Of a stretch of DNA of 35,678 nt, positions 1-35,678 are shown piece after piece. Source of the stretch: an uncultured Flavobacteriales bacterium (GTDB lineage: Bacteria > Bacteroidota > Bacteroidia > Flavobacteriales_D > Crocinitomicaceae); contig CAJAVU010000049.1 of assembly GCA_903945495.1 (NCBI GenBank), positions 1 through 35,678 of the forward strand, given 5' to 3'. The position numbers and the translations under genes are program-made. The stretch's first letter is position 1. Each line of letters begins with the position of its first letter. A model generated the notes under the pieces. That model was not told where the DNA came from, did no database searches, and was given only the letters and a program-made list of their open reading frames with translations.

Positions 1-687
1 ATCATAAAAACGAATGTTTTTTCAAACACCTTTGATCATCAAGAAAAAGTTGAAACATTGAGTAGGAGTGAACGAAAAATGCACAATAAGGAACAGCAAG
101 AGCAAAATGCTTTTTATGAAGACATCATTGATTATTTGAAACCGTATTCAGAAGTTTTAGTTTTTGGTCCAACAGATGCCAAATTAGAATTATTGAATTT
201 AATAAAAGCAAATTTGGCGTTTTCAACCATTAAAATCGCTGTAAAGAATAGTGATAAAATGACAGACGCGCAGGAGCATGCTTTTGTGAAAGATTATTTC
301 ACTGAAAAAAACAAATCAGACTACAAAAATTATATCATGGACGATAATAGAGAAATTGAAAAAGCAAAAGCACACATTGTTGTTGCTTTAATTGAATATA
401 TCCCAAATGCAGTTGTTTCGAAAACAATCATCAAGAAAACGACAGGAAACATAACTGCTACATCGTTTGATATTGGTGAAGAACTGGGAGATAAAATTTC
501 ACCGTTTGACACGTACGTTCAAATTATTGATGGAACAGCGGAAGTAGTAATTAACGACAGACAGCTACAATTGCGTTTAGGAGAAGGAATTATAATTCCA
601 GCGCATGCCAAGCACAGTTTTAATGCAAACGAACAATTCAAAATGCTAACAACTGTTATTAAGAGCGGTTACGAAGACTTAAATTAA
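1..687 (+). CDS. eRF1-domain-like protein fused to a C-terminal cupin (5' end cut by window)
   Basis: The reading frame is open from base 1, so the true start is probably upstream of the window. An ATG at 79 with AGGAG at 64-68 is the best start if the gene begins inside. The first half (…EVLVFGPTDAKLELL…MTDAQEHAFVKDYF) resembles the C-terminal part of the small eRF1-domain-3-like proteins common in Bacteroidota. The residues encoded before the ATG (FDHQEKVETLSRSERK) fit that family too, which favours the upstream start. The second half (VSKTIIKKTTGNITATSFDIGE, then a beta-rich segment with GTAEVVINDR and GEGIIIPAHAKHSF) is a single cupin barrel. The two parts are joined without a stop. Its function is unknown; such genes often sit with stress or carbohydrate genes, as here. 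The cupin call is firm, the N-terminal family moderately so. Confidence 0.72.
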   Translation: MIKTNVFSNTFDHQEKVETLSRSERKMHNKEQQEQNAFYEDIIDYLKPYSEVLVFGPTDAKLELLNLIKANLAFSTIKIAVKNSDKMTDAQEHAFVKDYFTEKNKSDYKNYIMDDNREIEKAKAHIVVALIEYIPNAVVSKTIIKKTTGNITATSFDIGEELGDKISPFDTYVQIIDGTAEVVINDRQLQLRLGEGIIIPAHAKHSFNANEQFKMLTTVIKSGYEDLN

Positions 688-692
688 AACAC

Positions 693-818
693 ATGGCAAA
701 GGAAAAAGAAGGGAAGAAAAAGTCAGATAAGACAGCTCCTTCAAAAACAACCAAAGAAAAAAAAGCGGCTAAAACTGCAAAACGCAATGACAAAAGTGCA
801 AATAGCAGTTTAGTCTAA
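693..818 (+). CDS. Lys/Ala-rich basic mini-protein, 41 aa
   Basis: A short ORF lies between the fusion gene (5-base gap) and the GH130 gene (18-base gap). It starts ATG-GCA-AAG and ends TTA-GTC-TAA. The product begins MAKEKEGKKKSDKTAPSKT and is dominated by Lys, Ala, Ser and Thr, with no hydrophobic core, so it is probably disordered and strongly basic. The co-directional tight packing and the coherent composition from ATG to stop argue that it is translated. Nothing in the sequence identifies a function; nucleic-acid binding is only a guess from charge. Confidence 0.6.
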   Translation: MAKEKEGKKKSDKTAPSKTTKEKKAAKTAKRNDKSANSSLV

Positions 819-836
819 ATTCATAATCCATCTGCG

Positions 837-1928
837 ATGATAACAGTAAAAAAGGAAGGCATACTTCTAAGTAAAACAGACCGACCGTTTGAAAATGAAG
901 GAGTATTGAATCCTGCTGTTATCCGCGTTGGGAATCGTATTTTGGTTTTTTACCGTGCAGTTGAAAGAGGAAATTATTCTACAATTGGTTTATGTACTTT
1001 GCGAAAGCCATTGAAAGTCTCCCATAGAGATAAAGAACCTTTGCTTTCTCCGGAAGCAGAGTACGAAAAACATGGGATTGAAGATCCTCGTATCGTTTGT
1101 ATTGAAGGAACCTATTACTTAACCTATACAGCTTACGATGGCATTAATGCGCTTGGAGCATTGGCAACATCAAAGGATTTAAAAATCTGGCAACGCCATG
1201 GAATCATTGTACCCAAGATAAATTTTGAAGAATTTCAGCAATTAACAGATGCGAAATTTAAGATGAATGAAAAATATGTGCGTTACAACGATTATCAAAA
1301 AACACATCTTCCTAAGGACAATAAAGTATTCCTGTGGGATAAAAACCTCGTTATTTTTCCACGAAAAATCAATGGTAATTTTTGCCTTCTTCACCGCATA
1401 AAGCCAGATATTCAAATTGTTGTTTCAGTTCCATCATTGGAAGAACTCACACCTGAATTTTGGCACACTTATTTTTCTGATTTTAGTAATTACATTGTGT
1501 TGGAACCAAAATTCGAACACGAGGCAAGTTACATTGGAAGCGGCTGTCCACCTATTGAAACCAAAGACGGTTGGTTGATTATTTATCACGGCGTTCAAGA
1601 CAAAATTGATGGTTATGTTTATTCAGCATGCGCTGCGCTTTTAGATTTAAAAAATCCTCAAATAGAACTGGCGCGTTTGCCTTATCCACTCTTTTTTCCT
1701 GAAAAATCATGGGAATTAAAAGGCGAAGTAAACAATGTCTGCTTTCCAACGGGTGCAGTTGTCGAAGAAGAAACACTTTTCATCTATTATGGCGCTGCAG
1801 ACGAACGAATCGCTATTGCTTCTCTCAACATAAATGAACTGCTAGCAGAACTTTCTGCATGTAAAACTAACCAATCGAACCATGAACAGCTTGCTACAAA
1901 TTTACCAACCGGAAATCAGTACTTTTAA
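837..1928 (+). CDS. Glycoside hydrolase family 130 protein (beta-mannoside phosphorylase-type)
   Basis: GH130 enzymes reversibly phosphorolyse beta-linked mannosides, giving mannose 1-phosphate. The 363-residue protein has the five-bladed beta-propeller repeats of the family. It shows NPAVIRVGNRILVFYRAV near residues 24-42, then GIEDPRIV at about 80-87, where the family's catalytic Asp lies. Later blades include GSGCPPIETKDGWLIIYHGV and FPTGAVVEEETLFIYYGAAD. Length is normal. No signal peptide is visible, so it should be cytoplasmic. It overlaps the following glycosyltransferase by 47 bases, implying co-transcription and a linked role in mannoside or glycan metabolism. The exact substrate cannot be read from the sequence. 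Confidence 0.9.
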   Translation: MITVKKEGILLSKTDRPFENEGVLNPAVIRVGNRILVFYRAVERGNYSTIGLCTLRKPLKVSHRDKEPLLSPEAEYEKHGIEDPRIVCIEGTYYLTYTAYDGINALGALATSKDLKIWQRHGIIVPKINFEEFQQLTDAKFKMNEKYVRYNDYQKTHLPKDNKVFLWDKNLVIFPRKINGNFCLLHRIKPDIQIVVSVPSLEELTPEFWHTYFSDFSNYIVLEPKFEHEASYIGSGCPPIETKDGWLIIYHGVQDKIDGYVYSACAALLDLKNPQIELARLPYPLFFPEKSWELKGEVNNVCFPTGAVVEEETLFIYYGAADERIAIASLNINELLAELSACKTNQSNHEQLATNLPTGNQYF

Positions 1929-4179
1929 AACCAAATCGGAGCAAATTCGCTTTCGAAATCTCCTTCCCTCTACACTACAAAAAGTGGATATTTTAGAGGT
2001 GACGTGCATTACCTCTTTTCCACCGAGAGAATGTGGGATTGCCACGTATTCGCAGGATTTATTAAATGCACTGGCTAATAAATTTGATGATTTCAAATTA
2101 ACAGTTTGTGCTTTAGAAAATAAAAACGAGCAACATCAATATCCCGAACAACCGAAATATATCTTAAACACGGATGCTAAAAATGCCTTCGTAAAATTGG
2201 CCTTTCAACTGAATCGCAATGAATCATTACATGCCGTAATCTTGCAACATGAATTTGGCTTTTTCAACAAGCACGAAAAAGAACTTATTGAATTTGTTCG
2301 AACGCTCGAAAAACCGTTAATTATTGTTTTCCACACAGTTCTACCAAATCCTTCGGTGAAAATGTTGAACAACGTAAATTCACTTATCGATCAATCAGAT
2401 TCAATCGTTGTAATGACGGACAATGCCAAGGAAATTTTATTGAAAAATTACACGATACCTTCTAATAAAATAAGCGTCATCCAACACGGAACACATTTAA
2501 TTACTTCTGCAAATAAAGAAGATTTAAAGATCAAACATGGTTTTACAGGACGTACGATTTTATCGACTTTTGGTTTGTTGAGTTCGGGTAAAAGTATTGA
2601 AACAACATTGGATGCCCTGCCGGCTGTAATTGAAAGGAATCCGTTGGTTCTTTTCTTAATTATCGGAAAAACACATCCGTCGGTTGTGAAAGAGAATGGC
2701 GAAAAATACCGTAAATTTCTTGTGAAAAAGGTGAAAGCCTTAAAACTTGAAAAAAATGTACAATTCGTAAATCTTTACCTTCCTTTGAATTTGTTGTTGG
2801 AGTATCTTCAATTAACGGATATTTACCTGTTCACATCAAATGATCCCAATCAAGCCGTAAGTGGAACCTTTTCCTATGCTATAAGCTGTGGCTGTCCGAT
2901 TGTTTCGACGCCTATTCCACATGCGAGTGAAATTTTGAGTCCAGAAACTGGTCGATTAATTGATTTTCAAGATTCTCTTGCCTTGAGTGAAGCCATCACA
3001 GAATTAGTGAATGACGAGCCCATGCGGAATCTGATGAGTTCAAATGCTTTACAAAAAATGGCGCCAAGTGCTTGGGAAAACTCAGCTATTTCGCATGCCA
3101 AATTGATTCAAAACGTTTGCAGTAAGCCGCTGAATTTAACATATAAAACACCGCCGATAAACCTGAATCATATCCGCAAGTTGACAACTGATTTTGGAAT
3201 GATTCAATTTTCACATCATCAACATCCAGATATAAATTCTGGATATACGCTGGATGATAATGCACGCGCTTTAGTGGCAATGTGTATGCATTTTCAATTG
3301 ACAAAAGATCAAGCTGATTTGAATTTGATTGAAACGTATTTGCATTTTATAGGTCATTGCGTTCAGCCGAATGGGAAATTCCTGAACTATGTGAATGAAT
3401 CCTACATTTTTACCGAACAAAATGAAGAAGTGAATCTAGACGATTCAAATGGTAGAGCGATTTGGGCACTTGGCTTCGTTGTTTCTCTAAAACAAGATCT
3501 TCCTCCGCGATTTTCAGAAATGGCTACCGAACTGATTGAAATGACCATTCAACAATTAGAAAACATACATTCACCGCGTGCCATGGCATTTGTTATTAAA
3601 GGTTTGTATTATGAAAATTCAGGAAATTTTGATTGGTTAGTGGTTGAATTTGCTAATCGTCTTGTTCGCATGTATGAACATGAAGCAGATAATGATTGGC
3701 ATTGGTTTGAAGGTTCAATGACCTACGGAAACAGTATTTTACCTGAAGCTTTATTGTGTGCTTGGAGCATTACGAATGTGCCGATTTACAAAGGAATTGC
3801 AAAAGTGAGCTTTGGTTTCTTATTGTCGAAAATAATACGTGGATCAAAAGTAAAGGTTATTACAAATAAAGGTTGGCTGCATCGCGGATCGGAAGAAACG
3901 AGTTACGTTTTGGGGGGTGAACAAGCCATTGATGTTGCTTACACAATCATTGCTTTAGAAAAGTTTTACACCGTTTTTAAACTTGAACATTACCGCGAAC
4001 GGATGTCAATCGCTTTTTCTTGGTTTTTAGGAAACAATCATCTGAATCAAATTATGTACAATCCAACAACTGGAGGTTGTTATGATGGACTAGAAGAATC
4101 GGAAATCAATTTAAACCAAGGTGCTGAATCAACTGTAAGTTATTTGATGGCGCGATTAACGATGGAAAAGATTGCATAA
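1882..4179 (+). CDS. GT4 glycosyltransferase with C-terminal six-hairpin-glycosidase-like domain
   Basis: A 765-residue protein with two parts. Residues of about 36-410 form a GT4/GT-B glycosyltransferase: N-terminal CITSFPPRECGIATYSQDLL, the hinge ISVIQHGTH, and the donor-site region GTFSYAISCGCPIVSTPIPHASEIL. From about 425 to the end, a helical region with LDDNARALVAMCMHF, LDDSNGRAIWALGFV and NDWHWFEGSMTYGNSILPEALL resembles an (alpha/alpha)6 six-hairpin glycosidase fold. The ATG at 1882 lies inside the GH130 gene; a start nearer VDILEVTCI (about residue 35) cannot be excluded. The pairing with GH130 suggests they act on the same glycan. The acceptor is unknown. Confidence 0.85.
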   Translation: MNSLLQIYQPEISTFKTKSEQIRFRNLLPSTLQKVDILEVTCITSFPPRECGIATYSQDLLNALANKFDDFKLTVCALENKNEQHQYPEQPKYILNTDAKNAFVKLAFQLNRNESLHAVILQHEFGFFNKHEKELIEFVRTLEKPLIIVFHTVLPNPSVKMLNNVNSLIDQSDSIVVMTDNAKEILLKNYTIPSNKISVIQHGTHLITSANKEDLKIKHGFTGRTILSTFGLLSSGKSIETTLDALPAVIERNPLVLFLIIGKTHPSVVKENGEKYRKFLVKKVKALKLEKNVQFVNLYLPLNLLLEYLQLTDIYLFTSNDPNQAVSGTFSYAISCGCPIVSTPIPHASEILSPETGRLIDFQDSLALSEAITELVNDEPMRNLMSSNALQKMAPSAWENSAISHAKLIQNVCSKPLNLTYKTPPINLNHIRKLTTDFGMIQFSHHQHPDINSGYTLDDNARALVAMCMHFQLTKDQADLNLIETYLHFIGHCVQPNGKFLNYVNESYIFTEQNEEVNLDDSNGRAIWALGFVVSLKQDLPPRFSEMATELIEMTIQQLENIHSPRAMAFVIKGLYYENSGNFDWLVVEFANRLVRMYEHEADNDWHWFEGSMTYGNSILPEALLCAWSITNVPIYKGIAKVSFGFLLSKIIRGSKVKVITNKGWLHRGSEETSYVLGGEQAIDVAYTIIALEKFYTVFKLEHYRERMSIAFSWFLGNNHLNQIMYNPTTGGCYDGLEESEINLNQGAESTVSYLMARLTMEKIA

Positions 4180-4336
4180 ATCTGATTTAAAGTGAAAGGT
4201 GAACGAAACAATTTCTATTAGCGTGATTTTAATTGATAAAAACGATGTTGTAAATAAGTTAATCAAGTACAAATGCAATAGGATTCTGCCAAAAAAAACG
4301 TACTTTTAACTTCTAGTAAAGGAAATTTAACATTAC

Positions 4337-5092
4337 GTGAAACATTTATCCATCGAATTATCCGAAGCAGCTGTGCGCTTTTCTGTTGTTGAAAACGGAA
4401 TCGTTAAAGACCACAATTTTGTGTTCACGGATAAAAAAGATTATCGTTACAAAGAACAACTGGAGGAGTTTTTAGTTGAATCCGGATTGAAAAATCAAGA
4501 CTTTGACGAAACAACTGTTTCTTGGTCATGTAAACGTAGCACCTTGATCCCAGCAAATATTTTTGGAGAAAGTAAGCCGGAAAGCATTTTTAAATTGTGT
4601 TACGGTGATGAAATCCCTTCAAATCACATAGATTACAATCGTATTCCAGAACACGGAATGGTGAATATTTACGAAATTCCTTTGTGGGTAAAGTCATTTT
4701 TTGTGATTCGCTATCCTCGTTCAATCATTCAACATGAAGGATCACATTTAATGCGTGGAATTTTTGCTGAAAATGCGTTCAAATTGAAAACGACTATTGT
4801 TGTGTACGATACTTTTGTTTTGATTGCAATTGTCAAAGAAAACAAACTTGAGTTCTACAGTGTGTTCGATTACAATGAAAATGAAGACATTATTTATCAC
4901 ACGATGTTCACGCTTCAACAAAAAGGATTCACGAAGGAAATGGGTACGTTGGAAATTTGTCCAGGCGTTGGTTCTTCAAGCGATAAACTAAACGATTTAC
5001 ATACTAAATTCAGCGCTTTTGCTGATTTAAAACAAGCAACAATCAGTATCAATAATGAACTGATTACTAAATCTCAACAACTGTGCGTATAA
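4337..5092 (+). CDS. DUF3822 family protein
   Basis: A 251-residue cytoplasmic protein starting at GTG. The N-terminus (MKHLSIELSEAAVRFSVVENG) and the overall beta-rich pattern match DUF3822, a Bacteroidota family thought to have an actin/hexokinase-like (ASKHA) fold. Its function is unknown. It overlaps rsmD by 10 bases, the usual arrangement in this phylum, so translation is probably coupled and a link with ribosome biogenesis is plausible. The family call rests on recognition plus this conserved neighbourhood. The 157-base gap before it contains no gene I can support. Confidence 0.85.
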   Translation: MKHLSIELSEAAVRFSVVENGIVKDHNFVFTDKKDYRYKEQLEEFLVESGLKNQDFDETTVSWSCKRSTLIPANIFGESKPESIFKLCYGDEIPSNHIDYNRIPEHGMVNIYEIPLWVKSFFVIRYPRSIIQHEGSHLMRGIFAENAFKLKTTIVVYDTFVLIAIVKENKLEFYSVFDYNENEDIIYHTMFTLQQKGFTKEMGTLEICPGVGSSSDKLNDLHTKFSAFADLKQATISINNELITKSQQLCV

Positions 5093-5646
5093 TTAGTGGA
5101 ACATTAAAAGCTCGACGTTTTTCGGTACCTAAAAGTTTTCCATCGCGACCGACAACCGATTTCGCAAAAGAAGGATTATTCAATGTTTTGGAACATCAAA
5201 TGGCCTTATACGATTTAGAGATTTTAGATTTGTGTGCAGGTACCGGAAATATATCGTTTGAATTTATTTCGCGTGAAGCTGGAAATTTGACTGCTGTTGA
5301 CATGAACTCGAATTGCTTGCGTTTTATCACGAAAAATGCTGCTGAATTAGGAATCAAAGAGCACTTAGAAACAATCAAATCCGATATTCTACTTTACTTA
5401 AAAAAAACAGAACGTAAATTTGATCTCATTTTTGCTGATCCGCCCTACGATTACAAATTTCACCATGAAATTGCAGAAATCGTTTTTGAACGTGATTTAC
5501 TGGTTGAAGGTGGTTTATTGATTATCGAACATGGACGCCACACAAAATTGGAAGACAAAAAACACTTCGATCTTGTGCGTCAATATGGAAACGTTTATTT
5601 TAGTTTCTTCCGAAAAGAAGAAGAGGAAGAAGAAACGAATGATTAA
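5083..5646 (+). CDS. rsmD: 16S rRNA (guanine-966-N2)-methyltransferase RsmD
   Basis: RsmD methylates G966 of 16S rRNA during 30S assembly, using S-adenosylmethionine. The product begins MRIISGTLKARRF, the standard RsmD N-terminus, which fixes the GTG start inside the DUF3822 gene. The SAM motif is LDLCAGTGNISFEFISR at about residues 47-63, and the N-methyltransferase motif DPPY follows in FADPPYDYKF at about 119-128. At 187 aa the length is normal. It lies 12 bases upstream of coaD, an order common in bacteria. The Glu-rich C-terminus (EEEEEE) is unremarkable. Confidence 0.95.
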   Translation: MRIISGTLKARRFSVPKSFPSRPTTDFAKEGLFNVLEHQMALYDLEILDLCAGTGNISFEFISREAGNLTAVDMNSNCLRFITKNAAELGIKEHLETIKSDILLYLKKTERKFDLIFADPPYDYKFHHEIAEIVFERDLLVEGGLLIIEHGRHTKLEDKKHFDLVRQYGNVYFSFFRKEEEEEETND

Positions 5647-5658
5647 AGATTCAATGCG

Positions 5659-6117
5659 ATGAAAAAAATAGGTTTATTCCCAGGATCGTTTGATCCATTT
5701 ACGAAAGGACATGAAGCAGTTGTGCACAATGCCTTGAATTTATTTGATGAAATCATCATTGCAATTGGAGTCAATAGTTCAAAAAATTATTTATTTGAAC
5801 TTGAAAAACGCAAAAATCACATTCGTTCATTGTTTGAACACGAAACACGATTGCGGATTGAAACGTATTCTAGTCTAACTGTCGATTTCTGTAAAGAAAT
5901 TGGGGCAACACATATTGTGCGTGGATTACGTGATTCTAAGGATTTTGAATATGAACGGTCGATCGCGCACATGAATACTACATTGAGCGGAATTGAAACG
6001 GTTTTTTTATTGACCAATCAAGAATATGCTGCGATCAATGCAACGATCGTTCGAGAAATTTTCAAAAATAACGGAGATATATCGTTGTTTGTAACCAATG
6101 CAAATCTGCTCGTTTAA
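5659..6117 (+). CDS. coaD: Phosphopantetheine adenylyltransferase
   Basis: CoaD transfers AMP from ATP to 4'-phosphopantetheine, the penultimate step of coenzyme A synthesis. The nucleotidyltransferase signature is GLFPGSFDPFTKGHEAVV at residues 5-22, where the TxGH motif binds ATP. IVRGLRDSKDFEYE at about 87-100 is a second family block. The third block, NQEYAAINATIVREI, replaces the usual ISSSxVREI with INATIVREI, a mild deviation. At 152 aa the length is normal. It is co-directional with rsmD, 12 bases away. This is an essential core gene, which supports calling this side of the window chromosomal backbone. Confidence 0.95.
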   Translation: MKKIGLFPGSFDPFTKGHEAVVHNALNLFDEIIIAIGVNSSKNYLFELEKRKNHIRSLFEHETRLRIETYSSLTVDFCKEIGATHIVRGLRDSKDFEYERSIAHMNTTLSGIETVFLLTNQEYAAINATIVREIFKNNGDISLFVTNANLLV

Positions 6118-6161
6118 TCTGTGGTACAAAATATGTAACGGTAGTTTCAATTAAACCAATT

Positions 6162-7628
6162 ATGATGAAATTCTTCCTTCTTTCTTTATTCAGTTTGTTT
6201 TCGTTGATTTTTGGTTTCGGTCAAGAGAAAAAACTAGTGACAATTTCGGGAACGGCACCAACATACGTGGGGCAAACCATTTCTTTTTTTGAAATTGAGG
6301 ACTATTTTTCAATGAAAGAAAATAGGATTGCTTCAACCAACGTGCAGGCTGACAGCACATTTAATGTTAGTTTTTATGTGAATGAAACAAAGAAAATCAT
6401 TGTTCGTGGAAATAAAAATCATAGCTTTTTGTATATCCAACCGAATGCGAAATATGATATTTATCTTCCTGAAAAGGACAAATTTGAACCCTACAGACCG
6501 AGTGGTAACAGTGTTGAAATCACCTTCTTTAATTTAGATTCAACAGATATCAATTATTCAATTCTTCAGTTTCAGCGTTGGTCCGACGATTTTATTGGGA
6601 ATTATTTCTATTTGCGTAAATCAAAACCAATGGAATTTGCGCAGAAAATGGAAGAGTTTAAAACGCTTGTTGAGAAGAAGTACAATTTAAATGATACAAT
6701 CATTAAATATCAAAAGGGGTCACCTGAGAATTATTTGAATGTTTTTGTACGTTATAGTTTTGCTTCTATGGATAATATTCAATATGCTGCCGAACGAAAT
6801 CGTTATGAAAAACATGATTTTTATATCAAACATTCACCTGTAGAATATCAAAATGATGAATACATGGCGTATATCAATGCGTTCTACGAAAAAATGACTC
6901 CAAGGCTATCAATGGAAACGAATAATCGCGTTTATCTTGGTTTGTTGAAAAGTAGTCCAACAATGATTATGCGGGCATTAGGAGCGGAATATACTTTGAT
7001 AAATATGAGACTTCGAGAAATGATTATGATTAAGATGTTATCAGAAGAATTCTACTCCAAAGATTTCCCTCAAACGAATATTTTAACCGTCTTGGACAGT
7101 GTTTCGAACCATGGTTTGTTTGATGCTAACGCCGTTATTGCGAAAAACATGAAGTTGCGTTTAACTGAATTGACAGTAGGAGGGAAGGCTCCTGATTTTG
7201 TTTTAAAAAATGAAAAGGGAGAAACAAAACTGTTAACGAATTACGGTAAAAAACATCTGTACATTCACTTCTATGATCCATCTTCTTCAAAAAGTACAAT
7301 TGAATTAGAACCTTTGAAAAAGTTATATGAAACCTACAAAGAAGATATTCAATTTGTAACAGTTTATCCGGATAAAGAATATAAATCCGAAGACATTAAG
7401 TTGTATTTGGAGTCAATTCCTTGGGAAAAATGTAAAACGGATATATCCAGTCCTGTGTGGAATAATTACAAGATTGAAACATTTCCGAATTACGTGTTAA
7501 TTGACGGTTACGGCTACGTAGTTGGTGCTCCTGCATTAGGTCCAATGCCGAATGGTCAATACGAGACAATTGACAAAAGCTTCTTCTATATTCAAAAAGT
7601 AAACGCAGAATTACGCGGTGGAAATTGA
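6162..7628 (+). CDS. Secreted thioredoxin-fold protein lacking the CXXC motif
   Basis: The protein (488 aa) starts MMKFFLLSLFSLFSLIFGFGQE, a signal peptide cleaved near residue 20, so it is exported. The middle has no motif I can name, but the layout resembles Bacteroidota DUF4369-TlpA proteins. From about residue 340, GGKAPDFVLKNEKGETKLLT begins a TlpA/AhpC-like thioredoxin domain. It continues through KKHLYIHFYDPSSSKST, where redox-active members have WCxxC, and ends FPNYVLIDGYGYVVGAPALGP with the cis-Pro region kept (TFPNYVLID). The missing cysteines mean disulfide chemistry is unlikely; a binding or structural role is inferred. It stands alone, with spacers of 44 bases before and 47 after. 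Confidence 0.8.
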   Translation: MMKFFLLSLFSLFSLIFGFGQEKKLVTISGTAPTYVGQTISFFEIEDYFSMKENRIASTNVQADSTFNVSFYVNETKKIIVRGNKNHSFLYIQPNAKYDIYLPEKDKFEPYRPSGNSVEITFFNLDSTDINYSILQFQRWSDDFIGNYFYLRKSKPMEFAQKMEEFKTLVEKKYNLNDTIIKYQKGSPENYLNVFVRYSFASMDNIQYAAERNRYEKHDFYIKHSPVEYQNDEYMAYINAFYEKMTPRLSMETNNRVYLGLLKSSPTMIMRALGAEYTLINMRLREMIMIKMLSEEFYSKDFPQTNILTVLDSVSNHGLFDANAVIAKNMKLRLTELTVGGKAPDFVLKNEKGETKLLTNYGKKHLYIHFYDPSSSKSTIELEPLKKLYETYKEDIQFVTVYPDKEYKSEDIKLYLESIPWEKCKTDISSPVWNNYKIETFPNYVLIDGYGYVVGAPALGPMPNGQYETIDKSFFYIQKVNAELRGGN

Positions 7629-7650
7629 ATTATAGATGAACAAGAAAATG

Positions 7651-7658
7651 TACTTTTG
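7651..7658 (+). promoter_or_regulatory. Candidate -7 promoter element (TAnnTTTG) for the nitroreductase
   Basis: TACTTTTG matches the Bacteroidota sigma-70 -7 consensus TAnnTTTG and ends 17 bases before the ATG at 7676. A TTG lies at 7625-7627, 23 bases upstream instead of the usual 19, so the -33 match is poor. This supports separate transcription of the nitroreductase. Confidence 0.4.
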
Positions 7659-7675
7659 TACAAAACAAATTCAAC

Positions 7676-8263
7676 ATGAGATTCAATCTTTCAGAGGTAA
7701 ACGAACTAATTCGAAACAGAAGAACAATTTATCCAGAGCAATTCAGTGATCGAAAAGTTCACAAAGAACAAGTTGAACTTATATTAAACAACGCACAGTG
7801 GGCACCAACGCATGGGAACACACAGCCATGGAGATTTAAAGTGTTCATGGACGATGGTCGTCAAAAATTAGCAGATTTCTTAGGGAAAACGTATTTGGAA
7901 TTGACTCCAAAAGAGCAACAAAACGATATGAAATTGGCGAAAATGTTAACGCGACCAATGAAATCTTCGGTGGTTATTGCTATTTGTATGGAACGCCAAG
8001 CGGAAGAAAAAATCTTGGAAATTGAAGAAATTGAAGCTGTAGCTTGTGCCATTCAAAACATGCATCTTTCGTGCACAGCTTATGGTTTAGGAGGGTTCTG
8101 GGCAACACCAAAATTAATTTATTCAAGTCAAATGAACGATTTTTTAGGTTTGGGAGAAAAAGATAAATGTTTAGGCTTGTTTTACATAGGTTATCCAGCT
8201 ATTGAATGGCCTAAGGCACACAGAAAACCATTGGAATATACAACTCAATGGATAGTAGAGTAA
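7676..8263 (+). CDS. Nitroreductase family protein
   Basis: Flavin (FMN)-dependent NAD(P)H oxidoreductase of the nitroreductase superfamily, 195 aa, cytoplasmic. The N-terminal RNRRTIYPEQFSDRKV carries the Arg pair that contacts the FMN phosphate. NAQWAPTHGNTQPWRFKVF at about residues 39-57 is the classic APTxxNxQPW block. The later YGLGGFWATPKL and FYIGYPAIEWPKA match the second cofactor-binding half. Length is typical. The physiological substrate of this family usually cannot be predicted. An ATG start shortly after a TACTTTTG box fits. Confidence 0.9.
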   Translation: MRFNLSEVNELIRNRRTIYPEQFSDRKVHKEQVELILNNAQWAPTHGNTQPWRFKVFMDDGRQKLADFLGKTYLELTPKEQQNDMKLAKMLTRPMKSSVVIAICMERQAEEKILEIEEIEAVACAIQNMHLSCTAYGLGGFWATPKLIYSSQMNDFLGLGEKDKCLGLFYIGYPAIEWPKAHRKPLEYTTQWIVE

Positions 8264-8332
8264 CTCAATGATAACAACCGTTTAATCAATAGTCAATTAT
8301 ACACCAAATAAAATTAGTTACTTAGCGTTGTT

Positions 8333-9097
8333 ATGACAATGAAAATTAAACTACTTTTTTGCTTTCTTCTAATCTTTGGAAATAGCTTTTCCCAAGACAC
8401 AAAGAAAAAGGAGAAATTCCCATCGTATTTCGGTCTGCAATTCAGACCCGTTTTTCCTACAAAGTTCATAGGAACTCCAATAACAACGATTTCTGATCAA
8501 GAGTTTTCAACCACAATAACACAAAAAGTGGGTTATTCTTTTGGAGGAACTGTCCGCGCTGGTTTTACTAAATTGTTGGCTATCGAGACAGGCATTAATT
8601 TTACGCAACGCAATTACGATTTAGATATGTCGGTTGCAGATTCAAATGTTTATGCGACCAATTCAATGAGTTTCATCCAGTATGATGTTCCGTTGAATAT
8701 TTTGGTGTACGTTCAATTGAGTGAACAATTTTACATGAATGCATCGCTAGGTCCAGCGATTGGGTTTAAACCAACAGATATCGGTGTAATAACGTTGCCA
8801 GGAGGCGCTTTTTCTTTTGCTCACACTGGTTATGTTCGTAAAAAGGTTTCTGCAGAATTAAATGCCAATTTTGGTTTTGAGTTTCGAACAGAGAAAAAAG
8901 GATTTTTCTATATCGGAGGATCTGGTCGTATCCCTCTAGCACCAGTTTTTGAATTAGTAGGTCAATACAAATACCAAGGTTATGAACGAGTTGCCATCGG
9001 TAAAGTAGATGGTTCATACCTTGCCATTGATTTCAAATACTTCTTTCCGAATATTCGGAATAGTGGTGTTCAATTTCAAAACGGTCCAATCTTATAA
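8333..9097 (+). CDS. Outer-membrane beta-barrel protein
   Basis: 254 aa with a signal peptide (MKIKLLFCFLLIFGNSFSQD; the start may be the first or the third codon, both ATG). The mature part has alternating amphipathic beta strands such as YSFGGTVRAGFTKLLAIETGINFTQRNYDL, typical of small 8-strand outer-membrane barrels (PorT/OmpW-like family) in Bacteroidota. It ends in strands with aromatic residues (YLAIDFKYFFPN), as barrels do. Function is unknown. It is 2 bases upstream of the cupin gene and may share its message. A Lys-rich patch follows the signal peptide. Confidence 0.75.
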   Translation: MTMKIKLLFCFLLIFGNSFSQDTKKKEKFPSYFGLQFRPVFPTKFIGTPITTISDQEFSTTITQKVGYSFGGTVRAGFTKLLAIETGINFTQRNYDLDMSVADSNVYATNSMSFIQYDVPLNILVYVQLSEQFYMNASLGPAIGFKPTDIGVITLPGGAFSFAHTGYVRKKVSAELNANFGFEFRTEKKGFFYIGGSGRIPLAPVFELVGQYKYQGYERVAIGKVDGSYLAIDFKYFFPNIRNSGVQFQNGPIL

Positions 9098-9099
9098 GT

Positions 9100-9573
9100 A
9101 TGGAACAAGAGATTGCCTATTGGGTTGAAAAATTGGAATTGCTACCACATCCGGAAGGTGGTTTTTACAAAGAAACGTATCGTTCAGAACATACAATACC
9201 AGGAACAGAACGCCAATTGATGACTGGAATTTACTTTCTACTGACGTCGAAAAACGTTTCTCGTTTTCACAGAATAAAAAGCGATGAATTGTGGTTTTAT
9301 CACGCTGGAAGTCCATTGATTGTTCATACCTTGGACGAAAATGGTCACGCGCAAAATCACGTTGGCATGGACTTTAAGGCTGGACAAGTACCTCAATTTT
9401 TGGTTCCTAAAAACACAATATTTGGATCATCAGTTCTTCAAGAAAACAGCTATTCACTTGTTTCCTGTGTTGTTGCGCCAGGATTCGATTTTGCAGATTT
9501 CGAATTATTTACGAAGGAAGAATTGCTACCTCTTTTTCCAGAACATGAAGCGATTATAGAGCGATTGACGTGA
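9100..9573 (+). CDS. Cupin protein of the DUF985 (YML079w-like) family
   Basis: 157 aa. The N-terminal ELLPHPEGGFYKETYRSE is the hallmark of DUF985 cupins. FHRIKSDELWFYHAGSPLIVH is the first cupin motif with its His residues, and later VPKNTIFGSSV and SYSLVSCVVAPGFDFADFELF complete the barrel. The family is widespread, and no reaction is securely assigned; sugar-related substrates have been suggested. It ends immediately beside the convergent peptidase gene, so the two stop codons are adjacent. Confidence 0.9.
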   Translation: MEQEIAYWVEKLELLPHPEGGFYKETYRSEHTIPGTERQLMTGIYFLLTSKNVSRFHRIKSDELWFYHAGSPLIVHTLDENGHAQNHVGMDFKAGQVPQFLVPKNTIFGSSVLQENSYSLVSCVVAPGFDFADFELFTKEELLPLFPEHEAIIERLT

Positions 9574-11364
9574 TCAAATCGTTCTTAACCAATAATTGCG
9601 CAATTGCAGTTTCTTCGCGTCTCCATTGTTTACTTTGAACACATATTGCGGTTTTAAGTAATTTTCCATCGAAACTTCAAGTTCCAATAAAATTTCATCA
9701 CGCGAAATTAAAATCGAGAATTTGTCACCTTCTTTTAAACTTGCAACAAAGTCATCGAAAGATTTTTGATCGACACGATATCCGTTGCAACCGATAATTT
9801 CGTCATTCACACTTAAACCAGCATTTTCAGCTGATGAATTAGATCGAATAGATCGAACGATTACTTTTCCTCCATCTTCACGTAAACTCGCTCCAAAAGA
9901 TGGTTTAGCGCTTGCTATGCTTTCCACATTGATTCCCAATAAACCAAATGTTTCATTTAAAGGTGTTACTTCTGTTCCGTCGACATATTTAGCAAAAAAC
10001 TCATCCATGTTTTCACCCATAAACTTCGCCAATTCATCCTTGAATTCTTTTTCAGAGAAACCACGATTCAACTCTTTGTAATACTTGTTGTAAAGTACGC
10101 GCAAGAAATGATCCAAGGATTTTTTACCTTTGTATTTCGAAATGATTTTTGCATCCAATTGTGCCGCCAACATCCCACCGCGTGAATAATACGTCATCGT
10201 TGTATTCGCACTATTTTCATTCGGACGATATGCCTTTACCCACGCATCAAAACTGGCATGCGCAACTGGTTGAACACGTGTGCCAACAGATCCTTCCACA
10301 TAATTCACTGTTCCTTGCATGCGGTTGATGTATTCTTCTGGTGTGATGAAACCAGCTCTTCGCACAATTAAATCTTCATAGTAAGAAGTCCATCCTTCCA
10401 TTACCCATAAAAGCGTTGTATAGTTTTCTTCGTCGTAGTTGAAAGGTCCTAACTCGATTGGACGAATTCGCTTTACGTTCCACAAATGGAAATATTCATG
10501 GGCCACCAGCGTTAAGAAATCTACATAAGCAGAACCTGCATACGTCCAACGATTCACACTTAAAGTCGTTGAGTTTGTATGCTCTAATCCACCCTGTCCG
10601 TCAACGACATTGTGAATAATGAAGGTGTATTTTTTATTTGGATTTTCGCCAACCACCGATGTTGCAGCTTCAACCACTTTTGCCATATCCGTTTGTAAAC
10701 GTGGAATAGAGTAATTTCCTTCTCCGAAAATTGCAACTGTATGTTGAACGCCTGAAGCTTTGAATTCAAACACTTCATGGTTTCCTATTTCAATCGGACA
10801 ATCAACCAATTGATCATAATTATCGAATTTAAAGACTTCTGAACCATCGCTTGCAACACTTTCACTATTTTTCTCTAAAGCCGTCGTGATGCGCTTAAAA
10901 TCAGCGTGTTTATAAATCTCTAAACTTCCTTTTTTATCTTTAAAACCATCCACATACATAAAAACACCAGATCCGCTTACGAAACCATGTGTTAAGTCCA
11001 AAAAGCTTGTGCGGACAGATAATTCAAATGAATACACTTCATATTCAACGCGCACTTTCTTCGCAGAACCTCGTGCAATTGACCAAGCGTTTTTTGTTTG
11101 TTTTGTAACGGTTAAAGCTTTTCCATTTTCATCGAATGCCTTTACTAAATCAACATTTTTCGAAAATTCGCGCACCAAGTATGAACCCGGAGCCCACACA
11201 GGCATTTTCACAACCAATTCACTTTGCTTGAAATCCACCAAATTCATTTCCACCTGGAAATAATGATTTTGAGGTTTTGTCATTCTAAGTTTATAGGAAA
11301 TTTCTTGACTGAAAGCCGCTGAAAATGAGAAAAAAGCAATAAAAAGTAAGCTACCTAAACGCAT
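9574..11364 (-). CDS. M61 family metallopeptidase with PDZ domain
   Basis: 596 aa, secreted: signal peptide MRLGSLLFIAFFSFSAAFSQ. A beta-rich N-terminal domain of about 200 residues precedes the M1/M61 catalytic domain. GGLEH at 258-262 matches the GxxEH exopeptidase motif, and VAHEYFHLWNVKR contains the zinc site HEYFH at 289-293 with the third ligand Glu expected about 20 residues on. A PDZ domain lies at about 490-560 (NAGLSVNDEIIGCNGYRVD). This matches glycyl aminopeptidases of family M61, probably periplasmic and trimming peptides. The gene is transcribed away from the coiled-coil lipoprotein gene. CAAAGATA at 11384-11391 is a TATCTTTG box on this strand, a possible promoter. Confidence 0.93.
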   Translation of the reverse strand: MRLGSLLFIAFFSFSAAFSQEISYKLRMTKPQNHYFQVEMNLVDFKQSELVVKMPVWAPGSYLVREFSKNVDLVKAFDENGKALTVTKQTKNAWSIARGSAKKVRVEYEVYSFELSVRTSFLDLTHGFVSGSGVFMYVDGFKDKKGSLEIYKHADFKRITTALEKNSESVASDGSEVFKFDNYDQLVDCPIEIGNHEVFEFKASGVQHTVAIFGEGNYSIPRLQTDMAKVVEAATSVVGENPNKKYTFIIHNVVDGQGGLEHTNSTTLSVNRWTYAGSAYVDFLTLVAHEYFHLWNVKRIRPIELGPFNYDEENYTTLLWVMEGWTSYYEDLIVRRAGFITPEEYINRMQGTVNYVEGSVGTRVQPVAHASFDAWVKAYRPNENSANTTMTYYSRGGMLAAQLDAKIISKYKGKKSLDHFLRVLYNKYYKELNRGFSEKEFKDELAKFMGENMDEFFAKYVDGTEVTPLNETFGLLGINVESIASAKPSFGASLREDGGKVIVRSIRSNSSAENAGLSVNDEIIGCNGYRVDQKSFDDFVASLKEGDKFSILISRDEILLELEVSMENYLKPQYVFKVNNGDAKKLQLRNYWLRTI

Positions 11365-11431
11365 ATTTTAAAATATTTAAATTCAAAGATAAGATTTGAA
11401 TTATATTTACACTAATCAAAACAACATCAAT

Positions 11432-12283
11432 ATGCGTTCCATTCTTGCACTTTCATTTGTAGCCCTTTGTTTAACGGCATGTACGTCCGATCCGAAAGAG
11501 ACAACTTCAACAGGCGGAAATGCTGATTTAGAAACTAGAATCGCTCAATTGGAAAAAGAAAATGAGGCCAAAGATCAAATGATCAATGAGTCGCTTGAGT
11601 TTTACACGGAAATTCAATCGAACTTGGAATCAATCGAATTGAAGAAAGATGAATTACGCATAAAATCGACGAATGCTGAATTATCAGAAGATGATAAACA
11701 GTGGATCTTGGATCAAATTAAACAGATCAATTTCTTACGTGAAGAGAATGCTAAGAAAGTGAAACAATTGAACAAAAAACTGAAAGACAGCAATTTAAAA
11801 GTAAAAGAACTTGAGTCAATGGTGGAGGATTTGGTAAAAAGCATGAAAGCCAAAGACGAACAAATTGAAATGTTGCAAGCGGAATTGGGTTCTTTGGATA
11901 AGGCCTATTCAAAATTATTCGATGCGTACCAAGAAAAGGCTGTGTTGGTTGAAGAATTAACCGATGAATTGAATACGGTTTACTATTCGTACGGAACTGA
12001 AGAAGAATTGGTGAAGAACCAAGTAATCGATCGTAAAAATGGATTTATTGGAATTGGAAAGAAAATCAAATTGATGGATAATTTCAATCAAAAATATTTC
12101 TCAAAAATCGATCTAACGCAAGAAAAAGAAATCTTTATCGAAGGTTCAGAATTGAAGTTTGTGACGGATCATCCTTCTAGTTCATACAACTTGGTTAGCG
12201 TTGGTAAAAACACGAAAATCAAGATTATCAATCCAAACGATTTCTGGAAAATTTCGAAGTATTTGGTTGTTATTGTTGAATGA
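11432..12283 (+). CDS. Coiled-coil lipoprotein of unknown function
   Basis: The best start is the ATG at 11432, because it gives a lipoprotein signal peptide MRSILALSFVALCLTAC, cysteine at residue 17. A TTG further upstream would bury it. Residues of about 35-180 are rich in Glu, Lys and Leu in heptad-like runs (LEKENEAKDQMINESLEFY, KVKELESMVEDLVKSMKAK) and should form a long coiled coil. A globular C-terminal segment of about 90 residues follows, with VIDRKNGFIGIGKKIKLM and KFVTDHPSSSYNLV. The protein is anchored in the periplasm or outer membrane, and may tether or scaffold. Similar proteins occur in Bacteroidota without known function. Confidence 0.75.
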   Translation: MRSILALSFVALCLTACTSDPKETTSTGGNADLETRIAQLEKENEAKDQMINESLEFYTEIQSNLESIELKKDELRIKSTNAELSEDDKQWILDQIKQINFLREENAKKVKQLNKKLKDSNLKVKELESMVEDLVKSMKAKDEQIEMLQAELGSLDKAYSKLFDAYQEKAVLVEELTDELNTVYYSYGTEEELVKNQVIDRKNGFIGIGKKIKLMDNFNQKYFSKIDLTQEKEIFIEGSELKFVTDHPSSSYNLVSVGKNTKIKIINPNDFWKISKYLVVIVE

Positions 12284-12463
12284 GACGTTAGGACTTTAAG
12301 ACAAAGGACTTGAAGACAAAAGACATTGGATGAAGGACATTAAGACGAAAGACAAAGGACATTAAGAATTTAGAATAAATAATTTCAGTGGTTTAAAACG
12401 AACCAGTCCTTCAGCGAAGCGGTCTTTTGTCTAATGCGCAGCGGTCTTTGCTCTTTGTTTAAA
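12284..12463 (+). repeat. Degenerate GGACATTAAGACAAA-type repeat cluster with inverted partner
   Basis: The 180-base spacer contains several variants of a roughly 16-base unit: AGGACTTTAAGACAA, AGGACTTGAAGACAAA, AGGACATTAAGACGAA and AGGACATTAAGA. It also holds an exact 11-base inverted pair, AGACAAAAGAC at 12314-12324 and GTCTTTTGTCT at 12422-12432. The right half repeats GCGGTCTTT twice. No gene fits. It lies between convergent genes, so it could be a bidirectional terminator or a mobile palindromic element. A related motif occurs at 20331-20370. Confidence 0.6.
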
Positions 12464-13105
12464 CTACAGGTGATAAAACGAAAACTCCTTCGAATCATAC
12501 ATTTCTTCAAACAAATGCGGATAATGCGCTTTCATTTCTGCGTTCATTAATTCGATTGGAACATCGTTGAACGTGCCGTAAAAGTGCTTGTATTCCATAA
12601 ATTTCTTGCCTTGATCGAATTCCTGAAAGAGTGAATCCGTTTCTCCATCCCAATCCAATGGTGTTACACCTGAAACGCGGCAAATACGCTGATCAAAAGC
12701 AGGCGTACATTTCACCCATTTTCCATTCAAATACACATCTACAAAACCGTGAAATACAATTTCTTCGCGTCGCAAATAGTGCGTCAATTTCTCCACACCA
12801 ATGTGATTTGTTACAATTGCATAACCAAGGCGAGAAGGAATTCCGAATTTACGCAGACAAGCTGCTAAAACAGATGATTTCTCCACGCACCACGAGCGTT
12901 TTTTGGATAAAACATTTGAAGCTTTCAATCCTTCGGTTGTTAAATCAAGATGGTAAGGATCATACAAAAAAGCATCTCTCACAAGAAAATACAAGGCGAT
13001 TGCTTTCTCTTTTTCAGGAAGATTTGGATCAATTCCAGCGGTGAATGCCTCAAAGGAATCGTGCTGAAAATCGAGAAAAGGTGTTTCACATAAATATTCC
13101 TTCAT
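12464..13105 (-). CDS. Transglutaminase-like cysteine protein
   Basis: 213 aa without a signal peptide. It has the transglutaminase-core triad: Cys in KRSWCVEKSSVLAACLRKFG, His in EEIVFHGFVDVYLNGKWV, and Asp in CTPAFDQRICRV, in the right order and spacing. Such domains act as cysteine peptidases or transamidases; in bacteria most have unknown substrates. The family is common in Bacteroidota. It is followed by the repeat-rich spacer and faces the divergent membrane-protein gene, from which it is separated by 47 bases. Confidence 0.87.
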   Translation of the reverse strand: MKEYLCETPFLDFQHDSFEAFTAGIDPNLPEKEKAIALYFLVRDAFLYDPYHLDLTTEGLKASNVLSKKRSWCVEKSSVLAACLRKFGIPSRLGYAIVTNHIGVEKLTHYLRREEIVFHGFVDVYLNGKWVKCTPAFDQRICRVSGVTPLDWDGETDSLFQEFDQGKKFMEYKHFYGTFNDVPIELMNAEMKAHYPHLFEEMYDSKEFSFYHL

Positions 13106-13123
13106 AATCGCTGAGAATTCTTG

Positions 13124-13131
13124 TATTTTTG
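13124..13131 (+). promoter_or_regulatory. Candidate -7 element (TATTTTTG) for the membrane-protein gene
   Basis: TATTTTTG matches TAnnTTTG and lies 21 bases before the ATG at 13153, within the divergent spacer. No good TTG is seen 19 bases upstream, so the call rests on one half-site. Confidence 0.4.
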
Positions 13132-13152
13132 AAGTACAATTTTAGCCATAAA

Positions 13153-13743
13153 ATGGAAGCCCAACAAACGGAACAGCAAGAATCATTACTCGACAGTCCC
13201 ATGTCACTGTTGTTGCGTGTACGTAATTTTCTATTTGGCGAGGAAAAACCTGATGGATATACGCAAGTAACGTTTTACATTAATCTTGTTTTGTGTGCGA
13301 TTTTTTTTCTTTGGAGTTGCATTAGTTATTTTGCTATTTCGCTTAGAACAGTTATTGAAGAACAAAAATCGATTCCTGTAGAAGGAATTTTAATGAATCG
13401 TGGTATTGAATTGGGTTTTCAGCCGAGTGATTTTTTAGATCGGTTGGTGACATTTCATCTGATCAGTATTTTCTGCTGGATTGCCGTATTTGTTGGTCTA
13501 ATTCTGCTTTGGCGAAAAGATCTACGATTCATGTACTTCTACTTTGGGGGAACAATTATTTACATCGGAATGATGTTGTTTTATTTGAATCTGAGTTATT
13601 ATAAAGAAGACACCACATTTTTTGATAAAATTTCGTTTATAGCAATGAATGCCTTGGGTGTAATGTATTATTTCCTTTTGAAAAAAGAAGAAAATGGAGG
13701 AAGTCTCAGCTTTTTTGGTGAAGAAGATTCAGACGATGAATAA
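13153..13743 (+). CDS. Small integral membrane protein of unknown function
   Basis: The preferred start is the ATG at 13153 rather than a TTG 24 bases upstream. The 196-residue product has a soluble N-terminus ending in RNFLFGEEKPDGYTQ, then hydrophobic segments: VTFYINLVLCAIFFLWSCIS, LISIFCWIAVFVGLILLW, FMYFYFGGTIIYIGMMLFYL and a shorter ISFIAMNALGVMYYFLL. That suggests four transmembrane helices. The C-terminus is acidic (GEEDSDDE). No family is recognised. Its last 38 bases overlap the convergent aroK gene. Confidence 0.7.
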   Translation: MEAQQTEQQESLLDSPMSLLLRVRNFLFGEEKPDGYTQVTFYINLVLCAIFFLWSCISYFAISLRTVIEEQKSIPVEGILMNRGIELGFQPSDFLDRLVTFHLISIFCWIAVFVGLILLWRKDLRFMYFYFGGTIIYIGMMLFYLNLSYYKEDTTFFDKISFIAMNALGVMYYFLLKKEENGGSLSFFGEEDSDDE

Positions 13744-14224
13744 TGCTGTCTATGTTTTGTTCTTCCTGTTCTAAAATAAGTTGCGCTTTCTTGTAGACCA
13801 TTTCACGTTCCTCAACCTTTTCTTGAATATATGAAACTAGCGCATCACCGCTCATTTCAGCTACTAAGGGACGTTCTTCTGCATGATTTGTCAGGCGTTT
13901 AGATAAAGTCGTCACATCATGTTTCAAATAAACAGTTGTTCCAAGAGTCTTTAGTATTTCCATTAGATTATTAAAACACGGCAATCCGCCTCCCACCGCC
14001 AAAACATAGGAAGAATTTTTCGGAAGATTTTCAATTGTTTCTTTTTCCAAGTTTCTAAAGTAGGATTCTCCATTATTTAAGAAAATGGAAGAAATGGAAG
14101 AATTAGTGTGGTGTTCAATGAGCGAATCGGTATCGTAGAAAGGAATACTTAGCGTTTCAGCAAGCACTTTTCCAAGCGTTGTTTTTCCTGCCCCCATAAA
14201 ACCGATAAGTATGATTCGCTTCAT
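13706..14224 (-). CDS. aroK: Shikimate kinase
   Basis: AroK phosphorylates shikimate at O3 with ATP in the chorismate pathway for aromatic amino acids. The 172-aa protein opens with the P-loop GFMGAGKTTLGKVLAETL (residues 8-25). The substrate-binding FYDTDSLIE and the AVGGGLPCFNNL block follow, with R in SYFRNLEKETI also conserved. The LID region ERPLVAE is present. Length is normal. Convergent overlap with the membrane-protein gene is at the 3' end only. It is the last core gene before the tRNA and the integrated element. Confidence 0.94.
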   Translation of the reverse strand: MKRIILIGFMGAGKTTLGKVLAETLSIPFYDTDSLIEHHTNSSISSIFLNNGESYFRNLEKETIENLPKNSSYVLAVGGGLPCFNNLMEILKTLGTTVYLKHDVTTLSKRLTNHAEERPLVAEMSGDALVSYIQEKVEEREMVYKKAQLILEQEEQNIDSIIHRLNLLHQKS

Positions 14225-14338
14225 GAATACAAAGTAAATAAAATACTTGGACGCTTACTAATTATTCTTGTTCACTCCTATTTTCCAGCAACTTAGAATG
14301 CAGTAGAAAAAAAAACTAAAAAAAATCAATTAATTTCC

Positions 14339-14368
14339 TTGTAAAAACAAATAATACACATATCTTTG
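14339..14368 (+). promoter_or_regulatory. Bacteroidota-type promoter for tRNA-Lys
   Basis: TTG at 14339-14341, a spacer of exactly 19 bases, and TATCTTTG at 14361-14368 match the Bacteroidota -33/-7 consensus (TTG-N19-TAnnTTTG) closely. Transcription should begin near 14372, about 40 bases before the tRNA. Confidence 0.75.
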
Positions 14369-14410
14369 CACCCGCAATAACGATCGAGATATTGTTAACA
14401 AAAACTTAAT

Positions 14411-14483
14411 GATTCCGTAGCTCAGCTGGTAGAGCAATACACTTTTAATGTATGGGCCCTGGGTTCGAATCCCAGCGGGATCA
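14411..14483 (+). tRNA. tRNA-Lys (anticodon TTT)
   Basis: A complete cloverleaf is visible. The acceptor GATTCCG pairs with CGGGATC (one G-T pair), discriminator A. The D arm is GTAGCTCAGCTGGTAGAGCA. The anticodon stem ATACA/TGTAT holds the loop CTTTTAA with anticodon TTT. The T arm is CTGGG-TTCGAAT-CCCAG. CCA is not encoded, as usual in this phylum. Its 3' end is a likely integration target for the element that follows. Confidence 0.97.
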
Positions 14484-14484
14484 C

Positions 14485-14515
14485 GAAAAGCCTCCTTTTA
14501 AGGAGGCTTTTTTCG
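14485..14515 (+). terminator. Rho-independent terminator after tRNA-Lys
   Basis: AAAAGCCTCC-TTTTAA... pairs with GGAGGCTTTTTT, giving a strong stem around AAGCCTCC/GGAGGCTT followed by a T run. It starts one base after the tRNA. Confidence 0.9.
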
Positions 14516-14783
14516 TTTAGCCCCAAAACACAAGGAATTTAATGCTTGACGACTTGACTTTGATAACAAACAAAATCAATCAAAAACAACCAATTTGTCA
14601 ACATAGCTGTCAACAGATTTTTTTCTTCATTTTTGTTGACAAGAATTACGTGAATCACATATGGTGACTACGATTCAGAGCTTTCTGTTTTGTCGGTTTT
14701 AACGCAATTTAGTCCTTGTTGACAAGGATTTTACAGCTATGAAAGAAACGATTCACAACTCATTTTTTAAAAACATGTGAATC
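14516..14783. promoter_or_regulatory. Candidate integrase arm-site region with repeated GTTGACA motifs
   Basis: No gene is present. The motif TTGTCAACA/TGTTGACAA occurs four times: TTGTCAACA at 14595-14603, TGTCAACAG at 14608-14616, TGTTGACAAG near 14634-14643, and a near-perfect palindrome TCCTTGTTGACAAGGA at 14713-14728. A second set has TGAATCACA at 14651, GATTCACA at 14750-14757 and TGTGAATC at 14776-14783; the last two form an 8-base inverted repeat ending at the integrase ATG. This arrangement between tRNA and integrase fits arm-type recombinase binding sites and an autoregulatory operator; function is inferred. Confidence 0.5.
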
Positions 14784-16037
14784 ATGAAACAAAATCAAAA
14801 ATTGAATGTGCGAATTCGTATCAACGAACAACGCATGAAAGAAGGGAAAGCGCAAATTTTCATCCGCATTTTTGTTGATGGATTGAAGACTGAAATCGGC
14901 ACCACTCATTGTGTGAAAACAACTCAGTGGGATCCCAAAATTTCACGAGTAAGGCAAACTGCAGAGAATGCCCAATTGATCAATGCCTATCTCGATCGAG
15001 CAAAGAATTCCATCATTCAAGATTTCCTTGAACGCCAGGCACGAGGTATTGTATGTACTCCAAACGATCTCAAAAACAAGTTTCTCGGGATCAAGGAGAA
15101 TGCAAACGTTAAAACCATCCTTGAAGCATTTGACTATCACAATCTCAAAATGGGAGAAATGGTTAAGATTGGTAAAGTTGTAGCCAAAACATTAGCACGT
15201 TACAAGATTACCAAGAACAAAGTGGAAGCTTTCATGAAGTACCATTACAAAATTGCGGATAAACCACTTCCGGAGATGCGTCTGATGTTCGTTACCGAAT
15301 TCGAACATTATTTGCTCACAGTCGATAATTTACAATCCAATACGGCGTACAAGTACATCAAGAACCTAAAGAAAATTGTCACAATGTCCGTTGGGTTAGA
15401 TTGGATTCCATCCAACCCTTTTGCCAATTTCAGATGCTCTTACACGAGTCCAGACCGTGATATTCTTACACAAGAGGATCTTGACAACATCATGAACAAA
15501 GAATTCAATATTGAACGACTCAAAGAGGTACGCGATGTATTCGTTTTTTGTTGCTACACTGGTTTTGCTTATGCGGATGTGTTTAAATTCAATCAGAACG
15601 CCGTTATGATAGGTTTAGATGGGAATTACTGGCTTTCTACCAATCGTCAGAAAACAGGAACGAAAGAAAAAGTTCCTTTGCTTCCAATTGCATTGGAAAT
15701 CATTGAGCGGTACAAGAACCATCCCTATTGTGTGGAGCAAAACAAATTACTTCCAGTGAACAGCAATCAGCGGTATAATTCTTACCTGAAGGAGCTCGCA
15801 GATGCTTGTAACATCAACAAACATTTGACTACACATATTGCTCGACATACCTTTGCTACAACTGTAACTTTGGCGAATGGTGTTCCGATTGAAACGGTAA
15901 GTGCAATGCTTGGCCATACCAATATTCGAACTACTCAGATTTATGCAAAGGTGGTTGAAAAGAAGATGAGCGAAGACATGGAAATTCTAAAATCTAAGCT
16001 CTTTGCCGTCGGTAAAAAGGATAAGAAAGTTGGATAA
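14784..16037 (+). CDS. Tyrosine recombinase/integrase (IntDOT-like)
   Basis: A 417-residue site-specific recombinase. The N-terminal arm-binding region (about 1-90) is followed by a SAM-like core-binding domain (about 105-215) and the catalytic domain. Visible active-site residues are K290 in STNRQKTGTKEK, H351 and R354 in HIARHTFATT, H378 in MLGHTN and Tyr387 in TTQIYAKVVEKK. The first Arg of the canonical set is missing: TGFAYAD at 259-265 replaces the usual TGLRxxD, as in CTnDOT-type integrases, where this residue is not Arg. It starts just after the arm-site region and is followed by a terminator. It probably moves the element inserted beside tRNA-Lys. RteC next door supports a CTnDOT-like mobile element. 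Confidence 0.93.
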   Translation: MKQNQKLNVRIRINEQRMKEGKAQIFIRIFVDGLKTEIGTTHCVKTTQWDPKISRVRQTAENAQLINAYLDRAKNSIIQDFLERQARGIVCTPNDLKNKFLGIKENANVKTILEAFDYHNLKMGEMVKIGKVVAKTLARYKITKNKVEAFMKYHYKIADKPLPEMRLMFVTEFEHYLLTVDNLQSNTAYKYIKNLKKIVTMSVGLDWIPSNPFANFRCSYTSPDRDILTQEDLDNIMNKEFNIERLKEVRDVFVFCCYTGFAYADVFKFNQNAVMIGLDGNYWLSTNRQKTGTKEKVPLLPIALEIIERYKNHPYCVEQNKLLPVNSNQRYNSYLKELADACNINKHLTTHIARHTFATTVTLANGVPIETVSAMLGHTNIRTTQIYAKVVEKKMSEDMEILKSKLFAVGKKDKKVG

Positions 16038-16042
16038 AAAAG

Positions 16043-16066
16043 AAGCGGCCTAGGTCGCTTTTTTTT
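16043..16066 (+). terminator. Terminator of the integrase gene
   Basis: AAGCGGCC-TA-GGTCGCTT forms an 8-base stem (one G-T pair) followed directly by TTTTTT. It begins 5 bases after the integrase stop codon. Confidence 0.85.
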
Positions 16067-16093
16067 ATTTCCAAAATTCAAAATTTAAATGTA

Positions 16094-16148
16094 GAACGTA
16101 AAAAAAATACGTTCATCACATCTAATTTTGTTTCATACAAAATGAAAC
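16094..16148. promoter_or_regulatory. Promoter/operator region of rteC with two inverted repeats
   Basis: GAACGTA (16094-16100) and TACGTTC (16108-16114) form a 7-base inverted repeat around an A7 spacer. TAATTTTG at 16123-16130 matches the -7 consensus. GTTTCAT (16130-16136) and ATGAAAC (16142-16148) form a second 7-base inverted repeat starting on the last base of that box. The overlap suggests repressor or activator binding at the rteC promoter. No protein can be assigned; RteC itself is a candidate. Confidence 0.5.
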
Positions 16149-16180
16149 ATCAACCATTATTTAAACACTAAATTATAACT

Positions 16181-17005
16181 ATGGAATACTATATTGCTAC
16201 TGCTAAAAGCTTTTGTGATGATTTAGAGCAGTTGAACTCAAGCGAACCTGATATCAACAACAGAGCAATAAAGGCAGCTAAATTGATCAAGAAAACACTT
16301 GAAAATTTTAGAACAAAGATTCGAAAAGAAGGATTCCGTTCAACGGAAGACGAAATTCATTTTTTCAAATATGTTAAACCGAAGATTAGTTCTTACCTCA
16401 TCTTTTATTCTGTATTGGCTGAAATTGAAACAAGTAAAATCACCTTGAATGCTGAAGAACTGAAATTATTCATTGACAAAAAAGAACGCATGTTTCGACA
16501 CATCATGCGCGAAAATATTGACTTTGTGCAATACTACCGTGCTGGTTTGTGTCATTTGGATAGAATCTATTTTGTGCGAGAAGCAAATCTTCTTTCCATG
16601 TCCAAAAACAGTGCACATCAATTATCAGATCCCGAATTCAATGTGTCACATGATTTGGTTGCTGCAAATATTATGGCGTTTGATTTGTTTCAAAAACACC
16701 TTTCTCCAAAACCAGCATTACAACCTACTTTTGGTCCACCTACACCAAAATTAAAATGGACTGCCAGTAAATCAGATTTTATCGAATTGGTTTATGCCTT
16801 GCAAGCAACTACGGCAATCAATTACGGTGAAAATGAAATCAAGGAAATCTGCTCAGCTTTGCAATCTGTCTTTCAAGTTCACATCGAAGATCCTTATCGG
16901 ATTTTCATCGATTTGGCCAATAGAAAAACGGCACCATTGAAATTTATTCCAAAGTTGGAGGAAGGGTTTTTAAGGAAAGTTGATGAGGTGGATGGGATGA
17001 ACTAA
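16181..17005 (+). CDS. rteC: RteC family regulator
   Basis: The 274-residue protein matches RteC in length and layout: a helical N-terminus (MEYYIATAKSFCDDLEQL), the block RSTEDEIHFFKYVKPKISSYLIFYS, and a C-terminal region (SKSDFIELVYALQATTAINYG...FQVHIEDPYRIFIDLANRK) that in the family is winged-helix-like. In CTnDOT, RteC activates the excision operon by binding an inverted repeat upstream of it. Here it lies directly after the integrase, behind a promoter bearing two inverted repeats. The role in excision of this element is inferred from that precedent; no rteA/rteB genes are visible in the window. Confidence 0.88.
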   Translation: MEYYIATAKSFCDDLEQLNSSEPDINNRAIKAAKLIKKTLENFRTKIRKEGFRSTEDEIHFFKYVKPKISSYLIFYSVLAEIETSKITLNAEELKLFIDKKERMFRHIMRENIDFVQYYRAGLCHLDRIYFVREANLLSMSKNSAHQLSDPEFNVSHDLVAANIMAFDLFQKHLSPKPALQPTFGPPTPKLKWTASKSDFIELVYALQATTAINYGENEIKEICSALQSVFQVHIEDPYRIFIDLANRKTAPLKFIPKLEEGFLRKVDEVDGMN

Positions 17006-17013
17006 AATTATTA

Positions 17014-17039
17014 ACGCCCTGGTTTGTCAACTAGGGCGT
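17014..17039 (+). terminator. Hairpin after rteC, possible terminator
   Basis: ACGCCCT (17014-17020) and AGGGCGT (17033-17039) form a perfect 7-base stem 8 bases after the rteC stop. No T run follows, so termination would be weak. Confidence 0.4.
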
Positions 17040-17128
17040 CAATTGAAAATATTAGTCGCTATCTCACGAAGTTCATTGCCGTTGGTTGAGTAATGTTTTT
17101 ATGATAGATAATTACCAGGATTCTTATT

Positions 17129-18526
17129 TTATCTTATCTCTCGTTTTGTAATCATATCTCGTAGAGTCTTTGGTTCGTGTCCTAAATATTCAAGATAATA
17201 TAAAACATCACGCATTTTTGAATCTGGTAACCAACGTTTCTCAGATGAAAGCTTAATAATTTCAATGCATTTCTGTTTTAATTCGTCTTTAACATTGTCA
17301 ACGATTAGAATAACGGATAAAACTAATTGCGTGATTTCTTCTTCAATTTCTCTATAGTTTAAAACAATATTCGCTATTACAGGAATAGCACTTTCTACCT
17401 TTAGATTTTTACTTAATAGATAGTAAGCAACAGTAAAAGGTGTTATATCATTATCAGTGCCTGCATAGAAGTCTTCTAAGGAAATTTTCTCAAATCTTTT
17501 TTCTTTTATGAAGTCATTTAATTCGTCAATAGAAGGTAACAAATTGTCTTCATATTCAGTCCATTCTTCATATAAATTGTCAAGTTCTAAAAACAGAGAA
17601 ATAGTCCTGCCAGAAAGAACCCTAAGCATTTCAAAAGAATATTCTCTGTTTCTAATTAACGGGAAGAAGGGAGGTACTGGGAAAATAACCCTATCCTGAT
17701 AAACTTGCCTACCATGTGCAACCGAGTTGCGATCTTTTACCAAGTCTGAAATGAAAGCTTTGAGACGATGCGTCAAAATGCCCTGTTCTTGAAACATGAA
17801 CATTATTTTGCTTGCCACAGGCTGTTCAGAGATGAAAATACTTTCAATGAGTTTGCTTTTGGAATTCTGTTCCGATTGGAGCGGATTGCCTTCTAAAAGA
17901 TAAATGTCTCTGAGTATACTCTCTGAGAATTGCTTAATTGATTGAGTAGCTAATTGCTTTTGTTTAGTATTGTATTTTGTTGAGAGCAGTTCAAGAATGT
18001 GAAAATGTGAAAGTAAAACCTCATCATCATGAATCATGTTTTCTTCACTTTCCTTTTCAAGGTATAGCGCTTTTCGATATCGATCTACCAGAGAATAGAA
18101 GAGCCTTTTTTCGTTTTCATTTTGAGATTGTGTAAAGGCAACAATTTTATTGAAGTCAGACAAGTAATTTGACTTATTAAATTTGAATTTATTTTGTTTC
18201 CCTCTTTTAATATCTCCTACCATTGTTGAATTATTATAAAACTCGAACGGGGTAAATAATTCTTGAGTTAAAAAAGTCAATATGCCTAAAATTATTAAAA
18301 GTCGGGGCCTTGCATATGCAGCACCGTCAAACACGGATTCAAAATCGTCAAGATGAATTTCAATGGTAATGCATAAATACTTTTTCCCTTTTTCTGATTT
18401 GTGATGTTTATCAATTAAACTTAAATCTGTCGCGGTAAAAACTCGCGAATTCAACAAGAAAACATCAATGTCCAAATCGATATCAATTTCTCTTATTGTC
18501 GTATACGTTGTTGGTTCTTTCTTCAT
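17129..18526 (-). CDS. Large protein with HEPN (Apea-like) RNase motif
   Basis: 465 aa, no signal peptide or membrane segment. Residues 266-271 in LVKDRNSVAHGRQVY give R-x4-H, the catalytic signature of HEPN ribonucleases; the surrounding helices (HRLKAFISDLVKDRN) fit an Apea-like HEPN domain. The N-terminal 130 residues form a mixed region with LSLIDKHHKSEKGKKYLCITIEI that I do not recognise. The C-terminal 150 residues are helical with repeat-like blocks (VIANIVLNYREIEEEITQLVLSV). HEPN proteins commonly act in toxin or anti-phage systems by cutting RNA. It is alone on this strand in the island, divergent from the HTH genes and sharing a palindrome-bearing spacer with them. A defence role is inferred. 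Confidence 0.72.
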   Translation of the reverse strand: MKKEPTTYTTIREIDIDLDIDVFLLNSRVFTATDLSLIDKHHKSEKGKKYLCITIEIHLDDFESVFDGAAYARPRLLIILGILTFLTQELFTPFEFYNNSTMVGDIKRGKQNKFKFNKSNYLSDFNKIVAFTQSQNENEKRLFYSLVDRYRKALYLEKESEENMIHDDEVLLSHFHILELLSTKYNTKQKQLATQSIKQFSESILRDIYLLEGNPLQSEQNSKSKLIESIFISEQPVASKIMFMFQEQGILTHRLKAFISDLVKDRNSVAHGRQVYQDRVIFPVPPFFPLIRNREYSFEMLRVLSGRTISLFLELDNLYEEWTEYEDNLLPSIDELNDFIKEKRFEKISLEDFYAGTDNDITPFTVAYYLLSKNLKVESAIPVIANIVLNYREIEEEITQLVLSVILIVDNVKDELKQKCIEIIKLSSEKRWLPDSKMRDVLYYLEYLGHEPKTLRDMITKREIR

Positions 18527-18886
18527 TGGTTATTTTCCCGCCTAACTTTTATATTACAGCAATAATACCCAATCCCGCCCCAACTACCAAATCAAAAAAA
18601 CTTCACAGCTTCTTCACAAGCTGTGAAAACATTCCAATCTATTTACAAGTATCATTTCCCCGTCATTTCAACCCCAAATTCTGCTCATTTTCAACATCAA
18701 AAACTGGAAAAAACAGGACCTAACACCTCTAAAACTTTCCAATAAATTTTTCTTGTTTCCAATTCCCAATAAATACAGGTATTCTCGTGTTTCCAGAAAA
18801 AAAATCTTTCCCAAGGTCTTCACAAGCTGTGAAAAATCTCTATCAAACACCATCAATTTTGCTCCATAATCTTAAAACAAAAATAG
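18527..18886. repeat. Spacer with two copies of a 19-base palindromic repeat
   Basis: TCTTCACAAGCTGTGAAAA occurs exactly at 18611-18629 and 18817-18835, 206 bases apart. Each holds the inverted pair TTCACA-AGC-TGTGAA. The first copy also belongs to a larger hairpin, CACAGCTT/AAGCTGTG at 18604-18625. The 360-base spacer between divergent genes has no ORF I can support. It looks like a pair of operators for the HEPN gene and the HTH genes, perhaps looping DNA between them. The regulator is unknown; the first HTH protein is a candidate. Confidence 0.65.
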
Positions 18887-19186
18887 ATGGCAGCAAACAT
18901 TATTACATCAGAAGATCTAGAGCAGTTCAAATGGGAACTTCTAGGAAACATCAAAGAGTATCTTGACAAAAGAGAAGGTAAAAAAGAAAACCAAGCGCAA
19001 GACGAAAAGGTTTGGATCAAATCGCATCAAGTGCAACGCATGTTGGGAATTTCTCCAGGCACACTTCAAACTCTTCGTTTAAACGGAACCATTCCCTATT
19101 CGAAAGTTGGCGGAGTTCTTTTCTATAGTAAAACCGATATCTCTCGCTTATTGGAAGACAATATGCGCAATAGACTCGAAGACTAA
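18887..19186 (+). CDS. HTH-17/excisionase-type DNA-binding protein (first of tandem pair)
   Basis: 99 aa. The N-terminus is helical and charged (EDLEQFKWELLGNIKEYLDKREGKK); the C-terminal half is a MerR-like helix-turn-helix: VWIKSHQVQRMLGISPGTLQTLRLNGTIPYSKVGGVLFYSKTDISRLLE. This is the HTH_17 family found in Bacteroidota mobile elements, where small members act as excisionases or regulators. It is 30 bases before a paralogue with the same layout, and sits downstream of the palindrome-bearing spacer. Which of excision or replication control it performs is unknown. Confidence 0.87.
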   Translation: MAANIITSEDLEQFKWELLGNIKEYLDKREGKKENQAQDEKVWIKSHQVQRMLGISPGTLQTLRLNGTIPYSKVGGVLFYSKTDISRLLEDNMRNRLED

Positions 19187-19215
19187 AAATCATTCACAAA
19201 TCAAATTCTTAAACA

Positions 19216-19500
19216 ATGAAAAAATCAGTGCAACAAATGCAGCAAATTCTTGAAGAAATCAAAACCATCAAAAAAGAGGTTACTATTCAAGAGCCAATCA
19301 AAGATGTCTGGATTGATGGAGTTGAAGTTCAATCTTCACTCCACATTTCAGAAAGAACCTTGTATCGTCACCGCAAATCTGGAAGACTTCCATACAGTAG
19401 AGTTCGGGGAAAGATTTACTACAAAAAATCCGACATCCGGGAGTTACTTGAAAAAAACTATCGAACCGAAAAACCGAAATGCACTTGCTGTTGCAAGTAA
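19216..19500 (+). CDS. HTH-17 DNA-binding protein (second of tandem pair)
   Basis: 94 aa, paralogous to the preceding protein: VWIDGVEVQSSLHISERTLYRHRKSGRLPYSRVRGKIYYKKSDIRELLE aligns throughout its HTH half. The N-terminus is a short coiled coil (QQMQQILEEIKTIKKEV). It ends in PKCTCCCK, four cysteines in five positions, which could bind metal or form disulfides; this is odd for the family. It probably arose by duplication and may bind a different site. Co-transcription with its neighbour is likely. Confidence 0.85.
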   Translation: MKKSVQQMQQILEEIKTIKKEVTIQEPIKDVWIDGVEVQSSLHISERTLYRHRKSGRLPYSRVRGKIYYKKSDIRELLEKNYRTEKPKCTCCCK

Positions 19501-19530
19501 TTAGTAATCATTCCTAAAAATCAAAACTCA

Positions 19531-19599
19531 ATGACAGCAATCACGCTATTGACCCTTTGGATCCTTAAAAAAGTGAAGGAACGCAAATCCTTAAAATAA
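19531..19599 (+). CDS. Possible 22-residue hydrophobic/basic peptide
   Basis: ATG-ACA-GCA to TAA encodes MTAITLLTLWILKKVKERKS plus LK: one hydrophobic stretch followed by a Lys/Arg tail. It fits a membrane-inserted or leader-type peptide and lies between two genes 30 and 6 bases away. Chance is possible because the ORF is very short. Confidence 0.3.
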   Translation: MTAITLLTLWILKKVKERKSLK

Positions 19600-19605
19600 T
19601 ACTCC

Positions 19606-20328
19606 ATGAATGTCAATTACATAAAACACTTAGAAGCCGTAACTCTGAGAATGGCGGATGATACCCGACTAAATACTAGTCATGTAAGCATGTATTTGGC
19701 GCTATTTCTAATCTGGAATCACAACCGATTTCAGAACCCACTTTCCATCAATCGATCAGAAGTAATGAAGATTTCCAAAATCGGAGCTCGGGCAACATAC
19801 CACAAGTGTATCACCGAGCTCCACAAGTGGGATTATCTCAAATACATTCCTTCCCATAATCCCCTAAAAGGGAGTTTAGTTAACATGTTCATTTTTGATA
19901 CTAGTAGTGAACAAGTAGTGAGCCAACTACCAGTACAACTCGGTGGACAAGTAGTGAGCCAAGTACTAGGCCCTTCTATAAACAATATAAACAAAAAGAA
20001 ACATATAAACATTACAAACAAGGATAGGGTCGATTCAGAAATCGACCAGCCAACAAAATCGAAAAGAGAGATTTTTATTTCTCCTTCTTTGGAAGAAGCA
20101 ACATTGTTTTTTAAGGAAAAGAATAAATCAGATCTCGAAGCTGAAAAATTCTTCAATCATTATGAATCCAATGGTTGGCTTGTCGGCGGAAAATCAAAAA
20201 TGAAAAACTGGCAAGCTGCAGCGCGAAATTGGATGTTGAATTCAGAAAAATTTCAATCTCAGAAAAAACAACCAAGTCCAGGGAATCTAAATGTCAATCA
20301 GAATAAAGATTACTCAGTTCCACTGTGA
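19606..20328 (+). CDS. Replication-initiator-like protein of Bacteroidota mobile elements
   Basis: 240 aa. The N-terminal 110 residues (MNVNYIKHLEAVTLRMADDT, VSMYLALFLIWNHNRFQNPL, SEVMKISKIGARATYHKCIT) form a winged-helix-like unit resembling the N-terminal domains of DnaD/RepA-type proteins. The C-terminus (ATLFFKEKNKSDLEAEKFFNHYESNGWLVGGKSKMKNWQAAARNWM) resembles a DnaD-like C-terminal segment that contacts DNA. A low-complexity linker (NNINKKKHINITNKD) joins them. Placed just before a DnaC-like ATPase, it suggests a replication module allowing the excised element to replicate. This is inference from fold-like pattern and context. Confidence 0.7.
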   Translation: MNVNYIKHLEAVTLRMADDTRLNTSHVSMYLALFLIWNHNRFQNPLSINRSEVMKISKIGARATYHKCITELHKWDYLKYIPSHNPLKGSLVNMFIFDTSSEQVVSQLPVQLGGQVVSQVLGPSINNINKKKHINITNKDRVDSEIDQPTKSKREIFISPSLEEATLFFKEKNKSDLEAEKFFNHYESNGWLVGGKSKMKNWQAAARNWMLNSEKFQSQKKQPSPGNLNVNQNKDYSVPL

Positions 20329-20330
20329 TT

Positions 20331-20370
20331 CAGTCCTAAAATCTTGATGTCTTAATGTCCTAAAGTCTAA
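20331..20370. repeat. Second copy of the degenerate GTCTTAATGTCC repeat
   Basis: AGTCCTAAAATCTTG-ATGTCTTAATGTCCTAAAGTCTAA contains GTCTTAATGTCC, the reverse complement of GGACATTAAGAC in the 12284-12463 cluster. It fills the 45-base spacer before the DnaC-like gene. The resemblance is partial, but the same unusual word in both places suggests a dispersed repeat family. Confidence 0.45.
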
Positions 20371-20373
20371 ATT

Positions 20374-21000
20374 ATGCTAGAAAAATGCTACACAATCGAA
20401 AATAACTACCGTATGTTTGATTTCAACATGTGTGTGCGATACCTCAATCACCTTGGCAAACAAAAGTACGGCCCTTCCTTTTTTATCAGAAAAGAAGATC
20501 TTCCAATCCTTCACAAACTCATTTCATATGCTATTGCTTCAGAAGAAAATTGCAAGAACCATGGATTAGATTTAAATAAAGGAATTCTATTAACGGGTCC
20601 TGTTGGTTGCGGTAAAACAACTTTAATCTCACTTCTACCGAATTTCATGTATGCCCATCAAAAATACCTGGTCAAAAACACACGTGATATCGCTTCTGAA
20701 TTCCACAAAGAAGGATTCGAAATCATTCATCGGTATGGACGCAGAGAAAAAGCTTTTTGCATTGATGATCTCGGTGTTGAACACAACATCAAACACTTCG
20801 GGAATGAATGTAATACTATTGGTGAAATTATGCTACAGCGGTATGAATTACAAGTAAGCCAAGGAATCATTACCTATGCTACAACTAACTTGAATGCAGA
20901 TGAATTGGAGGATATTTATGGGATTAGGGTGAGATCGAGGTTGCGGAGTATGTTTAATTTGATTTCGTTTCCGGAAGCAACTCCAGATAAAAGAAAGTAA
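20374..21000 (+). CDS. DnaC/IstB-like AAA+ ATPase
   Basis: 208 aa. Walker A GPVGCGKT is at residues 75-82 in GILLTGPVGCGKTTLISLLP; Walker B FCIDDLG lies at 128-134; the sensor-1 region is ITYATTNLNADELE and the Arg-rich VRSRLRSMFNLI matches the arginine-finger/sensor-2 end of DnaC-like proteins. Such ATPases load the replicative helicase. With the preceding initiator-like protein it makes a compact replication module of the mobile element. IstB of IS21 is the alternative, but no IstA lies nearby. Confidence 0.85.
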   Translation: MLEKCYTIENNYRMFDFNMCVRYLNHLGKQKYGPSFFIRKEDLPILHKLISYAIASEENCKNHGLDLNKGILLTGPVGCGKTTLISLLPNFMYAHQKYLVKNTRDIASEFHKEGFEIIHRYGRREKAFCIDDLGVEHNIKHFGNECNTIGEIMLQRYELQVSQGIITYATTNLNADELEDIYGIRVRSRLRSMFNLISFPEATPDKRK

Positions 21001-21037
21001 TTTGTATTTCTTAAGTCGCCGTCTGAAGAATTATTAT

Positions 21038-21131
21038 CGTATCACTTTCCGTATCTATACGCATCATTGCGTATCATTTTTATTTTTTTTATTCGAATCT
21101 TATTCGTATCATTGCGTATCAATACGTATCA
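21038..21131. repeat. Phased CGTATCA heptamer array upstream of fic
   Basis: CGTATCA or one-mismatch forms start at 21038, 21050 (CGTATCT), 21060 (CGCATCA), 21070, 21105, 21115 and 21125. Two blocks of three are spaced exactly 10 bases apart, about one helical turn, and the blocks are 35 bases apart. The array ends 6 bases before the fic ATG. The spacing fits a multi-site operator bound by a protein contacting one face of the DNA. The C-terminal winged helix of the Fic protein is a natural candidate. Iterons for replication are the alternative, given the initiator-like gene nearby. Confidence 0.65.
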
Positions 21132-21137
21132 AAATAT

Positions 21138-22607
21138 ATGAAACAATCAATTCACACTCTAACCTTAACTCTTGATTTTAAGTTACTAAACGATATTAGT
21201 GCAATAGATCGATTTGGTGGCGAATGGATCGCAATTGAAAAACGTGAAGGACAACAAACATTAAAAGAGTTAAAGTCAATTGCAACCGTACAAAGTACTG
21301 GGGCATCAACACGAATTGAAGGATCAAAATTATCGAACGATGAAGTAAAAATACTCATTGACAATCTCACTATTTCAAAGTTAGAAGAGCGAGATCAACA
21401 AGAAGTTGTTGGATATTTTCATGTGCTCGATATCATAACTGAATCATATCAAGATATTCCCATTACCGAAAATAGTCTGAAAAATCTCCATAATCAATTG
21501 ATGAAGTTTAGCGACAAAGATCAATGGCATAAGGGCGACTACAAGCAGAACTCAAACTCAGTAGAAGCAACCAATCCTGATGGAACCAAAACAATAATAT
21601 TCAATACAACTCCACCCGGAATTGAAACAGAAAATGCAATGCGAGCGTTAATCGAATGGTACAACAATGACCATGATACTCCTCCCTTATTAAAGGCAGC
21701 AGCTTTTGTTTATGAATTCTTGAGTATACACCCATTTCAAGATGGTAACGGTCGTCTAAGTCGTTTAATTGGAACACTATTATTACTTAAAAATGGCTAC
21801 AACTGGATTCAGTATGTAAGCTTCGAACATGAAATTGAACAAAGAAAGCCTGAATATTATCGAGTTTTAATGGAATGTCAACAAAAACGTCCTGGGGAAG
21901 AAATTCATCCTTGGATCTTATTTTTCGCATCCTCTTTGAGCAACATTCAAACTAAGTTAATGACCAAATTAGAAGGTCAGAAACGCGAGAATAAGTTATC
22001 GCCAAAAGAAAAAACAGTACTCGCATTTATTGAAAATAATCCTGGTTGTCAGTCAAGCCAGATAGCTGAAAAATTAAGCATTTCACTTCCAACGGTAAAA
22101 AGAATGTTAGCAGAATTGACCAACTCAAAATTCGTGATCCAACATGGTGCTGGTAAAGGAACGAATTACACAATTATGCAAGAGCTCAAAATCCAAAAAA
22201 ATGTGATTATAAAACTTACTATAGATGAACCTAAACAAGAGCGTTTGTTAACTCACAGAAGCCATTTTATTGAAATCAATAAAATTATGTTACGTCCTAC
22301 ATTTGAATGGAACGATCCAAATGTCTGGAGTAAAAAACTATATGAGGAAGGTTTGAAACTACATATTCAATGCATTAGTAAAAATGGAATTGTACGAAAA
22401 AATGAATACCGTCTTTCTTCATTTGTCACTCCTTTTAGCTATGACCCAATTTTCAATTTACAAGATTCAATCAGTATTCCTGGATCCTTTTCAGGGGGAG
22501 TACCTGCAGATAACGAATTTCCGATGAAAATAATAATTGAAATCGTTACGGAATCATGGGATTCAGAATTCAACGTAGATTTAGTGATAGATGCAGGTTT
22601 AGAATAA
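21138..22607 (+). CDS. Fic family protein with winged-helix and unknown C-terminal domain
   Basis: 489 aa. Fic enzymes attach AMP (or another nucleotide moiety) to target proteins. The active site HPFQDGNGRLSR at 198-209 is intact, with His198. The inhibitory motif S-x3-E-G is STRIEG at 57-62, the class II arrangement with the inhibitory helix before the Fic core. Residues of about 287-345 (LSPKEKTVLAFIENNPGCQSSQIAEKLSI...) form a winged helix. Residues 350-489 carry an extra beta-rich domain I do not recognise. Upstream lies the CGTATCA array. Targets are unknown. In the island it sits directly before the restriction enzyme, consistent with a defence or regulatory cluster. Confidence 0.92.
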   Translation: MKQSIHTLTLTLDFKLLNDISAIDRFGGEWIAIEKREGQQTLKELKSIATVQSTGASTRIEGSKLSNDEVKILIDNLTISKLEERDQQEVVGYFHVLDIITESYQDIPITENSLKNLHNQLMKFSDKDQWHKGDYKQNSNSVEATNPDGTKTIIFNTTPPGIETENAMRALIEWYNNDHDTPPLLKAAAFVYEFLSIHPFQDGNGRLSRLIGTLLLLKNGYNWIQYVSFEHEIEQRKPEYYRVLMECQQKRPGEEIHPWILFFASSLSNIQTKLMTKLEGQKRENKLSPKEKTVLAFIENNPGCQSSQIAEKLSISLPTVKRMLAELTNSKFVIQHGAGKGTNYTIMQELKIQKNVIIKLTIDEPKQERLLTHRSHFIEINKIMLRPTFEWNDPNVWSKKLYEEGLKLHIQCISKNGIVRKNEYRLSSFVTPFSYDPIFNLQDSISIPGSFSGGVPADNEFPMKIIIEIVTESWDSEFNVDLVIDAGLE

Positions 22608-22654
22608 ACTGACAAGGAGAAAAATAATTTATTAAATAACAGAATACAATTAGA

Positions 22655-23752
22655 ATGAACACACAGCAATACATCGATAATCTCAATAAACGATTTCAAA
22701 CTGGAATTTCAAGAGAACACGCATATCGCGGCGATCTTCAGTTAGTTTTGGAAACATTGTTGAAGGATGTTCAGGTGATCAATGAACCAGCACGAATTGA
22801 ATGTGGAGCTCCCGATTACATTTTGACCAGAAAGGATATTCCTGTAGGTTATATCGAAGCAAAAGATGTAGGAGTTGATTTGAACAGCAAATCTTTAAAA
22901 GAACAATTCGATCGATATAGAGCTTCTTTAACTAATTTGATTTTTACGGATTACTTAGATTTCCATTTCTACCGCGATGGAGTGTTTGTAAATTCCATTC
23001 GTATTGCTGAAATTTCAAATGGAGTTATTGTTGGAAAGCCTGATCAGTATGCACACTTTGAGCAATTGATGAAGGATTTCGCGCAAACGATTTCGCAAAC
23101 GATCAAGTCACCAACGAAGTTGGCCGAAATGATGGCAGGGAAAGCACGTTTATTAGCTAATATCATTGAACAAGCGGTTTCTTCTGATGAAGAAAATGAA
23201 GCAAACTCACAATTAAAGGACCAATACAAAGCTTTTCAGAACGTTTTAGTGCATGACATTACCCACAAGGCATTTGCGGATATGTATGCACAGACAATTG
23301 CCTATGGTATGTTTGCTGCACGCTATCATGATCCAACAATTCCAACTTTCTCCAGAGAGGAAGCATCAACATTAATTCCACACTCTAATCCATTTTTAAG
23401 AAAGTTATTTCAAACAATTGCCGGGTATGATTTAGATGCGCGTATTGCTTGGATAGTGGATGATTTAGTTCAGATTTTCTTAGCTTCTGATGTGGCTGTG
23501 ATTATGCGCAACTTCGGAAAAAGCACCAAACAAGATGATCCGATTATTCACTTCTACGAAACGTTCTTAGCTGCCTATGATCCTTCGTTGAGAAAATCGA
23601 GAGGTGTTTGGTACACTCCGGAACCGGTTGTGAATTTCATCGTTCGTGCAGTGGATGATATTCTGAAATCTGAATTCAACTTACCGCAAGGATTAGCGGA
23701 TACATCAAAGACAAAAATCAAAGTAGATTACCAGGGCAAAAAGATTGAATAA
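22655..23752 (+). CDS. Nuclease-methyltransferase restriction enzyme, N-terminal fragment (stopped by in-frame TAA)
   Basis: 365 aa. Residues of about 25-110 form a PD-(D/E)xK nuclease: D54 in GAPDYIL and E68-x-K70 in YIEAKD, followed by EQFDRYR. The middle (AGKARLLANIIEQAV..., FQTIAGYDLDARIAWIVDDLVQIFLA) is the helical linker. WYTPEPVVNFIVRAVDDILKSEFNLP begins the N6-adenine methyltransferase region. The frame then meets TAA at 23750-23752, after KVDYQGKKIE, and continues open in the same frame. A change of AAA to TAA would explain this. The whole resembles type ISP/type IIG restriction-modification proteins of about 1040 aa, without a helicase. It starts at a normal ATG 47 bases after fic. 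Confidence 0.88.
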   Translation: MNTQQYIDNLNKRFQTGISREHAYRGDLQLVLETLLKDVQVINEPARIECGAPDYILTRKDIPVGYIEAKDVGVDLNSKSLKEQFDRYRASLTNLIFTDYLDFHFYRDGVFVNSIRIAEISNGVIVGKPDQYAHFEQLMKDFAQTISQTIKSPTKLAEMMAGKARLLANIIEQAVSSDEENEANSQLKDQYKAFQNVLVHDITHKAFADMYAQTIAYGMFAARYHDPTIPTFSREEASTLIPHSNPFLRKLFQTIAGYDLDARIAWIVDDLVQIFLASDVAVIMRNFGKSTKQDDPIIHFYETFLAAYDPSLRKSRGVWYTPEPVVNFIVRAVDDILKSEFNLPQGLADTSKTKIKVDYQGKKIE

Positions 23753-23764
23753 GAAGTACACAAG

Positions 23765-25771
23765 GTGCAAGTCTTAGATCCTGCAACAGGTACCGGAACT
23801 TTCCTTGCTGAAGTAATCAAACACATTCATCAAAAATTCAAGAACCAAGCAGGTATCTGGCCAAAGTATGTGGAGAATGATTTGATTCCACGCTTGAACG
23901 GTTTTGAGCTTTTAATGACTTCCTATGCTATGGCTCATTTGAAGATGGATATTTTGCTGACTGAAACTGGTTTTACCAATCCGAATAATAAACGTTTCAA
24001 GATCTTTCTTACCAACAGTTTAGAAGAGCCACACGATAACCAATTCAACTTATTTACACAGTGGTTATCACAAGAAGCAAATGAAGCCAATGCGATTAAG
24101 AAAGATGCACCGGTGATGTGTGTTATTGGGAATCCACCTTATTCTGTTAGCTCAACAAATAAAGGTCCTTGGATTCAAAATCTGATCGCTGATTATAAAA
24201 AAGATTTGAATGAGCGTAAAATCAACCTAGATGATGACTACATCAAATTCATTCGTTATGGTCAGCATTTTATTGATAAGAATGGAGAAGGTGTTTTGGC
24301 TTATATTTCTGCGAACAGTTTTCTTGATGGTCTTACTCATAGACAAATGCGAAAACATTTACTAGAAAGTTTCGACAAAATATACATTATAGATTTACAT
24401 GGTAATTCAAAGAAAAAAGAAATTTGTCCTGATGGGAGCCCTGATCAAAATGTATTTGACATTATGACTGGAGTTTCTATAAATATTTTTATAAAAACAA
24501 GCAAAAAGAAACAAAAAGAATTAGGACAAGTTTTTCATTTTGATTTATTTGGGAAACGTGATTATAAATATTCTTTTTTAAATCAAAATTCGATTAATAT
24601 TGAATGGAATGAATTAAAAATTTGTGAGCCATATTATTTTTTTGTTCCAAAGAATTTTGATTCAAAGAAAGACTACGAATCAGGTTTTAAAATTGATGGT
24701 TTAATGAAGAATGTTTCAGGAATTGAAACAAAACGAGACCATTTTGCGATTGATTTAGAATTGTCAAAATTAACAAATAGGATTTCTGACTTTATTGAAA
24801 ATGACTATACCCCTGAGGAAAGAAAAAGAAAATTTGATTTGAGGGACAATGAATGGATAGTTGAAGATGCGGTTAAAATTTTAAGAAATGACTCATCTTG
24901 GAAACATTCTTTTGTACCTTGTCTAACAAGACCATTTGACACAAGATCCATTATTTATAATGGAACAATTCTTTCCAGAGATCGGGGATTATTAATGGCT
25001 GGGATGAACTATGATAATTATGGTTTGGTCCTAGGGAGACAAAGTAAAGAAGACTTTGCTGCACTTATAACAAATTCTGTTTGTACGCATAAAATTGTAA
25101 CAGTTTACGATAGAAGTTTTATTTTTCCATTATACATTTATTCTGAGAATGGTAATCAAGAATCAATTGATGATGTTAGAAGAACACCAAACCTTGATTA
25201 CAAAATTGTAAAGCAAATAGCCAAAGGAATAAACCATTCATTCGTTCCAGATGAAGACATTTTAGTTGACCTTCCACCAAATTCATTAGGGGTATTTTAT
25301 CCTTTAGATGTTATGGACTACATATACGCAGTTCTTCATAGTCCAAGTTACCGCGAGAAATACAAAGAGTTTTTAAAGATCGATTTCCCAAGAGTTCCTT
25401 ACCCAACTGATGCAGATAAATTCTGGAAATTGGTTGCTTTGGGCAAAGAGCTCCGAGAGATCCATTTATTGGAAAGTCCAAAAGTGGAAGAATATATTAC
25501 CGGTTACCCGGAAGATGGAGACAACATCGTTGGCAAACCAACTTACAAAAACGGATCAGTCTACATCAACGAAACACAATACTTCTCAAACGTTCCGGAA
25601 GTAGCTTGGAATTTCTATATCGGTGGTTACCAACCCGCTCAAAAATGGCTCAAAGACCGCAAGGATCGTGAATTGAGCTACGATGATATTTTGCATTATC
25701 AGAAGATTATTGTGGCATTGAGTGAGACCGATAGAATAATGAAGGAGATTGATGAGGTTGGAACATTATAA
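23765..25771 (+). CDS. Nuclease-methyltransferase restriction enzyme, C-terminal fragment
   Basis: 668 aa in the same frame as the preceding fragment, so probably the rest of one gene. The putative GTG start only marks where the frame resumes. The SAM motif LDPATGTGTFLAEVIKHI is at residues 4-21, and the catalytic motif NPPY is in VIGNPPYSVSS at about 122-132, both intact. The C-terminal region (FVPCLTRPFDTRSIIYNG, VLGRQSKEDFAALITNSV, GNFYIGGYQPAQKWLKDRKD-like block) corresponds to the target-recognition part of type ISP/IIG enzymes. Without readthrough the fragment would be an isolated methyltransferase lacking the nuclease, so the restriction activity would be lost while methylation might remain. 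Followed 12 bases later by a hypothetical gene. Confidence 0.87.
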   Translation: MQVLDPATGTGTFLAEVIKHIHQKFKNQAGIWPKYVENDLIPRLNGFELLMTSYAMAHLKMDILLTETGFTNPNNKRFKIFLTNSLEEPHDNQFNLFTQWLSQEANEANAIKKDAPVMCVIGNPPYSVSSTNKGPWIQNLIADYKKDLNERKINLDDDYIKFIRYGQHFIDKNGEGVLAYISANSFLDGLTHRQMRKHLLESFDKIYIIDLHGNSKKKEICPDGSPDQNVFDIMTGVSINIFIKTSKKKQKELGQVFHFDLFGKRDYKYSFLNQNSINIEWNELKICEPYYFFVPKNFDSKKDYESGFKIDGLMKNVSGIETKRDHFAIDLELSKLTNRISDFIENDYTPEERKRKFDLRDNEWIVEDAVKILRNDSSWKHSFVPCLTRPFDTRSIIYNGTILSRDRGLLMAGMNYDNYGLVLGRQSKEDFAALITNSVCTHKIVTVYDRSFIFPLYIYSENGNQESIDDVRRTPNLDYKIVKQIAKGINHSFVPDEDILVDLPPNSLGVFYPLDVMDYIYAVLHSPSYREKYKEFLKIDFPRVPYPTDADKFWKLVALGKELREIHLLESPKVEEYITGYPEDGDNIVGKPTYKNGSVYINETQYFSNVPEVAWNFYIGGYQPAQKWLKDRKDRELSYDDILHYQKIIVALSETDRIMKEIDEVGTL

Positions 25772-25783
25772 TTTAAACATGAA

Positions 25784-26758
25784 ATGAATCCAACCCTCTC
25801 AACAGAATACTTTAGATTAATGTTCTCTGAAACAAAAGAGGACAAAAAAGAATCATATTCTAAAGTTGTTGACGCTGGATTTCAAATCTTAAATCCTGTT
25901 CATGAAAAAATAATTGGTGATCTAAGAACCGCTCAGAACCAAGATGCAATGATCTTATTTCAAATGGTAATGTCAAAAGGTCTTGCCATTCAAAAATTGA
26001 TCGACGGTATTGATTTTAAAAATCCTAAAACGGAAATAACCACCAACATACTGGATCCAACATCAATTGCAGCATTAACCAGAACACAATTTGAAGCATT
26101 CTCAAATTTTCACAACATTTATCTTTCAAGCAAAGATCAGAACGTAATTGACTTATTACACGATATTTGGGTTGTGGCTGGATTGAACGAAAGACAACGA
26201 GGATTTGAACCAACAATCGAAGAACACCAGATAAAAGCCACAAAAGAAAAAGAAAAAATAGATGGTCTTTTGACAAGGATTCAAGCAAATCTTATTTTTT
26301 GTAAAGAAGAGAAAGAAAAGCAATCCAAAATCTTAGAATGGATCCAAAATCGAAAATTTGAAATTACTTATCGAAACAATAAACTTGTTCTTTTAAACCA
26401 GAAAGACTTATTCATCAACTCTGGAGTAAATAAAGCTTTTGAAAATCAATATGCATTGCTGTCCTGGTTTGTTCATCCTTCATATATTTCCGTGCTTCAA
26501 TTCGGTCAGATGTATGAACAAAACTTCAACGAACAACACGCATATACATTCCTCAGAATTTCAAGAATAATCATGTCAATGCTAATCGCTGATTACGCCA
26601 CATATTTCGATGTGGCAATGGAGGAATTCAAAACCCTGCCAAAGATTGATCAGCTGATTATTCATTCAGATAACAAAACATTTAGACCAAATAGTGAATT
26701 TAAATCCGAAGCAATGGAGGATTTGGAGAAAGAAATGGTTAAAATCCTTAATTTATAG
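25784..26758 (+). CDS. Hypothetical protein in the restriction operon (possibly DUF5677-like)
   Basis: 324 aa, mostly helical, no signal peptide. The layout (ALTRTQFEAFSNFHNIYLSS, QYALLSWFVHPSYISVLQFGQ, FLRISRIIMSMLIADYATYF) resembles the DUF5677-type helical family, but I hold that weakly. The start is ATG 12 bases after the methyltransferase fragment, so the two are probably co-transcribed. Such neighbours of restriction genes can be control or accessory proteins; nothing here shows the role. The following 128-base gap holds the likely promoter for the next operon. Confidence 0.55.
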   Translation: MNPTLSTEYFRLMFSETKEDKKESYSKVVDAGFQILNPVHEKIIGDLRTAQNQDAMILFQMVMSKGLAIQKLIDGIDFKNPKTEITTNILDPTSIAALTRTQFEAFSNFHNIYLSSKDQNVIDLLHDIWVVAGLNERQRGFEPTIEEHQIKATKEKEKIDGLLTRIQANLIFCKEEKEKQSKILEWIQNRKFEITYRNNKLVLLNQKDLFINSGVNKAFENQYALLSWFVHPSYISVLQFGQMYEQNFNEQHAYTFLRISRIIMSMLIADYATYFDVAMEEFKTLPKIDQLIIHSDNKTFRPNSEFKSEAMEDLEKEMVKILNL

Positions 26759-26856
26759 TAGAATAATGAATATTCAAGAAATCTTAATCACCAATCAGAA
26801 TAACTCACTAAATTCATGACATTCAATAATCATTTTGAAAATAAACCCAAAAACAC

Positions 26857-26887
26857 TTGTTATTAATTAACCTATAGCTTAATTTTG
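26857..26887 (+). promoter_or_regulatory. Promoter-like element overlapping the toxin start codon
   Basis: TTG at 26857-26859 and TAATTTTG at 26880-26887 are separated by 20 bases, near the Bacteroidota consensus spacing of 19. The last G is the first base of the apparent GTG start at 26887. Either the promoter is fortuitous or the true start lies downstream. Confidence 0.35.
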
Positions 26888-27288
26888 TGGAAAGAAAGGC
26901 AAAAATAATTAAAACAAATGCTGATGGAACGCGTGCAATATGCGTGGATGTGGATAATTATAAGGAAATTATTGAATACATTTCTAGAAGTCCAGCACAC
27001 AAAAAAAGGTTTAATTACATTACAGGTATCATACTAGAAGGCTTAAGAATGCCTGACGTTTATGACAAAGAGGAAATCAATGATAAATGTAAAGGTGTAA
27101 CCGCGATGAAATTATTTAAAGGAGGCTCAAATGATCGAATTTATTGTCGAGAGCAAACTTTGGAGGATAAGACATTTGTCGTAATAACATCTGAGTTATT
27201 TGAGAAAAAAAAGTCTCAAAAAATAAATCAAAGAATTAAAAACACCATCGAAAAAGTTGCGAGCTATGAATACGAAATTATCAAATAA
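26887..27288 (+). CDS. HigB/RelE-like toxin, first gene of a toxin-antitoxin-chaperone triad
   Basis: 133 aa. It starts at GTG with an upstream in-frame stop at 26875-26877, so no longer frame exists. The C-terminal half (VTAMKLFKGGSNDRIYCREQTLEDKTFVVITSELFEKKKSQKINQRIKNTIEKVASYEYEI) has the strand pattern, basic residues and Lys-rich helix of HigB/RelE family toxins that cleave mRNA on the ribosome. It precedes the XRE gene and overlaps it by 23 bases, the toxin-first order of higBA. Toxicity is inferred; no catalytic residue can be fixed by eye. A promoter-like box overlaps the GTG, so the exact start is uncertain. Confidence 0.65.
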   Translation: MERKAKIIKTNADGTRAICVDVDNYKEIIEYISRSPAHKKRFNYITGIILEGLRMPDVYDKEEINDKCKGVTAMKLFKGGSNDRIYCREQTLEDKTFVVITSELFEKKKSQKINQRIKNTIEKVASYEYEIIK

Positions 27289-27748
27289 AGATTTGGAGAA
27301 AATCCAATCTGAATTCGATTCAATTTTTTCTTTTGAAAATGAAAATGATCAAATCGAGGTTGATGCGAATGTTTTAATGGCTAAATTTTTATCTGAAGTT
27401 CAAAAAATAGCAGATCAAAATGGAGTCAATAGAAAAGTTTTAGCATCATTAGTCAACAGTTCACCAAGCTATTTGACACAAATTTTCAGAGGTCAAAAAC
27501 CGTTAAATTTTGTAACATTAGCCAAGTTCCAAAGAGCATTAGATTTCAAATTCGAAATCAATATCAAAGGTCACGATAAAAGCACTGTTCATTTAACGGA
27601 AGATGATGTAGCTCAGCATTTAGACAAATGGTTTCATGATAACAATAAGGGGGAATTTTTCAAAATAACGAGAAATTATAGCCGTCCAAGCGATAGTACT
27701 ATTGAGTCCTATGTTCCGAATCGAAAAAACAACTTTAGAATTGCATAA
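27266..27748 (+). CDS. XRE-type HTH antitoxin with C-terminal extension
   Basis: 160 aa from ATG at 27266 (a TTG 9 bases earlier is less likely). Residues of about 38-100 form an XRE helix-turn-helix: MAKFLSEVQKIADQNGVNRKVLASLVNSSPSYLTQIFRGQKPLNFVTLAKFQRALDFKFEIN, like HigA. The last 55 residues (HLTEDDVAQHLDKWFHD...ESYVPNRKNNFRIA) extend beyond the ordinary antitoxin. In TAC systems such a tail is the chaperone-addiction segment recognised by a SecB-like chaperone. The next gene encodes just such a protein 2 bases away. It should bind DNA and autoregulate the operon; addiction is inferred. Confidence 0.8.
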   Translation: MNTKLSNKDLEKIQSEFDSIFSFENENDQIEVDANVLMAKFLSEVQKIADQNGVNRKVLASLVNSSPSYLTQIFRGQKPLNFVTLAKFQRALDFKFEINIKGHDKSTVHLTEDDVAQHLDKWFHDNNKGEFFKITRNYSRPSDSTIESYVPNRKNNFRIA

Positions 27749-27750
27749 GT

Positions 27751-28221
27751 ATGAAAATCAAAAAATCACCATTAATCTTAAAAGACTATTTTGTCCTGGA
27801 TTTTCAATATACTTTTCATCAACCAACAGAAGAAATTAATCGAGAGGAAGTATTTGACAGTTATTTGATTGATTTTGACTTTATGACAAAAACTGATGAA
27901 GATGGTGAAACATTATTATTCACAAAAATCGGAATCAATTTTTCCGAAAAACCAACTGTTGGATATTCTATACTTGTTGAGTCACTTACCGTGTTAGATG
28001 TAAATTCGGAATTCAAATTAGCACCAAAAGAAAAAGGTGATTTGATCTATTTTTCAGGATTAAGCATGGCCATTAATAACCTTCGCCATTTCATCGCTAA
28101 TATGACAAGTTATAGTCCTATGGGAAAATATACCTTACCTTCTGTAGACTTAAATGCTATTCATCAAGAGAAAATGAAGGAGCTTGAAAAAGAAAAGAAT
28201 TTGAAGAAGAAAAAGAAGTAA
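27751..28221 (+). CDS. SecB-like chaperone of the TAC module
   Basis: 156 aa, starting ATG 2 bases after the antitoxin stop. The body is beta-rich (FDSYLIDFDFMTKTDE, TVGYSILVESLTVLDVNSEF), followed by a helix and the strand GLSMAINNLRHFIANMTSYSPMGKYTLPSVDLNAIHQEK. The last part matches the SecB layout in which TLPxxNxDALY ends the core. A Lys-rich tail (KELEKEKNLKKKKK) closes it. Linked to a HigBA-like pair in this order, it gives a toxin-antitoxin-chaperone triad as in Mycobacterium Rv1955-Rv1957. Canonical SecB is generally scarce in this phylum, so a dedicated antitoxin chaperone is plausible. Confidence 0.7.
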   Translation: MKIKKSPLILKDYFVLDFQYTFHQPTEEINREEVFDSYLIDFDFMTKTDEDGETLLFTKIGINFSEKPTVGYSILVESLTVLDVNSEFKLAPKEKGDLIYFSGLSMAINNLRHFIANMTSYSPMGKYTLPSVDLNAIHQEKMKELEKEKNLKKKKK

Positions 28222-28437
28222 TATTCATATCGATTTGAGAAAATAAATATTAACTTCAAAACCTATCTAAATTTAAAGGGCGTTTCAACAATTTGACTGT
28301 TCACTTGTTGTATATCATATTCATTTACTTTGCCAGATTAAGCAAACAATAAATACATAATAGAATTCCAAGTCTTTCGAAATTTTATGAATTTTTTTAT
28401 CACAATTTGCTTTATTATTGATTAAAATTTGAATCCT

Positions 28438-29394
28438 ATGAAAATAGCTATATTAACACTCTTTGCATTTACTTCTTACTTTATTCAAGCTCAAACGAAT
28501 GTTTCGTTAACCCTCCATCACAAATTAGGGACAAACAATTTTCAATTTAATACTGCTGCAGGTAACAATCTAGGCCATTCATTTAAGTTATCAAGAATGG
28601 AATATTACCTCACAAAATTTTCAATCACTCATGATGGTGGTCAGGTGACTGAAATTTCTGCTGACACAGTTACTCTGGTCAATGCAGGAACCGGAACCAC
28701 TACCATTCCTTTAGGACTCTTGAATGTAACAAACATTGAAGGTGTTAAATTTCATGTAGGTGTACATACACCTATAAATCATGAGGATCCTGCATTATTA
28801 CCAGCGGACCATCCTTTGGCACCGAAGTCTCCATCTATGCACTGGGGGTGGACTTCTGGTTATCGTTTTATTGCCTTAGAAGGGCTAAGTGGAACCAATC
28901 TTAATCAATCATTGGAACTACACGGATTAGGTGATGTAAATTATTTTGAAACTACTGTTAGTGCGATTGGCGTTTCGGAAGCAGGAGGATTGGTTGTACA
29001 CGTTGATGCCGATTACCAAAGAGGTCTTGAAGATATATCTATCAACTCAGGCCTTATTGTTCATGGTGAAACATTGGAGGCGGCTACGATGATTGCAAAT
29101 TTCAGAGATTACGTTTTTTCAGCGAACGCTTTATCAGTATCAATTCAGGAAAATGAAATTGTAGCGTTCGATGTATTCCCTAATCCGGCAAAAGGAAGCA
29201 TACTAGTTAGTTTCCCTGGAAATTATACAAATGCAAGAATAGTTGTTACCGACTTCACGGGCAGATTAATAGAATTTACAGAGGTTACCAATGCAATCGA
29301 GACTACACTTAATTTGCCTGTATCAGGTATTTATTTTGTCAATCTCTATTCCGGAGAACAAATGATAGCATCAGAAAAGGTTGTAAATTATTAA
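28438..29394 (+). CDS. MbnP family copper protein with T9SS sorting domain
   Basis: 318 aa from ATG at 28438 (a TTG 9 bases before would give a longer N-terminus). Signal peptide MKIAILTLFAFTSYFIQAQ. The body starts VSLTLHHKLGTNNFQFNT and includes GHSFKLSRMEYYLTKFSITHDGG, the MbnP pattern. MHWGWTSGYRFIALEG holds Trp136 and Trp138; in MbnP a Trp is converted to kynurenine by the di-haem partner MbnH, making a Cu(I) site. Residues after about 243 (FDVFPNPAKGSILVSFP...SGIYFVNLYS) are a type A T9SS sorting domain, so the protein is probably surface-exposed. The MbnH-like gene follows 7 bases later. Copper binding is inferred from the family. Confidence 0.85.
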   Translation: MKIAILTLFAFTSYFIQAQTNVSLTLHHKLGTNNFQFNTAAGNNLGHSFKLSRMEYYLTKFSITHDGGQVTEISADTVTLVNAGTGTTTIPLGLLNVTNIEGVKFHVGVHTPINHEDPALLPADHPLAPKSPSMHWGWTSGYRFIALEGLSGTNLNQSLELHGLGDVNYFETTVSAIGVSEAGGLVVHVDADYQRGLEDISINSGLIVHGETLEAATMIANFRDYVFSANALSVSIQENEIVAFDVFPNPAKGSILVSFPGNYTNARIVVTDFTGRLIEFTEVTNAIETTLNLPVSGIYFVNLYSGEQMIASEKVVNY

Positions 29395-29401
29395 TTGCTG
29401 T

Positions 29402-30502
29402 ATGATTAAAACAATTGTTAATTGGGCTCCAATAGCAGTATTCACGCTATTGTTCGTTGTAGCTTGTAAGAAGAATGATCCTGAGCCAACTATCGAGGCC
29501 TACCTAGATGAAACTCCTTATATTATTCCTTCTAGTCAGACCTTACCGGATCCTATGATTCCATCGGATAATCAATTGACAGTACAAAAGGTTAAATTAG
29601 GGAGAATGCTTTTTTACGAAAAGGCCTTATCAGGGGATGGTTCAATGTCTTGTGCAACGTGCCATAAGCAAGAAAATGCATTTTCAGATATCAATCAATT
29701 CTCTACAGGCATTGCTGGGTTACCTGGTCACAGACAAGCTATGGCAATTTTCAACTTAGGGTTGAATAGCAATGGTTTTTTCTGGGATGGCAGATCTGCG
29801 ACTCTTCGCGAACAGTCATTAAAACCAATTCAGGATCCATTAGAAATGAATGAAACCCTGGCAAATGTCGTTAATAAAGTAGCGGGTATGCCTATGTATA
29901 AAGTTCAATTTACGAAGGCTTTTGGAGATGCGAACGTAACATCTGAGAGAATTTCACTCGCTTTAGAACAGTTTATGTTCAGCATTGTATCGGATAATTC
30001 CAAGTATGATCAATATTTACGAGGAGAATTGACTTTAAACGATAGTGAAGAAAGAGGAAGAGTTCTGTTTTTTGCTGAATATAACCCTGCTTTTCCAAAT
30101 CTTTCCGGAGCTGATTGCGCCCATTGCCACAGTGGAAGTAATTTTGAAAATGACCAATACATGAACAATGGTCTGGATTCTGATATTCAAATGAATGATA
30201 ATGGACGCCAAAATGTCACTCAGAGCGCAATGGATAAAGGAAAATTTAAGGTCCCAACTTTACGAAACATTGAGTTGACTTTTCCATATATGCACGACGG
30301 TAGATTTAATACCTTGGAAGAGGTCATTGACCACTATAATTCAGGCATTGTATCAAGTTCGACTTTGGACCCTGCATTAGCAAATACAATGGCAACAGGA
30401 TTAATGTTATCAACGCAAGATAAAATAGACTTAGTAAACTTCCTGAAAACACTAACTGATAATACTTTACTTACAAATCCGGCATATAAAACACCTTTCT
30501 AA
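29402..30502 (+). CDS. MbnH-like di-haem cytochrome c peroxidase/MauG family lipoprotein
   Basis: 366 aa. The N-terminal hydrophobic stretch ends in FVVACKKND, a lipobox, so it is membrane-anchored. Two haem c sites are visible: CATCH at 84-88 and CAHCH at 239-243. FPYMHDGRFNTLEEVIDHYNSG near the C-terminus is the conserved second-half block with a Met ligand region. This is the cytochrome c peroxidase/MauG superfamily. Its place directly after the MbnP gene points to MbnH, which oxidises Trp in MbnP. Peroxide detoxification is the alternative. The 3' end overlaps the convergent second peroxidase gene by 4 bases. Confidence 0.87.
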   Translation: MIKTIVNWAPIAVFTLLFVVACKKNDPEPTIEAYLDETPYIIPSSQTLPDPMIPSDNQLTVQKVKLGRMLFYEKALSGDGSMSCATCHKQENAFSDINQFSTGIAGLPGHRQAMAIFNLGLNSNGFFWDGRSATLREQSLKPIQDPLEMNETLANVVNKVAGMPMYKVQFTKAFGDANVTSERISLALEQFMFSIVSDNSKYDQYLRGELTLNDSEERGRVLFFAEYNPAFPNLSGADCAHCHSGSNFENDQYMNNGLDSDIQMNDNGRQNVTQSAMDKGKFKVPTLRNIELTFPYMHDGRFNTLEEVIDHYNSGIVSSSTLDPALANTMATGLMLSTQDKIDLVNFLKTLTDNTLLTNPAYKTPF

Positions 30503-31551
30503 TTTCGAAAGGGATTTCCGTATTTTTTGTTTTGAATGAATTCAGAATCAGTCAATGTGTTCAAAAAGGAAATAAGATCATCCAACTCACTCTCATTGAG
30601 TTTGAATGGTTCTATCACTTTACTTTTGTTGATATGAGATTCTCCGCCTTTTTGATAATGAAGAATGACTTCTCTTAGTGTTTGAAGTCGTCCGTCGTGC
30701 ATATAAGGTGCAGTTAAAGCGATATTGCGCAAAGTGGGCACTTTATATAAATCACGATCGATTTCCAATCTGGTGACACGCATTCTACCCGAATCGCTAG
30801 AAGTTGATTTTAACCCATTGTTCTGGACACTAAAATTGGTGAAATTATATCCAGAATGACATTGAGCGCAATACAAAACATCGTAAAATAACCGCATCCC
30901 ATTCTTCTCTGATGGAGTCAATTTAATTTTCCCCTTAGTATATTGGTCAAATTTTGAATTTTTACTGATCAAACTGCGCTGAAAACTAGCTAAAGCCCGA
31001 GTGATTACATACGCGTCCGGCTCTCGCTTGTACGCACGATAAGCATCTCTAATATATTTTTTATTGCGCTTCATTCGTTTTGCTACTTCAACAATGTTAA
31101 AGTTCATTTCAGCATGCTCTTCAATGGGTACAAGCGCTTGTTTTTCCAGTGTAGTCAAAAATCCATCAAACAAATATGTAGGATTGTAGCCAACATTAGT
31201 AAGGGTTGGTGCATTTCGATTACCCAATTTAGCAGAAACTCCAGGAGTTACACTTAAATTATCCGCAAAAGCAAATGCCTGTTTATGACAGCTAGAACAT
31301 GAAATGGTACTATCTAAAGAAAGAATTGGATCATAAAAAAGACGTCTTCCTAATTCGATTCGACTGTTATTCAATTCATTGCCTTCAGGTACATTCATTT
31401 CCGGAAATTCAAACGGCTCGATAACTTCCTTGTTTTGAAATTGAACAGATGCAAAAACGAATAACATCAGAAATAATCCGAAAATCAAAAGATAAATTTC
31501 GATTTTATGATTGAACCAAAGCCTGAAATTAAATTTTACTTGCATTTTCAT
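30499..31551 (-). CDS. Second di-haem cytochrome c peroxidase-like protein
   Basis: 350 aa. It has an N-terminal membrane anchor, IEIYLLIFGLFLMLFVFASVQF at about 18-38, instead of a lipobox. Haem sites are CSSCH at 85-89 and CAQCH at 228-232. The C-terminal block APYMHDGRLQTLREVILHYQKGG matches the plus-strand neighbour, and the two proteins are clearly paralogous. It ends the minus-strand metal operon, 12 bases after the heavy-metal-binding lipoprotein. Its role may be peroxide removal or maturation of a copper-site partner; no MbnP-type gene lies in this operon. The two convergent genes overlap by 4 bases. Confidence 0.88.
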   Translation of the reverse strand: MKMQVKFNFRLWFNHKIEIYLLIFGLFLMLFVFASVQFQNKEVIEPFEFPEMNVPEGNELNNSRIELGRRLFYDPILSLDSTISCSSCHKQAFAFADNLSVTPGVSAKLGNRNAPTLTNVGYNPTYLFDGFLTTLEKQALVPIEEHAEMNFNIVEVAKRMKRNKKYIRDAYRAYKREPDAYVITRALASFQRSLISKNSKFDQYTKGKIKLTPSEKNGMRLFYDVLYCAQCHSGYNFTNFSVQNNGLKSTSSDSGRMRVTRLEIDRDLYKVPTLRNIALTAPYMHDGRLQTLREVILHYQKGGESHINKSKVIEPFKLNESELDDLISFLNTLTDSEFIQNKKYGNPFRN

Positions 31552-31563
31552 AAACGGTCACTA

Positions 31564-31806
31564 CTAATATTCTGAGCCTCCGTGTGCTGAATGATCCTCT
31601 ACCTCTTTTAGATCCATCTTACACACTGGACATTTACCAGGTTGCTTGTACGTTTTTTCACCTTCACATTTCATTGGACACTGGTATGTCCCTGACTCAT
31701 TATTTTGTTCTGTGTTTTCTCCTTTTTTATTCTCTCCTCCGGAACAAGAAGAAGAGGTTGCTGTTATTAGAAGAAATGCAGTAAAAATTATCAAAACTTT
31801 TTTCAT
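31564..31806 (-). CDS. Heavy-metal-binding-domain lipoprotein
   Basis: 80 aa. MKKVLIIFTAFLLITATSSSC is a lipoprotein signal (Cys21). YQCPMKCEGEKTYKQPGKCPVCKMDLKEVE contains the CPMKCEGEKTY and CPVCKM pair of the heavy-metal-binding domain found on CzcB/CusB proteins and copper-handling proteins of this phylum. The C-terminal HSAHGGSEY may add a His ligand. It is small and periplasmic. It lies between the HMA lipoprotein (52 bases upstream) and the peroxidase (12 bases downstream) in the same operon. Confidence 0.87.
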   Translation of the reverse strand: MKKVLIIFTAFLLITATSSSCSGGENKKGENTEQNNESGTYQCPMKCEGEKTYKQPGKCPVCKMDLKEVEDHSAHGGSEY

Positions 31807-31858
31807 AGCTAAAAAATTAAATTGTAAATAAAAAATTAAATATTTTTAGTGAATTACC

Positions 31859-32209
31859 TTATATATTCGGTCGGTCATATTGACAACAACCATGAAGTTG
31901 TTTGTATTTTTCGTCAGTTGATCTGAATTTGTCTGAATCATAACCTGCTGCAGCAATTTTCTTCAATACTTCATCAAGATTGGTCGCTTTTTGATCATAG
32001 GTTACAGTTAACATTTTTGTGTCTTGATTCCAATCTGCTTCCACTTTTTTCTTTTCGTTGGCGGCAGCTTCAATTGTTTTCTCACACATACCGCAATTCC
32101 CATAAACTTTTACTGTTTCGGTTTTGGCATTTTCAATCTTAGAACCACAACTCATCATTGAAAGCAACGCGAAGCTTAATGGTATGATTATCAATAATTT
32201 AGTTCTCAT
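31859..32209 (-). CDS. HMA-domain lipoprotein (metallochaperone-like)
   Basis: 116 aa. Lipoprotein signal LLSMMSCGSK near residue 21. The HMA fold follows: KVYGNCGMCEKTIEAAANEKKKVEADW with CGMC as metal-binding CxxC, then the second helix NLDEVLKKIAAAGYDSDKF. A C-terminal HGCCQYDRPN could add thiolate ligands. This is a copper chaperone-type domain exported to the periplasm. It overlaps the multicopper oxidase stop by 4 bases, so translation is probably coupled and the two act in the same pathway. Confidence 0.88.
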   Translation of the reverse strand: MRTKLLIIIPLSFALLSMMSCGSKIENAKTETVKVYGNCGMCEKTIEAAANEKKKVEADWNQDTKMLTVTYDQKATNLDEVLKKIAAAGYDSDKFRSTDEKYKQLHGCCQYDRPNI

Positions 32210-33921
32210 AATTTTGTAAAATTAGCTGTGTAAAATTTGTCATTTGCTCTGACAATCAAATAATAGCTGCCTGATTTCAACATTGTAACATCTAGTTGCT
32301 CCATAGTATTACCATTTTTTGACAATAAAACCCTACCTGAAGCATCAGTTATTCGCAAATCATATTCTTCAATGCCCTCAGGCATATTAAAATTTAATCC
32401 ATTTTCAACTGGATTCGGATAGACTACTAATTTTTCAGATAGTTTCATGTTTTCATTGACTCCAACAAATCCGGGAGGAACAACTATGAACTGGCCCATC
32501 ATTCCGTCATCTTCATGCATCAAAATGTGACAATGGTACATGAAAGGAATTATTGTATCAGTAAAATCTTCAAACTTCGTAATGAATCGAACAGAGTCTC
32601 CAGTAGGTATAAATACAACATCCTTTCTGCCTCTTTCACCTCTGTGAGGAAGAGTTCCGTCATTACGATCAAGAATGTAGAATTGTACATCATGAATATG
32701 GAAAGGATGAGCTACCATTGTTTCGTTTACGAGTTTCCAGATTTCGGTATTGTTAATTGGAATTACAAAATCAATGCGATCCATATTGAAGGTACTATCA
32801 TTAAAATAAAATGGACCATCCATCACCATAGCACTATCTGCTGTAAATCTTACTGTTCTTGTAATATCAGCAGTGAATTCATCATAAGGAACATTGTTTT
32901 CAAGAATTGACGGAAGGGTCGTTACTGCATTTGCTGTCTGTGCCACAACATTGATTTGCATGATATTAAAATCAATTCCGTTTAATGGGCTATCCATAGG
33001 TGTTGAACCCGGGGGCATTGGCATTGTTGGCCCACCTTGTACTCCCATAGGAAGTTCAGAAGCATAACTCATCAAATATAAATTTTGACCTTGTAAACCT
33101 GTAAGATCCAAAACAATTTCAGCGCGTTCACCAGGTGCGAGTCGTAATCGTGTGGTATCAAATGGTTCGTTTAACAATCCACCATCAGAAGCAATTTGAG
33201 AAAAATTCATATTACCACTGAATCCAAAATTGAAAGACCTTTCTCCTGAAGCATTCAGTAAACGCATACGTACCATTTGTGCCGGAAAATTACCATAAAC
33301 AGAATTCCCACCGTAGTTAGCCCTTGCTCCATTTACAAGGATAGTACTATCCTGCATTCCCAATGGCATTGCTTGATTGTTAGAATCATATTCCTGACAT
33401 TGAATAACAATAGGGTAGTCATCAACACCATATTCTCGAGGTAGATTTAATGAAGCTTCATTTGGATCTCTTACAATGATAAAGCCTGCAGCTCCTTTTA
33501 TTGCTTGCAAAGCTGTTTTCATGTGAAGATGAGGGTGATACCAATAAGTTGAAGCCTTATCCATTACCGTAAATTGAGGATTCCATATGTCACCAGGCAT
33601 AATCTCCGTGTGTGGCCCACCATCCCATTGAGAAGGTAGATGAATACCATGCCAGTGAACAGTTGTAGTATCTTCAATACTATTGGTTACTGTTATATTC
33701 ATTGGCTCACCTTGCTCAAAAATTAGTGTTGGCCCGAGATAAGAATATTGATTATAAGCGTATGTATAAGATATCTGTCCTGGAAAGAATTGCACACTAT
33801 CTTTGTGCATTTCGAGAGAAATATTTGGCCCAACTAAAGTGTCAGGAACAACCAATAAGGTCTGTGCTACTGGAAAAAATGCCAGCAGCAACAGACCGAT
33901 TGAAAGAACAATCGATTTCAT
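32206..33921 (-). CDS. Multicopper oxidase with T9SS sorting domain
   Basis: 571 aa, CueO-like. Signal peptide to about residue 20. Copper sites: HWHG at 89-92, WYHPHLH at 127-133, HPFHIH at 405-410 and HCHILMHEDDGMM at 463-475, the last with the T1 Cys464 and Met475 ligand. A Met/Pro-rich loop (TMPMPPGSTPMDSP, about 299-312) resembles the substrate-binding insert of copper-efflux oxidases. From about 498 (VVYPNPVENGLNFNMP...SGSYYLIVRANDKFYTANFTKL) it is a T9SS sorting domain. It probably oxidises Cu(I) to less toxic Cu(II) outside the cell. It leads the HMA and HMBD genes in one operon. Confidence 0.94.
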   Translation of the reverse strand: MKSIVLSIGLLLLAFFPVAQTLLVVPDTLVGPNISLEMHKDSVQFFPGQISYTYAYNQYSYLGPTLIFEQGEPMNITVTNSIEDTTTVHWHGIHLPSQWDGGPHTEIMPGDIWNPQFTVMDKASTYWYHPHLHMKTALQAIKGAAGFIIVRDPNEASLNLPREYGVDDYPIVIQCQEYDSNNQAMPLGMQDSTILVNGARANYGGNSVYGNFPAQMVRMRLLNASGERSFNFGFSGNMNFSQIASDGGLLNEPFDTTRLRLAPGERAEIVLDLTGLQGQNLYLMSYASELPMGVQGGPTMPMPPGSTPMDSPLNGIDFNIMQINVVAQTANAVTTLPSILENNVPYDEFTADITRTVRFTADSAMVMDGPFYFNDSTFNMDRIDFVIPINNTEIWKLVNETMVAHPFHIHDVQFYILDRNDGTLPHRGERGRKDVVFIPTGDSVRFITKFEDFTDTIIPFMYHCHILMHEDDGMMGQFIVVPPGFVGVNENMKLSEKLVVYPNPVENGLNFNMPEGIEEYDLRITDASGRVLLSKNGNTMEQLDVTMLKSGSYYLIVRANDKFYTANFTKL

Positions 33922-33940
33922 AATTAATTAATTTACTTGA

Positions 33941-34831
33941 TTAACGAATAGTTATTGAAAGAACCGACTTTGCTTCTTCATTTCCGACGCTAATCAGATA
34001 ATTCCCAGAACGTAATTCTGATAAATCAATTGGAATTGAATTTTGACCACTTATCACCTCAATCTTTTGTGATAACATCAATGCACCTGCTAAAGTATAT
34101 ACATCAAGATTCAATTTATCTTCAACAAGTGAGTTTAAATTCAGAACAACATGGTCATCAGCAGGATTTGGATAAATACTCATTTCGGCAAATGGAGAAA
34201 TTATTTCATTTATTCCCGCGACGTTCCCAACAAAAGACAAATTATCCACCCATAAATAATCATTTTGAGTTGGGTTTGAACCACTTGCTTTCATAACAAT
34301 AATACACGAATCCGGAGCCTGACCATCTGAATAAACAAAAGGAATTGAAAAGTTCGTCCAACTCATTGCCATGCCAGTCAACGTTTTGTTGGCCATAGCA
34401 ACAATAACACGAGAATTAGTTCCAGCATCCCATCGTGTAAGCGAAACATTTATAGAACCTTGGCTTGAACCATAGATCATGTGTTGCCATTTCCCATTAA
34501 AGCTTGCAGGTTGTTGGCTAAATGCAAACCCTGAAACTGCTTGTTGAGTAACAGGATCAATTACTCCACTAACTGCAATACCGTTAACAACTGAAGGTCC
34601 AACTGTTTGAGAAGTAAGTTTCAAATAAGAAGCACCCGGACTACCAGGTGTTCCCTTTGTAGCTGTATATATTGAAGCTGAAGTTGTGTAATCGTTTAAG
34701 GTTGCCCAACCATCTGGATTTTCGTATGATCCCATATTCATCCAAGTTTCAAAACCCGGATTTGGAAGTTGAGCATTTGATATTGCTGCGAATGAACCAA
34801 CAGCAAAAAAGCTTAAAAATATTTTTTTCAT
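33941..34831 (-). CDS. T9SS-exported beta-sandwich protein
   Basis: 296 aa. Signal peptide MKKIFLSFFAVGSFAAISNAQ. The mature part begins LPNPGFETWMNMGSYENPDGWATLNDYTT, the start of a Bacteroidota jelly-roll/CBM-like (PCMD-type) domain, with strands through about residue 200 (WVDNLSFVGN). The C-terminal AEMSIYPNPADDHVVLNLNS...SGNYLISVGNEEAKSVLSITIR is a type A sorting domain. Function is unknown; it is first in the minus-strand metal operon, 19 bases before the multicopper oxidase, so a part in surface metal handling or adhesion is possible. Confidence 0.78.
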   Translation of the reverse strand: MKKIFLSFFAVGSFAAISNAQLPNPGFETWMNMGSYENPDGWATLNDYTTSASIYTATKGTPGSPGASYLKLTSQTVGPSVVNGIAVSGVIDPVTQQAVSGFAFSQQPASFNGKWQHMIYGSSQGSINVSLTRWDAGTNSRVIVAMANKTLTGMAMSWTNFSIPFVYSDGQAPDSCIIVMKASGSNPTQNDYLWVDNLSFVGNVAGINEIISPFAEMSIYPNPADDHVVLNLNSLVEDKLNLDVYTLAGALMLSQKIEVISGQNSIPIDLSELRSGNYLISVGNEEAKSVLSITIR

Positions 34832-34970
34832 GATTTCAAAGTTTATTTTTTAAAAAAAATTAATAGGCAAAGAGCCACATGGTGCATAGATCACCATTCA
34901 TTAACTGGAAATAAACTTTGATTTATATTAAAAGAACCCTATTCTTAATGAATAAAGGTGTTTTTTGAAT

Positions 34971-35312
34971 TTAAATAGGGGGAGGCCTTATAGGTAGAGA
35001 CCTTGGCACATAAACAGACTGAGTATTTTCAAACAATAATTCAGAAAAATCAAATTCAGCTAAGAATTCAGAATGAAAATCCGGAATATGAAAATCGGCA
35101 TATAGTTTTTGGTCTTCCTTAACTTTAAAAAAATGAGTTTCATTTTCACAGCACCCTTTTTTCTCGCAACCTTTTGCACAACAGGATTTTGCCTTGGATG
35201 AAAACAAACTTACGTTAACAATCTGATTACCACATTTATGCACGCTAAAAAGTACCCCCGTTGAAAGAGCGAAGTACAAAATTACATATGTGAAAATTAG
35301 AATTGAACGCAT
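34971..35312 (-). CDS. HYC_CC_PP-type small exported protein
   Basis: 113 aa. N-terminal hydrophobic segment MRSILIFTYVILYFALSTGVLFSVHKCG, then SCCAKGCEKKGCCEN, a dense Cys cluster, and a Pro-rich end LPIRPPPI. The HxC, CC and PP marks match the HYC_CC_PP family of Bacteroidota, often near copper and mercury genes. The Cys cluster may bind metal. It lies 139 bases upstream of the metal operon on the same strand and may have its own promoter. Confidence 0.75.
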   Translation of the reverse strand: MRSILIFTYVILYFALSTGVLFSVHKCGNQIVNVSLFSSKAKSCCAKGCEKKGCCENETHFFKVKEDQKLYADFHIPDFHSEFLAEFDFSELLFENTQSVYVPRSLPIRPPPI

Positions 35313-35678
35313 AACTATCGCAATTTACAATAAAACACTATAAAACCTATTAAATTATTTAGATAATTATTGAATTCCTAAAAATCATGGAAAAGGAAAA
35401 ATCGTCTTCCTCCTTGTCTTCACAGCTTCAGCTTTTTTGTTTTCAAGGGTAATACAAGCTTCGTCCTAACGTCCTTGCCCTTGCAAACACCGTTCACCTG
35501 GCCAGTCGTTCAGAATTCTCTCCTTGGCTGTTCACTAAAAAGACTTCGCCTGTTCATCCATCGTCGTCAGTCGCAGCTCTCTGCCACCCCAGACCCCAAT
35601 AAGGTATTCGTTCGGCTCCGTTCCGCCAAACCTCCCTCTCTCTGCGCTTTCACTCATTATTTTTTTTTCTGGGGTGTC
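35313..35678. other. GC-richer non-coding right end with inverted repeat
   Basis: From about 35400 the base composition shifts to roughly equal GC and AT, unlike the AT-rich surroundings. CACCCCAG at 35585-35592 and CTGGGGTG at 35669-35676 form a perfect 8-base inverted repeat. No long ORF is present. The segment resembles conserved non-coding parts of Bacteroidota conjugative elements, though that is from memory, not comparison. It may mark entry into transfer or mobilisation genes beyond the window. Confidence 0.45.
35535..35657 (-). CDS. Possible 40-residue ORF in the GC-rich end
   Basis: ATG at 35657 to TAG at 35535 encodes MSESAERGRFGGTEPNEYLI followed by GVWGGRELRLTTMDEQAKSF. It lies between the 8-base inverted repeat arms on one side. 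No domain is recognised. The Gly/Glu/Arg composition could result from the GC-rich DNA alone, so it is listed as a weak candidate. Confidence 0.25.
   Translation of the reverse strand: MSESAERGRFGGTEPNEYLIGVWGGRELRLTTMDEQAKSF

What the first reader, a model, noticed from the sequence alone, without database searches (positions are those of the whole stretch)
21038..21131. Helically phased CGTATCA array directly upstream of fic
Seven heptamers, six in two triplets at exact 10-base steps and 35 bases between triplets, end 6 bases before the fic ATG. Such strict phasing implies cooperative binding on one DNA face and is not explained by any gene. The Fic protein's own winged helix suggests autoregulation; iterons are an alternative.
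Basis: seen in the sequence. Interest (0 to 1): 0.65.

Follow-up and report, generated by a model that had tools for sequence, protein, structure and literature searches.

The report
Fic toxin gene's own control array
A row of short, evenly spaced repeats in front of a Fic toxin gene is most likely the landing strip where the Fic protein itself binds to shut off its own gene, and relatives in several bacterial phyla carry the same layout with a spelling that changes along with the protein's DNA-reading helix.

Summary
The array is real: five exact CGTATCA and two one-mismatch copies at the stated coordinates. An eighth, degraded copy (21094) makes two units with steps of 11-12, 10, 10 bp, offset by 55-56 bp. 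It is not an iteron of the neighbouring rep/dnaC genes. Upstream regions of Fic relatives chosen by protein similarity, not by the array, carry phased triplets in 72 of 95 cases at p<=0.05, against 16 of 360 control windows. The spelling drifts between clades (CGTATCA, CGGATA, TGGATA, TGGGTG, GGCTAA and others) while the 10-11 bp step stays. Of 367 nine-residue windows along Fic, those that best predict operator similarity after correction for relatedness are the recognition helix of Fic's own winged helix (ranks 1-6). In relatives the repeats overlap promoter-like elements. Best reading: Fic binds its own promoter as a head-to-tail row and represses it. Autorepression by a Fic-HTH protein is known (CccR, through an inverted repeat); a direct-repeat operator that co-varies with the protein across phyla, in proteins matching the Sofic anti-phage model, did not turn up in the literature searches made. 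No binding or expression was measured.

The parts
21038..21076 (+). operator unit 1: heptamers at 21038, 21050, 21060, 21070 (steps 12, 10, 10)
   Evidence: same kind of layout in homologues
21094..21131 (+). operator unit 2: degraded site 21094 (CGAATCT), then CGTATCA at 21105, 21115, 21125 (steps 11, 10, 10); ends 6 bases before the fic ATG
   Evidence: unit offset of 54-55 bp recurs in homologues
21107..21114 (+). possible -7 promoter box TATCATTG, one mismatch from TAnnTTTG, inside the first site of the last triplet; no clear -33 TTG at the usual spacing was seen in the window by eye
   Evidence: sequence; CGTAnnTTTG occurs in 27 of 71 related promoters; consensus from passages of PMC9723704. 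Inference for the window
21138..22607 (+). fic: 489-aa Fic protein with class II inhibitory motif, Fic motif, winged helix and an extra C-terminal beta-rich domain
21306..21323 (+). class II inhibitory motif STRIEG (residues 57-62); S57, R59, I60, E61 and G62 invariant in 41 aligned sequences
21729..21755 (+). catalytic Fic motif HPFQDGNGR (residues 198-206), invariant in 41 aligned sequences
22002..22175 (+). winged helix-turn-helix domain (residues 289-346)
22086..22124 (+). recognition helix (residues 317-329) whose sequence predicts the operator

Best explanation
The array is the operator of the fic gene, read by the winged helix of the Fic protein itself. Fic molecules sit side by side, head to tail, one per heptamer, about one helical turn apart, in units of three to four sites; two units lie 55 bp apart. 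Because the sites overlap the core promoter, bound Fic blocks RNA polymerase, so Fic represses its own synthesis and keeps a potentially toxic AMP-transferase at a low standing level. Shown here: the array, its conservation in layout but not in letters, its tie to fic, its overlap with promoter-like elements in relatives, and the covariation with Fic's recognition helix. Inferred: physical binding, cooperativity, the head-to-tail row, the direction of regulation (repression), and the purpose.
For: Phased triplets stand upstream of 72 of 95 Fic relatives not chosen for the array at p<=0.05 (49 at p<=0.01), against 16 and 1 of 360 control windows in the same loci. The step spectrum peaks at 10 bp; site distances peak at 10, 11, 20-21, 31, 45, 55 and 65 bp. 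A scan of the species-genome collection for the array alone gave 117 stretches, 63 of them with a fic start -60 to 150 bp after it on the same strand. Of ORFs that do not overlap fic or its upstream region, none is shared by more than 5 of 54 loci except one that is itself a second Fic protein. Recognition-helix windows rank 1-6 of 367 in predicting operator similarity after control for Fic-domain relatedness; the top window starts in residues 312-322 in 7 of 7 subsets and in 0 of 100 permutations. Helix KR goes with two or more GTATCA in 67 of 69 loci, KK in 1 of 27 (includes array-selected loci). TAnnTTTG lies within 80 bp of the ATG in 46 of 71 promoters (shuffles 4.5), 27 of them inside a heptamer (50 of the 71 array-selected). 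In 17 of 21 loci of one distant clade the repeats fill the spacer of a TTGnAn-N16/17-TATnnT promoter (shuffles 0.18; many of these loci are close relatives). Precedent: CccR, a Fic-HTH protein, represses its own promoter (PMC9755527 section 10).
Against: No binding, footprint or transcript data were found for this group. 23 of 95 relatives miss p<=0.05; by eye several still show arrays, but L254, L272, L294 and L298 do not. On a Fic-domain tree of 45 rows helix class changes 4 times and operator class 4 times, yet they do not coincide fully: of 3 independent pairs operator goes the same way in 1.9 on average, never the other way, and does not differ in 1.1; the sign test is not significant (median p 0.5). 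The window's own promoter is imperfect (TATCATTG). 45 of 117 array matches have no fic: 9 lie inside long ORFs; of 18 tested for relics 4 keep a fic 5' fragment and 14 show none; three of these (L108, L110, L142) lie about 200 bp past a gene that looks like mnmE.
Confidence: 0.82

Rival explanations
1. The array is an activator site: Fic (or Fic plus a partner) binds it and turns its own gene on, as a positive loop during stress or infection.
For: In 13 of 71 promoters the -7 box lies downstream of the last heptamer, and upstream sites are also compatible with activation.
Against: In 27 of 71 the -7 box is inside a heptamer and in 17 of 21 loci of a distant clade the sites fill the -35/-10 spacer, positions that favour occlusion. 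CccR, a measured Fic-HTH case, represses.
Confidence: 0.09
2. Another regulator, host or mobile, binds the array and controls fic.
For: Binding was not measured; arrays without fic exist.
Against: No other gene is shared by more than 5 of 54 loci, the array is unique in its genome at up to 3 mismatches, and the operator tracks Fic's own recognition helix better than any other stretch of Fic.
Confidence: 0.05
3. The repeats are iterons, the replication origin of the island, bound by the 19606-20328 protein next to a DnaC-like loader.
For: A gene that looks rep-like by position and a DnaC-like loader lie just upstream, and iterons are direct repeats (recalled).
Against: Rep homologues occur in 54 of 200 family genomes; of 29 loci with sequence after dnaC, 0 have a CGTATCA pair at 10-11 bp there and none shows fic in its 3.4-3.8 kb piece. 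Rep or dnaC occurs in 1 of 54 array-fic pieces.
Confidence: 0.02
4. The array is a neutral tandem repeat or a slippage hot spot.
For: Site number varies (3 to 13 per promoter) and some pattern hits are plain minisatellites (L098, L109, L174).
Against: Steps alternate 11, 10, 10 with differing spacers and a favoured 55-bp offset, and the sequence covaries with the protein.
Confidence: 0.02

Closest known systems
CccR of Yersinia pseudotuberculosis (Fic-HTH autorepressor; PMC9755527, passages and section 10 part 1 read)
   Same: Fic enzyme with C-terminal DNA-binding domain that binds and represses its own promoter near -35 and -10
   Different: Operator is one inverted repeat of 10-bp boxes with a 26-bp spacer, bound as a dimer; here the operator is direct repeats at 10-11 bp steps in units of three to four
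Sofic / SoFic anti-phage Fic (PADLOC SoFic model; EcSofic, PMC12249575 abstract, passages and discussion read)
   Same: The window Fic and 7 of 7 relatives tested match the PADLOC SoFic model over Fic domain and winged helix
   Different: Far below the NCBIfam SoFic equivalog cut-off (57.5 against 550 bits); the EcSofic paper discusses an antitoxin and a C-terminal domain, and the words HTH, DNA-binding and transcription are not in its main text
CbFic2 of Coxiella burnetii (PMC10628234, passages read; PDB 8cil)
   Same: Best fold match of the model; class II Fic with a winged helix that binds DNA; DNA shifts it to a deAMPylating dimer
   Different: Studied as a histone-modifying enzyme with short double-stranded DNA; no phased array in the passages read
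RdfS, an oligomeric wHTH protein that coats DNA (PMC11963761, abstract and outline read)
   Same: wHTH units that oligomerise and bind within their own promoter region
   Different: Recombination directionality factor; no sequence consensus reported in the abstract

Membership tests
Class II Fic AMP-transferase | HPFx[D/E]GN[G/K]R motif | tested here: met
   HPFQDGNGR residues 198-206, invariant in 41 sequences; Pfam Fic 68 bits, cut-off 24
Class II Fic AMP-transferase | N-terminal inhibitory motif [S/T]xxxE[G/N] (recalled) | tested here: met
   STRIEG residues 57-62; the model is weak here (residues 47-85 pLDDT under 50)
Class II Fic AMP-transferase | AMPylation activity | not testable with these tools
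   needs an enzyme assay
Self-repressing Fic-HTH protein (CccR-like) | C-terminal DNA-binding domain on the Fic protein | tested here: met
   HTH_24 and MarR_2 above cut-off; wHTH in the model
Self-repressing Fic-HTH protein (CccR-like) | operator overlapping its own promoter | tested here: inconclusive
   overlap with promoter-like boxes in relatives; weak in the window itself; no start site mapped
Self-repressing Fic-HTH protein (CccR-like) | inverted-repeat operator with long spacer | tested here: not met
   all sites in the window point the same way; no reverse copy with one mismatch or less in 20991-21160
Self-repressing Fic-HTH protein (CccR-like) | binding and repression | not testable with these tools
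   needs gel shift and reporter
Sofic anti-phage system | match to PADLOC SoFic model | tested here: met
   1e-48, residues 45-349
Sofic anti-phage system | NCBIfam SoFic equivalog cut-off | tested here: not met
   57.5 of 550 bits
Sofic anti-phage system | protection from phage | not testable with these tools
   needs an infection assay
Iteron replication origin | repeats conserved with the rep gene | tested here: not met
   0 of 29 rep loci

The most novel reading that the evidence does not exclude
The array is also an off-switch for the enzyme: a row of Fic held head to tail on its own promoter DNA is locked in an inactive or deAMPylating state, so the operator acts as a DNA antitoxin, and loss or remodelling of that DNA (phage attack on the chromosome, excision of the island) both de-represses fic and releases active toxin. 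The CbFic2 finding that DNA binding turns a class II Fic from AMPylation to deAMPylation is the only support; nothing here tests it.
Probability: 0.12. Interest if true: 0.88.

Novelty: new variant of a known kind. Interest (0 to 1): 0.66.

Why it matters
How Sofic-type Fic defence toxins are kept from harming their host is left partly open in the 2025 EcSofic paper, whose discussion says that leaky expression may be toxic and that auto-inhibition does not fully inhibit the enzyme. A promoter array read by the toxin itself gives a directly testable answer; phased arrays were found in front of relatives in Bacteroidota (including a distant clade within the phylum search), Pseudomonadota and Cyanobacteriota. 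The many natural pairs of recognition helix and operator spelling also form a ready dataset for a winged-helix DNA recognition code, and the direct-repeat layout predicts a head-to-tail oligomer that the Fic papers I read do not describe.

Tried and rejected
Iteron origin of the island: rejected on 29 rep loci and 54 fic loci. Rfam at gathering threshold: only a tRNA at 14411-14483. A copy of the tRNA 3' end as island edge was sought in the window and not found. Regulon in the own genome: no second array at up to 3 mismatches. Other genes under the array: a gene start MSNAIYKTQLLELYWEIAK at a contig end (L061 and L128, probably one contig seen twice) could not be identified; three copies near a gene that looks like mnmE have no fic. 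E. coli Sofic upstream region: not reached, two distant DNA searches gave no match. Two phage relatives (L298, L299) and a Lactobacillus relative (L294) show no direct-repeat array by eye; L299 seems to hold inverted TTCGCCTA/TAGGCGAA copies, seen by eye only.

Limits of the counts: the shuffles keep base composition only; those keep dinucleotides. include loci chosen by the array pattern (50 of 71 promoters). Searches use only loci with a clear triplet (70; 55 after removing close copies). Some genomes behind the pattern scan and behind the protein searches are the same. Plasmid and phage records were picked by hand from the listings for taxonomic spread; 17 plasmid loci and 1 phage locus entered, L299 did not. 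Left out: duplicates of an upstream region, L237 and L238 (contig-cut), L058 and L059 (weak or partial matches). The 21 loci come from 16 genomes, mostly one family (f91), and some are identical upstream. The protein searches score a capped number of candidates per genome.

Full report
WHAT IS THERE. A further degraded site, CGAATCT at 21094, turns the array into two four-site units with steps 12, 10, 10 and 11, 10, 10, offset by 55-56 bp. The triplet pattern with up to 3 mismatches has no match elsewhere in the 3.64-Mb genome. In 200 genomes of the same family it occurs in 15, with 1 match of the reversed control pattern; in 10 of the 15 it sits directly in front of a fic gene. A stricter five-letter form, CGTAT at 10-base steps without mismatch, occurs in 14 of 399 genomes of the order, reversed control 0; in 5 of them (G040, G060, G197, G340, G399) whole triplets recur at 54-55 bp.

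SURROUNDINGS. The window holds what looks like an integrated island: a tRNA, a tyrosine integrase at 14784, RteC, two HTH_17 proteins with weak excisionase matches, a 240-aa protein that I call rep by position, a DnaC-like loader, fic, and a type ISP/IIG restriction-methylase that appears split over two ORFs. The island's far edge was not found. The Fic protein has the Fic motif, the class II inhibitory motif, a winged helix and an extra beta-rich domain at the C terminus. It matches the PADLOC SoFic model at 1e-48, though not the NCBIfam SoFic equivalog (57.5 of 550 bits).

NOT AN ITERON. Rep homologues occur in 54 of 200 family genomes. Of 29 such loci with sequence after dnaC, 0 have two CGTATCA sites at 10-11 bp in the next 300 bases, and none shows fic in its piece. 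Conversely rep, dnaC and integrase each occur in 1 of 54 array-fic pieces of up to 8 kb, and RteC and the restriction ORFs in 0 of 54. Leaving aside ORFs that overlap fic or its upstream region, no ORF is shared by more than 5 of the 54 loci, except one in L140 that is itself a second Fic protein (which replaces a first count that contained antisense frames of fic).

THE ARRAY BELONGS TO FIC. A scan of the species-genome collection for the array pattern alone returned 117 stretches. 63 have a fic start -60 to 150 bp after the array on the same strand, 3 a partial or displaced fic, 6 end within 200 bp of the array, 45 have no fic. Of the 45, 9 lie inside ORFs of 150 codons or more; 18 were tested for relics, 4 keep a fic 5' fragment, 14 do not. 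The reverse test uses Fic relatives found by protein similarity: 20 of 200 family genomes, 35 of 345 class genomes, 25 of 395 phylum genomes, and hand-picked plasmid and phage records. In 95 distinct upstream regions a de novo test for three similar heptamers at 10-11 bp steps gives p<=0.05 in 72 and p<=0.01 in 49; control windows in the same loci give 16 and 1 of 360. By source the p<=0.05 counts are 14 of 19 (family), 25 of 31 (class), 22 of 27 (phylum) and 11 of 18 (plasmid/phage). An earlier run on 50 regions gave 38 at p<=0.05 and a step spectrum with its peak at 10 bp.

LAYOUT KEPT, LETTERS CHANGED. Two or more GTATCA stand in 10 of 19 family, 12 of 31 class, 3 of 27 phylum and 0 of 18 plasmid/phage regions. 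Others, read by eye, use CGGATA or CGTATA (L044-046, L221, L223, L233-236), CGAACCA (L219), TGGATA or GATA at 10-11 bp (L056, L239-246), GCTCA/GCCCA (L247). Further out are TGGGTG in a distant clade of the phylum search (family codes f91, f103) and in Beta-, Gamma- and Alphaproteobacteria, GGCTAA in Thiothrix, CGGGTA in Methylocystis and Devosia, TGGATA in Chroococcidiopsis. Distances between CGTATCA-type sites peak at 10 (204 pairs), 11 (43), 20-21, 31, 45, 55 (70) and 65 bp in 71 promoters, and the 21 of these not selected by the pattern show the same peaks.

WHO READS IT. If Fic reads the array, its recognition helix should change with the spelling. In 96 loci, helix residues KR (residues 321-322) go with two or more GTATCA in 67 of 69, KK in 1 of 27 (this set contains array-selected loci). 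For a test without CGTATCA-selected loci I took those with a clear triplet of any spelling (70; 55 after removing close copies) and compared operator similarity with the similarity of every nine-residue window of Fic, after removing the part explained by Fic-domain identity (residues 1-270). Of 367 windows the top six start at residues 315-320, the best being SLPTVKRML (partial r 0.50; for the window 318-326 r is 0.44 and 0 of 999 Mantel permutations reach it). The top window starts in residues 312-322 in 7 of 7 subsets (n 14 to 55), and in 0 of 100 runs with permuted operators, whose maximum r has a 95% point of 0.273 against 0.465 observed in the same set. An AlphaFold2 model (mean pLDDT 78.7, pTM 0.55) places the recognition helix at 317-329. 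On a tree of the Fic domain (45 rows) helix class and operator class each change 4 times. Of 3 independent pairs the operator goes the same way in 1.9 on average, never the other way, and does not differ in 1.1; this is too few for a sign test (median p 0.5).

WHERE IT SITS IN THE PROMOTER. TAnnTTTG, the -7 box of Bacteroidota sigma A (PMC9723704 passages), lies within 80 bp of the ATG in 46 of 71 promoters, against 4.5 in shuffles; in 27 it forms part of a heptamer (CGTAnnTTTG), in 13 it lies after the last one. TTG stands 19 bp upstream of that box in 20 of 80 loci, not deduplicated. In the TGGGTG clade 17 of 21 loci, from 16 genomes, have TTGnAn-N16/17-TATnnT whose spacer is filled by two repeats, and the -10 ends 6 bases before the ATG (shuffles 0.18). 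These positions favour repression by occlusion. In the window the corresponding box is TATCATTG, one mismatch off, without a clear -33.

MECHANISM. Most likely Fic molecules line up head to tail on the heptamers, one per turn, cover the promoter and hold fic expression low. The direction of control, the cooperativity and the oligomer are inferences. The sites within a unit share a face; the 55-bp offset is about 5.24 turns, so the two units face about a quarter turn apart.

AGAINST. 23 of 95 relatives miss p<=0.05. L254/L272 (one genome), L294 and L298 show no array by eye. Some arrays lack fic. The cross-clade helix test controls for relatedness statistically and not by independent events. 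No experiment supports binding. Three other Fic genes of the same genome include two whose upstream regions were read and show no such array (L283, L285); the third (L286) was not resolved.

KNOWN AND NEW. CccR represses its own promoter through AGATAATCAT-N26-ATGATAATCT (PMC9755527 section 10, part 1 read), so autorepression by a Fic-HTH protein is known. CbFic2 (PMC10628234, passages) suggests that DNA binding can switch a class II Fic to deAMPylation. The EcSofic paper (PMC12249575; abstract, passages, discussion) leaves regulation partly open, and the words HTH, DNA-binding and transcription do not occur in its main text. The listings showed no paper whose title or shown abstract describes a direct-repeat operator of a Fic gene; only open-licence papers are held, listings are capped, and I read few of the papers listed. 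I therefore call this a new variant of a known kind.

Noticed in passing
window 22655-23752 and 23765-25771 (+): A type ISP/IIG restriction-methylase appears split over two ORFs: a PADLOC IIG model (PDLC03610, length 1096) matches positions 2-346 in the first and its best stretch in the second is 545-1077.
   Followed up: no
L285 (G000 contig C105), another Fic gene of the same genome: A different Fic protein with a winged-helix-like end; by eye its upstream region holds inverted copies around TTTGGTACA/TGTACCAAA instead of direct repeats, a CccR-like layout in the same cell.
   Followed up: no
L131, L157, L102, L179: Arrays followed by only 36-45 residues matching the start of Fic; in L131 a long ORF that I read by eye as a DNA methyltransferase starts about 200 bp after the array. 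They look like decayed or replaced fic genes.
   Followed up: partly
L061 / L128 (probably one contig seen twice): A CGTATCA array directly in front of a start MSNAIYKTQLLELYWEIAKDVDSKLN that gave no Fic match; the contig ends there. DUF1016-like by recall only.
   Followed up: no
L108, L110 (Niastella), L142 (Ferruginibacter), L169 (Longitalea): Similar four-site CGTATCA-like arrays without fic; in L108, L110 and L142 the array lies about 200 bp past the end of a gene that I read as mnmE from its sequence (names).
   Followed up: partly
window 21138-22607, residues 353-487; also L040, L041, L042, L075, L086, L093, L116, L145, L150, L151, L160, L173, L185: A long form of Fic (486-495 aa) with an extra beta-rich C-terminal domain after the winged helix; many relatives stop at about residue 346.
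   Followed up: no
window 17129-18526 (-): A 465-aa protein between RteC and the HTH genes with no match in Pfam, PHROGs, NCBIfam or PADLOC at the thresholds used.
   Followed up: no
L287 (Paraburkholderia plasmid), about 15 bp upstream of the TGGGTG array: Inverted copies (CACACCCATTTACACCC) just upstream of the direct array.
   Followed up: no
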